From contig NZ_LT906446.1 of the NCBI RefSeq assembly GCF_900187035.1, positions 1,612,001 to 1,676,000 of the forward strand: 64,000 nucleotides of DNA, given 5' to 3'. Positions 1 to 64,000 of the stretch are shown here, piece after piece. The stretch comes from Megamonas hypermegale. GTDB taxonomy: Bacteria > Bacillota > Negativicutes > Selenomonadales > Selenomonadaceae. The position numbers and the translations under genes are program-made. Under the pieces are notes generated by a model, which saw only the letters and a list, made by a program, of their open reading frames with translations, had not been told where the DNA came from and did not search any database. Numbering within the stretch: the stretch's first letter is position 1; every line of letters begins with the position of its first letter.

Positions 1-38
1 GCTAAATGACCATGTGTTCCTACTATAATACCTAGCAT
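1..38 (-). CDS. PTS mannose/fructose-family EIIA component, N-terminus only (partial)
   Basis: The start codon is at 38-36, and the visible residues read MLGIIVGTHGHLA before the window ends. This matches the first strand and active-site His loop (GTHG) of EIIA domains of the mannose/fructose/sorbose PTS, which pass phosphate from HPr to EIIB. A GGAGGG ribosome site lies about 6 bases upstream. The gene follows a LevR-type activator on the same strand and a sigma-54 promoter, the usual lev-type arrangement. Only about 12 codons are visible, so the call rests on the motif and the context. Confidence 0.72.
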   Translation of the reverse strand, partial: MLGIIVGTHGHL

Positions 39-80
39 TATAAAACCCTCCTTTTTATTTATCTAACTATAAAATATTAT

Positions 81-98
81 ATGCAAATCACGTGCCAA
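81..98 (-). promoter_or_regulatory. Sigma-54 (-24/-12) promoter for the PTS operon
   Basis: The minus strand reads TTGGCACG-TGAT-TTGCAT. This fits the sigma-54 consensus TGGCACG-N4-TTGCW, with the GG (96-95) and GC (84-83) correctly spaced. Transcription would start near position 71, about 33 bases before the EIIA start. The adjacent gene encodes a GAFTGA-containing sigma-54 activator, which supports the assignment. Confidence 0.85.
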
Positions 99-186
99 CT
101 TTTTGTGTCAAAATAAATCCACATATTTAAAGGCTTCTTTCTCACTAATTTATAAAAATATTAGAAATTTAACACTCTTCATCAAA

Positions 187-250
187 AAAAATAATCTGTG
201 TCGATTTTAAATAACACAAAATTATTTTGTGTATCAACACAGATTATTTT
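187..250. repeat. Nested inverted repeat: levR terminator or upstream activator site
   Basis: The outer arms (AATAATCTGTGT and its complement ACACAGATTATT) enclose an inner palindrome, CACAAAAT-ATTTTGTG, at about 215-231. The element lies just past the levR stop, so it can act as a terminator. It is also roughly 115-180 bp upstream of the expected sigma-54 start, the normal distance for an activator-binding site. The sequence does not decide between the two. Confidence 0.5.
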
Positions 251-283
251 CTATCTAGAAAAACACACTATTTTATTAAAAAT

Positions 284-3007
284 TTACACCATTTTTGTAA
301 TATAACATATTTCATCATCTGTAAGTTTTATTTGAAATGTCTTTTCAAATATTTTTGCCGCTTCTTTTATTATATTAAATACACGTGTATCAACTTCACC
401 TGCACTTTCTGTATTATATGCCAATCCATTATGCACTACCATTCGCTCTAAAGCACAGCCAACATGAATTACTAAACGCAATTTATGTGGATTATCCCAT
501 TTTGAATCTAAATCTTTCTCTAATTTTTCGATAAACTTAATTAAACTATTGATAATTTTACTAGGATTTAAATACAATAACATTTCTTGTAATCCATCTT
601 CACAAAATCTTTTTAGTACAACATTTGTCTTTTCTTTTTTCACTGATGCTTTTGCACCAACAATTTCACGCAAAATTATATCGCCTTCTCCATTTATCAT
701 CTGCTCAATCGGTATAAACGGAGCATCTATATGAGGATTTTTTACACCTACAACAGCTATAATCTGATATTTATGTGCGATCTGTGTCAATCTTTCATGC
801 ATATCATATATACCTACGGAAAATACTTTTATATGATTCATTGAAACATCAACTAAAATATCTATTACTAAATTCTGCAATTTTTCCGCTGTACCTTTAC
901 CTGTACTACAAATTGTTACCACAGCTTTTTCTTTTGTGTCACTATGATTTATATTTAAATCTACATGTTCATATCCTGTAAAACTTTTAAGCGAATCATA
1001 TACTGCTGAAAGACTAATTCCCGCAATATCAACTTTGCGTATCGCTTCTAAAACAAAAGGCGTTGTAACCATGCCTAAGGTCTTAACAGGTACATTTAAC
1101 CGCTCTTCTAAAATTGGACCAAAGCTACATAGCGAACCCATATCTGCTAATAAAAGTACACCTTCTCTACAATCAATATTTTGCAACTGTTCTACAATTT
1201 TATTGAGCATATCATCTGGTCTACACTCTAAAGGCATATCAAAAGCTAATAAAGTTACTTTATTAGCGCTATACAATTTACGAGCCACATTTACCATTGA
1301 ACTTGCCGTATATTCTCCATGCATAGCTACAGCAATTACTATTTTTCGTGAATTATCTTCTTGTTTCAACGATTGCAACAACATAGCAAAATATTCTGTT
1401 TCCGATTTTGACACAGTAACATCATATTTTTCTTCAATCATCAATTTTATTTTTGTAGCTAATTTAAATTCAATAGAATTATTATCTACCGTTCCTTCTA
1501 GTAAATGATAAATATTTTTTTCACTTTTTATTCTATTAAACATCGAACTTAAATGTAGACCAAACGCATATAAAAAACGTTCTCGTGAAATAAGGTTTAT
1601 ATATCGTTCAACTAAATCTACAATCTGCTGAACAAAATCTACCATATCAGCATCAATTATTTTCAATAAGCGGTCATTTACTGATAATGTTACATTATCC
1701 TTTTGATTATAAAGTGATTTCACATACGTATTAACATCAGCTACGATTATCTGTTGAATTAATTCATCAGCAATACCTTCCCGTTTTAACATATTCACTT
1801 TATTTTCTACCATTTGATATAGATTAAATGGTTCATCATCTTTTTCTTTTGATATCTTAGCAGGAGAAGTTGGCGTTACATATAAATCTTTTTCAATATA
1901 ATGACTGATGAAAGATACATCATCTCTTTCCTTTGTTTGACTTATAGATAAAATGCCTGATTTTATATTCGATGGTAACATTTGATACGTTATTTTAATA
2001 TGACCATCACTGCGTATACTATTTAAAAAAGCCTGTGCACACAAAAGACGAATGTTTGATTTTAATTGACCAACATTTCCACTACCAATACTACCGATAA
2101 TTGCTTTTACTGCATCAGCTGAAACCAATACAGGTTTTTTTATACTGCGTGATTCTTCCGTAAACAACACTTTCATTATTTCTAGCTTCTCTTTTATTGA
2201 ACGCTGTGCAAGTGGTGGAATAGAAATTATATTTGGTATACGACGCTTAAAAGTTTTTGTTAATACTGAATCAGGATTTTCCGTCGTAGCCCCAATTATC
2301 AAAACATTAGCCGTTCTTTCTCGTTTTGTTTCTCCTAATCTATTAAAAGTACCCGTATCCATAAAATAAAAAATCATTTCTTGTCCTTCTGGAGGCAAAC
2401 GATGAATTTCATCTAAAAATAAAATACCTTCATCAGCTGCTTCAATAAGACCTGGGGCTGATTTATCTGCTCCTGTAAAAGCACCTTTAATATGTCCAAA
2501 AATATGTGATATGAGTAATTGTGGATTATTATAATAATCTGCACAGTTAAAAGTAACAAATGGTGCGTTATTTGCAAATTTTCCAACTTCTTTTCCATAT
2601 TCAAACATCATATGAGCCAAAAGAGTTTTTCCTACGCCTGTTTGTCCAACAATTAATGTATGAAGCCCATTAGGTGGATAAATAACAGCTGCTTTAGCTT
2701 GCTCCACTTGTTTTTTTAAACTATCATTTGCTCCAATCAAATTACTAAAAGCAGATTTTTCTACTGATACTTTCATCTTATCCGATTTTTTTTGTATGTT
2801 AGATATTTTAGATATACTATATAATACTGGTCGTCCTGCTATTTTCGTTATTTTTCCCATGCGGTATAATTTATTTAATTCTCTACTGACATTACTACGT
2901 AAAAATCCAAGATTATCTGCAATTTCTGTAGCTGTTAATCCTTGTGCCTCTTTATTTTTAGCCGCAAAATCTTGTAAATACTCATAAATCTTTTCAATTC
3001 GCTTCAT
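284..3007 (-). CDS. levR: LevR-type sigma-54-dependent PTS regulator
   Basis: This is a 907-residue activator of mannose-family PTS operons. A winged HTH occupies about residues 1-65. The AAA+ domain has Walker A GQTGVGKT near 121-128, the sigma-54-contacting GAFTGA at 175-180 and Walker B LFLDE near 196-200. PRD1 follows at about 440-550, then an EIIA-Man-like domain with VAMHGEY (His near 563), an EIIB-like segment, and a C-terminal PRD2 with VIHVGCALERM. PRD and EIIA-like histidines are phosphorylated by PTS proteins to set activity. The gene precedes a mannose-family EIIA gene that has its own -24/-12 promoter, so that operon is the obvious target. The length and domain order are typical of LevR. 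Confidence 0.93.
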   Translation of the reverse strand: MKRIEKIYEYLQDFAAKNKEAQGLTATEIADNLGFLRSNVSRELNKLYRMGKITKIAGRPVLYSISKISNIQKKSDKMKVSVEKSAFSNLIGANDSLKKQVEQAKAAVIYPPNGLHTLIVGQTGVGKTLLAHMMFEYGKEVGKFANNAPFVTFNCADYYNNPQLLISHIFGHIKGAFTGADKSAPGLIEAADEGILFLDEIHRLPPEGQEMIFYFMDTGTFNRLGETKRERTANVLIIGATTENPDSVLTKTFKRRIPNIISIPPLAQRSIKEKLEIMKVLFTEESRSIKKPVLVSADAVKAIIGSIGSGNVGQLKSNIRLLCAQAFLNSIRSDGHIKITYQMLPSNIKSGILSISQTKERDDVSFISHYIEKDLYVTPTSPAKISKEKDDEPFNLYQMVENKVNMLKREGIADELIQQIIVADVNTYVKSLYNQKDNVTLSVNDRLLKIIDADMVDFVQQIVDLVERYINLISRERFLYAFGLHLSSMFNRIKSEKNIYHLLEGTVDNNSIEFKLATKIKLMIEEKYDVTVSKSETEYFAMLLQSLKQEDNSRKIVIAVAMHGEYTASSMVNVARKLYSANKVTLLAFDMPLECRPDDMLNKIVEQLQNIDCREGVLLLADMGSLCSFGPILEERLNVPVKTLGMVTTPFVLEAIRKVDIAGISLSAVYDSLKSFTGYEHVDLNINHSDTKEKAVVTICSTGKGTAEKLQNLVIDILVDVSMNHIKVFSVGIYDMHERLTQIAHKYQIIAVVGVKNPHIDAPFIPIEQMINGEGDIILREIVGAKASVKKEKTNVVLKRFCEDGLQEMLLYLNPSKIINSLIKFIEKLEKDLDSKWDNPHKLRLVIHVGCALERMVVHNGLAYNTESAGEVDTRVFNIIKEAAKIFEKTFQIKLTDDEICYITKMV

Positions 3008-3043
3008 CTCAAATGCCTTTCTGTTCTATGCTCTATATTATTA

Positions 3044-3074
3044 GAAAAACAGCAGGAAAAATCCTGCTGTTTTC
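3044..3074 (-). terminator. Rho-independent terminator after the NlpC/P60 gene
   Basis: A perfect hairpin (AAAACAGCAGGA, its complement and a short A/T loop) lies immediately after the NlpC/P60 stop codon. On the minus strand it is followed by a T run. Confidence 0.8.
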
Positions 3075-3850
3075 TATTTTACAATATGTTTTCCGCCATA
3101 ATATCGACTAGCCCAATAAGAATCATTTAAATCATCAACTCTAATACCTCTACTACTAGAAGCATGAATAAATTTATCATTACCTAAATAAATTCCACAA
3201 TGTGAAGCACCTGGTTCATACGTAGTAAAAAATACTAAATCACCTGCAACAAGTTGAGATTGTCTTACGAGTTTTCCCAATTTGTACTGTTCATCAGCTG
3301 TTCGTGGTATCTCTATACCATTTCTAGCAAAAATATATTCCAAAAATCCCGAACAATCAAAGCCTTCCTCTGGCGATGCTCCACCAAAAACATATGGAAC
3401 TCCCATATAATTTTTAGCAGTACTAATAATTGAAGATACTTCTTTTTTATCTAAAAAAGTTCTACCATATGGTACTGAAGATATATTATCCCAGATAGGC
3501 GAATTAGTAGGTTTTGCTGTTTGACTACTAGTAGAACTAGTACTTATTGTTGGTCTACCGCCTTTTATCGCCCACCATGTTTCTCTATTTACAATACCGG
3601 TTACACTGAGTCTATTATCTTTTTGAAATGCCTTTACTGCATCTTGTGTTTCTTTATCATAATTGCCACTTACTTTACTTACGCTATATTTTAAACGCAT
3701 TAAATTTTGCTGTAAAACAATTACATCATGTCCATGTGAATTTAATTTTAAAATTGGCGCTGCAAAACTTATATTATTAAAAAATAAAAATGCTGCTAAA
3801 AAAACTATCATTTGACAGAAAAATATATTCTGTTTTTTTATCTGCCCCAC
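3074..3850 (-). CDS. Secreted NlpC/P60 endopeptidase with peptidoglycan-binding domain
   Basis: This is an exported cell-wall hydrolase expected to cut gamma-D-Glu-diaminoacid bonds in peptidoglycan peptides. It has a hydrophobic signal segment ending near FAAP, a PG_binding_1 repeat (LKLNSHGHDVIVLQQNL onward) and a C-terminal NlpC/P60 domain. The catalytic Cys is in FDCSGF and the His in ASHCGIYLG. The start chosen is the GTG at 3850, because GGAGG lies 5 bases upstream and the signal peptide then begins properly. An upstream ATG at 3895 would add 15 residues, lacks a good ribosome site and overlaps the preceding gene. It follows the FakA-like gene closely and probably shares its transcript. 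Confidence 0.9.
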   Translation of the reverse strand: MGQIKKQNIFFCQMIVFLAAFLFFNNISFAAPILKLNSHGHDVIVLQQNLMRLKYSVSKVSGNYDKETQDAVKAFQKDNRLSVTGIVNRETWWAIKGGRPTISTSSTSSQTAKPTNSPIWDNISSVPYGRTFLDKKEVSSIISTAKNYMGVPYVFGGASPEEGFDCSGFLEYIFARNGIEIPRTADEQYKLGKLVRQSQLVAGDLVFFTTYEPGASHCGIYLGNDKFIHASSSRGIRVDDLNDSYWASRYYGGKHIVK

Positions 3851-3884
3851 TGAGCCTCCACCTTCTCTTATTCTTCGTCCAATT

Positions 3885-5159
3885 TTATTGAACATTTAAA
3901 GTTTCATTCATATTTTTTATATTTTCCTTCATTGGAATTTCTGGATTAAATACTTTTAAAGCTTTTATTTGTTCTTCTAAATTAGTTGAATATAAAATTT
4001 CTATATTATTATTTAATAAACGTTTTGCTTGTGCCATTACTAAGGAATTATCTACATTATTAGCCATAATAATATAATTTTTGGCAATATCACTGTGAAT
4101 TAAGTTTATTAAATCGCCAACAGATGGACCGCTGACTTTATCTTTTGTAATTACAGCTATAGCACCTAACTCTTCTAAAGCTTGTGCACTTGCTTCATCA
4201 TCTGCTATAGCTAATACTGCTACATCTAACATTGTTTTATCTACTGATTTTAAATTATGTGGCATAGCTAAATTTTGTATTTTTACATCTTCCATTGTGC
4301 CCCAATCAACAGCTTGTTCAAGTACATTGCCTGGATAATCTGTATGTAGATATAATAAAACATCGCGACCTTCGCTTTTTATAACAATTACTTTACCCAT
4401 AGGTTTAAGCATTTTAGCTAAATCATCTTTACTTGCTCTACATTTTTCCAATCTACAAGATACTGCATATGGATAAACCAAATCATAGCGTGGATTTGGC
4501 ACATCATGTGAAGTTTTAAAACCAGAAGAAAATAATAAAACAGGTGAAACATAATATCCATCAAGACCGTTACGACAACCTTGTAAAAATACCATTAAAG
4601 CCTTTGCACCTGCATCTACAAAACCACATTTATGTTCTACTTGGCTAAGTGCAATTCCGCCAGCGTTAATAGCTTCTGTCAAAATTTCTGTAATTGGCAA
4701 ATTTGCACGAACTGCATTGTATGCACCTTTTGCTACAGCTTTTGCTGTTACAATAATTGGACGTTCTACTTCATCATTCACAGCACGCTGTGCATATAAA
4801 ATACCATACTGAAATGATTTACCAAAAACAGATGAAGATGCTTCATATTTTCCTGATAAACCCTTAGCAATACCGCGTAAAATCTGTGAAATCAATACGC
4901 CTGCATTACCTCTAGCACCTAAAACTGCCGCACTGCCAACACGTTTTGATACACCGCCGATACTTTCTGCTTGTAAATCACGCAAAGACATTGCTGCTGC
5001 ACCTATTGTGCGTAAAATATGTGTGCCAGCTTTTCTATCCAATAAAGATTCACCATTAAGAGCATTGATATTTTCATATTCCAGCAAAAATGCACTATAC
5101 GCGCCTGCTATCATTCTTTTATAGTCATTTCCTGTAATTACTTCTTTATTTCCTGTCAT
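3885..5159 (-). CDS. DAK2/FakA-like protein lacking the kinase motif
   Basis: About 424 residues resemble the fatty-acid kinase subunit FakA/YloV. The DAK2-type helical domain shows GARGNAGVLISQILRG, and the middle domain shows LYLHTDYPGNVLEQA, as in FakA. The usual nucleotide/Mg site DGDTGTN after INALN is replaced by NGESLLDRKAGTH, so kinase activity is doubtful. The protein is also shorter than the roughly 550 residues usual for FakA, with the C-terminal part reduced. The ATG at 5159 is preferred (GGAG 8 bases upstream) over a GTG at 5168 that overlaps that ribosome site. It may be a regulatory or lipid-binding paralogue in an operon with the cell-wall hydrolase. Confidence 0.75.
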   Translation of the reverse strand: MTGNKEVITGNDYKRMIAGAYSAFLLEYENINALNGESLLDRKAGTHILRTIGAAAMSLRDLQAESIGGVSKRVGSAAVLGARGNAGVLISQILRGIAKGLSGKYEASSSVFGKSFQYGILYAQRAVNDEVERPIIVTAKAVAKGAYNAVRANLPITEILTEAINAGGIALSQVEHKCGFVDAGAKALMVFLQGCRNGLDGYYVSPVLLFSSGFKTSHDVPNPRYDLVYPYAVSCRLEKCRASKDDLAKMLKPMGKVIVIKSEGRDVLLYLHTDYPGNVLEQAVDWGTMEDVKIQNLAMPHNLKSVDKTMLDVAVLAIADDEASAQALEELGAIAVITKDKVSGPSVGDLINLIHSDIAKNYIIMANNVDNSLVMAQAKRLLNNNIEILYSTNLEEQIKALKVFNPEIPMKENIKNMNETLNVQ

Positions 5160-5251
5160 AAAAATCACTCCAATATCTAACGAGAACGTTATCTATATTT
5201 TATCAAATACTATTCTAAAAAACCATAAAAAAATCCTTTGTGTTATTTGCA

Positions 5252-5290
5252 AAAAAATAAATGCACCTAAAATAAGTACATCTATTTTTT
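5252..5290 (-). terminator. Probable terminator after the Nramp gene
   Basis: An imperfect hairpin (AAAAAATA-ATGCAC paired with GTACAT-TATTTTTT) has a T-rich tail on the minus strand. It lies about 50 bases beyond the Nramp stop. Confidence 0.55.
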
Positions 5291-5342
5291 AACACAGTAT
5301 TTTATTATACAACTATCATCAATCAAATTCATGTCATATATA

Positions 5343-6596
5343 TCATGCAAAAAGCATTTGATACAATAATAAAATATTCAAACCTATGACAACAGCACTG
5401 ATAATTCCTAAAATTATCTTTAAACGCAAACTATTTACATATTTTCCCATAACTTTTCGAGAAGATGTAAGATACATTAACAATATAATCGTTATAGGAA
5501 GTTGCATACTGAGTAACATTTGCGAATAGATAAGCCCTTGAAACGGGTCAGAGATAAACATGATTATGAGCACTGCAACGCCATACGTCAACAGCACCCC
5601 ATGCCAAGAGTGATAGTCTTTAATATTGTAATCTTCACCAAAAATCCCTGCAAAAATACTGCCTCCAGCTATTCCGCAAGTTGCTGTCGATGAAATTCCC
5701 GCAAATAACAGCGCAACAGCAAAAATAATTGCTGCATTTTCTCCTAATATCGGTCTTAAAAGTTCTGTTGCTTGAGATAAATCATCTATTTGAATGTTAT
5801 TTGTAAAAAATACCGCTGCCGCAACAATTATCATGGAACTATTAATTGCCCAACCTATTCCCATTGAAAAAATAGTATCGAGAAATTCAAATCGAAGTTG
5901 TTTTTTTATGACTGCTTCATCTTGCAAATTCCATTGACGCGATTGAATAACCTCAGAATGTAAAAATAAATTATGTGGCATGACAACTGCACCAAGTACG
6001 CTCATGACAATTATAATTGAACCATCAGGAAGAGATGGCGTTACCCAACCACTCATCGCACTATTCCATTCAATCGGCACTAAATTCAACTCAATTAAAA
6101 ATGAAAATCCGATGATGGATACAAATGCAATGATGATTTTTTCCATCTTAGGATAAGAATTCGTTTTTAATAATACAGCACAAAAAACAGCGGTAATTAT
6201 GGAACCTAAAACAAGTGGCACACCAAACAACAAATTAAGTGCAATCGCTCCACCTAAAATTTCCGCTAAAGCTGTGGCAATAGAAGCCATCATCGCAGTT
6301 GAAAGCACAGGACGTGAAAGCCATTTAGGCAAATATTTTGTTGCCGCTTCTGAAAGACAAAGCCCCGTTACAATTCCTAAATGAGCTGCATTATGCTGAA
6401 GCAAAATGAGCATTATCGTCGAAAGAGTTACCATCCACAATAATAAATAGCCAAAATCTGCACCAGCCGCTAAATTTGAAGCCCAATTACCTGGGTCGAT
6501 AAAGCCAACTGTGATTAAAAGTCCCGGTCCAATATAACGAAGAATTTCTCTAGCTCTTTCACTAGCCAAATGTTTTTTACTATAATCTTTTAACAT
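5343..6596 (-). CDS. mntH: Nramp-family Mn2+/Fe2+ transporter
   Basis: This 417-residue, about 11-TM proton-coupled divalent metal importer keeps both metal-binding signatures: DPGNW in TM1 and VVMPHNLFLHS in TM6. The TM6 Met is typical of Mn/Fe carriers and differs from Mg-type relatives. The length is normal for bacterial MntH. A Fur-like 7-1-7 palindrome lies just upstream, suggesting repression when iron or manganese is plentiful. It is monocistronic, with a terminator after the gene. Confidence 0.92.
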   Translation of the reverse strand: MLKDYSKKHLASERAREILRYIGPGLLITVGFIDPGNWASNLAAGADFGYLLLWMVTLSTIMLILLQHNAAHLGIVTGLCLSEAATKYLPKWLSRPVLSTAMMASIATALAEILGGAIALNLLFGVPLVLGSIITAVFCAVLLKTNSYPKMEKIIIAFVSIIGFSFLIELNLVPIEWNSAMSGWVTPSLPDGSIIIVMSVLGAVVMPHNLFLHSEVIQSRQWNLQDEAVIKKQLRFEFLDTIFSMGIGWAINSSMIIVAAAVFFTNNIQIDDLSQATELLRPILGENAAIIFAVALLFAGISSTATCGIAGGSIFAGIFGEDYNIKDYHSWHGVLLTYGVAVLIIMFISDPFQGLIYSQMLLSMQLPITIILLMYLTSSRKVMGKYVNSLRLKIILGIISAVVIGLNILLLYQMLFA

Positions 6597-6623
6597 AAAT
6601 TTATTCCTTTGCTATTTCGTTTT

Positions 6624-6638
6624 TGAAAATTATTATCA
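6624..6638. promoter_or_regulatory. Fur-like box upstream of the Nramp gene
   Basis: On the minus strand the site reads TGATAAT-A-ATTTTCA, one mismatch from the 7-1-7 Fur consensus TGATAAT-N-ATTATCA. It sits 28-42 bases before the Nramp start in a very AT-rich stretch. The fit is therefore suggestive only, and MntR-type sites can look similar. Confidence 0.5.
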
Positions 6639-6691
6639 ATTAATTATTAATTAAAATTATAGCAAATATGACGAATAAATTCTATATAAAA

Positions 6692-7138
6692 TTAACGTAC
6701 AATTAAGACTGGACAATGCGCATATTTTAAAACATATTGGCTAACACTTCCCATAAAAATACTTTTTATTTTCCCTAAACCTCTACTTCCCATAACAATA
6801 ATATCATAATTTTCATTTTTAGCTTTTTCCACAATGACTTCTGTTGGAAAACCTATTTCAATAGATGTATTAACTTTTATCTCTTGTGGAATTTCTTTTG
6901 CTAATTTATTTAATATCTCTATTCCTTTACTTTTTATATTTTCAGGAACATAACCGCTAAGACTAACCCGTTCAAAATCACTCACTTCTTTATTTAAATC
7001 TACTACATACAATAAAGTAAGTTCTATTTTATTATGCTTAGCTATATACACAGCATGCGACAAAGCTTTATACGATGCTTTTGAACCATCTATAGGCACT
7101 AATACCTTATGCAAAACAATTTCTTGTAATAACATCAC
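6692..7138 (-). CDS. Universal stress protein, UspA family
   Basis: This 148-residue single UspA domain has the ATP-binding pattern G-x2-G-x9-G-S seen in MGSRGLGKIKSIFMGSVS near the C-terminus, and VPIDGS near the N-terminus. Its start codon overlaps the stop of the upstream ABC permease gene by 4 bases, so it is translationally coupled to the marR/hlyD/permease operon. This implies a role in the same stress or efflux response, but the exact function is unknown. Confidence 0.88.
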   Translation of the reverse strand: MMLLQEIVLHKVLVPIDGSKASYKALSHAVYIAKHNKIELTLLYVVDLNKEVSDFERVSLSGYVPENIKSKGIEILNKLAKEIPQEIKVNTSIEIGFPTEVIVEKAKNENYDIIVMGSRGLGKIKSIFMGSVSQYVLKYAHCPVLIVR

Positions 7139-8271
7139 GCATTCACTTCTTTCTCTTTCATTTCAGATAACAATAAATTCGCTTTAGCTTTATAAAAACT
7201 TATACAAAATATTGTTATTATCACCGCACAATAAATCAAAAATGCGCCAAATATCTGTGCTATATCCGCCAAATTAGCTCCGCGCATTAAAATATCTCGC
7301 ACAAAATGGAATTCCCAAGTTAAAGGGAAAATATGAGACAAAACATATGCCCACGTTGAAAGAATTTGGGCTGGAGCTGTTGCTCCTCCAAGAATAAAAC
7401 CACCTGGAATAAATAAAATCATTCTACTAGAAGCCACTCCCGGATTTGCCGCAGTCCAGCCAATTAAAATAGAACATATACCTACTATAAAAATATAAAA
7501 TACCTGTGTAATAATAAAAGTAACAATATAACCTGAAAAAACCATATCTCCCCAAATACGTAAAATAGCTAAACCAATGAAAATACTTATCAATAAACAC
7601 ATTCCATACGGTAAAATTCGTATCATTAAATCAAAAGGCGTCCCTTGTTTTAAAATGGAATTTAATTTTCCAGTAATTCTTAAACGTGGTATCATTCCAA
7701 TCGTAGCAAAGGTAAAAAACATGGACGAGAAAAAAAACAAAAAACCCTGTGTTTCACCATTACTTGTAGAAGCTGCTGGATTAAATAAATTTCTAGCATT
7801 TAATGTTATTCCGCCTGTTTGTGTATCAGTTTGTGTCACTAAATTATCTTCAACTATAATTTCATTTAACGCTTCTTTAATTTCTGATGTTTGAGCCGTA
7901 TTTGTATTATCATAAAAAACCCCAATACTGCCAGCTGTATTTGTATAGCGATTTTTCTCTAAATCTTTTGGTAAATAAATAACTACTATATTTTTATCTT
8001 GATAAAATAAATTTTTAGGCTCTACAGGTGTATTAATTACAGCCGTAACCTTCATATATTGAGAAGTATCTATTTTGTCAATAAGTTCATGACTATATTT
8101 AGAATTATCTAAATCGATAATAGCTACATTAGCATCTTTGATAAAATTATTGCCTAAAATCACTGTAAAAAAAACTGTAATTATAACTGCTACCATAATA
8201 GAAACTTTTTCATATGGCATTCCCTGCCCTGAAAACAAATATTTTATTTCATCTCTTAGTGAATTCATCAT
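7135..8271 (-). CDS. ABC-2 type transporter permease
   Basis: This 378-residue membrane protein has one N-terminal TM segment (about residues 25-45), a large extracytoplasmic region (about 45-170) and five or six C-terminal TM segments. This is the ABC2_membrane_3 layout of drug or exopolymer exporters such as YhhJ/YbhR. It overlaps the HlyD-like gene by 23 bases. No ATP-binding subunit is encoded nearby, so it must borrow one encoded elsewhere or act in another way. The substrate is unknown. Confidence 0.82.
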   Translation of the reverse strand: MMNSLRDEIKYLFSGQGMPYEKVSIMVAVIITVFFTVILGNNFIKDANVAIIDLDNSKYSHELIDKIDTSQYMKVTAVINTPVEPKNLFYQDKNIVVIYLPKDLEKNRYTNTAGSIGVFYDNTNTAQTSEIKEALNEIIVEDNLVTQTDTQTGGITLNARNLFNPAASTSNGETQGFLFFFSSMFFTFATIGMIPRLRITGKLNSILKQGTPFDLMIRILPYGMCLLISIFIGLAILRIWGDMVFSGYIVTFIITQVFYIFIVGICSILIGWTAANPGVASSRMILFIPGGFILGGATAPAQILSTWAYVLSHIFPLTWEFHFVRDILMRGANLADIAQIFGAFLIYCAVIITIFCISFYKAKANLLLSEMKEKEVNA

Positions 8272-9361
8272 CGGTTACCTCTATAGTCATACCAGTTTGT
8301 AAACCTTCTACATCATCTGTATAAATACGAATTTGAAATGCAGATAAATCAGCCTGCCCTTTTTCTCGTGATTGTTTTAAATCTGCAAACCCTGGTGCTT
8401 GAGTAATCAACCGTATTGTTCCTGGAACAGTTAAATCATTTGCAATACTTTTACCATTTATAGTATCACCTTCTGCTAGGTTAGCTACTTGATTTTCACT
8501 AATATAAATATCATAATAACGTCTATTGCTTTCTAATAACACTACTGGTGTATTTGCCAAAATCATTTCCCCTTGCTTTGCCAAAATTTTAATAATCTTA
8601 CCATCTTCTGGAGCATATAAAGTCAAACGAGATTTTGTTACTTCTAATTCTTTTAACTGTACTTCAAGTTGTTTCTTCTGCTCTATTAAAGCTTCCACAT
8701 CATTTAATTTATTATCAATTTCTTGGCGTTGTTGATTTATTGTAGGTAAATTAATATCCTGTGTATTTGCATTATCATTTGCTCCACCTAACAATTGATT
8801 TAAAAGTTCTTGCTGTTGTGCTAAATCAGCCGAAGCCACATCTAAAGCCATTTTCGCATCATCTAAATCAGATTGTGCAATAGCTTCTACTTCTAAAAGT
8901 TGTAACTTTCTATTGTAATCTATTTGTTTATTTTTATAAGTAGCTTGAGCTGAAGCAATAGCTGCTTTTTGTTGATCAATTTGATTAAATGTCTGAACTT
9001 CTTGTGTATCTGTCATAGCATACTCTACATTAATAGCACCATTTTGCGAATTTATTTGTGCATCTAATTGAGCAATCTGTGCTTTAGTTTTTTCAATAGA
9101 TAAATCTGTATCTGTACTATCCAACTGCATTATAATATCGCCTTTTTTTACTTCTTGCCCTTCTTTTATAGCCTCTTTAATTAAGCGACCACTAACTGAA
9201 TCAAACGATAATTTCACTTGTTCAGCCGTTAAAATTCCATCTTTCTTCTCAATCGCCAATGCTATAGCATCATTACCTTTATACATTAAAGTAATTCCAC
9301 TAATAAGAAATAACAAAACAAAAATCCCACAAAATACAATAGATTTCTTCCTTAAATTCAT
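8249..9361 (-). CDS. HlyD-family membrane fusion (adaptor) protein
   Basis: The 370 residues begin with a single membrane anchor (about 8-28). A biotinyl-lipoyl-like half (VSGRLIKEAIKEGQEVKKGD), a long coiled-coil hairpin rich in Q/K/E (about 85-240), the second lipoyl half (LYAPEDGKIIKILAKQGE) and a beta-barrel region follow. This is the classic periplasmic adaptor design, fitting a diderm envelope. It is the second gene of the marR operon and probably works with the ABC-2 permease it overlaps. A MarR-type palindrome lies just upstream. Confidence 0.88.
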   Translation of the reverse strand: MNLRKKSIVFCGIFVLLFLISGITLMYKGNDAIALAIEKKDGILTAEQVKLSFDSVSGRLIKEAIKEGQEVKKGDIIMQLDSTDTDLSIEKTKAQIAQLDAQINSQNGAINVEYAMTDTQEVQTFNQIDQQKAAIASAQATYKNKQIDYNRKLQLLEVEAIAQSDLDDAKMALDVASADLAQQQELLNQLLGGANDNANTQDINLPTINQQRQEIDNKLNDVEALIEQKKQLEVQLKELEVTKSRLTLYAPEDGKIIKILAKQGEMILANTPVVLLESNRRYYDIYISENQVANLAEGDTINGKSIANDLTVPGTIRLITQAPGFADLKQSREKGQADLSAFQIRIYTDDVEGLQTGMTIEVTDDEFTKR

Positions 9362-9380
9362 AAATATCTCTCCTATTTTT

Positions 9381-9394
9381 GTTAGTCGGCTAAC
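9381..9394. promoter_or_regulatory. Candidate MarR operator between marR and the hlyD-like gene
   Basis: The inverted repeat GTTAG-TCGG-CTAAC lies in the short gap between marR and the adaptor gene. It shares the TTAG/CTAA half-sites with the palindrome upstream of marR at 9919-9930, so both are probably bound by the same regulator. Confidence 0.55.
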
Positions 9395-9415
9395 TATTTT
9401 TCGACAAAAGCCTCT

Positions 9416-9898
9416 TTAAGAGGCAATCTTTCGTAATAATTTTATTAATTCTTTTTGTTCTTCGGCATCTAACTTTCCCATTAATTTACTAATACGCAAA
9501 TAATGTGCAGGCAAAATATCATCCATTAATGTTTTACCTTTTTCTGTAAAACAAATTTTTTTAACTCTTCCATCTTCATTACTAGAAATTAAATTTATTA
9601 AACCATCTCGTTGCATTCGTTTTAACATAATACTAATAGTAGCTTTTGTAACGCCTGCTTTTTTAGCTAAAAAAGATGGTGTTATTAAATTTTTTTGTTG
9701 ATGTAAAATAATCATTACATGCAACTTTCCTTCTGATAACTGATATTTTTCTTGTAAAATATCAAAAATTTCATGTTGAATATCATCTGCTACTTGTTTA
9801 ACAATTAACATTGCTAAAACTGAAGATGGATTTATCTCTGGAATTTTTTTCGCATGTTGCTCTAATTCTTCCATTGTTGGAATAATCTTTTTTGTCAT
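9416..9898 (-). CDS. MarR-family transcriptional regulator of the export operon
   Basis: This 160-residue winged-helix protein has a recognition helix region (LAKKAGVTKATISIMLKRMQ) followed by the wing (SNEDGRVKKICFTEKG), the usual MarR signature. It is the first gene of an operon with the HlyD adaptor, ABC-2 permease and UspA, as in EmrR-type systems. A 12-bp perfect palindrome upstream and a related one downstream suggest autorepression relieved by a small ligand. Confidence 0.9.
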   Translation of the reverse strand: MTKKIIPTMEELEQHAKKIPEINPSSVLAMLIVKQVADDIQHEIFDILQEKYQLSEGKLHVMIILHQQKNLITPSFLAKKAGVTKATISIMLKRMQRDGLINLISSNEDGRVKKICFTEKGKTLMDDILPAHYLRISKLMGKLDAEEQKELIKLLRKIAS

Positions 9899-9918
9899 TT
9901 ATTATCTCCTAAATATGA

Positions 9919-9930
9919 TTAGCTAGCTAA
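9919..9930. promoter_or_regulatory. Perfect palindrome upstream of marR, candidate autoregulatory operator
   Basis: TTAGCTAGCTAA is a perfect 12-bp palindrome about 20 bases upstream of the marR start. The same half-sites recur at 9381-9394. Confidence 0.6.
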
Positions 9931-10051
9931 CTATCATTTTAAAACTTTACTTTAAAAAATGCAAAGACTATTTATATATTTTTTGATTTTTTATCAAAGT
10001 TTTTTTATTTTCTTCGAAATAAAATGACATTACTAACTACATTTAGCTTCA

Positions 10052-10060
10052 TGATATAAT
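10052..10060 (+). promoter_or_regulatory. Extended -10 promoter of the CsoR-family gene
   Basis: TGA-TATAAT is a perfect extended -10 element about 32 bases before the start codon. No good -35 hexamer is visible, as is usual for this promoter class. Confidence 0.55.
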
Positions 10061-10091
10061 AATTATATTATTACAAAAAGGAGACCAGCTT

Positions 10092-10370
10092 ATGAAACAA
10101 TGTATGGATACACAAAAACTCCACCGTCGTATAAAAAAAATAATTGGACAATTAAACGCTATTGATAGAATGATTGATGATGAAAATATTCCCTGTGAAG
10201 ATGTATTAATGCAAGTAAATGCAGCTAAATCCGCCATGCACAGTGTAGGTAAAGTCATTTTAGAAGGTCATTTAAAACACTGTGTCATCGATGGAATTCA
10301 ACACGGTGATGCTGAAAAAACAGTTGAAGAATTTGCTAAAGCTATTGAACATTTCTCTCGATTATCCTAA
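10092..10370 (+). CDS. csoR: CsoR/FrmR-family metal-sensing repressor
   Basis: This 92-residue, all-helical DUF156 protein has an N-terminal DNA-contacting helix (LHRRIKKIIGQL). The ligands Cys in IPCEDV and His/Cys in EGHLKHCV give the C-H-C pattern of Cu(I) sensors, though related proteins sense Ni, Zn or aldehydes. A GGAG ribosome site precedes it. It has no adjacent target gene. The nearest CsoR-like operator in the window lies on the Zn/Cd-type P-ATPase promoter near 20835, suggesting control at a distance. Confidence 0.87.
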   Translation: MKQCMDTQKLHRRIKKIIGQLNAIDRMIDDENIPCEDVLMQVNAAKSAMHSVGKVILEGHLKHCVIDGIQHGDAEKTVEEFAKAIEHFSRLS

Positions 10371-10377
10371 AATCATC

Positions 10378-10422
10378 AAAAAAATGCAGATAAAAGCGTA
10401 ATGCTTTCATCTGCATTTTTTA
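10378..10422. terminator. Bidirectional terminator between csoR and cobQ
   Basis: A long hairpin, AAAAAATGCAGAT with inner AAAGC paired to GCTTT and ATCTGCATTTTTT, separates two convergent genes. It has A/T runs on both sides. Confidence 0.85.
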
Positions 10423-10425
10423 TTA

Positions 10426-11952
10426 TTAACCTATTATTTGTCTCAATTTTTCCATATCAAGATTTTCTCGAACTGTTTGCGCTAAACGATTATAAGCATG
10501 TTGTTTAGCTGCTGCATAATTTACAGATACTGGCAATGGTTCTAAGTTTTTGCGTTTGCGCAATATATTGATTAAACCACGACGATATTTATCATTATCA
10601 AAAATTCCATGAATATATGCGCCCATTACATTACCTTCATCATTTATCAATCCTTCAGTGATTTCAACATCTTTGCCAGCTCTCTGTGTTATCAAAAATG
10701 GATTTAAACATTCTTTTGTAAAGCAAGTTTCACCCATATGAATTTCATAGCCGAATAAATCATCAACTTCTAAGCTTTCACCCATGAAATGCCATTTAAA
10801 GCATTTTGCTTTTACTTGTGAAGTCAATTTCTTTTCAGCGAAAATCGTTTCCATTGGCAAGAAGCCTAAACCTTTTACACTATCATTATCGGATTCCGTA
10901 TGATATGGGTCACTAATTTTTTCACCGAGCATCTGATAGCCACCGCAAATTCCAATAATTGGCGTACCTTTAGCATGAGCTTTTTTTATAGCTTCTTCCA
11001 TGCCACTATTACGCAAATACAACATATCTTCTGTCGTATTCTTACTGCCAGGAAGCAAAATCAAATCAACTTCACCGATTTCTTCGCCTTCTTTTACATA
11101 ATAAAGATTTACATCATCTTCTCTACTTAATGCATCAAAATCTGTGAAATTAGAAATTTTCGGCGTCTGAATTACTGCAATTTTTATCGGTGCATTTGAT
11201 TTATCCTTCGTTACTACTTTATCATCAAGTGAAACAGAGTCTTCATCATCAATACCTAAATCTGGTAAATACGGAATTACGCCAAGCACTGGTTTACCTG
11301 TTTTTTCTTCAAGAAAATCAAGTGCTGGTTGCAAAATCGTAACATCACCGCGAAATTTATTTATCACTAAACCTTTTACTAAATCGCGTTCATCTGGTTC
11401 TAAAAGCTCTAAAGTTCCAACAAGTGAAGCGAGTGCACCGCCACGGTCAATATCTGCCACCAAAAGCACTGGCGCATTTAAGTATTTTGCAATGCGCATA
11501 TTTACGATATCATTTGCTTTTAAATTGACTTCTGCTGGACTGCCTGCTCCTTCAATTACCATCATGTCGAAGCGTTCTTCTAAACGGCGAATGGCTTCTT
11601 TTACTGTATCAAATGCTTTTAACGAATATCCTTTATGGTATTCGCGTGCAGACATATTGCCAATAGGTTTTCCCATTAAAATTACCTGTGAACAAGAATT
11701 GCCTGTTGGCTTCAACAATACAGGATTCATTTCTACAAATGGTTCAAGTCCTGCCGCTTCAGCTTGTGCCACTTGCGCGCGTCCCATTTCATCGCCATCT
11801 TTTGTTACATATGAATTTAAAGCCATATTTTGCGCTTTAAATGGAACAACGCTCAAGCCTTCTTGATAAAAAATACGGCACAATGCAGTTGTAAGTATAC
11901 TTTTTCCTACATGAGAAGAAGTACCTTGTAACATTATATGTTTCATATCCAT
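10426..11952 (-). CDS. cobQ: Cobyric acid synthase (CobQ/CbiP)
   Basis: This 508-residue enzyme amidates adenosyl-cobyrinic a,c-diamide at the b, d, e and g positions, using glutamine and ATP. The N-terminal P-loop-like domain (MLQGTSSHVGKS) is the dethiobiotin-synthetase fold. The C-terminal class I glutaminase-like domain carries the catalytic Cys in GICGGYQML and a downstream His in AYIHGIFDN. The length is standard. It is the last gene of the cbi operon, 64 bases after cbiA, and is followed by a terminator. Confidence 0.95.
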   Translation of the reverse strand: MDMKHIMLQGTSSHVGKSILTTALCRIFYQEGLSVVPFKAQNMALNSYVTKDGDEMGRAQVAQAEAAGLEPFVEMNPVLLKPTGNSCSQVILMGKPIGNMSAREYHKGYSLKAFDTVKEAIRRLEERFDMMVIEGAGSPAEVNLKANDIVNMRIAKYLNAPVLLVADIDRGGALASLVGTLELLEPDERDLVKGLVINKFRGDVTILQPALDFLEEKTGKPVLGVIPYLPDLGIDDEDSVSLDDKVVTKDKSNAPIKIAVIQTPKISNFTDFDALSREDDVNLYYVKEGEEIGEVDLILLPGSKNTTEDMLYLRNSGMEEAIKKAHAKGTPIIGICGGYQMLGEKISDPYHTESDNDSVKGLGFLPMETIFAEKKLTSQVKAKCFKWHFMGESLEVDDLFGYEIHMGETCFTKECLNPFLITQRAGKDVEITEGLINDEGNVMGAYIHGIFDNDKYRRGLINILRKRKNLEPLPVSVNYAAAKQHAYNRLAQTVRENLDMEKLRQIIG

Positions 11953-12016
11953 TATCCCTTATTACTATTTTATTTAATATCTCTTAACAAAACGATATAC
12001 ATGATTTAACATATAT

Positions 12017-13402
12017 TTATTTTTGCTTAGATAAACTATATGCTCTAGCTTTTTCCACTAAAGATTGCGCTGCTTTCATAGAGCCTAAAAAATGCAAATG
12101 CAAATATGAACCTAAAATATTATCTTTAGCATAGCCTGCTTTATATTTAGCATTGTTACGCATCTTTGTGAATTCAAAAGCCCATGGAAATGATTTATCA
12201 TCATCTTCATTTTGAGTTGAAAAATGAAATTCATGTCCATGATATTCCATATCTTTTTTGCCCAAAATATTATCTTGCAAATTCTGTGCCTTTACATAGC
12301 CAACAGTCTGCAATTTTTTATTCATTTTAGCTGTAGCTGGTATAATGCCTACCATTTCATGAAAATTATTTTCGAAATCAAAAATACCTTTCATCAAATA
12401 CATATAACCACCACATTCAGCATAAATCGGCATTTTATTTTCATTTGCCAATCTAATAGAGTTCAACATGGATTTATTTTGCGCTAATTTATCGGCAAAA
12501 ACTTCTGGAAATCCTCCGCCAAAAACTAAAGCAGACGCATTTTGCGGAATAGCTTCATCTTCTAGCGGACTAAAAAATTCAATTTTAGCTCCATATTGCT
12601 CTAATTGTGCTAAGCTAGCTGGATAATAAAAAGAAAATGCTTTATCATTTGCTACTGCAATCACTACATCTTTAGCGATTTCTTTTTGCTGATGTTCTTG
12701 CACTTTTATTGGTGGAGCTGTCTTTGCCAATTTTATTATTTCATCTAAATACACTTCTTTAGCAATTTTTTCAGAAATAATTTCTATGACTTCTTTAGCA
12801 TTATTCTCCTGTGCTGGTGTAAGTCCTAAATGGCGTTCTGGCATATGAACACTATCATCTCGATAAATTGCACCTAACACTGGAATATTTATTTTTGCCA
12901 AAGCTTCTTCTATAAGCGCTTTATGCGTTGGTGAACCCAATCTATTTAAAATTACACCCGCTAAATTGACTTCTTCATCATATAATTTAAAGCCTAAAGC
13001 GATTGCAGCTGCTGAGTCGCCCATGGATTGCACATTGATTACTAAAACAACTGGAGCATTTAACTTTTTAGCTAATTGTGCTGTAGAACTTATGCCATTT
13101 TTGCCGCCATCATAAAGCCCCATAACGCCTTCGATAATAGCGATATCTGCTCCATCTGTTTCATGCACAAATAAATCATTTATCTTACTTTCATCGACGA
13201 GCCAAGTATCGAGATTATGACCTGCTCTACCTGCTGCCATACCATGATATGATGGGTCAATATAATCCGGTCCAACTTTAAACGGTTGAACTACCATCTC
13301 TCTATTTTTAAGCGCACGCAAAATACCTGTAACTACAGTAGTTTTCCCCGAACTACTTTGCGTAGCTGCAATTACTACACGTGGAATGTTTACTTCTTTC
13401 AT
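12017..13402 (-). CDS. cbiA: Cobyrinic acid a,c-diamide synthase (CbiA)
   Basis: This 461-residue ATP- and glutamine-dependent enzyme amidates the a and c carboxylates of cobyrinate. The P-loop ATQSSSGKTTVV lies near the N-terminus and the glutaminase Cys is in YAECGGYMYL. It has the same two-domain fold as CobQ but the shorter family length. It sits between cbiC and cobQ on the cobalamin transcript. Confidence 0.95.
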   Translation of the reverse strand: MKEVNIPRVVIAATQSSSGKTTVVTGILRALKNREMVVQPFKVGPDYIDPSYHGMAAGRAGHNLDTWLVDESKINDLFVHETDGADIAIIEGVMGLYDGGKNGISSTAQLAKKLNAPVVLVINVQSMGDSAAAIALGFKLYDEEVNLAGVILNRLGSPTHKALIEEALAKINIPVLGAIYRDDSVHMPERHLGLTPAQENNAKEVIEIISEKIAKEVYLDEIIKLAKTAPPIKVQEHQQKEIAKDVVIAVANDKAFSFYYPASLAQLEQYGAKIEFFSPLEDEAIPQNASALVFGGGFPEVFADKLAQNKSMLNSIRLANENKMPIYAECGGYMYLMKGIFDFENNFHEMVGIIPATAKMNKKLQTVGYVKAQNLQDNILGKKDMEYHGHEFHFSTQNEDDDKSFPWAFEFTKMRNNAKYKAGYAKDNILGSYLHLHFLGSMKAAQSLVEKARAYSLSKQK

Positions 13403-13441
13403 GATTATCCACCCATATAAAAATACTCAAAAATACATTAA

Positions 13442-14077
13442 TTAAATGCGTGTATTATCAATGAGGTACATTACAGCATTGATACATGCTACTGCAATCG
13501 GGCTACCGCCTTTTGTACCTGTTACAGTGATATATGGAACTTTTGATTCTGCAATCAATAAATCTTTTGATTCTGCTGCGCCAACAAAACCAACTGGTGT
13601 ACCAACAATAGCAGCAGGGCGAATATTTTCTTCATTCATCAAACGAATTACTTCAAATAAAGCTGTTGGTGCATTGCCGATAGCAACAATAGCGCCATTT
13701 AAATCTTTGCCAAAATAACGCATAGCGGCAATAGAGCGAGTTACACCATTTTCTTTTGCATATTTTATAATCTCAGGGTCTGCAATTTTGCATTCTACAG
13801 AACCGCCCCAAGTTGCTAATTTGCGTTTATTGATACCTGTGCGAACCATTTCTACATCAGTATAAATTTTGCAACCAGAAAGCAATGCTTTTTTCATCGC
13901 TTCTACAGCATCTTCATGAATATGAATGAGTGGTGCATAATCCACGTCACCAGAAGCGTGAATAATGCGTGAATAAATTTTTGTCTGTGCTTCATCTAAA
14001 TTTAATTTTTCAATATACGGTTTAATTATTTCAAAGCTACGAACCTCAATAGCCATTGGGTCTTTAATAAAGCTCAT
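13442..14077 (-). CDS. cbiC: Cobalt-precorrin-8 methylmutase (CbiC)
   Basis: This enzyme moves the C11 methyl to C12 to give cobyrinate. The 211 residues show the family core: VKIIHASGDVDY-like RIIHASGDVDYAPLI with the catalytic His, TDVEMVRTGINKR, and GTPVGFVGAAESK. The start chosen is the ATG at 14077, 6 bases after AGGAGG. An upstream in-frame start at 14098 would place that ribosome site inside the gene. Confidence 0.94.
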   Translation of the reverse strand: MSFIKDPMAIEVRSFEIIKPYIEKLNLDEAQTKIYSRIIHASGDVDYAPLIHIHEDAVEAMKKALLSGCKIYTDVEMVRTGINKRKLATWGGSVECKIADPEIIKYAKENGVTRSIAAMRYFGKDLNGAIVAIGNAPTALFEVIRLMNEENIRPAAIVGTPVGFVGAAESKDLLIAESKVPYITVTGTKGGSPIAVACINAVMYLIDNTRI

Positions 14078-14108
14078 CATATACCTCCTAAAATACAATA
14101 AGATTTAA

Positions 14109-14876
14109 TCAACCTTCATATTTTTTTACAAAATCAACAACACTATCATAATCATGTACCATATTAAGATAATCTATGCGCGGTCTATCGATAAGCACGA
14201 TTTCTAAATTCATTTTTATAGCTGCTGTTAATTTAGTTTCTGTACCGCCAAGTGTGCCACTGTTTTTCATAACGACTACATCAGCTTTATATTTTTCATA
14301 TAAATCTATATTGAGTTTTTCTGAAAAAGGCCCTTGTAATGCCACTATATCACGTGGCAAAATACCACATCTTTCACAGATTTCTAAAGAAGCTATGGCA
14401 GGCAATACCCTTGCTACAATATGGCGATTGTATTTTTTGCCATCTCCAGCAAATAAATCCAAACGATTGCTACCTGTCGTCAAAAATATATTTTGACCTA
14501 ATTGCATAGCAAGCTCTGAAGCTTCTTCATATGTCTTCACTATATGCAATTTATCGTAATCAGGTAGTGGCGTAACTTCACGTTCATAGCGAATGTACGG
14601 TATATTAAGTTTTTTACAAACTCGCATTGCCGTCTGTGATACGTTAACAGCATATGGATGCGTTGCATCTACGAATACTTTTATATCGTGCTCTTTTAAA
14701 CATTCTTGCATAGCCACTTCATCAAGCTTATGGTCATTGATTATTAAATTCTCATGTTTTGGCAATAAATTTTTACCATAATTGGTCACAACAGAAGCCA
14801 TTATTTTGTAATCTTTAGCCAATAAACATTCTACTAAGCCTCTGCCGTCTTGCGTTCCAGAAGCTACAAATATCAT
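14109..14876 (-). CDS. cbiJ: Cobalt-precorrin-6A reductase (CbiJ/CobK)
   Basis: This 255-residue NAD(P)H-dependent reductase acts on the macrocycle of cobalt-precorrin-6A. The N-terminal GTQDGRGLVECL is its nucleotide loop, DATHPYAVNVSQ is a family hallmark, and NIFLTTGSNRLDLF opens the second half. It overlaps cbiH by 4 bases. Confidence 0.92.
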   Translation of the reverse strand: MIFVASGTQDGRGLVECLLAKDYKIMASVVTNYGKNLLPKHENLIINDHKLDEVAMQECLKEHDIKVFVDATHPYAVNVSQTAMRVCKKLNIPYIRYEREVTPLPDYDKLHIVKTYEEASELAMQLGQNIFLTTGSNRLDLFAGDGKKYNRHIVARVLPAIASLEICERCGILPRDIVALQGPFSEKLNIDLYEKYKADVVVMKNSGTLGGTETKLTAAIKMNLEIVLIDRPRIDYLNMVHDYDSVVDFVKKYEG

Positions 14877-15610
14877 ACTTCATAACCTCTAGGTGTTACC
14901 ATAAAACCATCTTTAGCAAATGTTTTGCTATTACCGATTATTACCATAGAGAACATATTGATATCTTCTTTAGTGAAGTTTTCTAAATCAGAAATAACCA
15001 TTGTTTCATTTTCACGACTCGCATTGTTTACAATGCCAACTGGAGTTTTAGGGTCTTTGTGTTTTAACATGATTTCGCGGATTTCTTCGATATGGTGTAC
15101 GCGTTTATGGCTTTTCGGATTGTACAAACCGATTACAAAATCGCCTTGAGCTGCAAGGTCTGCACGTTTTTTAATCAATTTCCAAGGAGTCAATAAATCA
15201 CTCAAACTGATGATAGCAAAATCGTGCATGAGTGGTGCACCTAATACAGCAGCTGCCGCATTTACAGCACTAAGTCCTGCTACAATCTGAACTTGTGGGC
15301 GTTCTTCTTTTGGCATTTTTAAAAGCAATTCCAAAATAAGTCCTGCCATTCCATAAACACCAGAGTCACCGCTTGAAACTACGGCTACATTATGACCTTT
15401 TACAGCTTCAGCAAGTGCCATTTTACAACGGTCAATTTCTTGCATCATGCCTGTTCCAATGACATTTTTTCCATCTAAAAGATAATTTATCAATTTTATA
15501 TACGTATTATAACCAGCTACTGTATCAGCTTCTTGAATTGCTTTTAATGCGCGCGGTGTCATATCGTCTTTACCGCCAGGTCCTATACCTATAACTTTAA
15601 TTATTCCCAT
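14873..15610 (-). CDS. cbiH: Cobalt-precorrin-3B C17-methyltransferase (CbiH)
   Basis: This 245-residue SAM-dependent tetrapyrrole methyltransferase contracts the corrin ring. GIGPGGKDDMTPRAL near the N-terminus is the family loop, VVSSGDSGVYGMAG is the SAM-site motif, and IGLYNPKSHKR is typical of CobJ/CbiH. The ORF overlaps cbiG by 10 bases. No reductase domain is fused to it. Confidence 0.94.
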   Translation of the reverse strand: MGIIKVIGIGPGGKDDMTPRALKAIQEADTVAGYNTYIKLINYLLDGKNVIGTGMMQEIDRCKMALAEAVKGHNVAVVSSGDSGVYGMAGLILELLLKMPKEERPQVQIVAGLSAVNAAAAVLGAPLMHDFAIISLSDLLTPWKLIKKRADLAAQGDFVIGLYNPKSHKRVHHIEEIREIMLKHKDPKTPVGIVNNASRENETMVISDLENFTKEDINMFSMVIIGNSKTFAKDGFMVTPRGYEV

Positions 15611-16653
15611 GCTAAAGATACCGTCACTTTCTCAAATTTTGTTTTTGGCAAAATTATCTTTGCCTGTTCGTTATACGACAATATTGCCGCTTCACAAACA
15701 TTGCCTATACCAATTTGCTTTTCCACAAATGCAGATTTTTGCAAATTATATTTTTCAATCATTTTCTGCATGATATCATTGGCAAAAAAATGTGTTTTTA
15801 CTTCATGTTCATTTGCCCATTGAAGTAATCCTACTTCATGTTCTTTTACAACTGTAGAAGTGAGATTTTTTATCTCTAAAGCTTCACAATTAGCCATTTT
15901 TTTTGCCTCAATTATCGCTTTATCTATCAAATTTTTATCGACATTTTTTCTACAGCCAACGCCTGCAATCAAACGAAGTGGCGAAAGCATCAACACATTT
16001 GTCATAATATGCCTTTTCGGTGAAATAAACACACAAGGCGTATAGCTCAAGTTCAATTTGCTCATTTTGATTTTTTTTGCCGTAATATTAAATTGTTGCA
16101 AAGCTTTTACGTATTCATCAGCTTTTTGCCAATCTTCATCTACATAATACGGCACTTTTATGCCAGCTACCATAGCAGCATTTACATTTTTTATATGGCT
16201 AAACGGAATTGTTTTCAATTGTAATTTGCGCGCAATGACATCTGGAGCAATCATTTTATTTACATCTGTTGCAGTTGTAATCACAGGTACTGCTTTTAAT
16301 ATTTTAGCCACTTTATCGGTGAGTTCATTTGCTCCACCTAAATGACCAGAAAGAAGACTTATAGCGAAATTTGCCTGTTCATCTACCACTATAACAGCTG
16401 GGTCTTTAGATTTATGAACTATATACGGTGCTATCATTCGCACTGCAATACCAGTTGAAGTGAAAAAAATCAATGCTTGATATTTATAAAAAATCTCTGC
16501 TATTAAATCTCGCATTTTAGCAAATAAAATAGCATTTTTCGACAGATTTTGTCGTCCTTCTTTTACATAAATATCGCAGTCTTGTAATTCAAGCTGCAAT
16601 TTTTCAGCTAAATTTAAGCCATTTTCAGTTACAGCGATTAGTGCATATTTCAT
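15601..16653 (-). CDS. cbiG: Cobalt-precorrin-5A hydrolase (CbiG)
   Basis: This 350-residue enzyme opens the delta-lactone and releases acetaldehyde, a step specific to the anaerobic pathway. The middle domain has SLLSGHLGGANELT, the central CbiG signature. The C-terminal domain shows IAGVGCRKNVDKN. Its presence shows that the operon makes B12 by early cobalt insertion. It overlaps its neighbours on both sides by a few bases or less. Confidence 0.94.
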   Translation of the reverse strand: MKYALIAVTENGLNLAEKLQLELQDCDIYVKEGRQNLSKNAILFAKMRDLIAEIFYKYQALIFFTSTGIAVRMIAPYIVHKSKDPAVIVVDEQANFAISLLSGHLGGANELTDKVAKILKAVPVITTATDVNKMIAPDVIARKLQLKTIPFSHIKNVNAAMVAGIKVPYYVDEDWQKADEYVKALQQFNITAKKIKMSKLNLSYTPCVFISPKRHIMTNVLMLSPLRLIAGVGCRKNVDKNLIDKAIIEAKKMANCEALEIKNLTSTVVKEHEVGLLQWANEHEVKTHFFANDIMQKMIEKYNLQKSAFVEKQIGIGNVCEAAILSYNEQAKIILPKTKFEKVTVSLAWE

Positions 16654-17411
16654 TATTTATCTGTACCTTGACGATACATATGGCTAAAATCTGGTGCATA
16701 AAGACGAGATTTTGCATATTCTGTGTCTAAGCATTTGCCAACGACAATCATTGCTGTACGAGAAATATTATTTTCTTTAACAATATCAGCTATTGTTTCA
16801 AGTGTACCGCGTACTATTTTTTGTTCTGGCCAAGAAGCTTTTTGCACAATAGCAATCGGTGTTGTCTTATCGTAGCCACCTTCAATCAATTGTTCAACAA
16901 CATCAGAAATCATATGTACACTGAGGAAAATACACATAGTAGCTTGATGTGATGCCAATGATTTTAATTTTTCTTTTTCAGGTACAGGTGTACGACCTTC
17001 GTTTCTCGTAATGATTACTGTTTGAGAAATTTCTGGCAAAGTATATTCTTGTTTTAATGCTGCGGCTGTAGCTAAGAAAGAACTTACACCAGGAACTACA
17101 GTGTATTCAATATTGCGACGGGAAAGTTCATCCATCTGTTCTTGAATAGCGCCATAAATTGCTGGGTCACCAGTGTGAAGTCTAACTGTCATTTTACCTT
17201 CTTGTTCAGCAGCAGTAATCGTTTCAATAACTTCACCTAAAGTCATTGAAGCGCTGTTATAAATTTCACATTCTGGTTTAGCATAATCCAATAAAGCTGG
17301 ATTTACGAGTGAACCAGCGTAAATTATTACATCTGCTTCTTTTAACAATCTCTGTCCTTTAACTGTGATGAGTTCTGGGTCTCCAGGGCCTGCGCCAACA
17401 ATATAAACCAT
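16653..17411 (-). CDS. cbiF: Cobalt-precorrin-4 C11-methyltransferase (CbiF)
   Basis: This 252-residue SAM-dependent methyltransferase has VGAGPGDPELITVKG at the N-terminus, VRLHTGDPAIYGA as the SAM loop and VVPGVSSFLATAAAL after it, all diagnostic of CbiF/CobM. The start codon follows a GGAGG ribosome site about 10 bases upstream. It shares one base with cbiG at the junction. Confidence 0.95.
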   Translation of the reverse strand: MVYIVGAGPGDPELITVKGQRLLKEADVIIYAGSLVNPALLDYAKPECEIYNSASMTLGEVIETITAAEQEGKMTVRLHTGDPAIYGAIQEQMDELSRRNIEYTVVPGVSSFLATAAALKQEYTLPEISQTVIITRNEGRTPVPEKEKLKSLASHQATMCIFLSVHMISDVVEQLIEGGYDKTTPIAIVQKASWPEQKIVRGTLETIADIVKENNISRTAMIVVGKCLDTEYAKSRLYAPDFSHMYRQGTDK

Positions 17412-17435
17412 AAAAAATATCCTCCCTAATTCACG

Positions 17436-18017
17436 TTATTTTACTTTTTTACAAGTAACAATATAAACTGGATTTTGTGCATTAAACATATCATAAGAAC
17501 CAATCTTGCGCAAACGATTAACTTGCACTTGAATTGCTTCATATGTGTAATTTTCTTTTTTTGTCATGTATTCTGTAATCTGTGCTATCGTTTGAATGGT
17601 AACGGCATTTACGATAATTCTGCCACCTGTTTTTAATTTAGTATCAATTAAATCCAAAATTTCAAACATATGCTTTCCACTGCCACCGATGAACACAACA
17701 TCGCAACTAGGTAAATCATCTAAACCTTTTGGTGCTTCTGTAGCAATGACTTCTACATTATTTTCTAATTTAAATTTAGCGATATTTTGATGCAATAAAT
17801 TAACTGCTAAATCCTTTTTCTCTATAGCGTAAACTTTTCCCTGTGGAGCAAGTAAAGCCGCTTCAATGGATAAAGAGCCTGTGCCAGCGCCAATATCCCA
17901 AATGATATCATCTGGTCTAACCTTCGCTTTGCACATCGTCAAAATGCGAATTTCTTCTTTTGTCATCGGCACTTTATCGCGAATAAATTCTTCATCTGCT
18001 ATTCCTGGTAAATTCAA
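17436..18017 (-). CDS. cbiT: Cobalt-precorrin-6B C15-methyltransferase/decarboxylase (CbiT)
   Basis: This 193-residue class I SAM methyltransferase has IWDIGAGTGSLSIEA (motif I) and DVVFIGGSGKHMFEIL, the CbiT signature. It methylates C15 and decarboxylates the C12 acetate. It is encoded separately from cbiE here, although the two are fused as CobL in many bacteria. Confidence 0.94.
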   Translation of the reverse strand: MNLPGIADEEFIRDKVPMTKEEIRILTMCKAKVRPDDIIWDIGAGTGSLSIEAALLAPQGKVYAIEKKDLAVNLLHQNIAKFKLENNVEVIATEAPKGLDDLPSCDVVFIGGSGKHMFEILDLIDTKLKTGGRIIVNAVTIQTIAQITEYMTKKENYTYEAIQVQVNRLRKIGSYDMFNAQNPVYIVTCKKVK

Positions 18018-18050
18018 TAATACACCAACTTTCTTTCTATAATTTTTATA

Positions 18051-18677
18051 TCAACCTTCTACTATCATCACGCAATGAGAAGCTATTTCCTTTGTCTGTG
18101 CTTCTTCTAAGGATAAACAAGCAATTTTTTCATCGGGATAAGACAATCTTGAACAGATATACGCTCTTGCATTTTTATCCCAACCGCGTTCTATTAAATA
18201 TTCTGCAATACGCCCTGAATTAAATTTATTATCCGTGAGCATACCGATAATTCGCCCTTTAACGTATACTAAATCTTCATCTTTTGGCACTCTGCCATGA
18301 AAACTAAGTAAACTTGCTTCTTGCCATGGAAGTGCTATCTTAGCAAATGCAACTTGCATTGAACTAAGCCCCGGAATGACTTTTATCTGCTCAAGCGAAA
18401 AATTCTTTCTCAATGAACTCAGCAAAGAATAATAACCTGGGTCTCCTGACACCATCACAACTACATCATTTTGCTTTAATTCTTCACCGATAAAGTTCAT
18501 AACTGCTTTGATATCAGCTTTTATAGCAAAAGTCTTTTGACCTTCTCGTGCAAAATCAGCTAAAGCCCTACTGCCACCGACTAATACTTTTGCATTTTCA
18601 ATAGCTTTTAAAGCTTTTGGCACTACATATTCTCTTGCACCGGGACCAATGCCAGCTACAATTATTTTAAATTCCAA
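18051..18677 (-). CDS. cbiE: Cobalt-precorrin-7 C5-methyltransferase (CbiE)
   Basis: This 208-residue tetrapyrrole methyltransferase has VAGIGPGAREYVVPKAL at the N-terminus, VVMVSGDPGYYSLL as the SAM loop and VIPGLSSMQVAFAK after it, the CbiE pattern. It overlaps the end of cbiD by 16 bases, so translation is probably coupled. Confidence 0.93.
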   Translation of the reverse strand: MEFKIIVAGIGPGAREYVVPKALKAIENAKVLVGGSRALADFAREGQKTFAIKADIKAVMNFIGEELKQNDVVVMVSGDPGYYSLLSSLRKNFSLEQIKVIPGLSSMQVAFAKIALPWQEASLLSFHGRVPKDEDLVYVKGRIIGMLTDNKFNSGRIAEYLIERGWDKNARAYICSRLSYPDEKIACLSLEEAQTKEIASHCVMIVEG

Positions 18678-19768
18678 CCCAATCTACCACCTATTTGTCT
18701 TGCATTATCATCCATACCTAGGATTTCACCTTTTAAAGTCACAATGACAGTGCCAACATTCAGCGCATTAAATACATGTTGTTGACTGCGCAAACTAGCT
18801 CTCTGTGCTAATAAATCATAATAACCCTTTTGCTTTAAATTATATTTTTCAATAATTGGCATAGCAGCTTCTGTCGTCTTAACTTTAAAAATTTCTTCTA
18901 TACCTTCTTTATCCATGCCGAGTAAAGCAGCATATGAAGCTAATATTTCTAATCTCGCATCAGCTATTTTGCTATGTGTATAAAAAATTCCGCCAGAAAC
19001 TTTTACTAATTTGCCTAAATGACCTAAAAGCAATACGGATTTTATACCTTCATCAGCGGCAAATTCCAACATATGACCGATAAAATTACTCGTTTGAATT
19101 AATGCTTTTTGTGGCAATTCTAAACTCTTTGCTATATTTTCGCCTATTTTTCCCGGAACAAATACTATATCATCAAAACCATTTGCCTTTGCTACGGAAA
19201 TCTGTGGCGTCAAAGAATTTTTAAAGCCTTCTTCGGACATCGGACGCACAATACCTGTCGTTCCAATGATTGAGATGCCACCTTCAATTCCTAATATAGG
19301 ATTTAAAGTTTTTTTAGCTAATTCCACACCTTTCGGTATTGAAATTGTAATATCACAGCCATAATTTTTTGGCAATAATTCGCGTACAACATTTGTCATC
19401 ATCTTGCGCGGGCCTGGATTTATTGCAGGCTGTCCCGGTGCTACAGAAAGACCAGGCTGTGTCACCGTGCCAATTCCTAAACCAGCATGAAAATTTATCA
19501 TTTCACCTTGCGGATTTATTACTACTTCCGTAAACACAGAAGAACCATGTGTAATATCCGGGTCATCGCCACCATCTTTGATGACTTCTGCCTTTGCACC
19601 GTGCTCAGTAAATTCTATGTTTTTAATAGGAATATGCAATAGCTCACCACTTAAAGCATATAAATCTACTTCATTTACGATATTGCCTTGTAGCGCTAAG
19701 ATTGCCGCTTTAGTTCCTGCCGCAGCACATGAACCCGTTGTATAGCCACTTTTCATCTTTTTGTGCAT
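18662..19768 (-). CDS. cbiD: Cobalt-precorrin-5B C1-methyltransferase (CbiD)
   Basis: This 368-residue enzyme is specific to the anaerobic pathway. KSGYTTGSCAAAGTKAA near the N-terminus and PGLSVAPGQPAINPGPRKM are CbiD signatures, and SGGIFYTHSKIADAR lies in the C-terminal half. It is the first gene of the cobalamin operon, directly behind the B12 riboswitch. GGGAG lies about 8 bases before the ATG. Confidence 0.95.
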   Translation of the reverse strand: MHKKMKSGYTTGSCAAAGTKAAILALQGNIVNEVDLYALSGELLHIPIKNIEFTEHGAKAEVIKDGGDDPDITHGSSVFTEVVINPQGEMINFHAGLGIGTVTQPGLSVAPGQPAINPGPRKMMTNVVRELLPKNYGCDITISIPKGVELAKKTLNPILGIEGGISIIGTTGIVRPMSEEGFKNSLTPQISVAKANGFDDIVFVPGKIGENIAKSLELPQKALIQTSNFIGHMLEFAADEGIKSVLLLGHLGKLVKVSGGIFYTHSKIADARLEILASYAALLGMDKEGIEEIFKVKTTEAAMPIIEKYNLKQKGYYDLLAQRASLRSQQHVFNALNVGTVIVTLKGEILGMDDNARQIGGRLGWNLK

Positions 19769-19899
19769 AAAAAAATCTCCCTTAGACAGGAAGATATACT
19801 ACTCCTACATCAGATTTTACCTCAATGTAAAAATATCTATCCACCTGCCCATCTCTCGTGAGTCTGAAAATCTATAAATAAATTTTCGCGGTGTTTTCC

Positions 19900-20044
19900 C
19901 AACAGGCAAGTCTCCTGACTTAGGTTCTTCGCTGTACTTCGCCTTCCCAAATACAATTCAGTGACATAATTGAAGCAAGCTCCCCTTACAGTGGCGGGAC
20001 CGTACCGGCTTTCCGGTTTCCTTATTAAGCTAACGCACCTGTCT
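19900..20044 (-). promoter_or_regulatory. Cobalamin (B12) riboswitch aptamer
   Basis: On the minus strand the leader starts GACAGGTGCG, continues with the conserved core ACGGTCCCGCCACTGTA, and ends with the B12-box-like AGTCAGGAGACTTGCC. Its CCTGT closes P1 with the initial ACAGG. The remaining leader to cbiD (about 19769-19899) holds GGGCAGGTGG (19841-19850), which can compete for the GCCTG strand, and CCTGTC (19785-19790) next to the cbiD ribosome site. The aptamer should shut the operon when adenosylcobalamin is abundant. The exact off-switch (terminator or ribosome-site masking) is not settled by eye. Confidence 0.95.
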
Positions 20045-20065
20045 TTATAAAATTAACATAATAAT

Positions 20066-20094
20066 ATTATAGGCATTATCTTTTAATACTGCAA
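20066..20094 (-). promoter_or_regulatory. Promoter of the cobalamin operon
   Basis: On the minus strand TTGCAG (20094-20089) and TATAAT (20071-20066) are separated by exactly 17 bases. Transcription would start near 20059, just before the riboswitch, giving a leader of about 290 bases. Confidence 0.75.
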
Positions 20095-20106
20095 CTGATT
20101 ATTCAA

Positions 20107-20697
20107 TCACCTATTTTTACTGCTATACATATCTAAAATCTCATCAATTTCACTTTTCGGCATATCAGGCAGATAAATAATTTTCCTTGCTGGAATGCAG
20201 TGCTTGTTTATCATCTTTTCCATGAAAATCATATCAAGCCATTTTCCAGCTTTATAACCGCATTTTGTAAAATGAGCTATTTTTTTATAACCCATTTTTG
20301 TATGAAACATTATGCTTTGCGGATTGGGATACGTTATGCTCGCATATAAATTAGTGATATTTTGTTTTTGCAGTATCGCTTCTAATATTTTATATAATTT
20401 TTCACCTAAATGATTGCCTTGAAATTGTTCCATTATATAGATAGAAGTTTCAAGTCCCCAATTATACGCTACTCTCTGTCTAAATGTAGACGCATATACG
20501 TAACCTGCAATTTTATCATCGACTATTGCTACGATGTACGGAAATTTACTCAATACATTTTCCATTCTCCGTCTAAATTCATCAATACTTGGTACTTCAT
20601 ACTCATATGTAATATCTGTATTTTTTACATATGGAGCATAAATATTTAACAAATCTTCAGCATCACTTAACTGCGCTAAGCGAAATTTTATATTCAT
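20107..20697 (-). CDS. GNAT acetyltransferase, phosphinothricin acetyltransferase-like
   Basis: This 196-residue GNAT protein has the RLAQLSDAEDLLNIYAPYV start and Y-x-Y-E-x-P pattern of the Pat/Bar family of amino-acid-analogue N-acetyltransferases. The acetyl-CoA loop is QGNHLGEKLYK. It has an about 20-residue extension at the C-terminus beyond the domain. The gene shares no transcript with the cobalamin operon, whose promoter starts just beyond its end. The natural substrate cannot be read from the sequence. Confidence 0.82.
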   Translation of the reverse strand: MNIKFRLAQLSDAEDLLNIYAPYVKNTDITYEYEVPSIDEFRRRMENVLSKFPYIVAIVDDKIAGYVYASTFRQRVAYNWGLETSIYIMEQFQGNHLGEKLYKILEAILQKQNITNLYASITYPNPQSIMFHTKMGYKKIAHFTKCGYKAGKWLDMIFMEKMINKHCIPARKIIYLPDMPKSEIDEILDMYSSKNR

Positions 20698-20800
20698 GAA
20701 TAATTCACCTCAAAAAATTTTTAGCTTTAAATATTCTAAAACGATAAAAGATTTAATTTCAACATCTATTTAAATTTAAAATTATAATTGATATTCATTA

Positions 20801-20829
20801 TTGACATTTAATATACAATAAGATATATT
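20801..20829 (+). promoter_or_regulatory. Promoter of the metal P-type ATPase gene
   Basis: TTGACA (20801-20806), a 17-base spacer and TATATT (20824-20829) form a near-consensus promoter. The predicted start, near 20836, falls inside the adjacent CsoR-type palindrome. Confidence 0.8.
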
Positions 20830-20834
20830 TTAAG

Positions 20835-20852
20835 TATACCCCTATGGGTATA
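20835..20852. promoter_or_regulatory. CsoR-type operator over the P-ATPase start site
   Basis: TATACCC-CTAT-GGGTATA is a perfect 7-4-7 palindrome. It matches the A/T-flanked C-run/G-run form of CsoR-family operators and overlaps the predicted transcription start. Repression relieved by metal is the expected outcome. The CsoR-family gene at 10092-10370 is the obvious candidate regulator. Confidence 0.7.
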
Positions 20853-20889
20853 TAAAATTAAAGATAAAATAGGGAAAAGAGGGATTACC

Positions 20890-23361
20890 ATGACTACTTC
20901 TGACAGTTGTTCTTTACACGACAAAAATTTAAATACCCATAATCATTCCACACACGAACACCATTGTAATTGTTGTCATCATGAAGATGATAATACACAT
21001 CACGAAGCAAATTTCCATGAATACCAACAAAAAATTTATAAAATAGATAATATTGATTGTGCTAACTGTGCCGCTAAAATTGAAACTAAACTCAATGAAT
21101 TACCCGAAATTGAGCATGCTTCATTGACATTTCTGACTAAACAGTTAAAAATCACAGCTAAAAATCCCGATGAATTACTCGATACCATCACTAAAATAGC
21201 AAATACTATTGAACCTGGTGTTACTATTACACCATTTCAAAATAATGCTATTCCATCTGGTTATGTAGAAAAAATTTACACGATTGACAATATTGATTGC
21301 GCTAATTGTGCCGCTAAAATTGAACACAAATTAAATGAACTGCCAGAAGTTTATAACGCTACATTGACTTTTGCTACAAAGCAATTGAAAATCGTAGCTA
21401 AAAATCCCGATGAACTTTTGCCTACTATGCGCAAAATAGCCAATAGTGTAGAACCCGGCACTACTATCACTTTGCGCTCAGAAAATAAAAAATCTATTGA
21501 TACACAAGATACAAATTTCTTTAATAAAAAAAATATAGCCATTGCTGAAATCATTATCGGCGCAATTTTATTTGTAATCGGTGAATTCACTGATTTAGTT
21601 CCCGACAAATTTTCACTTTATCTTTATATCATCGCATATTTAATTCTTGGCTGGAAAATAATAAAAACCGCCATAACTAATCTTTTCCGTGGCAATGTCT
21701 TTGATGAAAACTTTTTAATGAGTATCGCTACGCTCGGTGCTTTCGGCATTAAAGAATATCCAGAAGCTGTCGGCGTAATGCTTTTTTATCGCATTGGCGA
21801 ATATTTTGAAGAACGCGCTACAGAAAAAAGTCGCAGTCAAATTATGGAAGCAGTTGATTTACGACCGGAAACAGTCAATTTAATAAAAGATGATAAAATC
21901 ATCTCTCTTCCTGCTGAAAAAGTGCAAGTAAATGATATAATTCTCGTTCGCGCTGGTGATAGAATTCCTGTAGATGGAACAGTCATCGAAGGTGAAAGCC
22001 GCCTTGATACTTCACCTGTAACGGGCGAGCCAGTCCCTATAAAAATTTCACCAAATAGCCATGTAACTTCTGGCTGTCTAAATATATCTGGCGTCATAAA
22101 AATGCGTGTAGATAAAATTCTTTCAGAATCCATGGTTTCTCGCATTTTACAATCGGTTGAAAATGCTGCTGCTAATAAACCTAAAATCGACCGCTTCATA
22201 ACTCGCTTTGCTCGCATTTACACACCAATCGTCGTCGCTATCGCTGCTATCACTGCCATCATTCCATCACTTATAACGGGCAATTGGGAATACTGGATTT
22301 ATACAGCATTGACTTTTCTCGTCATCAGTTGTCCATGTGCTCTTGTATTAAGCGTGCCACTCGCATTCTTTTCTGGTATTGGCAGAGGTTCTCGCCAAGG
22401 CATATTATTCAAAGGCGGTTTAGCCATTGAAGCGCTCAAAAATATCAAGACAATCGTCATGGATAAAACAGGCACTATCACTGAAGGAAGTTTCAAAGTC
22501 AAAGAAATCAATCCTACAGAAAAACATTCCGCTAAAGAATTATTATCCTATTGTGCTAGCGCTGAAAAATTTTCCACACACCCAATCGCCACAAGTATTG
22601 TAAATGAAGCTATAAATCAACAAATCACGCTCCAAACAGCACAAGAAAATCAAGAAATCGCTGGTGAAGGTTTAGTCTGCAAAATAAATAATCAAAATAT
22701 CCTCTGCGGTAATAAGCGCTTGATGAAACGCTTTAATATCGCATTGCCTGATGATATAAAAAATTCTGCTAGCACAGAAATATTCATAGCTATAAATAAT
22801 GAATATGCTGGCTCTATAATCATTGGAGATACGATAAAAAAAGACGCTAAAACAACTATTCAAAAATTAAAATCTTTAGGCTTAGTAACTGCTATGTTAA
22901 CGGGAGATAATGAACATACAGCTCATGCCGTAGCTAATGAAGTCGGCATTGATAAAGTTCATGCAAAACTTTTGCCAGATGGTAAATTGGAAAAACTTTC
23001 TTCGCTGCGCAGTGAATACGGCAATGTATTTTTTGTCGGTGACGGCATAAATGACGCTCCAATCTTAGCTGGTGCCGATGTTGGCGCAGCTATGGGAAGT
23101 GGCGCTGATGCCGCAATCGAAGCCGCTGATGTCGTATTCATGAATTCTAAAGTTCATTCTATCTTACAAGCTATAAATATTTCTCGTGATACGCTCAAAA
23201 TAGCTTGGCAAAATGTCGTATTTGCCATAGCTGTAAAAGTATTAATCATGGTGCTAGGTCTTGCAGGATATGCTTCCATGTGGGCAGCCGTATTTGCTGA
23301 TACTGGCGTTGCCATGATATGTATTTTAAACTCAATTAGAATTCTCTATAAAAAATACTAA
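20890..23361 (+). CDS. Heavy-metal P1B-type ATPase, Zn/Cd/Pb export type
   Basis: This 823-residue metal exporter begins with a His/Cys-rich stretch (HHCNCCHHEDD). Two near-identical HMA domains follow (about residues 50-110 and 128-190), each with NIDCANCAAKIE, then six to eight TM segments. The TM metal site is SCPCALVLS, usual for P1B-2 (Zn/Cd/Pb) enzymes. The phosphorylation site is DKTGTITEG and the hinge is GDGINDAP. The length fits the CadA/ZntA family with a doubled sensor domain. A CsoR-type operator covers its start site, which is unusual for this subgroup. Copper specificity is less likely from the TM motifs. Confidence 0.9.
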   Translation: MTTSDSCSLHDKNLNTHNHSTHEHHCNCCHHEDDNTHHEANFHEYQQKIYKIDNIDCANCAAKIETKLNELPEIEHASLTFLTKQLKITAKNPDELLDTITKIANTIEPGVTITPFQNNAIPSGYVEKIYTIDNIDCANCAAKIEHKLNELPEVYNATLTFATKQLKIVAKNPDELLPTMRKIANSVEPGTTITLRSENKKSIDTQDTNFFNKKNIAIAEIIIGAILFVIGEFTDLVPDKFSLYLYIIAYLILGWKIIKTAITNLFRGNVFDENFLMSIATLGAFGIKEYPEAVGVMLFYRIGEYFEERATEKSRSQIMEAVDLRPETVNLIKDDKIISLPAEKVQVNDIILVRAGDRIPVDGTVIEGESRLDTSPVTGEPVPIKISPNSHVTSGCLNISGVIKMRVDKILSESMVSRILQSVENAAANKPKIDRFITRFARIYTPIVVAIAAITAIIPSLITGNWEYWIYTALTFLVISCPCALVLSVPLAFFSGIGRGSRQGILFKGGLAIEALKNIKTIVMDKTGTITEGSFKVKEINPTEKHSAKELLSYCASAEKFSTHPIATSIVNEAINQQITLQTAQENQEIAGEGLVCKINNQNILCGNKRLMKRFNIALPDDIKNSASTEIFIAINNEYAGSIIIGDTIKKDAKTTIQKLKSLGLVTAMLTGDNEHTAHAVANEVGIDKVHAKLLPDGKLEKLSSLRSEYGNVFFVGDGINDAPILAGADVGAAMGSGADAAIEAADVVFMNSKVHSILQAINISRDTLKIAWQNVVFAIAVKVLIMVLGLAGYASMWAAVFADTGVAMICILNSIRILYKKY

Positions 23362-23369
23362 AAATCCTT

Positions 23370-23402
23370 AAACTGCTGATTTTCTTATCAGCAGTTTTTT
23401 AT
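23370..23402 (+). terminator. Terminator after the P-type ATPase gene
   Basis: The hairpin AAACTGCTGAT-TTTCTT-ATCAGCAGTTT is followed by a T run, 9 bases after the ATPase stop. Confidence 0.9.
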
Positions 23403-23407
23403 TTTCA

Positions 23408-23416
23408 TGATATAAT
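23408..23416 (+). promoter_or_regulatory. Extended -10 promoter before tatA
   Basis: TGA-TATAAT lies about 40 bases before the tatA start. It is identical to the element upstream of csoR. A -35 box is not obvious. Confidence 0.5.
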
Positions 23417-23455
23417 TTAATTATGAAAACCATATAAACATAAAGGAGAATTAAA

Positions 23456-23650
23456 ATGTTTGGACTCGGTATTCCTGAACTTATTTTAATTTTAGTGATT
23501 GCTCTCGTGATTTTCGGTCCTAAAAAATTGCCAGAAATCAGCAAAGCACTCGGCAAAAGCATTAAAGAATTTAGAAATTCCACTTCAGATATCACAGAAA
23601 CAGCTAAAACCATAAAAGATGTATCTGATGTTGCAAAAAAATTAAAATAA
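23456..23650 (+). CDS. tatA: Twin-arginine translocase subunit TatA
   Basis: This 64-residue protein has one N-terminal TM helix (about 4-21), the FGPKKLPE hinge and an amphipathic helix with a charged tail, the TatA/E design. TatA forms the pore for folded, often molybdenum-containing, Tat substrates. tatC is not in the window. Its place in front of moaC suggests co-expression with molybdenum cofactor synthesis. Confidence 0.92.
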
Positions 23651-23671
23651 CAATCATTTGAGGTATATATT

Positions 23672-24154
23672 TTGACAACAAATTTTACTCATTTTAATAA
23701 TGAAGGAAATGCTATCATGGTAGATGTCAATGACAAAGACATCACAGACCGCATTGCCATTGCTAAAGGCTCTATCAAAGTAAATGAAGATGTCTTTTAT
23801 GCCATTAAAAATAATACAGCTAAAAAAGGCGATGTCCTAGCTGTCGCTCGCATTGCTGGTATCATGGCGGCAAAAAAAACAAGCGATATAATTCCACTTT
23901 GTCATCCGCTTTTTATAACTAAAGCCACTGTCGATTTTGAATTAGATGAAACAAATTTTTTAATAAATGCCATTGTACAAACGAAAGTTAGTGGAAAAAC
24001 AGGTGTAGAAATGGAAGCACTCCATGCTGTAAGCGTTGCACTTTTAACCATTTATGATATGTGTAAGGCACTTGACCGCTCTATGGAAATATTAAACATC
24101 CATTTAGTGCATAAAGAAGGCGGCAAATCTGGAATTTATGATAGAAAGGCGTAA
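23672..24154 (+). CDS. moaC: Cyclic pyranopterin monophosphate synthase (MoaC)
   Basis: This 160-residue enzyme converts the MoaA product into cyclic pyranopterin monophosphate. The family core is [13 protein letters not shown] with the catalytic region [24 protein letters not shown]. The TTG start at 23672 is chosen because the residues before MVDVNDKD ([11 protein letters not shown]) align with the normal MoaC N-terminus. GAGG lies 8 bases upstream. It starts the run moaC-MOSC-mog-PPOX. Confidence 0.93.
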
Positions 24155-24157
24155 TAT

Positions 24158-24595
24158 ATGGGAAAAATTTTAGCTGTATGTATCAGTGAAAAAAAAGGAA
24201 CATTAAAAAAGGCAATACCTGTTGGCGAAATGATAAAAGACTTCGGTTTAAAAAATGATGCTCATGCTGGCAAATGGCATCGCCAAATAAGTTTACTCGC
24301 AGTAGAAGCCGTTCGACAATTTTCAAATAAATACGATATGAAAGTACCTGCTGGCGCATTCGGTGAAAATCTCTTAGTTGAAGGCATTGATTTAAAACAT
24401 TTGCCCGTAGGTACAAAATTAAAATGTAATGATATCTTGCTTGAAATAACACAAATTGGCAAAAAATGTCATTTAGGCTGTAATATTCAAAAACAAACAG
24501 GTGAATGTATCATGCCTAATGAAGGTGTTTTTGCTATCGTTTTAAATGGTGGCATTATAAAAGCAAATGATGTGATTACAATAGAAGGTGATTAA
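24158..24595 (+). CDS. MOSC-domain protein
   Basis: This 145-residue MOSC (Moco sulfurase C-terminal) domain protein has HAGKWHRQISLLA, GAFGENLLVEG and GKKCHLGCNI with the conserved Cys. MOSC proteins bind molybdopterin and carry sulfur. Stand-alone versions beside moaC and mog are common in anaerobes. It lies 3 bases after moaC, and its stop abuts the mog start. A role in sulfurating or handling the cofactor is inferred. Confidence 0.88.
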   Translation: MGKILAVCISEKKGTLKKAIPVGEMIKDFGLKNDAHAGKWHRQISLLAVEAVRQFSNKYDMKVPAGAFGENLLVEGIDLKHLPVGTKLKCNDILLEITQIGKKCHLGCNIQKQTGECIMPNEGVFAIVLNGGIIKANDVITIEGD

Positions 24596-25084
24596 ATGTT
24601 TAAAGCCGCTATTATAACAGCTAGTGATAAAGGTTATAAAGGATTGCGCGAAGATTTAAGTGGCTCTTGCATAAAAAAAATTCTCGAAGAAGCTAATTAT
24701 GAAGTTGTGTCTATCGATGTTTTGCCCGATGAGAGAAATTTAATTGCCGATAAATTAATAGAACTATCCGATAAAAAAATTCCGCTCATCTTCACTACTG
24801 GTGGAACTGGATTTTCTCCACGCGACAATACACCTGAAGCAACCCGCGATATCATTGAAAAAGAAACACCGGGAATTTCTGAAGCAATTCGCGCTTATAG
24901 CCTTAAGATAACACCGCGCGCTATGCTCAGTCGCGCTACATCTGGTATCAGAAAACAATCTTTGATAATCAACCTTCCTGGCAGTCCTAAGGCTGTCAAA
25001 GAATGTTTAGATTATATACTGCCAACTTTAGACCATGGCTTAAAAATCATGCTTAATCTTGACAGTGAATGTGCTAGAAAGTAA
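24596..25084 (+). CDS. mog: Molybdopterin adenylyltransferase (MogA/MoaB family)
   Basis: This 162-residue enzyme adenylates molybdopterin before metal insertion. FTTGGTGFSPRDNTPEAT is the family signature, and NLPGSPKAVKECLDYI closes the fold. It is fused by position to the MOSC gene with no gap, so they are co-translated. MoaB-type naming is equally possible. Confidence 0.92.
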   Translation: MFKAAIITASDKGYKGLREDLSGSCIKKILEEANYEVVSIDVLPDERNLIADKLIELSDKKIPLIFTTGGTGFSPRDNTPEATRDIIEKETPGISEAIRAYSLKITPRAMLSRATSGIRKQSLIINLPGSPKAVKECLDYILPTLDHGLKIMLNLDSECARK

Positions 25085-25098
25085 TTGGAGGTTTTATC

Positions 25099-25491
25099 AT
25101 GCAAGAAGTTTATGAATTTCTAAAATCAGCAAAAACTTATTATTTAGCTACAATAGAAGATGAACAGCCACGCGTACGACCATTTGGCACCATCAACTTA
25201 TTTGAAGATAAATTGTATATTCAAACTGGCAAGAAAAAAGATGTAGCTAAGCAAATTGCTAAAAATCCTAAAGTAGAACTTTGTGCTATGAAAGACGATA
25301 CTTGGCTTAGAATTTCTGCTACACTCGTTGAAGATAATCGCCTTAGTGCACAAGAAGATATGTTAAACCATTATCCTACACTAAAAAGCATGTACAAAGC
25401 AGGCGATGGTAATACTGTTGTTTATTATTTAAAAGATGCAACTGCTACTTTTGCTTCTTTAACTGGTAAATCAAAAACAGTAACATTCTAA
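25099..25491 (+). CDS. Pyridoxamine 5'-phosphate oxidase-like flavin protein
   Basis: This 130-residue split-barrel protein of the PPOX superfamily has YYLATIEDEQPRVRPFG near the N-terminus, the FMN-binding edge. It has a GGAGG ribosome site and lies 14 bases after mog. The family includes FMN-dependent reductases and F420/heme binders. No specific substrate is evident, and a link to the molybdenum genes is positional only. Confidence 0.83.
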   Translation: MQEVYEFLKSAKTYYLATIEDEQPRVRPFGTINLFEDKLYIQTGKKKDVAKQIAKNPKVELCAMKDDTWLRISATLVEDNRLSAQEDMLNHYPTLKSMYKAGDGNTVVYYLKDATATFASLTGKSKTVTF

Positions 25492-25503
25492 TAAAATATA
25501 AGT

Positions 25504-25546
25504 AAAAAGCCTTTCGTCTAAAAAATAATGACAAAAGGCTTTTATT
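25504..25546. terminator. Bidirectional terminator between the PPOX gene and xdhC
   Basis: AAAAGCCTTT-GTC pairs with GAC-AAAGGCTTTT between two convergent genes, with T-rich sequence on both strands. Confidence 0.85.
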
Positions 25547-25547
25547 T

Positions 25548-26522
25548 TTATTGTGCTCGTTTTTGTATGAGCTGTGCTACTATGCTAATTGCTATTTCTG
25601 CTGGCGTTTCAGCTTTTATATCAATCCCTATCGGCATCACTATACTTTTTATCTGTGCTTCATCAAAGCCATGTTGTTGTAAATATTTTTCTACATACGC
25701 TTTTTTATGTCTACTACCGATTGCACCGATGTAAGCCGGTTTTATTTTCAATAATTGCTCTAATACAATCGTGTCCTTTTCATGTCCACTTGTAATTGCC
25801 ACTGCAAAATCCGTCTTAGCGATTTTCACCTTAGATGAAAAATCTTCATATTGAGTTATTATAATGTCTCGCGCTTTAGGAAAATATTTTTCATTAGCAA
25901 ATTCACTGCGCTCTTCTATAACTACATAATCAAATTCTAAATCAGGCAAAAGTTTTGCCACTTCTTGCGCTACATATCCGCCACCAAATAAATACACGGT
26001 AGGATTTTGCTTAAATTTTTCTAAATACATCCCACCATCTGCATTTATTTCAAGTGAAGATTTATGTTTTAATTCTTTATCTTCTTTTGCTAAAATGGTG
26101 AAATCAAATTCATTCATTTGATTTTTCCAAGCAATTTTCACGATGAATTTTTGTCCGTTTTCTAATAAATTTATCGCTGTTTCAATCTGCGGTAAATCTT
26201 TTTTATTTAAATATTGTAACAATACTTTTATCTGTCCACCACAAACCATGCCAATTTGTGCTGCTGTTTTATTATTTAGAGAAAAATCTTCTATTGATGA
26301 TTTTTTCTGCACTAAATTAACCTTAGCTTTTTCTACTGATAAATGTTCTAAGATGCCCCCGCCAATCGTATCGACAGTCGTTCCATCTTGCAAAATCAAC
26401 ATATGCGCACCTACACCACGCGGTGCAGAGCCTTTTTTCTCCACGATAAGCGCTAACACTACATCTTTTTCTGCTAAAAGTTCTGCTTTTATCTTCTGCC
26501 AAAAATTTTTTAATCTAATCAT
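25548..26522 (-). CDS. xdhC: XdhC-family molybdenum hydroxylase maturation protein
   Basis: This 324-residue protein has the XdhC N-terminal domain (GSAPRGVGAHMLI, DTIGGGILEH and MVCGGQIKV with the conserved Cys) and a C-terminal Rossmann domain (YLFGGGYVAQEVAKLL, AIGSRHKK). XdhC proteins bind molybdenum cofactor, promote replacement of its oxo ligand by sulfur (or selenium) and insert it into hydroxylases. It overlaps yqeB by 4 bases and forms a yqeC-yqeB-xdhC operon, the selenium-dependent hydroxylase maturation set. Confidence 0.92.
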   Translation of the reverse strand: MIRLKNFWQKIKAELLAEKDVVLALIVEKKGSAPRGVGAHMLILQDGTTVDTIGGGILEHLSVEKAKVNLVQKKSSIEDFSLNNKTAAQIGMVCGGQIKVLLQYLNKKDLPQIETAINLLENGQKFIVKIAWKNQMNEFDFTILAKEDKELKHKSSLEINADGGMYLEKFKQNPTVYLFGGGYVAQEVAKLLPDLEFDYVVIEERSEFANEKYFPKARDIIITQYEDFSSKVKIAKTDFAVAITSGHEKDTIVLEQLLKIKPAYIGAIGSRHKKAYVEKYLQQHGFDEAQIKSIVMPIGIDIKAETPAEIAISIVAQLIQKRAQ

Positions 26523-27322
26523 TCTATTTCTCCTGATTTTATTAAACTATACATAACAGCTTCTAAAGCACCACCACCGATGGCTCTTGATTTATCTGAA
26601 ATAGTGAAGCAATGTGATTTTTCTGCACGTGGGTCAATATCGCCACATTTCATTTTATCTGAAACGACAATACCATCATGAAGCATACCGCGCACAATGC
26701 CATCTATTAAAGCATAAATCGGTCTATCTTCTGTATAAGCTACTATATCGCCTTTTTTTACACTATCACCAATTTTAGCCACTGATTTAAATACACCTTC
26801 ACCATTTGAGCGAATAATTCTCTCTATTGTATAGCCACCAATATTGCCTGGAACACCCGTATTAGCTATCGCTTCACCTTGTTCAATAACTTTGCCCAAG
26901 AAATGACCACGTTTCGTTTCTATTACATAATCGCAATCCTTGCCAGCACAAAAACCAGGGCCAACGCCTATTACGACTGGAGCATCATCGATTTTAGTAT
27001 TGAGGTTTTTCTTTGCCATGATAGCATCAATAATCACATTCGGCTTAAATTCATCTTTAACATCTGCCTGTTCATCAACTATCACAGCAATATCGCCCTT
27101 TAACATGACTTCTTGTGCCTGCATGTAATCTTTTACTAAAACACCTTTAATGCCTTCTATTTCTACTTCACCTTCATAAACAGCATTTGAATATGAAACA
27201 GTAAGTCTTACTGTAAGCGGTTGAGCGATTTCTGTCATCAACACATTAAAACCTGCTCGTCTAAGGCGCCACGCTATTCCACTTGCTAAATCTCCTGCAC
27301 CTTTAATTAAAATCTTCTGCAT
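26519..27322 (-). CDS. yqeB: Selenium-dependent molybdenum hydroxylase maturation protein YqeB
   Basis: This 267-residue member of the EF2563/YqeB family has ILIKGAGDLASGIAWRLRRAG at the N-terminus (a Rossmann-like start), GVGPGFCAGKDCDYVIETKRGH in the middle and a short beta-rich lipoyl-like region after it. The family is known only from organisms with selenium-dependent molybdenum hydroxylases. Its biochemical step is not established. It is coupled to xdhC. Confidence 0.9.
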   Translation of the reverse strand: MQKILIKGAGDLASGIAWRLRRAGFNVLMTEIAQPLTVRLTVSYSNAVYEGEVEIEGIKGVLVKDYMQAQEVMLKGDIAVIVDEQADVKDEFKPNVIIDAIMAKKNLNTKIDDAPVVIGVGPGFCAGKDCDYVIETKRGHFLGKVIEQGEAIANTGVPGNIGGYTIERIIRSNGEGVFKSVAKIGDSVKKGDIVAYTEDRPIYALIDGIVRGMLHDGIVVSDKMKCGDIDPRAEKSHCFTISDKSRAIGGGALEAVMYSLIKSGEIE

Positions 27323-27384
27323 ATATATCCTTCTTTCTCTTATATTAAAAATATCGTTTTCAATTCATATCATATTTTATTATA

Positions 27385-28107
27385 CTAAATTTTATGTTTA
27401 GTTAGTGCTATCTGTATACCATATTTATTTAAAACAGACGATATTTCCATAGCATATTGCAATAACACTTCATTATCCACTTGATTTAAAATTATATAAA
27501 AATCTCTTTTTCCTATATCTTTTTTAGCACCTTTTTCACTAAGCAATATTTTTATCATATCTTTTACACTAAGTTTTTCATCTAAAGATTTAACTAAAAA
27601 ATCAGCTATGATATCTGCGCGTGATAAATTTTTTATCTCTTGCCCAAGTGATGTCATTCCCACTACATAAACGATTTTATTCGTATTTTCTATATATACA
27701 GGTTCATAATCGCGTGGCATTTTAAAAGGCTTTCGCTGTGCTCCATCGGCTTCAATTAAAGTTACATCACTGTAATTTATTATCTTCTTTAAAAAGTCCT
27801 CATCAAATGCACCCATTTTTTTGCCTAAATCTGTACCAGCAATCACTGATTTATTTTTCTGCAATGCTTTTTCTATGATTTTTTCATCTTGTACTGTAAT
27901 TGCTTCTTTTTCTAAAAACATCTTCGTCGTCGTTGTAATTAAAACTCTGTAATTCATATCTTTTAATTCATTTGCCAATGCAAAAATAGTTGAAGTCTTT
28001 CCACCTGCTCCAGCAAAAGAGATTATATCTTTTTTCCTAACTTGCAAAAAATCACTCAAACTATTTTGCTTTAATTCACCATCAATATACTGATATAATT
28101 TATACAT
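27385..28107 (-). CDS. yqeC: Selenium-dependent hydroxylase accessory protein YqeC
   Basis: This 240-residue P-loop protein has SFAGAGGKTSTIFALA as Walker A and VTLIEADGAQRKPFK as a family hallmark. YqeC accompanies YqeB and MocA in selenium-dependent molybdenum hydroxylase clusters. It starts only 27 bases from the divergent mocA start, and the pair lacks room for separate promoters. Confidence 0.88.
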   Translation of the reverse strand: MYKLYQYIDGELKQNSLSDFLQVRKKDIISFAGAGGKTSTIFALANELKDMNYRVLITTTTKMFLEKEAITVQDEKIIEKALQKNKSVIAGTDLGKKMGAFDEDFLKKIINYSDVTLIEADGAQRKPFKMPRDYEPVYIENTNKIVYVVGMTSLGQEIKNLSRADIIADFLVKSLDEKLSVKDMIKILLSEKGAKKDIGKRDFYIILNQVDNEVLLQYAMEISSVLNKYGIQIALTKHKI

Positions 28108-28134
28108 AAAATCATCTCTTTCGTGAGGTTTATC

Positions 28135-28713
28135 ATGTCTAAAAAATCTTTATGTGCCATTATTTTAGCAGCTGGCAACAGTTCTCGTTTCGGTCAAAAT
28201 AAGTTGCTTTTTCCGATAAACAATCGCCCTATGTATTCATACACATTTAAATTAATAAAAAAACTATCACCCGATTTTAATATTGTCGTCACAAAATACC
28301 CGCAAATCACAAAAAAAATTGACCAAGATACTTTAATCATCAAAAATACTGAAACATATCTCGGTCAATCTCATTCTATGAAACTAGGTATTAAAGCAGC
28401 CTTACAGCAAAACCAAAATTTTTCTGGATATTTATTTATCGTTTGCGACCAGCCCTATTTAAAATTCGATAGCCTTCAAAAGCTTTATGATACTTGGCAA
28501 CAAAAAAATGGTATATGCGCTTTGTCTTATAAACAAAAACGTGGCAATCCTGTCATTTTTTCTGCAAAATACATTCCCGAACTTTTAAAAGTCAATGGCG
28601 ATACTGGCGGGCGCGAAGTCATAAAAAAACATCTAAATGAATTAACATTGGTTGAAGTCAATGAAGCTATCGAACTTATCGATATCGATACTATAGATAA
28701 AATAATATTATAG
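28135..28713 (+). CDS. mocA: Molybdenum cofactor cytidylyltransferase (MocA-like)
   Basis: The 192-residue nucleotidyltransferase has LAAGNSSRFGQNKLLFP, the NTP-binding loop, then FIVCDQPYL and KRGNPVIF, typical of MocA, which makes molybdopterin cytosine dinucleotide for xanthine-dehydrogenase-like enzymes. The ATG at 28135 is preferred because GTGAGG at 28123 is its ribosome site. The stop overlaps the end of the convergent yedF by 6 bases. Confidence 0.9.
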   Translation: MSKKSLCAIILAAGNSSRFGQNKLLFPINNRPMYSYTFKLIKKLSPDFNIVVTKYPQITKKIDQDTLIIKNTETYLGQSHSMKLGIKAALQQNQNFSGYLFIVCDQPYLKFDSLQKLYDTWQQKNGICALSYKQKRGNPVIFSAKYIPELLKVNGDTGGREVIKKHLNELTLVEVNEAIELIDIDTIDKIIL

Positions 28714-29319
28714 TTTTATTATCTTTCTTGCTTCTACTTGTATTTTTATTAAATCAGCCATGGATATGAGCTTTCCAACAGCTAATTTATCTTTAAGCCC
28801 ATAATATTCTAACGATGTATCATTTACGAGTATTTCTACACCTACATTTTGCAATTTCTTCAAATCTGCCAAAACAGCAGAACCATCTACCGCTAATTTT
28901 ACACCACTGTTATACATGATTATTTTTGTTGGAAATTCTTCTGAAGATGCCAATGTGTAAATGAAGCTTTTTAATAAATTAGTACCTAATTTATTATCGC
29001 CTTTACCCATAAATTCACTATCAATGACTACAATAAATGAACTCTTTAACTTTAAACTTTCATCTTTTTTTACTTCATCATATTGAGGAACAAAAAAAGA
29101 TTTTTTCACAAATAAAGATACAACATAATCTGTTCCTTGTTGAATTTTTTGTGAAGGCAAATTCATTTGTTCTGCCATTTCTTCTAAATCTTGGGCTGAA
29201 ACAATATTATCTACTACTACATTTAATTTATCATCAACTGATAAAGTTTTTAAAACGTTTTTTGCCATTGCTAAGGGATTTAAACAACTCTGTCCTCTTG
29301 CATCAATTGTCTTTTCCAT
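28708..29319 (-). CDS. yedF: Selenium metabolism protein YedF (TusA-like plus DsrE-like)
   Basis: Two domains are visible: a TusA/SirA-like N-terminus (TIDARGQSCLNPLAMAK, about 1-75) and a DsrE-like C-terminus (about 95-203). YedF proteins occur with selenium-dependent enzymes and may carry selenium or sulfur. The usual CPxP motif is CLNP here, with the Cys kept but the first Pro absent. The ATG at 29319 is taken over a GTG at 29328 that overlaps the AAGGGTG ribosome site. Confidence 0.85.
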   Translation of the reverse strand: MEKTIDARGQSCLNPLAMAKNVLKTLSVDDKLNVVVDNIVSAQDLEEMAEQMNLPSQKIQQGTDYVVSLFVKKSFFVPQYDEVKKDESLKLKSSFIVVIDSEFMGKGDNKLGTNLLKSFIYTLASSEEFPTKIIMYNSGVKLAVDGSAVLADLKKLQNVGVEILVNDTSLEYYGLKDKLAVGKLISMADLIKIQVEARKIIKL

Positions 29320-29337
29320 AAAAATCACCCTTTTAAA

Positions 29338-29371
29338 AAACCTCCTTTAAAAACTAAAGGAGGTTTATTTT
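29338..29371 (-). terminator. Terminator between the purine permease and yedF
   Basis: The hairpin AAACCTCCTTTA / TAAAGGAGGTTT is followed by a T run on the minus strand, directly after the permease stop. yedF must therefore depend on read-through or its own promoter. Confidence 0.8.
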
Positions 29372-30688
29372 TTATTTCTTTATGTGTATTGTTCTTGCTT
29401 CGTTTAGAATTGCATTTAAGATAATAGCTGTTAAACTGCCAATCGTTATACCACTGTGGAAAATGATGCTCCAAATACCAGTGAAATGCTTGAATATTTC
29501 TGGAACAGCCATGGACAAAAGACCCATTGCCAAGCTTATGCCAACAATTAAAAGATTAAAGTTATTATCTCCTTCATATTGTACTCTTGACAATACTCTA
29601 ATACCATTAGCTGCAACCATACCAAACATAGCAATACCAGCACCGCCTAAAACAGGAGCAGGAATACAAGCTATAATAGCTGCCATTTTAGGAAATAAAC
29701 CTAATAAAATCAAAATAACACCAGAGCCTGCTACTACAAAACGACTTTTTACATTTGTGAGTGTAATAAGACCGATATTTTGCGCAAATGCTGTATATGG
29801 GAATGTATTTAAAAAGCCACCTAACATTGTAGAAAATCCATCAGCACGTAAACCACGAGTAATCGTTTTTTCATCAGCAGGACGACCAACGATAGCACCG
29901 ATTGCAATAATATCACCTGTTGTTTCTGTCATAACAACGAGAATAACTAATATCATAACGATGATTGCTGGAATATCAAATGTTGGTATACCAAAATGAA
30001 GTGGTGTAACAAGCCCTATCCAATCAGCTTCGCCAATTGCACTAAAATCAGTAAAACCACAGAATGAAGCTACAACGGTACCGATTAAAAGTGCTAACAA
30101 TACTGAGATATTCTTCCAAAATCCTTTAAAGAAACGATAAAAAATTATTACCAACAATAAAACAAAAGTAGATAACATCAATGTCGGAAGGCTACCGAAA
30201 TCTTCTGCTGCTGGATTACCACCACCAGCCCATCTTACAGCAACTGGCAACAAAGATAAACCAATAATAGTAACAACAGAACCTGTTACTACTGGAGGGA
30301 AAAATCTAACTAATTTACTAAAAAATGGAGAAGCCACAAACATAAATATACCACTGGCTATAACAGCACCATATATCGCTGTAAGCCCATCGGCTTTACC
30401 AATCATAATCATTGGCGAAACAGCTGCAAAAGTAACCCCTTGAATAAGTGGCAATCTACTACCCATTTTGCAAGGCCCCAATGTTTGAATCAATGTGGCA
30501 ATACCGGCTGTAAATAAGTCTGCATTAATTAAATAAATTAAATCCTCTGTACTAAGACCAATAGCAGAAGCTACAATAAGCGGTACAGCTACAGCACCAG
30601 CATACATAGCTAATACATGTTGAAGACCATACAAGAAAGTCTGACCCAACGGTAATCTTTCATCAACCGGATGTACAGAATTATTCAT
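29372..30688 (-). CDS. NCS2-family xanthine/uric acid permease
   Basis: This 438-residue protein of the nucleobase-ascorbate (NCS2) family has about 14 TM segments. GLQHVLAMYAGAVAVPLI at the N-terminus and MTETTGDIIAIGAIVGRP with downstream NTFPYTAFAQNIGLI are the substrate-site motifs of the xanthine/urate branch. Its position inside the Se/Mo hydroxylase island fits uptake of purines that such a hydroxylase would oxidise. The exact purine is not certain. Confidence 0.9.
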   Translation of the reverse strand: MNNSVHPVDERLPLGQTFLYGLQHVLAMYAGAVAVPLIVASAIGLSTEDLIYLINADLFTAGIATLIQTLGPCKMGSRLPLIQGVTFAAVSPMIMIGKADGLTAIYGAVIASGIFMFVASPFFSKLVRFFPPVVTGSVVTIIGLSLLPVAVRWAGGGNPAAEDFGSLPTLMLSTFVLLLVIIFYRFFKGFWKNISVLLALLIGTVVASFCGFTDFSAIGEADWIGLVTPLHFGIPTFDIPAIIVMILVILVVMTETTGDIIAIGAIVGRPADEKTITRGLRADGFSTMLGGFLNTFPYTAFAQNIGLITLTNVKSRFVVAGSGVILILLGLFPKMAAIIACIPAPVLGGAGIAMFGMVAANGIRVLSRVQYEGDNNFNLLIVGISLAMGLLSMAVPEIFKHFTGIWSIIFHSGITIGSLTAIILNAILNEARTIHIKK

Positions 30689-30730
30689 TCCTAAAAAACC
30701 TCCTATTGTTTTTTATAAAAAAATAAAATA

Positions 30731-30757
30731 TATAATTAAGTGCTAAGCACTAATTAT
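30731..30757 (-). terminator. Terminator overlapping the moaA stop codon
   Basis: AATTA-GTGCT-AAGCAC-TAATTA-type inverted repeat with a T-rich tail on the minus strand. It begins at the moaA stop and precedes the purine permease gene. Confidence 0.6.
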
Positions 30758-31716
30758 CCACCTATGAGCGACATCGATTGTGTTTCTTTTTGTGCAAATG
30801 ATACATCATTTAAATGATGACATTGTGGTTTAGTATATATTGTCTTTTTTATTTTTTGCATAAGCTCTTCATCAGAAGTGCCTTTTTTTAACAAAGATTT
30901 TAAATCCAATCCCCTATTATCATGCAAACATGGCTTTAAAAAGCCAACTGATGTCAAACGTATTCTATTGCATTTCGCACAAAATTTATGTGACATAGCT
31001 GAAATAAATCCAACGGGTACTTTTAAATCAGCAAAATTATAATAATGAGCCGGTGAATTATTTTCTAAAATCAATTCAGCTTTGCCAAAAAACTGTGTCA
31101 ATTTATCCAAAATAATAACTTCATCTACACCCTGATAATTTTGTGCCGCATTTATTGGCATGAGTTCAATAAAACGCAATAAAATATTATTTTTTTGTGC
31201 AAAATTCACTAAAGGAATTATTTCTGTTTCATTGATATCTTTTAAAATAACACTGTTTATCTTTAATTTTATACCACTAGTACAAGCTTTATCTATTCCT
31301 GCTAATACTGAATTGATATTTCCACCACGTGTTATCTTAAAAAACAAATCCTTATCTAAGCAATCTAAGCTTAAATTAATACTATCAAGACCAGCTTGTT
31401 TCAGCATTTCTATTTTATTTTCTAATAAAATGCCATTTGTCGTCAATGCAATTTCTTCAATCTGCGTTGAGGTTTTTATTCTTCTTATTAAATCAAGCAA
31501 TTTTGGATAAAGTAATGGCTCACCGCCTGTCAATCTTATCTTTTTTATACCTGTCTTACAGATTAATTTTATTAAACGCCAAAATTCATCTAACGTCAAT
31601 GTTTCTTTTGTAACTACACAACCATTTTCAGGCATGCAATACACACAACACAAATTACATTTTGCTGTAAGAGATACTCTTAAATATTCTATATTACGAT
31701 TAAAACAATCCTGCAT
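30754..31716 (-). CDS. moaA: GTP 3',8-cyclase (MoaA)
   Basis: This 320-residue radical-SAM enzyme starts molybdopterin synthesis. The first 4Fe-4S site is CNLCCVYC near residue 20, and the second uses FCAKCNRIRLT plus a later Cys in KPCL. The GTP-binding double glycine is present at the extreme C-terminus (SLIGG). It follows moeA by 17 bases and shares its transcript. Confidence 0.95.
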   Translation of the reverse strand: MQDCFNRNIEYLRVSLTAKCNLCCVYCMPENGCVVTKETLTLDEFWRLIKLICKTGIKKIRLTGGEPLLYPKLLDLIRRIKTSTQIEEIALTTNGILLENKIEMLKQAGLDSINLSLDCLDKDLFFKITRGGNINSVLAGIDKACTSGIKLKINSVILKDINETEIIPLVNFAQKNNILLRFIELMPINAAQNYQGVDEVIILDKLTQFFGKAELILENNSPAHYYNFADLKVPVGFISAMSHKFCAKCNRIRLTSVGFLKPCLHDNRGLDLKSLLKKGTSDEELMQKIKKTIYTKPQCHHLNDVSFAQKETQSMSLIGG

Positions 31717-31733
31717 TTAAAATCCTCATCGTA

Positions 31734-32954
31734 TCATTTTAAACTTATTTCTTTTTCATCGACGATAAGTTCAGCTGTAAATTCTTGCCCTTTTATTAAA
31801 CTATGACCTTTTGTCACATACATAAACGCGTTGTATTTGTGCAACAAAGTTGAACGTGTAACACCTTTTGGATTAATATATTGAGCATGGTATTTACCAT
31901 CTTGTTTAAAAAGATGCACTTGTAAACAAAAATCAGCATTTTTAGGTGCAGTAAAATCAAAATCCACTATAGCAGATATTTTAATCACTGTATCTTCTGC
32001 TTGATTATAGTATTCATCTACGATGGATTTTAAATAAAAACGCATGGCAAGTTCTGCACCATTTGGCGGTCCAGCAATTCCCAGCACAGGTTTATTGTTA
32101 AACACGGAAAAACTAGAATGTTTACCCGGTCTACAGCCTAACTCATAAACGAGCACTTCGCCTTCAACTTCCAATAAATCTAAAGTAAAATCCTTCGTTC
32201 CTTTTGAAGAACCTGCATTGATTAAAATTACATCTGCTTCGCAGCTTGCCTTTGTTAAAGCTTCTTTTATCTTTTGCTTATCATCTGGCACAATCGGATA
32301 TACCTTCAAATCTGCTTGATACTGTTGAGCAAAACCATATAACATTATACTATTTGACTCTACATTTTTATCTGCTGGATAATCTGTATTTTGCCATGAA
32401 ACGAGTTCATCACCTGTTGGCAAAAATACGATTTTTGGTCTTGCTACGACTTTTACTTTTTTAACTCCACCAGATGCCAAAAGACCTAAAAGCGGAGGTG
32501 TAATTTTTTCATTTTTATATACTAAGACTTCATCTTCACCAATAAGACTGCCTACAGGGTCAATCAATTGACCTTTTTTAGCTGGCATTTGCAATATTTT
32601 TAACTTACCATCTTCAAAACGTACATCTTCAATTAAAATAACTGTGTCATATTCAAATGGAACTACACAACCCGTATTGGCAAAAATAAATTCTTTACCT
32701 TCTATCCATGAACTTGTATCCGGCATACCATTTGCAAAATCAGCAAATTTCACGCCAATTCCATCCATCTTGCTTACAGGTTGTTTTGGCAACACTGTTT
32801 GCGCTTTTATATCTTCAAATGCCACTCTTTCCGCTGCTTGATACAAATCCACTTCTTCATAGCGACGATTAAAATTCATTTTTTGACGCAAAAAGCTCTT
32901 CATATCATCGCGTGTAGGCATTGGACCTTTTTCGATATATTCACGATAACCCAT
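31734..32954 (-). CDS. moeA: MoeA-family molybdopterin molybdotransferase
   Basis: This 406-residue protein has a MoeA N-terminal domain (KMDGIGVKF resembles the KMDGYA motif) and an MPT-binding domain with FLPTGDELV. The usual GGxSxGxxD loop is replaced by NAGSSKGTKDF, typical of MoeA paralogues found with purine hydroxylase clusters. It inserts molybdate into adenylated molybdopterin. A full promoter (TTGACT-17-TAGTAT) survives just inside the adjacent IS insertion, so expression is probably intact. Confidence 0.9.
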   Translation of the reverse strand: MGYREYIEKGPMPTRDDMKSFLRQKMNFNRRYEEVDLYQAAERVAFEDIKAQTVLPKQPVSKMDGIGVKFADFANGMPDTSSWIEGKEFIFANTGCVVPFEYDTVILIEDVRFEDGKLKILQMPAKKGQLIDPVGSLIGEDEVLVYKNEKITPPLLGLLASGGVKKVKVVARPKIVFLPTGDELVSWQNTDYPADKNVESNSIMLYGFAQQYQADLKVYPIVPDDKQKIKEALTKASCEADVILINAGSSKGTKDFTLDLLEVEGEVLVYELGCRPGKHSSFSVFNNKPVLGIAGPPNGAELAMRFYLKSIVDEYYNQAEDTVIKISAIVDFDFTAPKNADFCLQVHLFKQDGKYHAQYINPKGVTRSTLLHKYNAFMYVTKGHSLIKGQEFTAELIVDEKEISLK

Positions 32955-32982
32955 AAACTCACCTCATTTACTCTATAATAAA

Positions 32983-33011
32983 ATACTACGGCAGTTTTAT
33001 TACTAAGTCAA
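32983..33011 (-). promoter_or_regulatory. Promoter of moeA-moaA
   Basis: On the minus strand TTGACT (33011-33006) and TAGTAT (32988-32983) are 17 bases apart, about 30 bases before the moeA start. It lies between moeA and IS30 copy 1, so the insertion leaves it intact. Confidence 0.65.
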
Positions 33012-33047
33012 AAAATACTCCTGACTACAATATACTTTTATTAAAAC

Positions 33048-34121
33048 GATGAATTGTCAATCCAAGTGCGACACTTCTTTTAAAAATAAATTAAATGGAT
33101 TATCCCAATTTAAACATTTTCTTGGTCTACTATTTAATAATATTAATTTTTTTATTAAATCATCATTAGATATTTGTCCTAAATCTGTTTTCTTTGGATA
33201 ATATTCTCTTAATAACCCATTTGAATTTTCGTTGCTACCTCTTTGCCATGCTGCATAAGCATCTGCAAAATATACTTTTATATTTAATTTTTCTACTTCT
33301 TTGTAACATGCAAATTCTTTTCCTCTATCTGTTGTAAATGTTTTTAATGCCTTTTTTGGTAGTACTTTCACTAACTTTTTTATTGCTTTTAGCATTGATG
33401 ATGCTGTTCTATCTTTTATTTTTATTGCCACATAAAATCTTGTTTTTCTTTCTACAAATGTTGTTAAACAAGCTTTAGCTTTTCCTCTACTAGATACTAT
33501 GGTATCTAACTCTCAATGTCCAAAAGTTTTTCTACTTTTTACATCTTTTGGTCTAGTTGTGATACTATTTCCTATTAAGAATTTACCACGTGTTTCCTTT
33601 TTTCTACGTTTTCCTTTATGTCGTAAATTCTTAAGTGAAATACCTTTTAATTTACCAATATAAATCCAATTATAAATAGTTTTAAAGGAAAGTTTACCAT
33701 TTAAAAGTGCATTAGAAATCTGTTCTGGAGACCAGTTTTCATGTAATTTTTCAGAAATAAGATTAGAAAGAACATCATTGTATTTACTAGAGCAAGAAGA
33801 ATTTTTACGACGTTCAAGATATTTATTGTGAGCAAATGAAGAGATATATTCATTTTCAATTTTATTACGAGATAGTTCTCGAGCAATAGTAGAATGATGA
33901 CGATGTAAAAATTTAGCAATAAAACGAGTAGAATAACCTAAAATAGAAAGAACCTCTATACGAATACGTTCTATACGAATACGTTCAGATATAGTAAGAT
34001 GATGATAGCTCATTATGAATTTTCCTTTCGTGTGGATTTTGTGTGGTAACTTTATTTTACACGAAAATTCATAATGAGTTTTTTATTTTTTTAGATGTTG
34101 CACTTCATTATACAATCCATC
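33048..34121 (-). mobile_element. IS30-family element, copy 1 (1074 bp, 4-bp AAAC duplication)
   Basis: The element is bounded by imperfect inverted repeats: left GATGAATTGT, with GATGGATTGT as the complement of the right end. AAAC lies directly outside both ends (33044-33047 and 34122-34125) as a target duplication. It differs from copy 2 by a 15-bp tandem duplication and a few base changes. It lies between the moeA promoter and a terminator-rich spacer. The transposase gene inside is oriented on the minus strand. Confidence 0.9.
33057..34013 (-). pseudogene. IS30-family transposase with an internal TGA (copy 1)
   Basis: The continuous frame from 34013 to 33057 reads as a 318-residue IS30 transposase, except for one TGA at 33515-33513 within RKTFGH-stop-ELDTIV. 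A Trp is expected there in the catalytic domain. The HTH (ISERIRIE, about residues 8-22, partly doubled by the 15-bp repeat at 33956-33985) and the D-D-E residues (ELDTIV, TTDRGKEF, NENSNGL) are otherwise intact. Unless the TGA is read through, the protein stops at 166 residues. Confidence 0.85.
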
Positions 34122-34130
34122 AAACAAAAA

Positions 34131-34155
34131 AGACCTGCTTTAAAGCAGGTCTGTA
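34131..34155 (-). terminator. Terminator-like hairpin next to IS30 copy 1
   Basis: AGACCTGCTT and AAGCAGGTCT form a perfect hairpin with a T run on the minus strand. Its upstream gene is the tRNA-Ser, which has its own terminator. The AT-rich stretch 34156-34272 between them holds nothing I can identify. Confidence 0.65.
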
Positions 34156-34273
34156 ATGCCAAATAATGTTTGACCTTCTATCTAATAATTTATTCTTATT
34201 GGCTATATTATAACCTAAATCAAAACCTCAACACAATATAAAAAACTCTATAAATACAAAATTACATACAAAA

Positions 34274-34302
34274 AAAGCTTTGCGAAAATCTCGCAAAGCT
34301 CT
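34274..34302 (-). terminator. Terminator of tRNA-Ser
   Basis: AGCTTTGCGA / TCGCAAAGCT hairpin followed by a T run on the minus strand, just downstream of the tRNA. Confidence 0.85.
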
Positions 34303-34311
34303 AAATATCTC

Positions 34312-34399
34312 TGGCAGAGAGGGTGGGATTCGAACCCACGGTACCTTTCGGTACAATTGATTTCGAGTCAATCACCTTCGACCACTCGGACACCTCTCC
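34312..34399 (-). tRNA. tRNA-Ser (CGA anticodon)
   Basis: The 88-nt gene folds as a type II tRNA with a long variable arm (GTACCGAAAGGTAC region), TTCGAATCC T-loop and an encoded CCA. The anticodon loop CTCGAAA gives CGA, which reads UCG. Confidence 0.93.
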
Positions 34400-34452
34400 A
34401 TTATCAGTAAATCAAGCAAAATTATACCATTGATATAAATAAAAGACAAGTT

Positions 34453-34647
34453 TTATTTAACTATGCCGCGTACCATCTTTTCAAATTTAGGGCGTGGCAT
34501 CATTACGAAATGACCGCAACCTGTGCATTTTAAACCAAAATCCATACCAGTGCGAATGATTGTCCAAGTATCGCTACCACATGGATGTTTTTTCTTCATG
34601 CGTACAACATCATTAACATTGTATTGCACTTTTTCCAAATATAACAC
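34453..34647 (-). CDS. DUF951 small zinc-ribbon-like protein
   Basis: This 64-residue protein of the DUF951 (YyzM-like) family has KKKHPCGSDTWTIIRTG and LKCTGCGH. The four Cys/His positions could bind a metal. It has a conserved small size and no known function. It lies 16 bases after the CDF gene on the same strand. Confidence 0.85.
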   Translation of the reverse strand: MLYLEKVQYNVNDVVRMKKKHPCGSDTWTIIRTGMDFGLKCTGCGHFVMMPRPKFEKMVRGIVK

Positions 34648-34663
34648 CGTCCCTTTTATTCAA

Positions 34664-35572
34664 TTAATTTGCTTCAACGTAGTTTTTTTTTATAACAACA
34701 CCATTTTTATCCACTGGTTCAGGGTGAATAGTTACATCGAAATTACCCATTTTCTGTCTTATTTTATGTTCGATATCATCACAGATATCATGTACCTTAT
34801 AAAGTGGCATATCTTTTTCAAATGTTACATGTACATCTAACAATTTATATGAACCAGATTTACGCGTACGTAAATGATGATAGCCAATTAAATCTTTGTG
34901 TTCCATGATGATTTCACCGATGATTTTTTCTTCTTCTGGAGACAAACTGCTATCAGTGAGTTCTCTTGCACTTTCCACTACCATTTTATAACCAGCACGG
35001 AAAATTATCAAAGCAACTACAATTGCGATAACTGGGTCAAGCCATAAGAAACCAAATACTTTCATTCCAACTAAGCCAACCATTACCCCAACTGAAGTCC
35101 ATACATCAGATTGAAGATGTAATCCATCTGCTTCTAAGGCTTGTGAATCTGTTTTTTTCGCTACAGCAATCAAACGGCGTGAAACGAAAAAATTTACTAC
35201 AATAGATATAATCATGATATATATACCATATTGCAAAAATTCAGGGTCAAGAGGCGTATCAAATTTATGAACTGCTTCATATATAATAAATATTGCAGTA
35301 CCTACGATTAATAACGCTTCTACAGCTGAAGATAAATTTTCAAATTTGCCATGACCATAATCATGCTCTTTATCTGGTGGTGCAACCGCTTTTCGCACTG
35401 CCCAAAAGGCAATAAATGCAGCGATTAAATCTACACCTGAGTGAATTGCTTCAGATATTAAACTTAAAGCACCTACATATAAACCAACTGCCAATTTCAA
35501 AATAACTAATACAGTATTAGAAACAATTGACATCCATGCCGTTTGCTTTTTCAAAGCATCCATTTCTGTCAT
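34664..35572 (-). CDS. Cation diffusion facilitator (CDF) metal exporter
   Basis: This 302-residue protein has six TM segments and a cytoplasmic C-terminal domain. The metal sites SEAIHSGVDL (HxxxD in TM2) and EADGLHLQSDVWTS (HxxxD in TM5), with HDYGHGKFE after TM2, are diagnostic. It exports Zn, Fe, Mn or similar ions, and the exact metal is unclear. A strong hairpin terminator lies in its leader (35638-35668), and an imperfect Fur-like site (TGATAATTAATAACA on the minus strand) is close to the start. Confidence 0.9.
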   Translation of the reverse strand: MTEMDALKKQTAWMSIVSNTVLVILKLAVGLYVGALSLISEAIHSGVDLIAAFIAFWAVRKAVAPPDKEHDYGHGKFENLSSAVEALLIVGTAIFIIYEAVHKFDTPLDPEFLQYGIYIMIISIVVNFFVSRRLIAVAKKTDSQALEADGLHLQSDVWTSVGVMVGLVGMKVFGFLWLDPVIAIVVALIIFRAGYKMVVESARELTDSSLSPEEEKIIGEIIMEHKDLIGYHHLRTRKSGSYKLLDVHVTFEKDMPLYKVHDICDDIEHKIRQKMGNFDVTIHPEPVDKNGVVIKKNYVEAN

Positions 35573-35637
35573 TATATTACCTCCAAAATCAAATAAATGT
35601 TATTAATTATCATTTAAAGACCTTTATAATAGAAAAA

Positions 35638-35668
35638 AATCTGCACCACTAACTTTAGTGTGCAGATT
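35638..35668 (-). terminator. Terminator in the leader of the CDF gene
   Basis: AATCTGCAC-CACTAA / TTAGTG-TGCAGATT (one bulged base) is followed by a run of T on the minus strand. It lies between a candidate promoter (35690-35720 region) and the CDF start. It may be an attenuator or the end of a short RNA. Confidence 0.65.
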
Positions 35669-35683
35669 GCTCTTCATATTGTT

Positions 35684-35782
35684 TTTATCTTAACACATTA
35701 AACTAAAAGTGTAAAGATTATCTTAACAATTTCACTACATTTCTTCTATAGACAAAATAAAAAATAATGTTAAGATAAAGCT
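35684..35782. repeat. Three copies of TTATCTTAACA / TGTTAAGATAA
   Basis: TTATCTTAACA occurs twice at about 35684-35730 and once inverted near 35770-35780. Read as TGT-TAAGAT, each is an extended -10-like element. One minus-strand copy has TTTACA 17 bases upstream. They lie between CDF (minus) and manA (plus), so they can be divergent promoters or operator repeats. Confidence 0.5.
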
Positions 35783-35820
35783 AGAAACTATATCATTAAT
35801 ATACGAAAGGATTTTACGTT

Positions 35821-36786
35821 ATGCTCTATCCATTAAAACTTCAAGCTGCTTTTAAAGATTATATTTGGGGCGGCACACGTTTACGCGATGAATTTAACAA
35901 ACAAACTACAATCAATCCAGTAGCTGAAAGTTGGGAACTTTCTTGTCATCACGATGGTAAAAGCACTATAGAAAACGGTTCTTTTGCTGGCAAAACTTTA
36001 ATTGAATACATCGAAACAGAAGGAAAACAAGTAATCGGCACAAAAGCTCAAGATAAAAAAGATTTTCCTATCTTGATAAAATTTATTGATGCGAAGCAAA
36101 ATCTTTCTGTACAAGTTCACCCTGATGACAAATATGCACTTTTAAATGAAGGCGAATCTGGTAAAACTGAAATGTGGTACGTAATGGACGCTCAACCAGA
36201 TTCTAAATTAATTTACGGTTTCAATAAAAAAATCTCTCATCAAGAATTTGAAAAACGCATAACTGATAATACTTTACTCGAAGTTTGCAATCAAGTTCCA
36301 ATAAAAAAAGGTGATATATTTTTTATTGAAGCAGGCACACTTCACGCTATTGGTGCTGGTGCTTTAATCGCTGAAATTCAGCAAAGCTCAAATTCTACTT
36401 ATCGAGTTTATGATTACGGTCGTCTCGGCAAAGATGGTAAACCTCGCCAACTCCACATTGAAAAAGCACTCGCTGTGACAAAATTAGAACCACCAACAAG
36501 AAAACCTGAACCAGTTGCTAAAGTAAATTATTTCACTGATTATGATTTAACAATTTTAGCGCAATGCGATTTATTTAATGTAAGTCATTTTAATTTACAT
36601 GGAAATTGCAATTTAGAAGCAAAAAAAGATAGCTTCCATTCTATTTTAATATTAAACGGCGAAATGGCTTTAACGTATAAAGCAAATAGCTTCACTGTAA
36701 AAAAAGGTGAAAGCATTTTCATTCCTGCCAATATGGGAGAATACATCTTAAACGGCACAGGAGAATTTATTTTAACTACATTATAA
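35821..36786 (+). CDS. manA: Mannose-6-phosphate isomerase, class I
   Basis: This 321-residue zinc enzyme interconverts mannose-6-phosphate and fructose-6-phosphate. Zn ligands appear in VQVHPDD, GKTEMWYV and GTLHAIGAG, and YRVYDYGRLGKDGKPR is the active-site loop. A short cupin-like domain ends the protein, as in Firmicute ManA. It can feed sugar from a mannose-type PTS such as the one at the window start. Confidence 0.94.
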   Translation: MLYPLKLQAAFKDYIWGGTRLRDEFNKQTTINPVAESWELSCHHDGKSTIENGSFAGKTLIEYIETEGKQVIGTKAQDKKDFPILIKFIDAKQNLSVQVHPDDKYALLNEGESGKTEMWYVMDAQPDSKLIYGFNKKISHQEFEKRITDNTLLEVCNQVPIKKGDIFFIEAGTLHAIGAGALIAEIQQSSNSTYRVYDYGRLGKDGKPRQLHIEKALAVTKLEPPTRKPEPVAKVNYFTDYDLTILAQCDLFNVSHFNLHGNCNLEAKKDSFHSILILNGEMALTYKANSFTVKKGESIFIPANMGEYILNGTGEFILTTL

Positions 36787-36789
36787 AAT

Positions 36790-36833
36790 AAAAAAGCATT
36801 GAGCTTCACGCTAGAAACTCAATGCCTTTTTTT
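36790..36833. terminator. Bidirectional terminator between manA and the Fsr-like gene
   Basis: AAAAAGCATTGAG... pairs with CTCAATGCCTTTTTT between two convergent genes. Confidence 0.85.
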
Positions 36834-38038
36834 TATAAATTTTTATATTTGTTCGGTAAATTTACAGGTGTTATATAAACAAGAACAACACTTATTATAA
36901 GTAAAGCTGTTGTAAGACCAAGTGCCATTGAAAGACCCATCCATTCGGCAATACTACTAGTAAGCATAGTACCGATACCACCTAAACCAAAAGATAAACC
37001 AAGCATCATGCCTGATGCCATTCCCGGATTATCTGGCAAGAAATTTTGACCCCAAACAATTGCCCCTGGATTAGCAGCCATTGCTAAAGCACCTGATAAA
37101 AATAAAACAACATAAATCAATATTCCCATTTGACTTACAAATAGAAAACACATTGTTGGAAATATAGCTAAAATTAAAGCCCATAAAATAACTTTTTTAT
37201 AGCCAATTTTATCATTAAGGATACCGCCCACTAGTCCGCCTATAACTGAACCACATAAGTAAACTGTAAGTATCCAACCACTTGATGTATTATCGTAACC
37301 TTGATGCATTGCCCAAAGTGGTAAAAATGTCACAAGGGCTGTAAATACCCATGCTCTTATACCCATGGAAATATTTAAAAACATTAAAGGTTTATTTTTA
37401 AACAAACGTCTAAAACTAAAATGCATATTTTTAGCTACTTGTTCATTTACAAATCGCTGTCTCGATAATCCAGAACTGTACATGAAAAAGCCTAAAATAA
37501 ATGCTGGTATTATGAGAATAGGCAAATATTTTAAATCAAATAAATTCATAAAGTATACGAGCAAAATAGGTGAAAATGCAAAACCTAAACTGCCACCTGC
37601 TACAAATATAGATATAGATGATGATACTTTTCCTTCTGGCGATACCTTACTTATAAGACCTGCGCCCATAGGATGAAATGTCGATACAGCTAAACCACTT
37701 AAGCCTATCAATATTGCTAACATCCAAAATTCACTGACTAAACTCGTCAAACAAATAAATATTGCACCGAATGGAATTATAAATGGCATCAATTTATTAA
37801 AATTATACTTATCCATAAAATAACCAAATACTGGCTGCAATACATTTGCAGAAAAAGACATCACCATTACAAGCACGCCGCTCAAAGTAAGCGATAATCC
37901 CAATTTAGGAATTAATATCGGCAATAAAACAGGCAAAAAGTTACAATAAAAATCATTAAAAAAATGCCCCATCGACAACAATATTACTTGTAAATAAGAT
38001 TTTTTTCCTGATTGTCTTCGTAAAGCTAATTCTGTCAT
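36833..38038 (-). CDS. MFS transporter, fosmidomycin-resistance (Fsr) type
   Basis: The protein is about 400 residues with 12 TM segments. SMGHFFNDFYCNFLPVLLPIL near the N-terminus is the Fsr-family signature, and FHPMGAGLISKV follows. The family exports drug-like compounds. The ATG at 38038 is chosen because GTGAGG at 38050 is its ribosome site. Two tRNA-Pro genes lie upstream on the same strand. Confidence 0.86.
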   Translation of the reverse strand: MTELALRRQSGKKSYLQVILLSMGHFFNDFYCNFLPVLLPILIPKLGLSLTLSGVLVMVMSFSANVLQPVFGYFMDKYNFNKLMPFIIPFGAIFICLTSLVSEFWMLAILIGLSGLAVSTFHPMGAGLISKVSPEGKVSSSISIFVAGGSLGFAFSPILLVYFMNLFDLKYLPILIIPAFILGFFMYSSGLSRQRFVNEQVAKNMHFSFRRLFKNKPLMFLNISMGIRAWVFTALVTFLPLWAMHQGYDNTSSGWILTVYLCGSVIGGLVGGILNDKIGYKKVILWALILAIFPTMCFLFVSQMGILIYVVLFLSGALAMAANPGAIVWGQNFLPDNPGMASGMMLGLSFGLGGIGTMLTSSIAEWMGLSMALGLTTALLIISVVLVYITPVNLPNKYKNL

Positions 38039-38077
38039 TATGTACCTCACTTATAAAATTTTTAATTATAAACACAA

Positions 38078-38102
38078 AAAAAGGAAGCTTTCGCTTCCTC
38101 TA
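38078..38102 (-). terminator. Terminator after tRNA-Pro(CGG)
   Basis: GGAAGC-TTTC-GCTTCC hairpin with a T run on the minus strand. It is nearly identical to the hairpin at 38205-38234. Confidence 0.85.
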
Positions 38103-38109
38103 ACTTCTA

Positions 38110-38186
38110 TGGTCGGAGCAACAGGATTCGAACCTACGACCTCTTGGTCCCGAACCAAGCGCTCTACCAAACTGAGCTATGCCCCG
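38110..38186 (-). tRNA. tRNA-Pro (CGG anticodon)
   Basis: The 77-nt gene has acceptor stem CGGGGCA / TGCTCCG, an encoded CCA and an anticodon loop TTCGGGA giving CGG. It is one half of a tandem tRNA-terminator repeat with the gene at 38243-38319. Confidence 0.94.
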
Positions 38187-38204
38187 CCGTGTATGGTATA
38201 AATT

Positions 38205-38234
38205 CAAAAAAAAGGAAGCTTTCGCTTCCTCTAA
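38205..38234 (-). terminator. Terminator after tRNA-Pro(TGG)
   Basis: GGAAGC-TTTC-GCTTCC hairpin with a T run on the minus strand, a near copy of the terminator at 38078-38102. Confidence 0.85.
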
Positions 38235-38242
38235 ATTTCTAA

Positions 38243-38319
38243 TGGTCGGAGCAGCAGGATTCGAACCTGCGACCCCCTGGTCCCAAGCCAGGTGCTCTAC
38301 CAAACTGAGCCATGCCCCG
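38243..38319 (-). tRNA. tRNA-Pro (TGG anticodon)
   Basis: The 77-nt gene has acceptor CGGGGCA / TGCTCCG, an encoded CCA and loop CTTGGGA giving TGG, the main proline reader. It is followed by its own terminator and then the CGG gene. Confidence 0.94.
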
Positions 38320-38526
38320 TTTCACGTTTGTTCCTCGTGAGAACATGTATTATTATATTGCTTATTATAAAAAATGTCAACACCTTTTTTTAATTTTTTT
38401 ATAAAAATTTTTATCAATTTTATGTTTACATTTTTATATTAATTAGAAGGGTATTTTTGCAAATTTATAGAATATATTAACTATCTGGACGCATATAAAA
38501 ATTTTCAGAAATCGGAGATGATGCAC

Positions 38527-39552
38527 ATGCATTTTTATTGTGAAAAATGTAAAAAAGAATATCCATTAAATTCAACTTCTTATCAATGCTCTTGCGGAGG
38601 GTTGTTCAGATTATATAAAGATGATAAAGACACTATTCCTCAAGATGTTTCAATTGGTGAGATTGTAACACCTCTTCTTCCTATAAAATTTGGTAAACAA
38701 GAAATGTTCTTTAAAATGGAACATTTGAATCCTACTGGCTCATTTAAAGCACGTGGTGCTAAAGCTATGGTTAATATGTTAAAACATTTAGACATAGATA
38801 ACATAGTTGAAGATTCTTCTGGCAATGGTGCTTCTGCTTTAGCTGCTTATGCTGCTGCTGCAAATATGGACTGTACAGTATACGTTCCAGAAAGCATTGC
38901 TGCTGGTAAATTACATCAAATTGAAACATATGGTGCTCATGTTCGTCTTGTAATTGGCAATCGTGAAGCCACTGCAGAAGCTGCAAAAAAAGCTGTAGTT
39001 CAAGAAGAAGCTTATTACGCATCCCATGTTTATAATCCATTATTCTTTGAAGGCATTAAATCCATGGCTTATGAAATTTATCATCAGCTTGATGATAATG
39101 TTCCTGAATACGTTTTCTTACCTGTAGGTAATGGTACTATGCTCCTTGGTTTGTATTACGGCTTTGAAGAAATCGGTCGTTTACCATCTTTTGTAGCAGT
39201 ACAAAGTGAAAACTGCTGTCCTCTTTATAATGCGTTCAAAAAGAAACGTAAAGTATCTCCACCATCATTCACAATCGCTGATGCTATTCGTGTAGAAAAA
39301 CCTATACGTCTTAAAGAAATGCTTATGGCAATAACTCGCAGCAAAGGTGATGTCATCACTGTAAGCGATGAAGAAATCGAAGAAGCACAACATCAAACTG
39401 GTCGCAAAGGTATTTATGTAGAAGCAACAGCTGCTGTTCCAATTGCTGGAGCTTTAAAATACTTCCGCAAAGGTAAACCTGATAACTATCGCGTAGTCAT
39501 TCCAATTACCGGAGCTGGCCTCAATGGACCTGATAAAAAAAGAAATAGATAA
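38527..39552 (+). CDS. Threonine synthase-like PLP enzyme with zinc ribbon
   Basis: This fold-type II PLP enzyme of about 341 residues starts with a Cys4 ribbon (FYCEKCKKEY, YQCSCGG). The Schiff-base Lys is in NPTGSFKARGAKA, and GNGTMLLGLYYG is the phosphate loop. It resembles short threonine synthase/diaminopropionate-type enzymes, but the exact substrate is not fixed. The ATG at 38527 is preferred (GGAG 9 bases upstream) over ATGs at 38518 and 38521, which touch that site. Confidence 0.8.
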   Translation: MHFYCEKCKKEYPLNSTSYQCSCGGLFRLYKDDKDTIPQDVSIGEIVTPLLPIKFGKQEMFFKMEHLNPTGSFKARGAKAMVNMLKHLDIDNIVEDSSGNGASALAAYAAAANMDCTVYVPESIAAGKLHQIETYGAHVRLVIGNREATAEAAKKAVVQEEAYYASHVYNPLFFEGIKSMAYEIYHQLDDNVPEYVFLPVGNGTMLLGLYYGFEEIGRLPSFVAVQSENCCPLYNAFKKKRKVSPPSFTIADAIRVEKPIRLKEMLMAITRSKGDVITVSDEEIEEAQHQTGRKGIYVEATAAVPIAGALKYFRKGKPDNYRVVIPITGAGLNGPDKKRNR

Positions 39553-39558
39553 TTTTTA

Positions 39559-39594
39559 TAAGTCAGTGAGCTAAATAGTTCACTGACTTTTTCA
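39559..39594 (+). terminator. Terminator after the PLP enzyme gene
   Basis: AAGTCAGTGA / TCACTGACTT hairpin with a T run on the plus strand. Confidence 0.85.
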
Positions 39595-39660
39595 TTTACA
39601 AATAAAGCAAAATGATTAATAATGTAATTTATATTCCCAAACTTTAGAAAGGAACATATT

Positions 39661-40428
39661 ATGGACGATATTAATCTTTATTTGCTTTTATTCTTAATTG
39701 CTACAGGTTTCATTGCCGCTTTTATCGACACAGTAGTTGGAGGTGGTGGTTTAATATCTTTACCAGCACTACTTTTCACGGGCATGCCACCTGTAACCGC
39801 TATTGCTACCAATAAAGTCGCAGCTTCAATGGGAGCAACAGTTGGTTTTGCTTCATTTGTTCGGTCAGGTCGAGTTGATTTTTCCACGATAAAATTTTTA
39901 TTGCCATTATCCTTTATCGGTTCTATCTGTGGAGCTAGTATTTTAAAATTAATACCTTCCGATTTTCTTCGCCCTCTTATTATTATTTTATTAGTAGCTG
40001 TTACAATCTACACTCTAACGAAAAAGAATTTTGGTCAAATTGCCACTTTCCATGGCATGAGTAAAAAAATGTGGGTTTTAAGTGCCGTTGCTGCATTTAT
40101 CTTTGGTTTTTATGATGGTTTCTTCGGTCCTGGTACTGGCACTTTTTTACTTTTTGCATTTCTTTGGATTGGTTTTGACTTCATCGGTGCTGCTGCTAAT
40201 GCCCGCGGTTTAAATTTTGCTAGTAATATTGCTGGTGCACTGTTTTTCATCTCTTCCGGCATTGTAGACTTCACTTATGCCCTTCCTATGGGATTTGCTA
40301 TGATGGTAGGAGCATTTTGTGGGGCTCGTATGGCTATTGCTAAAGGTGCTACGTATGTAAAAACATTATTCATCATCATGTCAGTAGTATTAATTGGTAA
40401 ACAAGTAATAGATTTATTTAAATCATAA
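39661..40428 (+). CDS. TSUP-family (TauE/SafE) anion exporter
   Basis: This 255-residue, about eight-TM protein has the family repeat pattern: ATGFIAAFIDTVVGGGGLISLPALL in the first half and GFYDGFFGPGTGTFLLFAF in the second. Members export sulfite, sulfoacetate and related anions. It lies 16 bases before the Ppx/GppA gene and probably shares its transcript. The substrate is unknown. Confidence 0.88.
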   Translation: MDDINLYLLLFLIATGFIAAFIDTVVGGGGLISLPALLFTGMPPVTAIATNKVAASMGATVGFASFVRSGRVDFSTIKFLLPLSFIGSICGASILKLIPSDFLRPLIIILLVAVTIYTLTKKNFGQIATFHGMSKKMWVLSAVAAFIFGFYDGFFGPGTGTFLLFAFLWIGFDFIGAAANARGLNFASNIAGALFFISSGIVDFTYALPMGFAMMVGAFCGARMAIAKGATYVKTLFIIMSVVLIGKQVIDLFKS

Positions 40429-40444
40429 TTTTGGAGGAATTACT

Positions 40445-41353
40445 ATGTTATATGCTGTTATCGATATCGGTTCAACTACTATGCGCATGGCTATCTATCA
40501 AATTTCGCAAAATAAATTAGAACTCGTACATAAAAGAAAATACACTGTTGGACTTGCTTCTTATGTACAAGATGGCATCATGACGCCCGAAGGAATTGAT
40601 AAAGCTTGTGAAATTTTAAATAAATTCCATGCTTTTTTGACTTCATTCAATATAAAAAATGTATCAGCATTCACTACAGCTGCTTTAAGAAATGCTAAAA
40701 ACAGTGAAGAAGCTGTCGCTAAAATCATTGAACGCACTGGTATTAATCTGCATATAATCTCTGGAGACCAAGAAGCGACATATGATTTTATCGCTGCTAC
40801 ACATGACCTAGATTATAATGATGGTTTCATCGTCGATATCGGTGGTGCTAGCACAGAATTAATCCGCTTTGCCGATAGTAAAATTCTCCATAAAATCAGC
40901 CTTCCTATCGGTTCATTAGCATTACACACTAAATACTGTACAGATTTCTTACCTAATGAAGCTGAAATTGCGCAAATGGTCGCTGAAGCGCGCAAAATCA
41001 TCAATGATGCTGAAGAATTTAAAAACATCACGCATACAGAAATCTGCGGTATCGGTGGTACTTGCAAAGGTGCTCGCATGCTTTACAATGAAATGTATCA
41101 CAAACCAGATAGCAATGATGCAATTCCAGTCGATAAAATTCCTGAAATCATCTCTCACTTTACACGTGGTCATGAATTTTCCGACGAAGATATCACTATT
41201 TTGTTAAAAACCGTACCCGATAGATTGCACACGATTATTCCAGGTCTAATAATTGCTAACGAACTTGCCAAAATTGTAAACGCTCATAGCATAACTTACA
41301 AGGACGCTGGCATGCGTGAAGGCTTTTTATACACACATGTTATCAAGAACTAA
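40445..41353 (+). CDS. Ppx/GppA-family phosphatase
   Basis: This 302-residue member of the ASKHA superfamily has YAVIDIGSTTMRMAIY at the N-terminus (phosphate-1 motif) and GFIVDIGGASTELIRF (phosphate-2). It is the short form without the C-terminal HD region. Members degrade polyphosphate or the 5'-phosphate of pppGpp. Which activity applies cannot be told from sequence. Confidence 0.88.
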   Translation: MLYAVIDIGSTTMRMAIYQISQNKLELVHKRKYTVGLASYVQDGIMTPEGIDKACEILNKFHAFLTSFNIKNVSAFTTAALRNAKNSEEAVAKIIERTGINLHIISGDQEATYDFIAATHDLDYNDGFIVDIGGASTELIRFADSKILHKISLPIGSLALHTKYCTDFLPNEAEIAQMVAEARKIINDAEEFKNITHTEICGIGGTCKGARMLYNEMYHKPDSNDAIPVDKIPEIISHFTRGHEFSDEDITILLKTVPDRLHTIIPGLIIANELAKIVNAHSITYKDAGMREGFLYTHVIKN

Positions 41354-41370
41354 CTTAAATTTACAATTTA

Positions 41371-41402
41371 CGCCGCCTGATGGTATTCTCAGGCGGCTTT
41401 TA
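41371..41402 (+). terminator. Terminator after the Ppx/GppA gene
   Basis: GCCGCCTGA / TCAGGCGGC hairpin followed by TTTTA. Confidence 0.9.
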
Positions 41403-41429
41403 TTCGCTGTTAAGCCTTATTTCGTGGAC

Positions 41430-41506
41430 TTTTAGCGCTAAAAATGATAAAATATATTAGTTAAGAAGATTTAATTTTGATTAGTATTTCGGTCATATTT
41501 TGACCG
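41430..41506. promoter_or_regulatory. gyrA upstream region with two palindromes
   Basis: A perfect 14-bp palindrome TTTTAGCGCTAAAA (41430-41443) and a CGGTCA-TATTT-TGACCG hairpin (41490-41506) lie before gyrA. The second is in the likely leader, 24 bases before the start codon. Their function is unknown. Confidence 0.4.
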
Positions 41507-41530
41507 TAGATTAAAAATTGAGGTGAGAAT

Positions 41531-43978
41531 GTGACACAAGAGATATCTGCAGGAAAAGTTCTTCCTGTAAATCTTGAAGATGAAATGAAAAATTCGTATA
41601 TCGACTACGCTATGAGTGTAATCGTTATGCGTGCACTTCCTGATGTTAGAGATGGTCTTAAACCAGTTCATCGCCGCATTTTATACGCTATGCAAGAAGC
41701 TGGTATGGGCTCTAATAAACCATATAAAAAATCCGCTCGTATTGTCGGGGAAGTATTAGGTAAATACCATCCACATGGAGATAGTTCCGTATACGATGCT
41801 ATCGTGCGTATGGCACAGGATTTCTCCTGCCGTTACGTTTTAGCAGACGGTCATGGTAACTTTGGTTCTATCGATGGCGACTCCGCTGCTGCTATGCGTT
41901 ATACTGAAGTTCGCATGTCCAAAATCGCTGAACTCATGCTCCAGGATATTGATAAACAAACTGTAGATTTTGCACCAAACTATGATGAATCATTAAAAGA
42001 ACCAACTGTATTACCATCTAAAATACCAAATCTTTTAGTAAACGGTTCTTCTGGTATAGCCGTTGGTATGGCAACAAATATTCCACCGCATAATTTAACA
42101 GAAGTAATTGATGGCGTATTACAGATGATTGATAACCCTGATATTACTATTGAAGAATTAATGAAAACTATAAAAGGCCCAGATTTTCCGACTGGCGCTA
42201 TGATTATGGGTCGCGATGGCATTATTTCCGCTTATAAAACTGGTCGCGGTGCTATAAAAATGCGCGCTTGCACAGAAATCAGCACTTTGCCAAACGGAAA
42301 ACCACGCATCACAGTAACACAATTACCATATCAAGTAAATAAAGCTCGTTTAGTAGAACGCATTGCTGAACTTGTACGCAATAAAATAATTGAAGGTATT
42401 ACAGATTTAAACGATGAATCAGACCGTAACGGTATGAGCATTGTAATTGACTTGCGCCGTGATGCTAATGCTGAAGTTATTTTAAATCAACTCTATCAGC
42501 ATACACAATTGCAAGAAACATTTGGCGTAATCATGTTGGCACTCGTCAACGGTCACCCACGTATTTTAAATCTCAAACAAGTTCTTCATTACTACATCAA
42601 ACATCAAGAAGATGTAATTCGTCGTCGTACACAGTACGAACTTACAAAAGCTCAGGCTCGTGCTCATATTTTAGAAGGTTTGACTATCGCTCTTGACCAA
42701 TTAGACCCAATCATTGAAACAATTCGCAAATCACCAAATGGCGAAACAGCGAAAGAAATCTTAATGAGCGATTACACACTCACTGAAAAACAAGCACAAG
42801 CAATTTTGGATTTACGTTTACAGCGCTTAACTGGCTTAGAACGTGAAAAAATCGAAACAGAATACCTTGAAGTTTTGAGCTATATTGATAACTTAAATGC
42901 AATCTTAGCTGATGAACACAAGATTTTAAATATCATCAAAGAAGAATTATCTGCTGTCAAAGCAAAATTTGGCGATGCTCGTCGCACTCAAATTACAGAT
43001 GATACTTCTGATGTAGACCTTGCTGACCTCATTGCTGAAGAAAACGTAGTTATCACATTGACTCATAATAACTACATCAAACGCATACCATTAACTACGT
43101 ATCGCAATCAAAAACGCGGTGGACGTGGCGTTACTGGCATGGGTACAAAAGAAGAAGATTATGTAGAAAATATGATTATCACTTCTACACATAACACTAT
43201 CTTATTCTTCACAAATAAAGGACTCGTTTACCAGTTAAAAGGTTATGAAATTCCAGAATCCGGTAGAACAGCTAAAGGCACTGCTATTGTAAATCTTTTA
43301 CCGCTTGCAAAAGATGAAAGCATCACTGCTATAATTCCAATTGAAAAATTTGCTGATGATAAATATTTATTCATGGCTACTCGCAATGGTGTTGTTAAAA
43401 AGACAGTACTCAGCGCTTACGATACAAACCGCAAGAAAACTGGCTTAATTGCAATCTCCTTAAAAGATGATGATGAATTAATCAGCGTAAAACTCACAGA
43501 TGGCAATCGCTATATAATTATCGGTACTCGCGATGGTATGTCCATCAGTTTCAATGAACAAGATGTTCGTCCAATGGGCAGAAACGCACGTGGTGTCATC
43601 GGCATAAAATTAAAAGGCGATGACAAAGTCATTGACATGGATAATTTACGCAAAAACTGCGAAGTCTTGACTGTAACTGAAAACGGCTATGGCAAACGCA
43701 CTCCAACTGAAGAATATCGCGCTCAAAGTCGCGGTGGTATCGGTCTTATCAACATCAAAGTCACTGAAAAAACTGGCTTTGTTGTAGGCGTTAAAGTCGT
43801 AAATGAAAATCAAGAATTCATGCTAATCTCCACTGAAGGCATTGTAATTCGTTCTAACATCAATGAAGTTTCCGTCATCAATCGCAATACTCAAGGCGTA
43901 AAAGTCATGAACATGGACGATAATGATAAAGTAGCTGCTGTTGCTGCTTTTGAAGATGATGAAAACAGTCACGAATAA
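41531..43978 (+). CDS. gyrA: DNA gyrase subunit A
   Basis: This 815-residue subunit cuts and rejoins DNA during negative supercoiling. The catalytic Tyr is in [13 protein letters not shown]. The quinolone region [15 protein letters not shown] has Ser and Asp at the two key positions, the wild-type state. The GyrA box appears as QKRGGRG in the C-terminal beta-pinwheel, which separates it from ParC. The start is GTG, with GAGGTGA upstream. gyrB is not in the window. Confidence 0.96.
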
Positions 43979-43995
43979 TAAAATAAGGAAATATC

Positions 43996-44208
43996 ATGTC
44001 TAATATGGGAAAAATCATGATATATGCAGGAATTATTTTAATCATTGCAGGACTCTTTTTCCATTTTGGTTCAAAGATTTTGCCACTTGGAAAATTGCCA
44101 TTTGATTTTAAATGGGAAAGTTCCAATTCTAGCGTATATTTTCCACTTGGTTCTTGTGTTTTAATCAGTATCATTTTAACCATAATCTTAAATTTATTAT
44201 TTCGTTAA
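43996..44208 (+). CDS. DUF2905 small membrane protein
   Basis: This 70-residue protein has two TM helices and the family motif LGKLPFDF, followed by YFPLGSCVLISI. Its function is unknown. It lies 17 bases after gyrA and probably shares the transcript. Confidence 0.85.
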   Translation: MSNMGKIMIYAGIILIIAGLFFHFGSKILPLGKLPFDFKWESSNSSVYFPLGSCVLISIILTIILNLLFR

Positions 44209-44212
44209 AAAC

Positions 44213-44250
44213 AAAAAGATTGTAGTAAATATTTACTACAATCTTTTTGT
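44213..44250. terminator. Bidirectional terminator after the gyrA operon
   Basis: AAAAAGATTGTAGTAAAT / ATTTACTACAATCTTTTT is a perfect inverted repeat between convergent genes. Confidence 0.9.
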
Positions 44251-44254
44251 TTTT

Positions 44255-45538
44255 TTAATTTTTACCTTCACTATGATTATTCATATCTGGAGTTTCTGTA
44301 TTCTTAGCTGGTGTATCGGACTGGGTTTGTCTATCTGTTGATTTTGGAGCTGTTGTCTGTGTACTTTCACTATTTTCTGTTTCTCTAAGTTCCTGAGTAC
44401 GGCGATTATAACCTTCTTCATAATCTTCTGTTGCTTGTCTTGCTCTATATCTTTGCGCGTCTTCTCTTTCTTGACTCATATTTTGACGGCGTTCATTTCG
44501 TTCGCGTTCTATCTCATTTTTAATATGCTGTGACTCAGGAATTTCTACTGCATTTTTAGGCATAGATTCTCTATATTCTTGTTCATCATCTTCAATAGAA
44601 TTAGTTAAAGCATTGTTCATTTTTATTCCTAATGTATTAGCAAGTATCTGTCTTATCTTACTGATATCTGGTATCCAATAGCTGATTTCATCGATATAAA
44701 CAGGCTTACCTGGAAGCATTTCTGATTTTAATCCATTATTTTTAGCTTCTTGCAATGTACCTAAGAAAGATAATAATTCACTGATAGACATATCTGTTTC
44801 TACCGCATCATACATAGCTGATACTATAGATGGAAGACGTGGAATTATTGTTGGTGAAACAAGTTTATCCATTACTGCTTTCATAAATTTTTGTTGACGA
44901 CGAATACGTCCAATATCTCCTTCTTCATCGCGATATCGCACATATGTAACAGCAGTCTTTCCGTCCATATGCTGCATACCTGGCTGTAAATCAATGTATA
45001 AACCTCCATCATCATCCCATGGATCTTCATAATACATGCGTTTTTCTACATCAATATCTATACCGCCTAAAGCATCAATAATTTTTGTAAAACCATGTAC
45101 ATCAATTACAATATAATGGTCAATCTTTATACCTAATAAAGACTCAACTGTCTGTTGAGACAATTTTCTATCGCCATAAGCATAGGCAGCATTAATTTTA
45201 TCATAACCATGACCTTTTATTTTTACACGAGTATCACGTGGTATAGAAAGCAATGCCGCTTGATTTTTATCTGGGTCTAAGGTCGCCACCATCAAGGTAT
45301 CACTTCGCCCTACATCATCATTGCGCTTATCTACGCCCATAATCATTACTGTAGCTTTATCTTTCGCTACTAAAAGACCATCTTTTTCAGCGTCGCTGTA
45401 CATTGGCTTATTATCAACTAATGCATTTGCAAAATAAGCTCCGCCTATTCCAGACAAAACAAATACTAAAATCAATATTAAAAGATATTTCCAATAACTT
45501 GTTTTTTTCTTTTTCTTTACATCTTCTCTACGATACAC
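44255..45538 (-). CDS. LytR-CpsA-Psr (LCP) family glycopolymer transferase
   Basis: This 427-residue protein has a short cytoplasmic N-terminus, one TM helix (about 17-39) and the LCP domain with GVDKRNDDVGRSDTLM and SIPRDTRV, the pyrophosphate-binding arginines. LCP enzymes attach glycopolymers to the cell wall. The last 110 or so residues are low-complexity, rich in Arg/Glu/Gln, then Thr/Ser/Asn. That tail is not part of the domain. Confidence 0.9.
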   Translation of the reverse strand: MYRREDVKKKKKTSYWKYLLILILVFVLSGIGGAYFANALVDNKPMYSDAEKDGLLVAKDKATVMIMGVDKRNDDVGRSDTLMVATLDPDKNQAALLSIPRDTRVKIKGHGYDKINAAYAYGDRKLSQQTVESLLGIKIDHYIVIDVHGFTKIIDALGGIDIDVEKRMYYEDPWDDDGGLYIDLQPGMQHMDGKTAVTYVRYRDEEGDIGRIRRQQKFMKAVMDKLVSPTIIPRLPSIVSAMYDAVETDMSISELLSFLGTLQEAKNNGLKSEMLPGKPVYIDEISYWIPDISKIRQILANTLGIKMNNALTNSIEDDEQEYRESMPKNAVEIPESQHIKNEIERERNERRQNMSQEREDAQRYRARQATEDYEEGYNRRTQELRETENSESTQTTAPKSTDRQTQSDTPAKNTETPDMNNHSEGKN

Positions 45539-45777
45539 TCTTTACCCCTCACAATATTTTGCTTACAATATATTATTCTAATTACAACTATCTTAATATT
45601 ATAAGATTTTACGCCTTATTCTGCAATTATTATTTGCTTTACTAGTAAACGTATACTAAATTTTTATTTTTTTCATAAAAATAAAAATACTATTTATTTA
45701 TTTAAATACATACTATATAATATGTCTATTAATACCTGTTAAAATCATCAATAATCTTTATATAAGGAAGTGCTTCC

Positions 45778-47673
45778 ATGGATAAAAACCGCCAAAAATA
45801 TAAATATCTTTATCTTTTATCCGAGAAATATCCTAACCGCCAATCAGTTGTAACAGAACTAATCCGACTTAAAGCTATTTTAAATCTCGCCCGCCCAACA
45901 GAACATTTCATGAGTGATTTACATGGTGAATACGAATCGTTTTTTCATATTCTCAATAATTGTTCTGGTGTTATAAAAGAAAAAGTCGATTATCTATTTG
46001 AAAAAGATTTAACCCCTGCTCAAAGAGCTGAATTTTGTACACTAATTTATTATCCACGCGAAAAAATCATGGATTTAAAAGAAAAAAAAGCTCTCTCTCC
46101 CAGCTGGTATTCAAAAAACTTACGTCTCTTACTCAAATTATCTCGCCTAATGTCATATAAATACCCTCAATCGGAATTAAAAAATTTAATGCCTAAAGGT
46201 TACGAAACGATTATTTTAGAACTTTTAACGGCTCGCCCAAATGACGATGCCTTCCAAGAAGTTTATTTTAACACCATTTTAAATACCTTAATAAATATTA
46301 ACAGTGGCAATGAATACATCATTGCTTTTACCATATTTATAAAAAAATTAGCTGTAGCTCATTTGCACATCGTAGGAGATATATTCGACCGCGGTCAACG
46401 ACCAGACTCCATCATAGATATGTTACGCCAACACCATTCTGTCGATATACAATGGGGCAATCATGATATTTTATGGATGGGAGCTATGTGCGGCAATGAA
46501 GCTTGTATCGCTACAGTCATTCGCAATAGCGTTTCTTATAACAATACAGCAGTTTTAGAAAAAGGCTATGCTATAAGCCTCCGTCCACTTTCTTCACTCG
46601 CTAGTAAACTATATCCTGATAAAAATTTAAACATAGCCATGAAACGTACCATTTCTATAATTTTATTTAAAGTAGAAGGTCAACTCATAAAACGCAACCC
46701 CGATTTTAATATGGAAAGTCGTTTACTTTTAGATAAAATTGATTATATTTCTAAATATATTAAAATCAATGGTAAATCATATCCTGTAAAAAGCCCATCT
46801 TTCCCAACAATAAATCCTGATAATCCTTATGAACTAACTGAAGAAGAACAATCTGTTTTAGAAGAAATAAAATCATCTTTCCATGACAGCACTAGACTGC
46901 GAAAACACATTGATTTTCTCTATCAAAAAGGCAGTGTTTATAAAGCTTATAACAATAATTTACTTTATCACGGTTGCATTCCACTCAATGAAGATGGTAC
47001 TTTTAAACGCATAAAAATCAATAATCAAACGTATTATGGCAAAAATTATCTTGATTTTTGTGACAAAACCATTCGTCAAGCTTATTTAGGTTTATACGAC
47101 CAAAAAGTCATCGATTTGATGTATTATTTTTGGTGCGGTCGCCTCTCACCATTTTCTGGTCGTGAATTCAAGACATTTGAACGCATGTACATTGAAGATA
47201 AATCCACTTGGATTGAACCTTCTGATGCTTATTACCATTATTGTGATGATGAAAATGTATGCAATATGATATTAGAAGAATTTTCCTTAAAGACAAAACG
47301 TGGTCATATCATTAATGGTCATGTTCCTGTAAAGGTAAAAGAAGGTGAAAGCCCAGTAAAAGCTAATGGCAAAACCATAATCATTGATGGCGGTTTTTGT
47401 AAAGCTTATCATAATAAAACAGGAATTGCTGGCTATACATTGATATCTAATTCACGCGGTTTGAGATTATTAGAACACCAAACTTGTTCCAACATCAAAG
47501 AAGCCTTAAAAGCAAATCAAGATATTGAATCTGTATCTTGTACTTTAGAACTTCAAAATTACCATTCATCTACAGCAGATACAGACCTTGGCGAAGAAAT
47601 CCAAGAACAAATCAATGATATTTACCATTTGATGCTCGCTTATCAAAATGGCTTAATTCCAGAAAAAGCTTAA
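45778..47673 (+). CDS. fbp: Fructose-1,6-bisphosphatase, class III
   Basis: This 631-residue member of the Firmicute-type FBPase family has a calcineurin-like metal site: FMSDLHGEYESF, HIVGDIFDRGQRP and WGNHDILWMGA, then NGHVPVKVKEGE. It drives gluconeogenesis. The length is standard for the class. An AAGGAAG ribosome site precedes the ATG. The upstream 240 bp contains AT-rich promoter-like sequence but no other gene. Confidence 0.95.
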   Translation: MDKNRQKYKYLYLLSEKYPNRQSVVTELIRLKAILNLARPTEHFMSDLHGEYESFFHILNNCSGVIKEKVDYLFEKDLTPAQRAEFCTLIYYPREKIMDLKEKKALSPSWYSKNLRLLLKLSRLMSYKYPQSELKNLMPKGYETIILELLTARPNDDAFQEVYFNTILNTLININSGNEYIIAFTIFIKKLAVAHLHIVGDIFDRGQRPDSIIDMLRQHHSVDIQWGNHDILWMGAMCGNEACIATVIRNSVSYNNTAVLEKGYAISLRPLSSLASKLYPDKNLNIAMKRTISIILFKVEGQLIKRNPDFNMESRLLLDKIDYISKYIKINGKSYPVKSPSFPTINPDNPYELTEEEQSVLEEIKSSFHDSTRLRKHIDFLYQKGSVYKAYNNNLLYHGCIPLNEDGTFKRIKINNQTYYGKNYLDFCDKTIRQAYLGLYDQKVIDLMYYFWCGRLSPFSGREFKTFERMYIEDKSTWIEPSDAYYHYCDDENVCNMILEEFSLKTKRGHIINGHVPVKVKEGESPVKANGKTIIIDGGFCKAYHNKTGIAGYTLISNSRGLRLLEHQTCSNIKEALKANQDIESVSCTLELQNYHSSTADTDLGEEIQEQINDIYHLMLAYQNGLIPEKA

Positions 47674-47678
47674 AACCC

Positions 47679-47714
47679 GCTCTCACTTTAAAATCTTAAG
47701 GTGAGAGCTTTTTT
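47679..47714 (+). terminator. Terminator after fbp
   Basis: GCTCTCAC / GTGAGAGC hairpin followed by six T. Confidence 0.9.
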
Positions 47715-47727
47715 AATCAAACTTTAA

Positions 47728-47756
47728 TTGTTATTGCTGTTTTTATCCTTTATACT
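47728..47756 (+). promoter_or_regulatory. Promoter of the K+/H+ antiporter gene, separated by IS30
   Basis: TTGTTA (47728-47733) and TATACT (47751-47756) are 17 bases apart. The predicted start near 47763 lies at the IS boundary, so transcripts must cross 1059 bp of IS to reach the antiporter. Confidence 0.6.
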
Positions 47757-47765
47757 TATTCTTAT

Positions 47766-48824
47766 GATGAATTGTCAATCCAAGTGCGACACTTCTTTTA
47801 AAAATAAATTAAATGGATTATCCCAATTTAAACATTTTCTTGGTCTACTATTTAATAATATTAATTTTTTTATTAAATCATCATTAGATATTTGTCCTAA
47901 ATCTGTTTTCTTTGGATAATATTCTCTTAATAACCCATTTGAATTTTCGTTGCTACCTCTTTGCCATGCTGCATAAGCATCTGCAAAATATACTTTTATA
48001 TTTAATTTTTCTACTTCTTTGTAACATGCAAATTCTTTTCCTCTATCTGTTGTAAATGTTTTTAATGCCTTTTTTGGTAGTACTTTCACTAACTTTTTTA
48101 TTGCTTTTAGCATTGATGATGCTGTTCTATCTTTTATTTTTATTGCCACATAAAATCTTGTTTTTCTTTCTACAAATGTTGCTAAACAAGCTTTAGCTTT
48201 TCCTCTACTAGATACTATGGTATCTAACTCTCAATGTCCAAAAGTTTTTCTACTTTTTACATCTTTTGGTCTAGTTGTGATACTATTTCCTATTAAGAAT
48301 TTACCACGTGTTTCCTTTTTTCTACGTTTTCCTTTATGTCGTAAATTCTTAAGTGAAATACCTTTTAATTTACCAATATAAATCCAATTATAAATAGTTT
48401 TAAAGGAAAGTTTACCATTTAAAAGTGCATTAGAAATCTGTTCTGGAGACCAGTTTTCATGTAATTTTTCAGAAATAAGATTAGAAAGAACATCATTGTA
48501 TTTACTAGAGCAAGAAGAATTTTTACGACGTTCAAGATATTTATTGTGAGCAAATGAAGAGATATATTCATTTTCAATTTTATTACGAGATAGTTCTCGA
48601 GCAATAGTAGAATGATGACGATGTAAAAATTTAGCAATAAAACGAGTAGAATAACCTAAAATAGAAAGAACCTCTATACGAATACGTTCAGATATGGTAA
48701 AATGATGATAGCTCATTATGAATTTTCCTTTCGTGTGGATTTTGTGTGGTAACTTTATTTTACACGAAAATTCATAATGAGTTTTTTATTTTTTTAGATG
48801 TTGCACTTCATTATACAATCCATC
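47766..48824 (-). mobile_element. IS30-family element, copy 2 (1059 bp, 4-bp TTAT duplication)
   Basis: It has the same ends as copy 1 and is flanked by TTAT on both sides (47762-47765 and 48825-48828). It lacks the 15-bp repeat of copy 1 and differs at a few bases. It lies between fbp and the antiporter gene, with its transposase pointing away from the antiporter. Both copies are in the same orientation, 13.6 kb apart. Confidence 0.9.
47775..48716 (-). pseudogene. IS30-family transposase with an internal TGA (copy 2)
   Basis: The frame from 48716 to 47775 encodes a 313-residue transposase interrupted only by TGA at 48233-48231, the same site as copy 1 (expected Trp before ELDTIV). D-D-E residues and the HTH are present. 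The N-terminal part alone is 161 residues. Confidence 0.85.
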
Positions 48825-48858
48825 TTATAGAAAAAATATATGAAAAGGATTATTTATT

Positions 48859-50478
48859 ATGATGAACTCCATAATTTTACTCGGTGCTATAGTATTAATC
48901 GCCTGTGTAATTGGCAGTAAAATTTCTACTAAGCTCGGAATTCCCACATTATTATTTTTTATTGGCTTAGGTATGTTATTTGGTTCAGAAGGTCTCTTCA
49001 AAATTGATTTTGAAAACTATTCCTTTGCTGAAAAAATCTGTTCTGCCGCTCTTATTTTTATTATGTTTTATGGTGGTTTTGGTACAAAATGGAGCACTGC
49101 TCGCCCCGTAGCCTTAAAAGCCACTTTACTCAGTACATTAGGTACTCTTATCACAGCTATATTAACAGGATTATTCTGCCATGTCGTCTTTAAATTACCT
49201 TTACTTGAAGGCATGTTAATCGGCTCTGTTTTAAGCTCCACTGATGCAGCTTCAGTATTTTCTATTTTGCGTTCACAACGATTAAATTTAAAATATGGCA
49301 CTGCACCACTACTTGAAATAGAAAGTGGTAGTAATGACCCTTGTGCTTATATGATGACAATTCTTTTACTTTCTGCTATGGGCGGAGATATTTTATTATC
49401 TGATATAAGCTATTCTATTTTTGCTCAACTTGCTTACGGTCTTATCATCGGTGTAGCTCTTGCATTTATCGGTAGCTATGTACTACGTCATATTCGCTTT
49501 GGTGAAGATGGTTTTGACTCTATTTTTCTCGTTGCCATCGCACTTGCTGCATATGCACTGCCTTCTTTAATCGGTGGTAACGGCTATTTAAGCGCATATA
49601 TTGCTGGTATCATTCTCGGTAATCAACGCATTCCACAAAAGAAAAACCTTGTAAACTTTTTTGATGCCTTCAATGGCATAATGCAAATGGTCATCTTCTT
49701 TTTGCTTGGACTTTTGGTTTTTCCATCAAACCTTATTTTATATTTTGTACCAGCATTGCTGATTGCTTTATTTTTGACATTTATCGCTCGCCCTGTAGCT
49801 GTTGCTATTCTTTTAACGCCATTTAAAGCCCCTCTTAATCAACAGCATATAGTTTCTTGGGCAGGTTTACGCGGTGCAGCATCCATCGTATTTGCCATAA
49901 TTGCTGTTGTTTCGCCTAATTATCATAATGATTCTATCTTCTCCGTTGTTTTCTGTGTCGTTTTACTTTCATTATTATTCCAAGGAGCACTTTTACCTAG
50001 AGCTTCGAAAAAATTAAATATGATTGATGATAATGAAAACGTTCTCAAAACATTTAACGATTATTCCGATGAAAACGATATAAACTTCATTCGCCTTGAC
50101 CTAAAAAATGACCATCCTTGGGTAGGCAAACAAATTCGTGAAATTGGTTCAATCCCTGGTGCTTTAATTGCTGCTATCTTACGCCAAGGAGCAACCATCA
50201 CACCAAAAGGCAACACCATTTTAAAAAATGAAGACTCTTTAATCATCTGTGCTAAAAGTTACCAAGATAAAGATGGTATAAAACTCAATGAAATCATCAT
50301 AAATGCTGACAGTTTATTGATTGGCAAAAAATTAAAAGAAGCTGATATCGGTAAAGATTCACTCGTTGTTTTAATTCAAAGAAATGGTACAGATATTATT
50401 CCAGATGGCAATAGTGAAATAAATGCTGGCGATGTACTCGTTGTATATTCACAAAAAAATTTATTTCATTTAGCCTAA
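48859..50478 (+). CDS. K+/H+ antiporter, CPA1 family with RCK-C domain
   Basis: This 539-residue protein has about 12-13 TM segments (residues 1-380), with SSTDAASVFSILRSQ and GSNDPCAYM at the ion site as in NhaP2/CvrA exchangers. The cytoplasmic C-terminus has two RCK-C-like (TrkA-C) units, HPWVGKQIREIGSIPGA and ADSLLIGKKLKEADIG. A weak AAAGGAT ribosome site lies upstream. The IS insertion 34 bases upstream separates it from its probable promoter. Confidence 0.88.
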   Translation: MMNSIILLGAIVLIACVIGSKISTKLGIPTLLFFIGLGMLFGSEGLFKIDFENYSFAEKICSAALIFIMFYGGFGTKWSTARPVALKATLLSTLGTLITAILTGLFCHVVFKLPLLEGMLIGSVLSSTDAASVFSILRSQRLNLKYGTAPLLEIESGSNDPCAYMMTILLLSAMGGDILLSDISYSIFAQLAYGLIIGVALAFIGSYVLRHIRFGEDGFDSIFLVAIALAAYALPSLIGGNGYLSAYIAGIILGNQRIPQKKNLVNFFDAFNGIMQMVIFFLLGLLVFPSNLILYFVPALLIALFLTFIARPVAVAILLTPFKAPLNQQHIVSWAGLRGAASIVFAIIAVVSPNYHNDSIFSVVFCVVLLSLLFQGALLPRASKKLNMIDDNENVLKTFNDYSDENDINFIRLDLKNDHPWVGKQIREIGSIPGALIAAILRQGATITPKGNTILKNEDSLIICAKSYQDKDGIKLNEIIINADSLLIGKKLKEADIGKDSLVVLIQRNGTDIIPDGNSEINAGDVLVVYSQKNLFHLA

Positions 50479-50480
50479 GA

Positions 50481-50524
50481 AAAAAGCTATCGCACAAAAT
50501 AATTATCGTGCGATAGCTTTTTTA
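50481..50524. terminator. Bidirectional terminator after the antiporter gene
   Basis: AAAAAGCTATCGCAC / GTGCGATAGCTTTTTT hairpin between convergent genes. Confidence 0.9.
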
Positions 50525-50547
50525 TTTCTTTAAATTAAAAATTCTAC

Positions 50548-51711
50548 TTAACTTAAACGTTTAAAAATATACTTAGACAATAAAGCTTCTATTATAAATA
50601 ACATACATAATAAATAAAATACAAATTTTATACCTATGCCATGAGCAATAAAACCTAAAAGTGCAGGGCCTAATATTACACCTGTATAACCCATGCAAGT
50701 TATAGCTGTAACAGCTGCATTTATCGGCATATCATTTTGATTTTTAAGTAATGAATAAAGTACAGGCACGATATTAGCAGCTCCTAAACCAATGCAGATA
50801 AAGCCAATTGGCATTAAATAAAAATTATCAATAAGCACCACTAATAAAAATCCAAAACCCGCTACAAGTGCACCAAATACACAAATTCTCTCTTCCCCAA
50901 TATATTGAACTGCTCTATCACCGATAAAGCGAATTACAAGCATCGCTACAGAAAAAATCGCATATCCAATGCCCGCCAAAGACAATTCTAAGCCTTTAGC
51001 CTCCGTCAAAAATATACCGCTCCAATCCATTATGGCGCCTTCTGCTAAAAAACTTATACAAGCTAAAATACCAAATAAAACAACAATTCCATGAGGAATG
51101 GCTATCGGCTTTTCATTGCTTGCACCTTTATACGCTAAAAAATAAGGACTAGAGATTAAACAAAGTACAAATATTATAATACCATGAATAATTGCTACTG
51201 TTGTAATATTTAACCCTTGCTTTGCTAATACGCTAAATAGACCAGCACTACAAAAACAACCGACACTCCAAAAAGCGTGCATACTAGACATAATGCGCTT
51301 TTTCGATAATTTTTCTACTATAACTGAATTCATATTCATCGTGACATCTATCGTTCCCATAACAGCACCAAATAACAATAAAAATACGACAAATGACCAT
51401 ACATTATCAAGCGAAGAGATTATTATTAAAATTAAAGCAAACAAAACAATGTTTATTTGCAACATCTTTTTACAGCCCAATTTCTGATTTAAAATTCCAG
51501 CAAGAGGCATGAACACAAATGCACTGATACCTATGCACAATAACAACAAACCTAAAACATCATCGCCTATTTGCAAGCGTTCTTTAATGACTGGTATCAT
51601 CGGTGCCCATGTAGTAACAGTAAATCCTGCTAAAAAAAATGCACATCGTGCCGCATACTGTTCTTTTTTCCCAGCTTTAAATTGATTTAAATACTTATCT
51701 TCTACACCCAT
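50548..51711 (-). CDS. MFS transporter, YbjJ-like (paralogue 1)
   Basis: This 387-residue, 12-TM MFS protein has the FLAGFTVTTWAPMIPVIKERL opening and MHAFWSVGCF of the YbjJ/fucose-permease-like branch. It is closely similar to the protein at 53487-54629 over its full length. Together they flank a secreted 5'-nucleotidase. The substrate is unknown, and nucleoside or purine uptake is one inference from the neighbour. Confidence 0.83.
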   Translation of the reverse strand: MGVEDKYLNQFKAGKKEQYAARCAFFLAGFTVTTWAPMIPVIKERLQIGDDVLGLLLLCIGISAFVFMPLAGILNQKLGCKKMLQINIVLFALILIIISSLDNVWSFVVFLLLFGAVMGTIDVTMNMNSVIVEKLSKKRIMSSMHAFWSVGCFCSAGLFSVLAKQGLNITTVAIIHGIIIFVLCLISSPYFLAYKGASNEKPIAIPHGIVVLFGILACISFLAEGAIMDWSGIFLTEAKGLELSLAGIGYAIFSVAMLVIRFIGDRAVQYIGEERICVFGALVAGFGFLLVVLIDNFYLMPIGFICIGLGAANIVPVLYSLLKNQNDMPINAAVTAITCMGYTGVILGPALLGFIAHGIGIKFVFYLLCMLFIIEALLSKYIFKRLS

Positions 51712-51825
51712 AAAAAATTCCTTTCTATTATTTTTTAGATGACATAAAATCTATCTCAAGTTATCATGATAGTATATTTTATCCGTAAATTCTATCACTA
51801 TTTATCTTTATAAGGAGGTATTGTC

Positions 51826-53442
51826 ATGTTCAATAAAATAAAATCACTAACCCTTGCTTTTTTTGTCCTTATTTTTATTTTATCGCCAAACAATGCTTTT
51901 GCCGCTAAATATCCCATCATTCTTCTTTATACGAATGATGTTCACTGCGGTATTGAAGACAATTTAGGCTACGCTAAAATCAGCCAATACAAACAGGATT
52001 TACGCCACCAAACACCATATATCGCTTTAATTGACGCAGGCGATGCCATACAAGGAACGCCTATCGGAAAATTATCTAATGGCAATAGTATTATCAATAT
52101 CATGAATGCTATAGGCTACGATTTTGCTATTCCTGGCAACCATGAATTTGACTATGGCATGCAACAATTTTTAAAACTCAATGACAAATTAAACTGCAAT
52201 TATTATTCTGCAAACATAATCGATTTAAAAAACAATATAAATTTATTGCCAGCTTATAAAATTTTGCAATTCGATGATGTAAAAATAGCTTTAATCGGTG
52301 TAACTACGCCAGAAACTTTAACATCTTCCACTCCTGCATTTTTTCAAAATGAAACTGGCGAATTTATCTATTCGTTTGATGAAGATGCTACAGGCGAAAA
52401 ACTCTACAGGAAAATACAGCAAACAGTCGATAATGTAAAAAAACTCGGCGCAGATTATGTAATATTAGTAGCCCATCTCGGTGAACATGCAAATGTCCCG
52501 CGTTGGAGCAGTATTGCAGTCGCCAATCACACTACAGGTATCAATGCTATCATCGATGGTCATTCACATGAAACAATTTCTGAAGATATCGTACAAAATG
52601 CTAAACAACAAAATGTTATCATCACACAGACAGGCACTAAATTAAAAAATCTCGGTCAATTAACTATCGATACAAATGGACAGATTTCAACTAAATTAAT
52701 AGATAATTTGACAACTCAAGATACAAAAATCACAGCATTAATCGCAACTGAAAAACAAAAATTCGCACCGATTTTAAATCAAACAATCGGAAAATCTGAT
52801 GTTTTTTTGACCACTGTCGACCCTAAAAACAATAAACGATTAATTCGCAGTGGTGAAACTAATTTAGGGGATTTTGTAACAGATGCTTATAAAACAGTAT
52901 TGAATACAGATATAGCAATTTGTAATGGCGGTGGCATACGCAATGAAATTCCTATAGGAAGCTTCACTTATAACGATATTTTAAACACTTTTCCTTTTGG
53001 CAATATGTGCGTAATAATAGAAGCAACTGGTCAACAAATTTTAGATGCCTTAGAGATGAGTGCTAGTAATTATCCCGAAGAAAATGGCGGATTTTTACAA
53101 GTATCCGGTTTATCCTATACCATTGATAGCACAATCCCTTCTCATATTATAACTGATGATAAAGGCAATTTTATTAAAGTAAATGGTGCATATCGCGTGC
53201 AAAATGTCATGATAGACAATAAGCCACTAAATTTAAACAAAAAATACACTGTTGGTGGCACTTCTTATATTTTAAAACTCGGTGGCAATGGTATGAGTAT
53301 GTTTAAAAATGCTCATTCAATTCAAGATGAAATGATGTCTGAAACAGATGTCATAATCGAATACATTCAAAATCATTTAAATGCTACTATTGATAATACG
53401 TATGAAAATCCATATGGACAAGGGCGAATTATCATCAAATAA
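51826..53442 (+). CDS. Secreted bifunctional metallophosphatase/5'-nucleotidase
   Basis: This 538-residue UshA-family enzyme has a signal peptide ending at AFAAK. The metallophosphatase motifs are YTNDVHCG, DAGDAIQG, GNHEFDYG and INAIIDGHSHE. The substrate-binding domain has NGGGIRNEIP and LNTFPFGN. It dephosphorylates nucleotides outside the cytoplasm for salvage. A GGAGG ribosome site precedes it. Confidence 0.92.
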   Translation: MFNKIKSLTLAFFVLIFILSPNNAFAAKYPIILLYTNDVHCGIEDNLGYAKISQYKQDLRHQTPYIALIDAGDAIQGTPIGKLSNGNSIINIMNAIGYDFAIPGNHEFDYGMQQFLKLNDKLNCNYYSANIIDLKNNINLLPAYKILQFDDVKIALIGVTTPETLTSSTPAFFQNETGEFIYSFDEDATGEKLYRKIQQTVDNVKKLGADYVILVAHLGEHANVPRWSSIAVANHTTGINAIIDGHSHETISEDIVQNAKQQNVIITQTGTKLKNLGQLTIDTNGQISTKLIDNLTTQDTKITALIATEKQKFAPILNQTIGKSDVFLTTVDPKNNKRLIRSGETNLGDFVTDAYKTVLNTDIAICNGGGIRNEIPIGSFTYNDILNTFPFGNMCVIIEATGQQILDALEMSASNYPEENGGFLQVSGLSYTIDSTIPSHIITDDKGNFIKVNGAYRVQNVMIDNKPLNLNKKYTVGGTSYILKLGGNGMSMFKNAHSIQDEMMSETDVIIEYIQNHLNATIDNTYENPYGQGRIIIK

Positions 53443-53447
53443 AACTA

Positions 53448-53483
53448 AAAGGACATTTGACGTAAAATCAAATGTCCTTTCTT
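53448..53483. terminator. Terminator between the nucleotidase and MFS paralogue 2
   Basis: AAGGACATTTGA / TCAAATGTCCTT hairpin between convergent genes, with T-rich sequence following. Confidence 0.85.
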
Positions 53484-53486
53484 TAA

Positions 53487-54629
53487 TTAATTTAAAACTT
53501 TAAATACATATCGAGCAATAAATGATTGTATGATAAATAAACCTGCTAAAATACAAAATACAGCTGTAATACCTATGCCATGTGCAATGAAACCTAAAAG
53601 CGCTGGCCCAAACATTACACCTAAATAACCAACACTTGTAACAGCAGTAACAGCGGAATTTATTGGCATTACTGATTGCTTGCCAAGCAAAGTATACACT
53701 ACAGGCACGATATTAGCAGCACCTAATCCCAATAAAATAAAGCCTATTTGCAAGATAAAGAAATTATCAATTGCTATAGCTAAAATATAACCGAAGCTTG
53801 CTACTAAACCGCCAAAAATAACGACTTTTTGTTCACCTAAAAATTGTACTACTTTATCGCCAATCAATCTGCCAACGAGCATTGCCGCTGAAAAAACAGC
53901 ATATCCAACACCAGCTAAAGATAAATCCACACCTTTAGCTTCATTTAAGAAAATACCACTCCAGTCCATCATACCACCTTCACCGAGGAATGATATGACT
54001 GCAAGTATGCCGAATAAACCTACAATACCTTTTGGTATTGCAATTGCTTTTTCATTGCCACTGCCTTTATACGGTAAAAAGAACTGACTAAAATAAATCA
54101 CAACTGCAAAAATTATAATACAGTGAACAATAGCTATCTGTGTCGCAGATAATCCCAATTTAGCTAATAAACTAAACAAACCAGCGCCCAAAAAGCAACC
54201 AACACTCCAAAGAGCGTGCATACTGGACATCATGCGCTTTTTCGATAATTTTTCAACTATAACAGCATGGATGTTCATGTTTACGTTTAAAGTGCCGCCA
54301 ATAGCTCCCAAAATAAACAAAAATACGCCATAAAGCCATACATTAGGTAACATCGATAAACATACTATCTCTACGCCCATGAGTAAACCCATCACTCTAA
54401 GCACTTTTTTACAACCAAATTTCTGTGCAAAAAGACCGGCAATAGGCATCATTAAAAATGAGCTGACACCCATGCAAAGTATCAATAATCCTAAAACATC
54501 GGCGCCGATATTTAATCTATCTTTTACAAGCGGTATCATCGGTGCCCATGTGGCTATGCCAAAACCAGCAACAAAAAATATTATTCTCGCTGCATATTGT
54601 TCTTTTATCCCTACCTTAAAATCTTTCAA
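53487..54629 (-). CDS. MFS transporter, YbjJ-like (paralogue 2)
   Basis: This 12-TM MFS protein is very similar to paralogue 1 (GIATWAPMIPLVKDRLNIGADVLGL, MHALWSVGCFLGAG). The start chosen is the TTG at 54629, with GGAG 7 bases upstream, giving about 380 residues. An upstream GTG at 54659 adds 10 residues but has a poor ribosome site. The start is not certain. Confidence 0.8.
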   Translation of the reverse strand: MKDFKVGIKEQYAARIIFFVAGFGIATWAPMIPLVKDRLNIGADVLGLLILCMGVSSFLMMPIAGLFAQKFGCKKVLRVMGLLMGVEIVCLSMLPNVWLYGVFLFILGAIGGTLNVNMNIHAVIVEKLSKKRMMSSMHALWSVGCFLGAGLFSLLAKLGLSATQIAIVHCIIIFAVVIYFSQFFLPYKGSGNEKAIAIPKGIVGLFGILAVISFLGEGGMMDWSGIFLNEAKGVDLSLAGVGYAVFSAAMLVGRLIGDKVVQFLGEQKVVIFGGLVASFGYILAIAIDNFFILQIGFILLGLGAANIVPVVYTLLGKQSVMPINSAVTAVTSVGYLGVMFGPALLGFIAHGIGITAVFCILAGLFIIQSFIARYVFKVLN

Positions 54630-54775
54630 ATGTCTTTCTCCGCTCAATTTAAAAATCACCTACTCTTATAAAATCATAGATAACTATTATAACTAAAACT
54701 ACTAACAATATCCAGCGATTATAAAAAACTTCATATATATTTAACTAAATAATTACTTTACTTATAAACAATCGT

Positions 54776-55984
54776 TTATTGTACTTTTTCTAATTTATTT
54801 TTGCCATCCATATTGTATATTATTACAGATAAAATAAGACCTACAAATAAAATTATACTTTCAAATACAACAATACCCATCCAGCCATAATCGCTTAAAA
54901 AGACACCGCCTAATGTACCGAATACACTTGCTCCAATGTAATAAAACAGCATGTACATCGCAGAAACCTGTGCTTTATCATTATTACAGCTTTGAGGTGC
55001 CCACGCGCATGCATTGGAATGTACACCAAAAAATCCATAGGTAAATACAGCAAGACCGATAATTTTTACAATAAGTGGACTAAATGCAGTTATGATAATA
55101 CCTGCAATTTGAATTACCATAGAAATTATAATTATAATCCCATGTCCATAATGGTCTGATAAAGTTCCCATTACAGCTGAACTTATTGAACCTACAAGAT
55201 ATAAAATAAATATAAAACCAATTACTGTTTGACTTAAATTATATGGTTCATTCATTAACACATATGAAATAAAATTATATGTGCAGACAAAACAACCCAT
55301 TACACAAAAAGCTATGCAATAAATCATTATTATCTTTTTATTTTTTAATAAACCAAGAAATTCTCGCCAAGCAATATGTACTTTGCCATGTTCGATTTTT
55401 TTATTTAAAGATGGTGGCAAGAAAAACCACATCATAATAGCGCAAATTAAATACAATATCCCAGCAATCATTAAACCGATACGCCATGAAGCAAAATCTG
55501 TAAAAGTACTTATCATAATACGGCCAATCAAACCACCTAAAGGTGTTGCTGCTACATATACACCGATTGCTGCCCCGATGATATTAGGATTAAATTCCTC
55601 ATTAATATAAGCAACAGCTAAAGAAGGAAATCCTGCTAATAAAATTCCTTGAGCAAAACGCAATAACAAAATTAATGTAAATTCCTCTGTAACTGACATG
55701 AGTAAAATAATAAGCGCAGATATACCTAAAGCTAATACCATAACTTTTTTGCGTTCCAAATATTTAGACACACTAGCTATTAAAATCATGGATATTGCCA
55801 TACCTATTGTACCAAAAGACATTGCTAAACTTGCTTTAGTAAGTGATAAATTAAAATCCTGTGCCAAGATTGGAATAACAGGTTGCAAGCAATATTCTGC
55901 CCCAAACGCCGCCAAACTTCCAAAGAACATCATACATAACGCACGATAATAGTCCTTTGTTCCCTTGTCAATTAACCTAGCCAT
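54776..55984 (-). CDS. MFS transporter, YnfM-like drug/sugar efflux
   Basis: This 402-residue, 12-TM transporter has YCLQPVIPILAQDFNLSLTKASLAMSFGTIG at TM1-2, RFAQGILLAGFPSLAVAYI in TM4 and HSNACAWAPQSCNNDKAQ. It resembles the YnfM/AraJ-type efflux branch. It is a separate transcript from its neighbours. The substrate is unknown. Confidence 0.85.
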   Translation of the reverse strand: MARLIDKGTKDYYRALCMMFFGSLAAFGAEYCLQPVIPILAQDFNLSLTKASLAMSFGTIGMAISMILIASVSKYLERKKVMVLALGISALIILLMSVTEEFTLILLLRFAQGILLAGFPSLAVAYINEEFNPNIIGAAIGVYVAATPLGGLIGRIMISTFTDFASWRIGLMIAGILYLICAIMMWFFLPPSLNKKIEHGKVHIAWREFLGLLKNKKIIMIYCIAFCVMGCFVCTYNFISYVLMNEPYNLSQTVIGFIFILYLVGSISSAVMGTLSDHYGHGIIIIISMVIQIAGIIITAFSPLIVKIIGLAVFTYGFFGVHSNACAWAPQSCNNDKAQVSAMYMLFYYIGASVFGTLGGVFLSDYGWMGIVVFESIILFVGLILSVIIYNMDGKNKLEKVQ

Positions 55985-56072
55985 AAAAAATACCTTCTTT
56001 AATCATATAAATTCATTTCGATAAAATATTATATTATCAAAATAAAAAAATAAAATCAATTACCTTATAAAA

Positions 56073-56108
56073 ATAAATGACTCCTGTTAATTAACAGAAG
56101 TCATTTAT
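56073..56108 (-). terminator. Terminator after the beta-glucosidase operon
   Basis: ATAAATGACT-CCTGTTAA / TTAACAG-AGTCATTTAT hairpin, T-rich on the minus strand, about 28 bases after the GH1 stop. Confidence 0.8.
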
Positions 56109-56135
56109 CTTACAAGAAACTATTCTATTCAACTA

Positions 56136-59060
<2,925 letters not shown>

Positions 59061-59450
59061 TTATTTATTCTCAAGTTTTTCCAATCTTTTATAGACATCA
59101 ATCATTTCCAAAGCTACCGTTTTAAATCCTTCCGCACTCATAAGCTGGTCTTCTGCATGCAGTAAGAGCAGATTTACTCCTTCCGATTTGCCTTCCGCTT
59201 CCTTCATCAAAAGACCCATATGGGCATCATGACCTTCATTGAATGCTTCGTCGCCGGCTTTAAAAAGTTCGTCTATTTCTTCCCATTTACCTTCTTTAGC
59301 CTTCTGAATGGCTTCAATATAACAGCTTCTTGCCGTTCCAACTGTGGAATTGACACTCCCCATGTCTAAAGACAGGGGATTCTTAAGAAGCTCAACTAAA
59401 ATGTCAGATAAATCCGTCCCTAAGTGCCGCGACTTCCTTAATCTCTGCAA
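59061..59450 (-). CDS. PTS lactose/cellobiose-type EIIA with replaced N-terminus (chimera)
   Basis: From STVGTARSCYIEAI onward (about residues 35-129) this is a normal lactose/cellobiose-family EIIA, with the active His in LLLLHAEDQLM. The first 34 residues are not EIIA. They come from a frame-shifted EIIC start and an IS200/IS605-like end. The only nearby start codons are a TTG (59450) and an ATG at 59363 inside the IS hairpin, neither with a clear ribosome site. It may be expressed poorly or not at all. It is followed by the two GH1 genes. Confidence 0.65.
   Translation of the reverse strand: MQRLRKSRHLGTDLSDILVELLKNPLSLDMGSVNSTVGTARSCYIEAIQKAKEGKWEEIDELFKAGDEAFNEGHDAHMGLLMKEAEGKSEGVNLLLLHAEDQLMSAEGFKTVALEMIDVYKRLEKLENK
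59350..59395 (-). mobile_element. IS200/IS605-type right-end remnant
   Basis: On the minus strand, CTTAAGAATCCCCTGTC is followed by a TTTA loop, GACATGGGGAGTGTCAA and then EIIA sequence. The CCCC-TGTC / GACA-GGGG hairpin ending in AGTGTCAA resembles the right ends of IS605-family elements. No transposase remains. It forms the seam between the EIIC and EIIA remnants. Confidence 0.55.
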
Positions 59451-59499
59451 ATCTGCCCATTAATTCTATAAACTTATCAAATATTGCCTGCTTAGACAT
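59404..59499 (-). pseudogene. PTS lactose/cellobiose-type EIIC, N-terminal remnant
   Basis: From the ATG at 59499 (with a GAGGAG ribosome site upstream) 31 codons read MSKQAIFDKFIELMGRF then EIKEVAALRDGFI, and end at TGA. The ALRDGFI is the start of lactose/cellobiose-family EIIC proteins. The rest of the channel (about 400 residues) is missing. The loss coincides with the IS605-like seam. Confidence 0.7.
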
Positions 59500-59643
59500 A
59501 ATAAACTCCTCTCCAGAAAATCCCTCTCCTAAACTTCTCTAAAAATTTATTTTCTGAGTTTATCTGTGCACATCTTCATCTCATCAACTGCGTTTAATAT
59601 ACCACAGCCTTTTTACCAGCTCAATACTTTCGCCATTTTCTGG

Positions 59644-59660
59644 AATAATGTTTCATTATT
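59644..59660. promoter_or_regulatory. Palindrome upstream of the PTS/glucosidase operon
   Basis: AATAATG-TTT-CATTATT is a perfect 7-3-7 inverted repeat in the gap between rpiR and the EIIC remnant, which otherwise holds only promoter-like AT-rich DNA. It is a candidate operator for the adjacent RpiR-type regulator. Confidence 0.5.
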
Positions 59661-59721
59661 TTTTACGATTTTCACACAATTCATATCATTAACGCAAACC
59701 GCATAAATTGCGCAAAACATA

Positions 59722-59768
59722 AAAAACACAGCCAGAAAGTTATATCTAACTCTAACTGTGTTTTTATT
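59722..59768 (-). terminator. Terminator after the RpiR gene
   Basis: AACACAG arms with inner AGTTA-TATC-TAACT hairpin and a T-run on the minus strand, directly downstream of rpiR. Confidence 0.75.
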
Positions 59769-59807
59769 TCTCTGAAACAATGTTCCAATAGCTGTTTTAC
59801 CTCAAAA

Positions 59808-60695
59808 TCACCATAAACGATTGGGGTCATGTACACTTTTTCCATTGACGGTTTCAAATTCACCTACAAATTTTTCCACACTCTTATAATTTTTGCTGAA
59901 CAGTATACCGAACAATACGTCAAGAATATACCGGCAGCCGACACTGAAAATAACGCCTCCCATACTCAGATAATCTATAACATTGGCGATATAGATAAAT
60001 TCATCACAGAGTTTGTCCAGTGATGTATCCTTGCTTGCCGAAAGCAGAATAATTTTTGCCCCCTTTCGTTTCAATACCTGCGATATCCGTATTAAATTTT
60101 TATTTTCTCCTGTTCGACTAATTAAAATAGCTATATCTTCCTTTTTGAACATGACCGCCTTTGCTACCTGATTATTTACTGTTTCATATACGACTGCCGG
60201 CTTTCCCGTCCGCACCAGATGATAAACGGTGGACTGCGATATATAATAATTTAGGTCAAATCCAAAAAACACTATCTGACCAGCCGCATTCATCATATCG
60301 GCTACTCTTTCAAGCTGTTTATAATTTATTTCATTCTTTGTTTCCTCTATTGCTTCAATCTGCAAAAAAGCCATTCTCCGCACCACTGATTTTACATCGT
60401 CCTTGCCGTTAATCGGTCTGTGTAAATCCCTAATCGGCTTTTCCAGTTCATCATTTTCAAAATCGGAAGTTCTGTTCACCTCACTGATGAATTTTATCTT
60501 AAATTCCGTATATCCTTTCAACCCGCATTTTTGGCAAAGACGAAAAATCGCCGCTGACGATGTAAATGTCTTATTGGCAAGCTCTCGTATCGACATATTA
60601 ACAATTTCTTTGGGATTATCCAAAATATATTTTATGATATTTTGCTCTACTGCCGAAAATTTTTCTCTTTCCGACAAAGTTTTCAGCAATCTCAT
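59808..60695 (-). CDS. RpiR-family transcriptional regulator (MurR/BglR type)
   Basis: This 295-residue protein has an N-terminal HTH_6 domain (IRELANKTFTSSAAIFRLCQKCGLKGY) and a C-terminal SIS sugar-phosphate-binding domain (about 125-265, IAILISRTGENKNLIRISQVL). It lies just upstream of the PTS and phospho-glucosidase genes and probably responds to a phospho-sugar. GC content is high compared with the host DNA, as in its target genes. Confidence 0.88.
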   Translation of the reverse strand: MRLLKTLSEREKFSAVEQNIIKYILDNPKEIVNMSIRELANKTFTSSAAIFRLCQKCGLKGYTEFKIKFISEVNRTSDFENDELEKPIRDLHRPINGKDDVKSVVRRMAFLQIEAIEETKNEINYKQLERVADMMNAAGQIVFFGFDLNYYISQSTVYHLVRTGKPAVVYETVNNQVAKAVMFKKEDIAILISRTGENKNLIRISQVLKRKGAKIILLSASKDTSLDKLCDEFIYIANVIDYLSMGGVIFSVGCRYILDVLFGILFSKNYKSVEKFVGEFETVNGKSVHDPNRLW

Positions 60696-60749
60696 TTCAT
60701 CACCGCCAATTTAAAATTATTATTTCTTATTATATCATAAACATTATTC

Positions 60750-60800
60750 TTGAAATAAATATTAATAACTCCTATAATATAGTTTGAAATCAAACTATAT
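60750..60800 (+). promoter_or_regulatory. Promoter and MarR operator (11-2-11 palindrome)
   Basis: TTGAAA (60750-60755) and TATAAT (60773-60778) have a 17-base spacer. ATATAGTTTGA-AA-TCAAACTATAT (60777-60800) is a perfect palindrome that overlaps the -10 box and the start. Repression by the MarR protein encoded next to it is expected. Confidence 0.8.
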
Positions 60801-60821
60801 TACAATAAAAGGAGATTTTAT

Positions 60822-61253
60822 ATGCTAAATAATGAATTACATTTTCTTTTACTTAAAGCATTCAACCATAGCAATAATCTCATCATCCAACAAGTATACG
60901 ATTTAGATTTACTACCTGGTCAACCTAAAATTTTAGAATATCTATTAGAACATGATGGAACTATTGCCAAAAATATAAGCCGTGACCATGTACTAGATAA
61001 ATCCACTATTACCAGTTTACTAACTCGCATGGAAAAACAAAATTTAATTGTACGTAAAAATCAAATCAATGATAAACGTGCTTATTCCATATATTTAACT
61101 GAAAAGGGAAAAGAAAGCGCTCAAAAAGTCAAACAAATTTGTGGTCATGTCGATGATATAGCTTTTAAAAATATATCATCAGAAGATAAACAACAATTTT
61201 TACAAACTTTAAATATCATTATAAAAAACTTAAGAGAGGAAAATTTTCAATGA
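60822..61253 (+). CDS. MarR-family transcriptional regulator
   Basis: This 143-residue protein has a MarR winged helix (VLDKSTITSLLTRMEKQNLI, NQINDKRAYSIYLTEKG). It has a GGAG ribosome site and a 4-base overlap with the YczE-like gene. The palindrome over its own promoter fits autoregulation. The ligand is unknown. Confidence 0.9.
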   Translation: MLNNELHFLLLKAFNHSNNLIIQQVYDLDLLPGQPKILEYLLEHDGTIAKNISRDHVLDKSTITSLLTRMEKQNLIVRKNQINDKRAYSIYLTEKGKESAQKVKQICGHVDDIAFKNISSEDKQQFLQTLNIIIKNLREENFQ

Positions 61254-61918
61254 AAATTATAGGTTTACGCTATTTTTTCTTTGCCTTAGGAATTTTTATA
61301 AATTCCTTTGGTGTAGCATTTGTTACAAAAAGTGATTTAGGTACATCGCAAATATCATCTGTTCCTTACGTTTTATCGCTAGCTTTTCCCGATTATACTT
61401 TTGGTATGACTACATTTATTTTTAACGTTTTATTTATCATTATTCAAATAATTATTTTACGACGTGATTTTCATCCAATCCAATTTTTACAAGTTTTTGC
61501 CAATATTTTATTCAGCTTTTTCATTGATGTAAGCATGAATTGGCTTGCTTTTTTTCAACCTGAAACCTTTATCGCAAAATTCATATCACTCATCATTGGT
61601 TGTATGATTTTAGCTATTGGTATTTGTATAGAAGTTGCACCAAATGTAATAGTTGTTCCAGGTGAAGGCGTTGTCCGTGCTCTTGCTTTAGCTATTGCTA
61701 TTAAAAAGCCAAAAGTAAAATTCGGCACTATAAAAATTTATTTTGATGTAACACTCATCATTATTGCTTGTATCTTATCTTTTATTTTCTTTGGCGAATT
61801 AAACGGCATTGGACTAGGCACTATCGTTTCTGCATTGATAGTAGGAAGATTTATAAATTTAGTAAACCATCATTTCAAATTTCTTAGACATATCCGTGCC
61901 TTAGCTCGTTTAAAATAA
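61250..61918 (+). CDS. YczE/YyaS/YitT-family membrane protein
   Basis: This 222-residue protein has five or so TM segments. FFFALGIFINSFGVAFVTKSDLGTSQISSVPYVLS opens the fold, and VVPGEGVVRALALAIA is characteristic. Its function is unknown, but its control by an adjacent MarR regulator suggests stress or small-molecule response. Confidence 0.83.
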   Translation: MKIIGLRYFFFALGIFINSFGVAFVTKSDLGTSQISSVPYVLSLAFPDYTFGMTTFIFNVLFIIIQIIILRRDFHPIQFLQVFANILFSFFIDVSMNWLAFFQPETFIAKFISLIIGCMILAIGICIEVAPNVIVVPGEGVVRALALAIAIKKPKVKFGTIKIYFDVTLIIIACILSFIFFGELNGIGLGTIVSALIVGRFINLVNHHFKFLRHIRALARLK

Positions 61919-61921
61919 TCT

Positions 61922-62254
61922 TTAAGAAACTAATTTCAATCCTACTACTGAAAATAAAATTAAAAAAATACAAAATAAACGGCGCCAATTAGCACTTTCT
62001 CCGTATTTGATAATACTCACAGCCACGCCTCCCACAGAACCGATACCGGACCATACGGCATATGTAATGCTCATCGGCAAAGTATCTAATGCCAAATTTA
62101 GCAAAACAAGACTGCCGCCGAACGCCAGACACATCTTCACGATAAGCACTGACGATTTTTTCAAACCGAATTTTTTAATAAGCTGCCACTTATTCATATA
62201 ATTAATACTTAAAACTTCCAGTAATCCGGCAACAATAACAAAAATCCAATCCAT
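61922..62254 (-). CDS. Small multidrug resistance (SMR) subunit B
   Basis: This 110-residue protein has four TM helices. VIVAGLLEVLSINYMNKW has the essential TM1 Glu of EmrE/SugE proteins, and LPMSITYAVWSGIGSVGG is the TM3 motif. It lies 11 bases after a second SMR gene, so the two probably form a heterodimer of the YkkC/YkkD kind. Confidence 0.9.
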   Translation of the reverse strand: MDWIFVIVAGLLEVLSINYMNKWQLIKKFGLKKSSVLIVKMCLAFGGSLVLLNLALDTLPMSITYAVWSGIGSVGGVAVSIIKYGESANWRRLFCIFLILFSVVGLKLVS

Positions 62255-62265
62255 AACTTAAAACC

Positions 62266-62592
62266 TCATCTTTCTACTTGTTCATTCAACAATTTTAAAC
62301 CGATTACACCAACAATCAAAGTAACCATAAATACAAGCTGCCAAAAACTCGGCAATATGCCAAATCCCAAAAATTCCACCAAAATCGTACCGATAGAGCT
62401 AAGCCCTACAAATACGGAATACGCCGTTCCTACCGGCAATGTATTTCCCGCCGTAATCAGACAGTAACTTGAACCCATGATAGAAAGACACGTCACCGCC
62501 CATTCCCATGGAAGTTCAGCGTATTTAAGCCCCGTAATCCACATCAATTCAAAAAAAGTAGCACCTAAAATTTTTACCCAGCCGATATTCAT
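62266..62592 (-). CDS. Small multidrug resistance (SMR) subunit A
   Basis: This 108-residue SMR protein has the TM1 Glu in GATFFELMWITGLKYA and LPVGTAYSVFVGLSSIG in TM3. The ATG at 62592 is used, as AGGAGG lies 8 bases upstream. An upstream start at 62628 adds 12 unrelated residues. It is paired with the adjacent SMR gene. Confidence 0.9.
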   Translation of the reverse strand: MNIGWVKILGATFFELMWITGLKYAELPWEWAVTCLSIMGSSYCLITAGNTLPVGTAYSVFVGLSSIGTILVEFLGFGILPSFWQLVFMVTLIVGVIGLKLLNEQVER

Positions 62593-62627
62593 CACAAAAA
62601 CCTCCTGAAAATTAATTTTATAAAACA

Positions 62628-62690
62628 AAAAAGGCTATAGACTGCTGTTTGATTCAGAAACAGCAAAATCTATAGCCTTTTTTCAGACGC
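62628..62690 (-). terminator. Terminator between the GPH transporter and SMR genes
   Basis: AAAAAAGGCTATAGA / TCTATAGCCTTTTTT with an inner GCTGTTT / AAACAGC hairpin and a T run on the minus strand. It lies between the two transcripts. Confidence 0.85.
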
Positions 62691-62743
62691 TTTCATTTAC
62701 TTATGGTAGTTTAACAAAATTATTTTTATTTGTCAAATGCCGT

Positions 62744-64000
62744 TTAATCTAAACTAATTTTTTCACGTCTTTTGGAAAGCTCCTTCAATATATTAAAATA
62801 AAAACTTCCGTTTAACTTGTAAAATTTAAGATATAGACACAAAATTACCATAATCAGTAAAGCCGACATTATAAACATCATCACTCTCAAGCCCAAAACC
62901 GTTTCTGGCGTCTGAACCGCATTCGGCACATAACCCACCAAGGATAAAACCATCGCCCCGATAAAACCAGCAATAGCCGAACCAAATTTCACGGTAAATG
63001 TCTGTACAGAAAACACGACAGCCTCGCTTCTGATACCCGATTTATATTCTCCATATTCAACTGTATCCGCCAGCATTACAGTCGTCGTAACACCGGCTAA
63101 AGCATTGCCCAGACAAAAGAAACCTGCCATGGAAAAAAACAGCCAGATATTCGCATTTTCATCGCTGCCGGTAAAAAACATGCCCAACAAACCTAATACT
63201 AAAAAAACAGATGATAAAATATATACCACCTTTCGGGAAAATTTATTCGCTAAAGATGGAAAAGCTATCAAACCTATAGAGCCAACAATAAAATTAACTA
63301 TGCCAAAAATAGAAAACCATTCTTCATGACAAACTACATATTTGAAAAAATAAATATTCATTCCAGTCCATAAAAATACTGCAATTTGCTGTAATATCGT
63401 CATAAAAATAATAATTAATAATTGATCATTTTCCTTCAAGAAATTCAATACTTCGCTAAGTTTAATATCTCTTTTATTTTTTATAACTACATGTTCACTG
63501 ACATTTCTTACACATATTATTTCACAAATATTGAATACAACAGCTACAATCACGGCAAATCTCAAATAGCCATCACTTTCACTAGCTCCCATATTCACGC
63601 CTAAACAAGCGATTACTAATAAACCAATTGTAGACATCATTTGACCACCAAAAGTCGCAAATAATCTAGATAACATAGAAATTTCATTTCTAACCTTAGC
63701 ATCATTTGAAAATGCCGGTATCATTGCCCAAAAAGGCACGTCCATCAAGGTATATGTAAGACTCCATAATAGATATGTAACAATACACCAGACATTTATC
63801 AAAATTCCCTGTAAAAAAGTTGCCGGATTTAAATATAATAAAATTAAAACAAAAGAATTTATTATTGTTCCTATTAAAATCCAAGGGCGAAATTTTCCCC
63901 ATTTAGTTTTTGTATTATCAACAAACCAGCCCATAAAAGGATTAGTTATAGCATCTACAATGCGAACCACTAAAAATAAAGTACTCACAAAAATTAACGA
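62744..64000 (-). CDS. GPH-family sugar:cation symporter (5' end beyond window)
   Basis: The frame is open to the window edge, with 418 residues visible. It has TM segments of the MelB/UidB class; VDAITNPFMGWFVDNTKTKWGKFRPWIL is the diagnostic loop after the first TMs. The first 40 or so residues of the family, about one TM, are off the edge. The GTG at 63988 seen inside is therefore not the start. It probably imports a glycoside or hexuronide, which may feed the glucosidase block. Confidence 0.85.
   Translation of the reverse strand, partial: SLIFVSTLFLVVRIVDAITNPFMGWFVDNTKTKWGKFRPWILIGTIINSFVLILLYLNPATFLQGILINVWCIVTYLLWSLTYTLMDVPFWAMIPAFSNDAKVRNEISMLSRLFATFGGQMMSTIGLLVIACLGVNMGASESDGYLRFAVIVAVVFNICEIICVRNVSEHVVIKNKRDIKLSEVLNFLKENDQLLIIIFMTILQQIAVFLWTGMNIYFFKYVVCHEEWFSIFGIVNFIVGSIGLIAFPSLANKFSRKVVYILSSVFLVLGLLGMFFTGSDENANIWLFFSMAGFFCLGNALAGVTTTVMLADTVEYGEYKSGIRSEAVVFSVQTFTVKFGSAIAGFIGAMVLSLVGYVPNAVQTPETVLGLRVMMFIMSALLIMVILCLYLKFYKLNGSFYFNILKELSKRREKISLD

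Follow-up and report, generated by a model that had tools for sequence, protein, structure and literature searches.

The IS30 family and related modes of control

The closest described systems are the insertion sequences (ISs) of the IS30 family, whose prototype is IS30 of E. coli. These elements carry a single transposase frame, with an N-terminal helix-turn-helix (HTH) and an rve/DDE catalytic domain, in about 1.06 kb of DNA. Short imperfect terminal inverted repeats and short target duplications are typical of them. In E. coli, IS30 minicircles devoid of an intact transposase gene are integrated when a plasmid provides the IS30 transposase (PMC9333248). A similar dependence is seen in non-autonomous IS copies and MITEs, which have intact ends and a broken transposase of their own, and which are moved in trans in genomes that hold an intact relative. 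Another way of limiting transposase output is programmed recoding, such as the -1 frameshifting of the IS1 and IS3 families. The recoding signal in these two families is ancestral and conserved family-wide.

The elements described here, from Megamonas hypermegale, share the architecture, ends and target duplications of the IS30 family, but differ in that a nonsense codon interrupts the transposase in three of four copies. They are also like non-autonomous copies, although the lesion is a point mutation and not a deletion, and near-full length is retained. As with programmed recoding, a stop codon of this kind would limit transposase output; in contrast to it, the TGA is derived in one lineage, and sister copies carry TGG.

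Two copies with an in-frame TGA

Two of these copies lie in the window, i.e., the whole stretch of 64,000 nucleotides that was analysed. Their features are as follows:

33048 to 34121, minus strand: IS30-family element, copy 1 (L001), 1074 bp; ends and length, full-length DNA match in its own genome
34122 to 34125, unstranded: target duplication GTTT, left side of copy 1; perfect repeat at the element end
33044 to 33047, unstranded: target duplication GTTT, right side of copy 1; perfect repeat at the element end
33513 to 33515, minus strand: in-frame TGA replacing Trp (TGG), copy 1; frame and copy alignment
33513 to 34013, minus strand: truncated product of copy 1, 166 aa, DNA-binding half with no catalytic residue; ORF and HTH_38 match
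33057 to 33512, minus strand: untranslated remainder of copy 1, rve domain with the D-D-E residues; frame and domain match
47766 to 48824, minus strand: IS30-family element, copy 2 (L003), 1059 bp; ends, DNA match in its own genome
48825 to 48828, unstranded: target duplication ATAA, left side of copy 2; perfect repeat at the element end
47762 to 47765, unstranded: target duplication ATAA, right side of copy 2; perfect repeat at the element end
48231 to 48233, minus strand: in-frame TGA replacing Trp (TGG), copy 2; frame and copy alignment
48231 to 48716, minus strand: truncated product of copy 2, 161 aa; ORF

Both transposase frames are read on the minus strand, and the TGA (33515-33513 in copy 1, 48233-48231 in copy 2) is located inside the motif RKTFGH*ELDTIV, at the codon for the Trp that precedes the first catalytic Asp of IS30-family transposases. 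The original prediction, that both window copies share an in-frame TGA at a conserved Trp, is thereby confirmed: among 69 aligned segments from relatives, 63 have TGG at this site, five have Phe and one has TAG, in a set slightly biased towards Trp because one of the six peptide search patterns included the tested residue. The remainder of the protein is intact, as had been claimed. When the TGA is translated as a residue (Trp), HTH_38 and rve (integrase core) are matched above the curated cut-offs, one on each side of the stop, and both frames are open up to the normal terminal TGA with no further stop. The 4-bp duplications, described earlier as fresh, are perfect around both copies.

After the stop in copy 1, the frame has no ATG, GTG or TTG until the GTG at 33431, which is already past the first catalytic Asp. 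As all start codons after the stop are past this residue, a product of re-initiation would never contain all three catalytic residues.

Two other features of the frame were observed. Near its N-terminus, copy 1 has a private 15-bp in-frame tandem duplication at codons 11-20 (ERIRIERIRIE, the added unit being ERIRI). Further, in the frame at 33057-34013 and in the intact copy L004 described below, third codon positions are T-rich (about 60%) over the first 130 codons and A-rich thereafter. This switch is absent in the seven relatives examined (Peptoniphilus and others), and the frame is possibly a chimera.

Copies in the genome and derivation of the stop

The host is represented by one closed genome of 2.23 Mb with a GC content of 33.7%. 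A DNA search of it for further copies, the check proposed along with the original prediction, returned four full-length copies and a 104-bp remnant. In addition to copies 1 and 2, a third copy (L002, G000:C1:847189-848248) carries the TGA. The fourth (L004, G000:C1:332915-333997) has TGG, an uninterrupted frame of 313 aa with the N-terminal HTH and rve intact, and its own perfect target duplication. It is located on the same chromosome, is 97% identical to the TGA copies and, by protein search, is the sole intact relative of the copy 1 and copy 2 transposases in this genome. The 4-bp target duplications are perfect and all different across the four copies (GTTT, AAAT, ATAA and ATAT), and the terminal inverted repeats read GATGgATTGT.../GATGaATTGT.... 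Comparison of the TGA copies among themselves shows differences at 2-3 of 1059 sites, and comparison with L004 shows 27-28.

Similarly, in the genome of a sister species of the same genus, both copies that cover the site (L079 and L083) have TGG. A second set of relatives, comprising 30 further loci, 28 of which were recovered by whole-protein search, has TGG at 27, Phe at two and a gap at one. The presence of TGG in L004, in the sister species and in nearly all relatives indicates that TGA is the derived state. About ten further derived changes are common to the three TGA copies and absent from L004, L079 and L083; the shared TGA is thus no coincidence. By these alignments, the TGA arose once, and of the three insertions at least two took place after it. 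The comparison covers one closed genome per species as regards the strain distribution of TGA and TGG, and the TGA form was found in none of the other genomes searched, namely the relative sets and the sister species. Outside the genus, searches for the same IS gave for the most part relatives with identities of about 70% or below. In one such distant IS30 relative, from a Mailhella MAG (L075), TAG occupies the same Trp codon, which means that a nonsense codon at this position arose more than once.

A locus 76% identical to the flank of copy 1 with the tRNA-Ser gene occurs in the sister species; this 3.2-kb locus contains no IS end. Copy 1 is inserted into the run of T residues of an intrinsic terminator (34152-34131). 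A strong hairpin adjoins four of the six insertion sites (those of L001, L002, L004 and L083), a number too small to speak of target preference.

A conserved hairpin over the transposase start

The transposase gene of these elements has another feature that bears on its expression:

34009 to 34078, minus strand: leader hairpin of copy 1, with its 3' arm over the ribosome-binding site and start codon; fold z-score, covariation in relatives

In copy 1, CTCATTATGAATTTTCGTGT pairs with ACACGAAAGGAAAATTCATAATGAG upstream of the transposase, with a minimum free energy of -26.1 kcal/mol and a z-score of -4.83. The hairpin is likewise present in copy 2, L004, L079 and 18 relatives. In an alignment of 21 leaders of this IS30 subgroup, which is mainly found in Firmicutes (Peptoniphilus, Anaerococcus, Paenibacillus, Streptococcus and others), the stem over the start codon is kept through compensatory changes, with 90.8% of cells paired. 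Cells in which both sides have changed number 37, against 9.3 in shuffles, and pairing falls to 27-40% when the register is slid. No Rfam family matched this hairpin.

Structures at the 5' end that guard a transposase gene from outside transcription are known from IS10/Tn10 (Davis 1985) and IS200 (Beuzon 1999), both listed among the references of PMC2965389. By analogy with these, the hairpin probably protects the transposase gene from transcription that enters from outside. It is thus very probable that a conserved brake already acts on the transposase output of this IS, and because the hairpin is equally present in the TGG copy, there is less reason to regard the TGA as a brake. The hairpin would be a known type of control, and it is more interesting than the TGA itself.

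A promoter-like arrangement was also noticed at the ends of the element (33048-34121). The right end contains TTGACA and the left end TATAAT, and if the ends were joined into a circle through a spacer of 1-2 bp, the two would be 17-18 bp apart. Junction promoters are known for other copy-out-paste-in elements. The motifs are suggestive of a junction promoter that the joined ends of an IR-IR circle would form. A transcript from such a promoter would include the leader hairpin, which is puzzling.

Decoding of UGA and rival explanations

Within the window, 13 of 54 genes end in TGA. The host prfB gene, which encodes RF2 (L118, G000:C1:688962-689987), contains the classical frameshift site, ATG...GAA ATG GGG GAT TCA CTT TGA C, and downstream of it the RF2 frame resumes in +1; an early UGA of this type occurs in about 87% of bacterial RF2 genes (PMC5009743). 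An anticodon scan of tRNA genes at 55 places found no UCA, and the best match to SelB in the host is below the family cut-off. The prfB frameshift site, the genes that end in TGA and the lack of a suppressor tRNA or SelB in these searches together indicate that UGA functions as a stop codon in this host.

Particular forms of recoding were also considered and rejected. The single tRNA-Trp has the anticodon CCA and a normal C11-G24 pair, which rules out a suppressor of the Hirsh type. Selenocysteine decoding was rejected as well, there being no SelB above the cut-off and only one match above the cut-off to the tRNA-Sec model, namely a tRNA-Ser with the anticodon UGA. An alternative code in which TGA means Trp was rejected too: the fusion frames obtained with table 4 (17436-18677 and 56136-59045) look like adjacent ordinary genes with normal TGA stops.

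It could be argued that the stop is read through at a low rate, as Trp or another residue, so that the copies would be self-mobile and the TGA would act as a brake. Near-cognate misreading of UGA would insert Trp, which is the residue normally found at this site; the frame beyond the TGA is intact in all three copies, and these outnumber the TGG copy three to one. However, read-through is not required when the intact L004 is present, and the 2-3 substitutions between copies show a TGA lineage so young that an intact frame is no sign of selection. Private changes in single TGA copies are few, and the two that lie 3' of the stop (Ala to Thr, in L001 and L002) are both non-synonymous; these fit the absence of constraint, as expected, although two changes are no test. 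The stop is not conserved among related elements; the host has an RF2 with UGA-dependent autoregulation, and neither a suppressor tRNA nor SelB above the cut-off was found. A search of a collection of papers returned no case of UGA read-through in transposases. Functional read-through is therefore very improbable. The original prediction had offered tolerated read-through, as a way to limit transposase, as one of two alternatives; this one is unsupported, as UGA stops translation in the host and the TGA is derived in one lineage only. Natural misreading of UGA at a low level would be compatible with the sequence, yet it is not needed.

The truncated product of 161-166 aa might instead have been kept because it represses the intact copy. 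It includes the HTH_38 domain, and DNA-binding fragments that inhibit transposition are known from other elements, such as InsA of IS1 and Inh of Tn5. Selection on the fragment is, however, not evident; amino-acid changes have gathered in its DNA-binding half (codons 47, 54 and 69), and the lineage is young, so a retained repressor is given little credence. Even less can be said for a combined scheme, in which a little read-through transposase and a repressing fragment together keep the TGA lineage and let the stop form outcompete the intact one. Gene conversion would explain the distribution differently: the copies would have been in place already, and homologous recombination would have swapped TGG for TGA in two of them. 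Gene conversion associated with IS30 is on record (Olasz 2003, as cited in PMC9333248), and the older copies look mosaic, since codons 75-76 of the TGA lineage are as in L083 and unlike L004. The TGA copies nevertheless agree across the whole element, including both ends, so that conversion would have had to run from end to end each time; new insertion is simpler, and conversion is regarded as unlikely. An error of sequencing or assembly has practically no probability, as one closed contig holds TGA in three separate copies, with about ten other derived changes in common, and TGG in the fourth.

Probable mobilisation in trans

The explanation that is very likely correct is that of a non-autonomous IS, with its transposase inactivated by one derived TGA, that was moved in trans by the transposase of an intact relative. 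In such a course of events, a single G-to-A change would have converted TGG to TGA at the conserved Trp, once, in one IS30-family lineage of the host. The transposase would thus have been split into a DNA-binding fragment and an untranslated catalytic half. As the TGA lineage has retained its terminal inverted repeats, transposase supplied in trans could recognise and move the element. At least two later transpositions of the TGA form would then have given three near-identical copies with fresh target duplications. The enzyme would have come from L004 or from a similar intact copy since lost; of these two, L004 may be the actual source.

The transposase of the TGA copies is inactivated, and an intact relative with compatible ends is present in the same genome. 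Transposition after inactivation is supported by the presence of the TGA at three distinct sites with different target duplications, gene conversion being a minor alternative. One observation goes against mobilisation in trans by L004: in the TGA lineage, the left inverted repeat carries changes at two positions, 23 and 27, that are absent from L004. Evidently, these were no bar to movement, or they were acquired late. The other alternative of the original prediction, a defective parent mobilised in trans, is thus supported by the find of L004, with its intact TGG frame, 97% identity and own target duplication.

Mobilisation in trans of an IS that bears a stop is an ordinary event of a known kind and carries little surprise. 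The locus provides an example of an IS copy with a dead enzyme that would have multiplied on the enzyme of a sister copy, with an intact copy still there. It also illustrates that an in-frame stop common to several copies of an IS is, by itself, no evidence of recoding.
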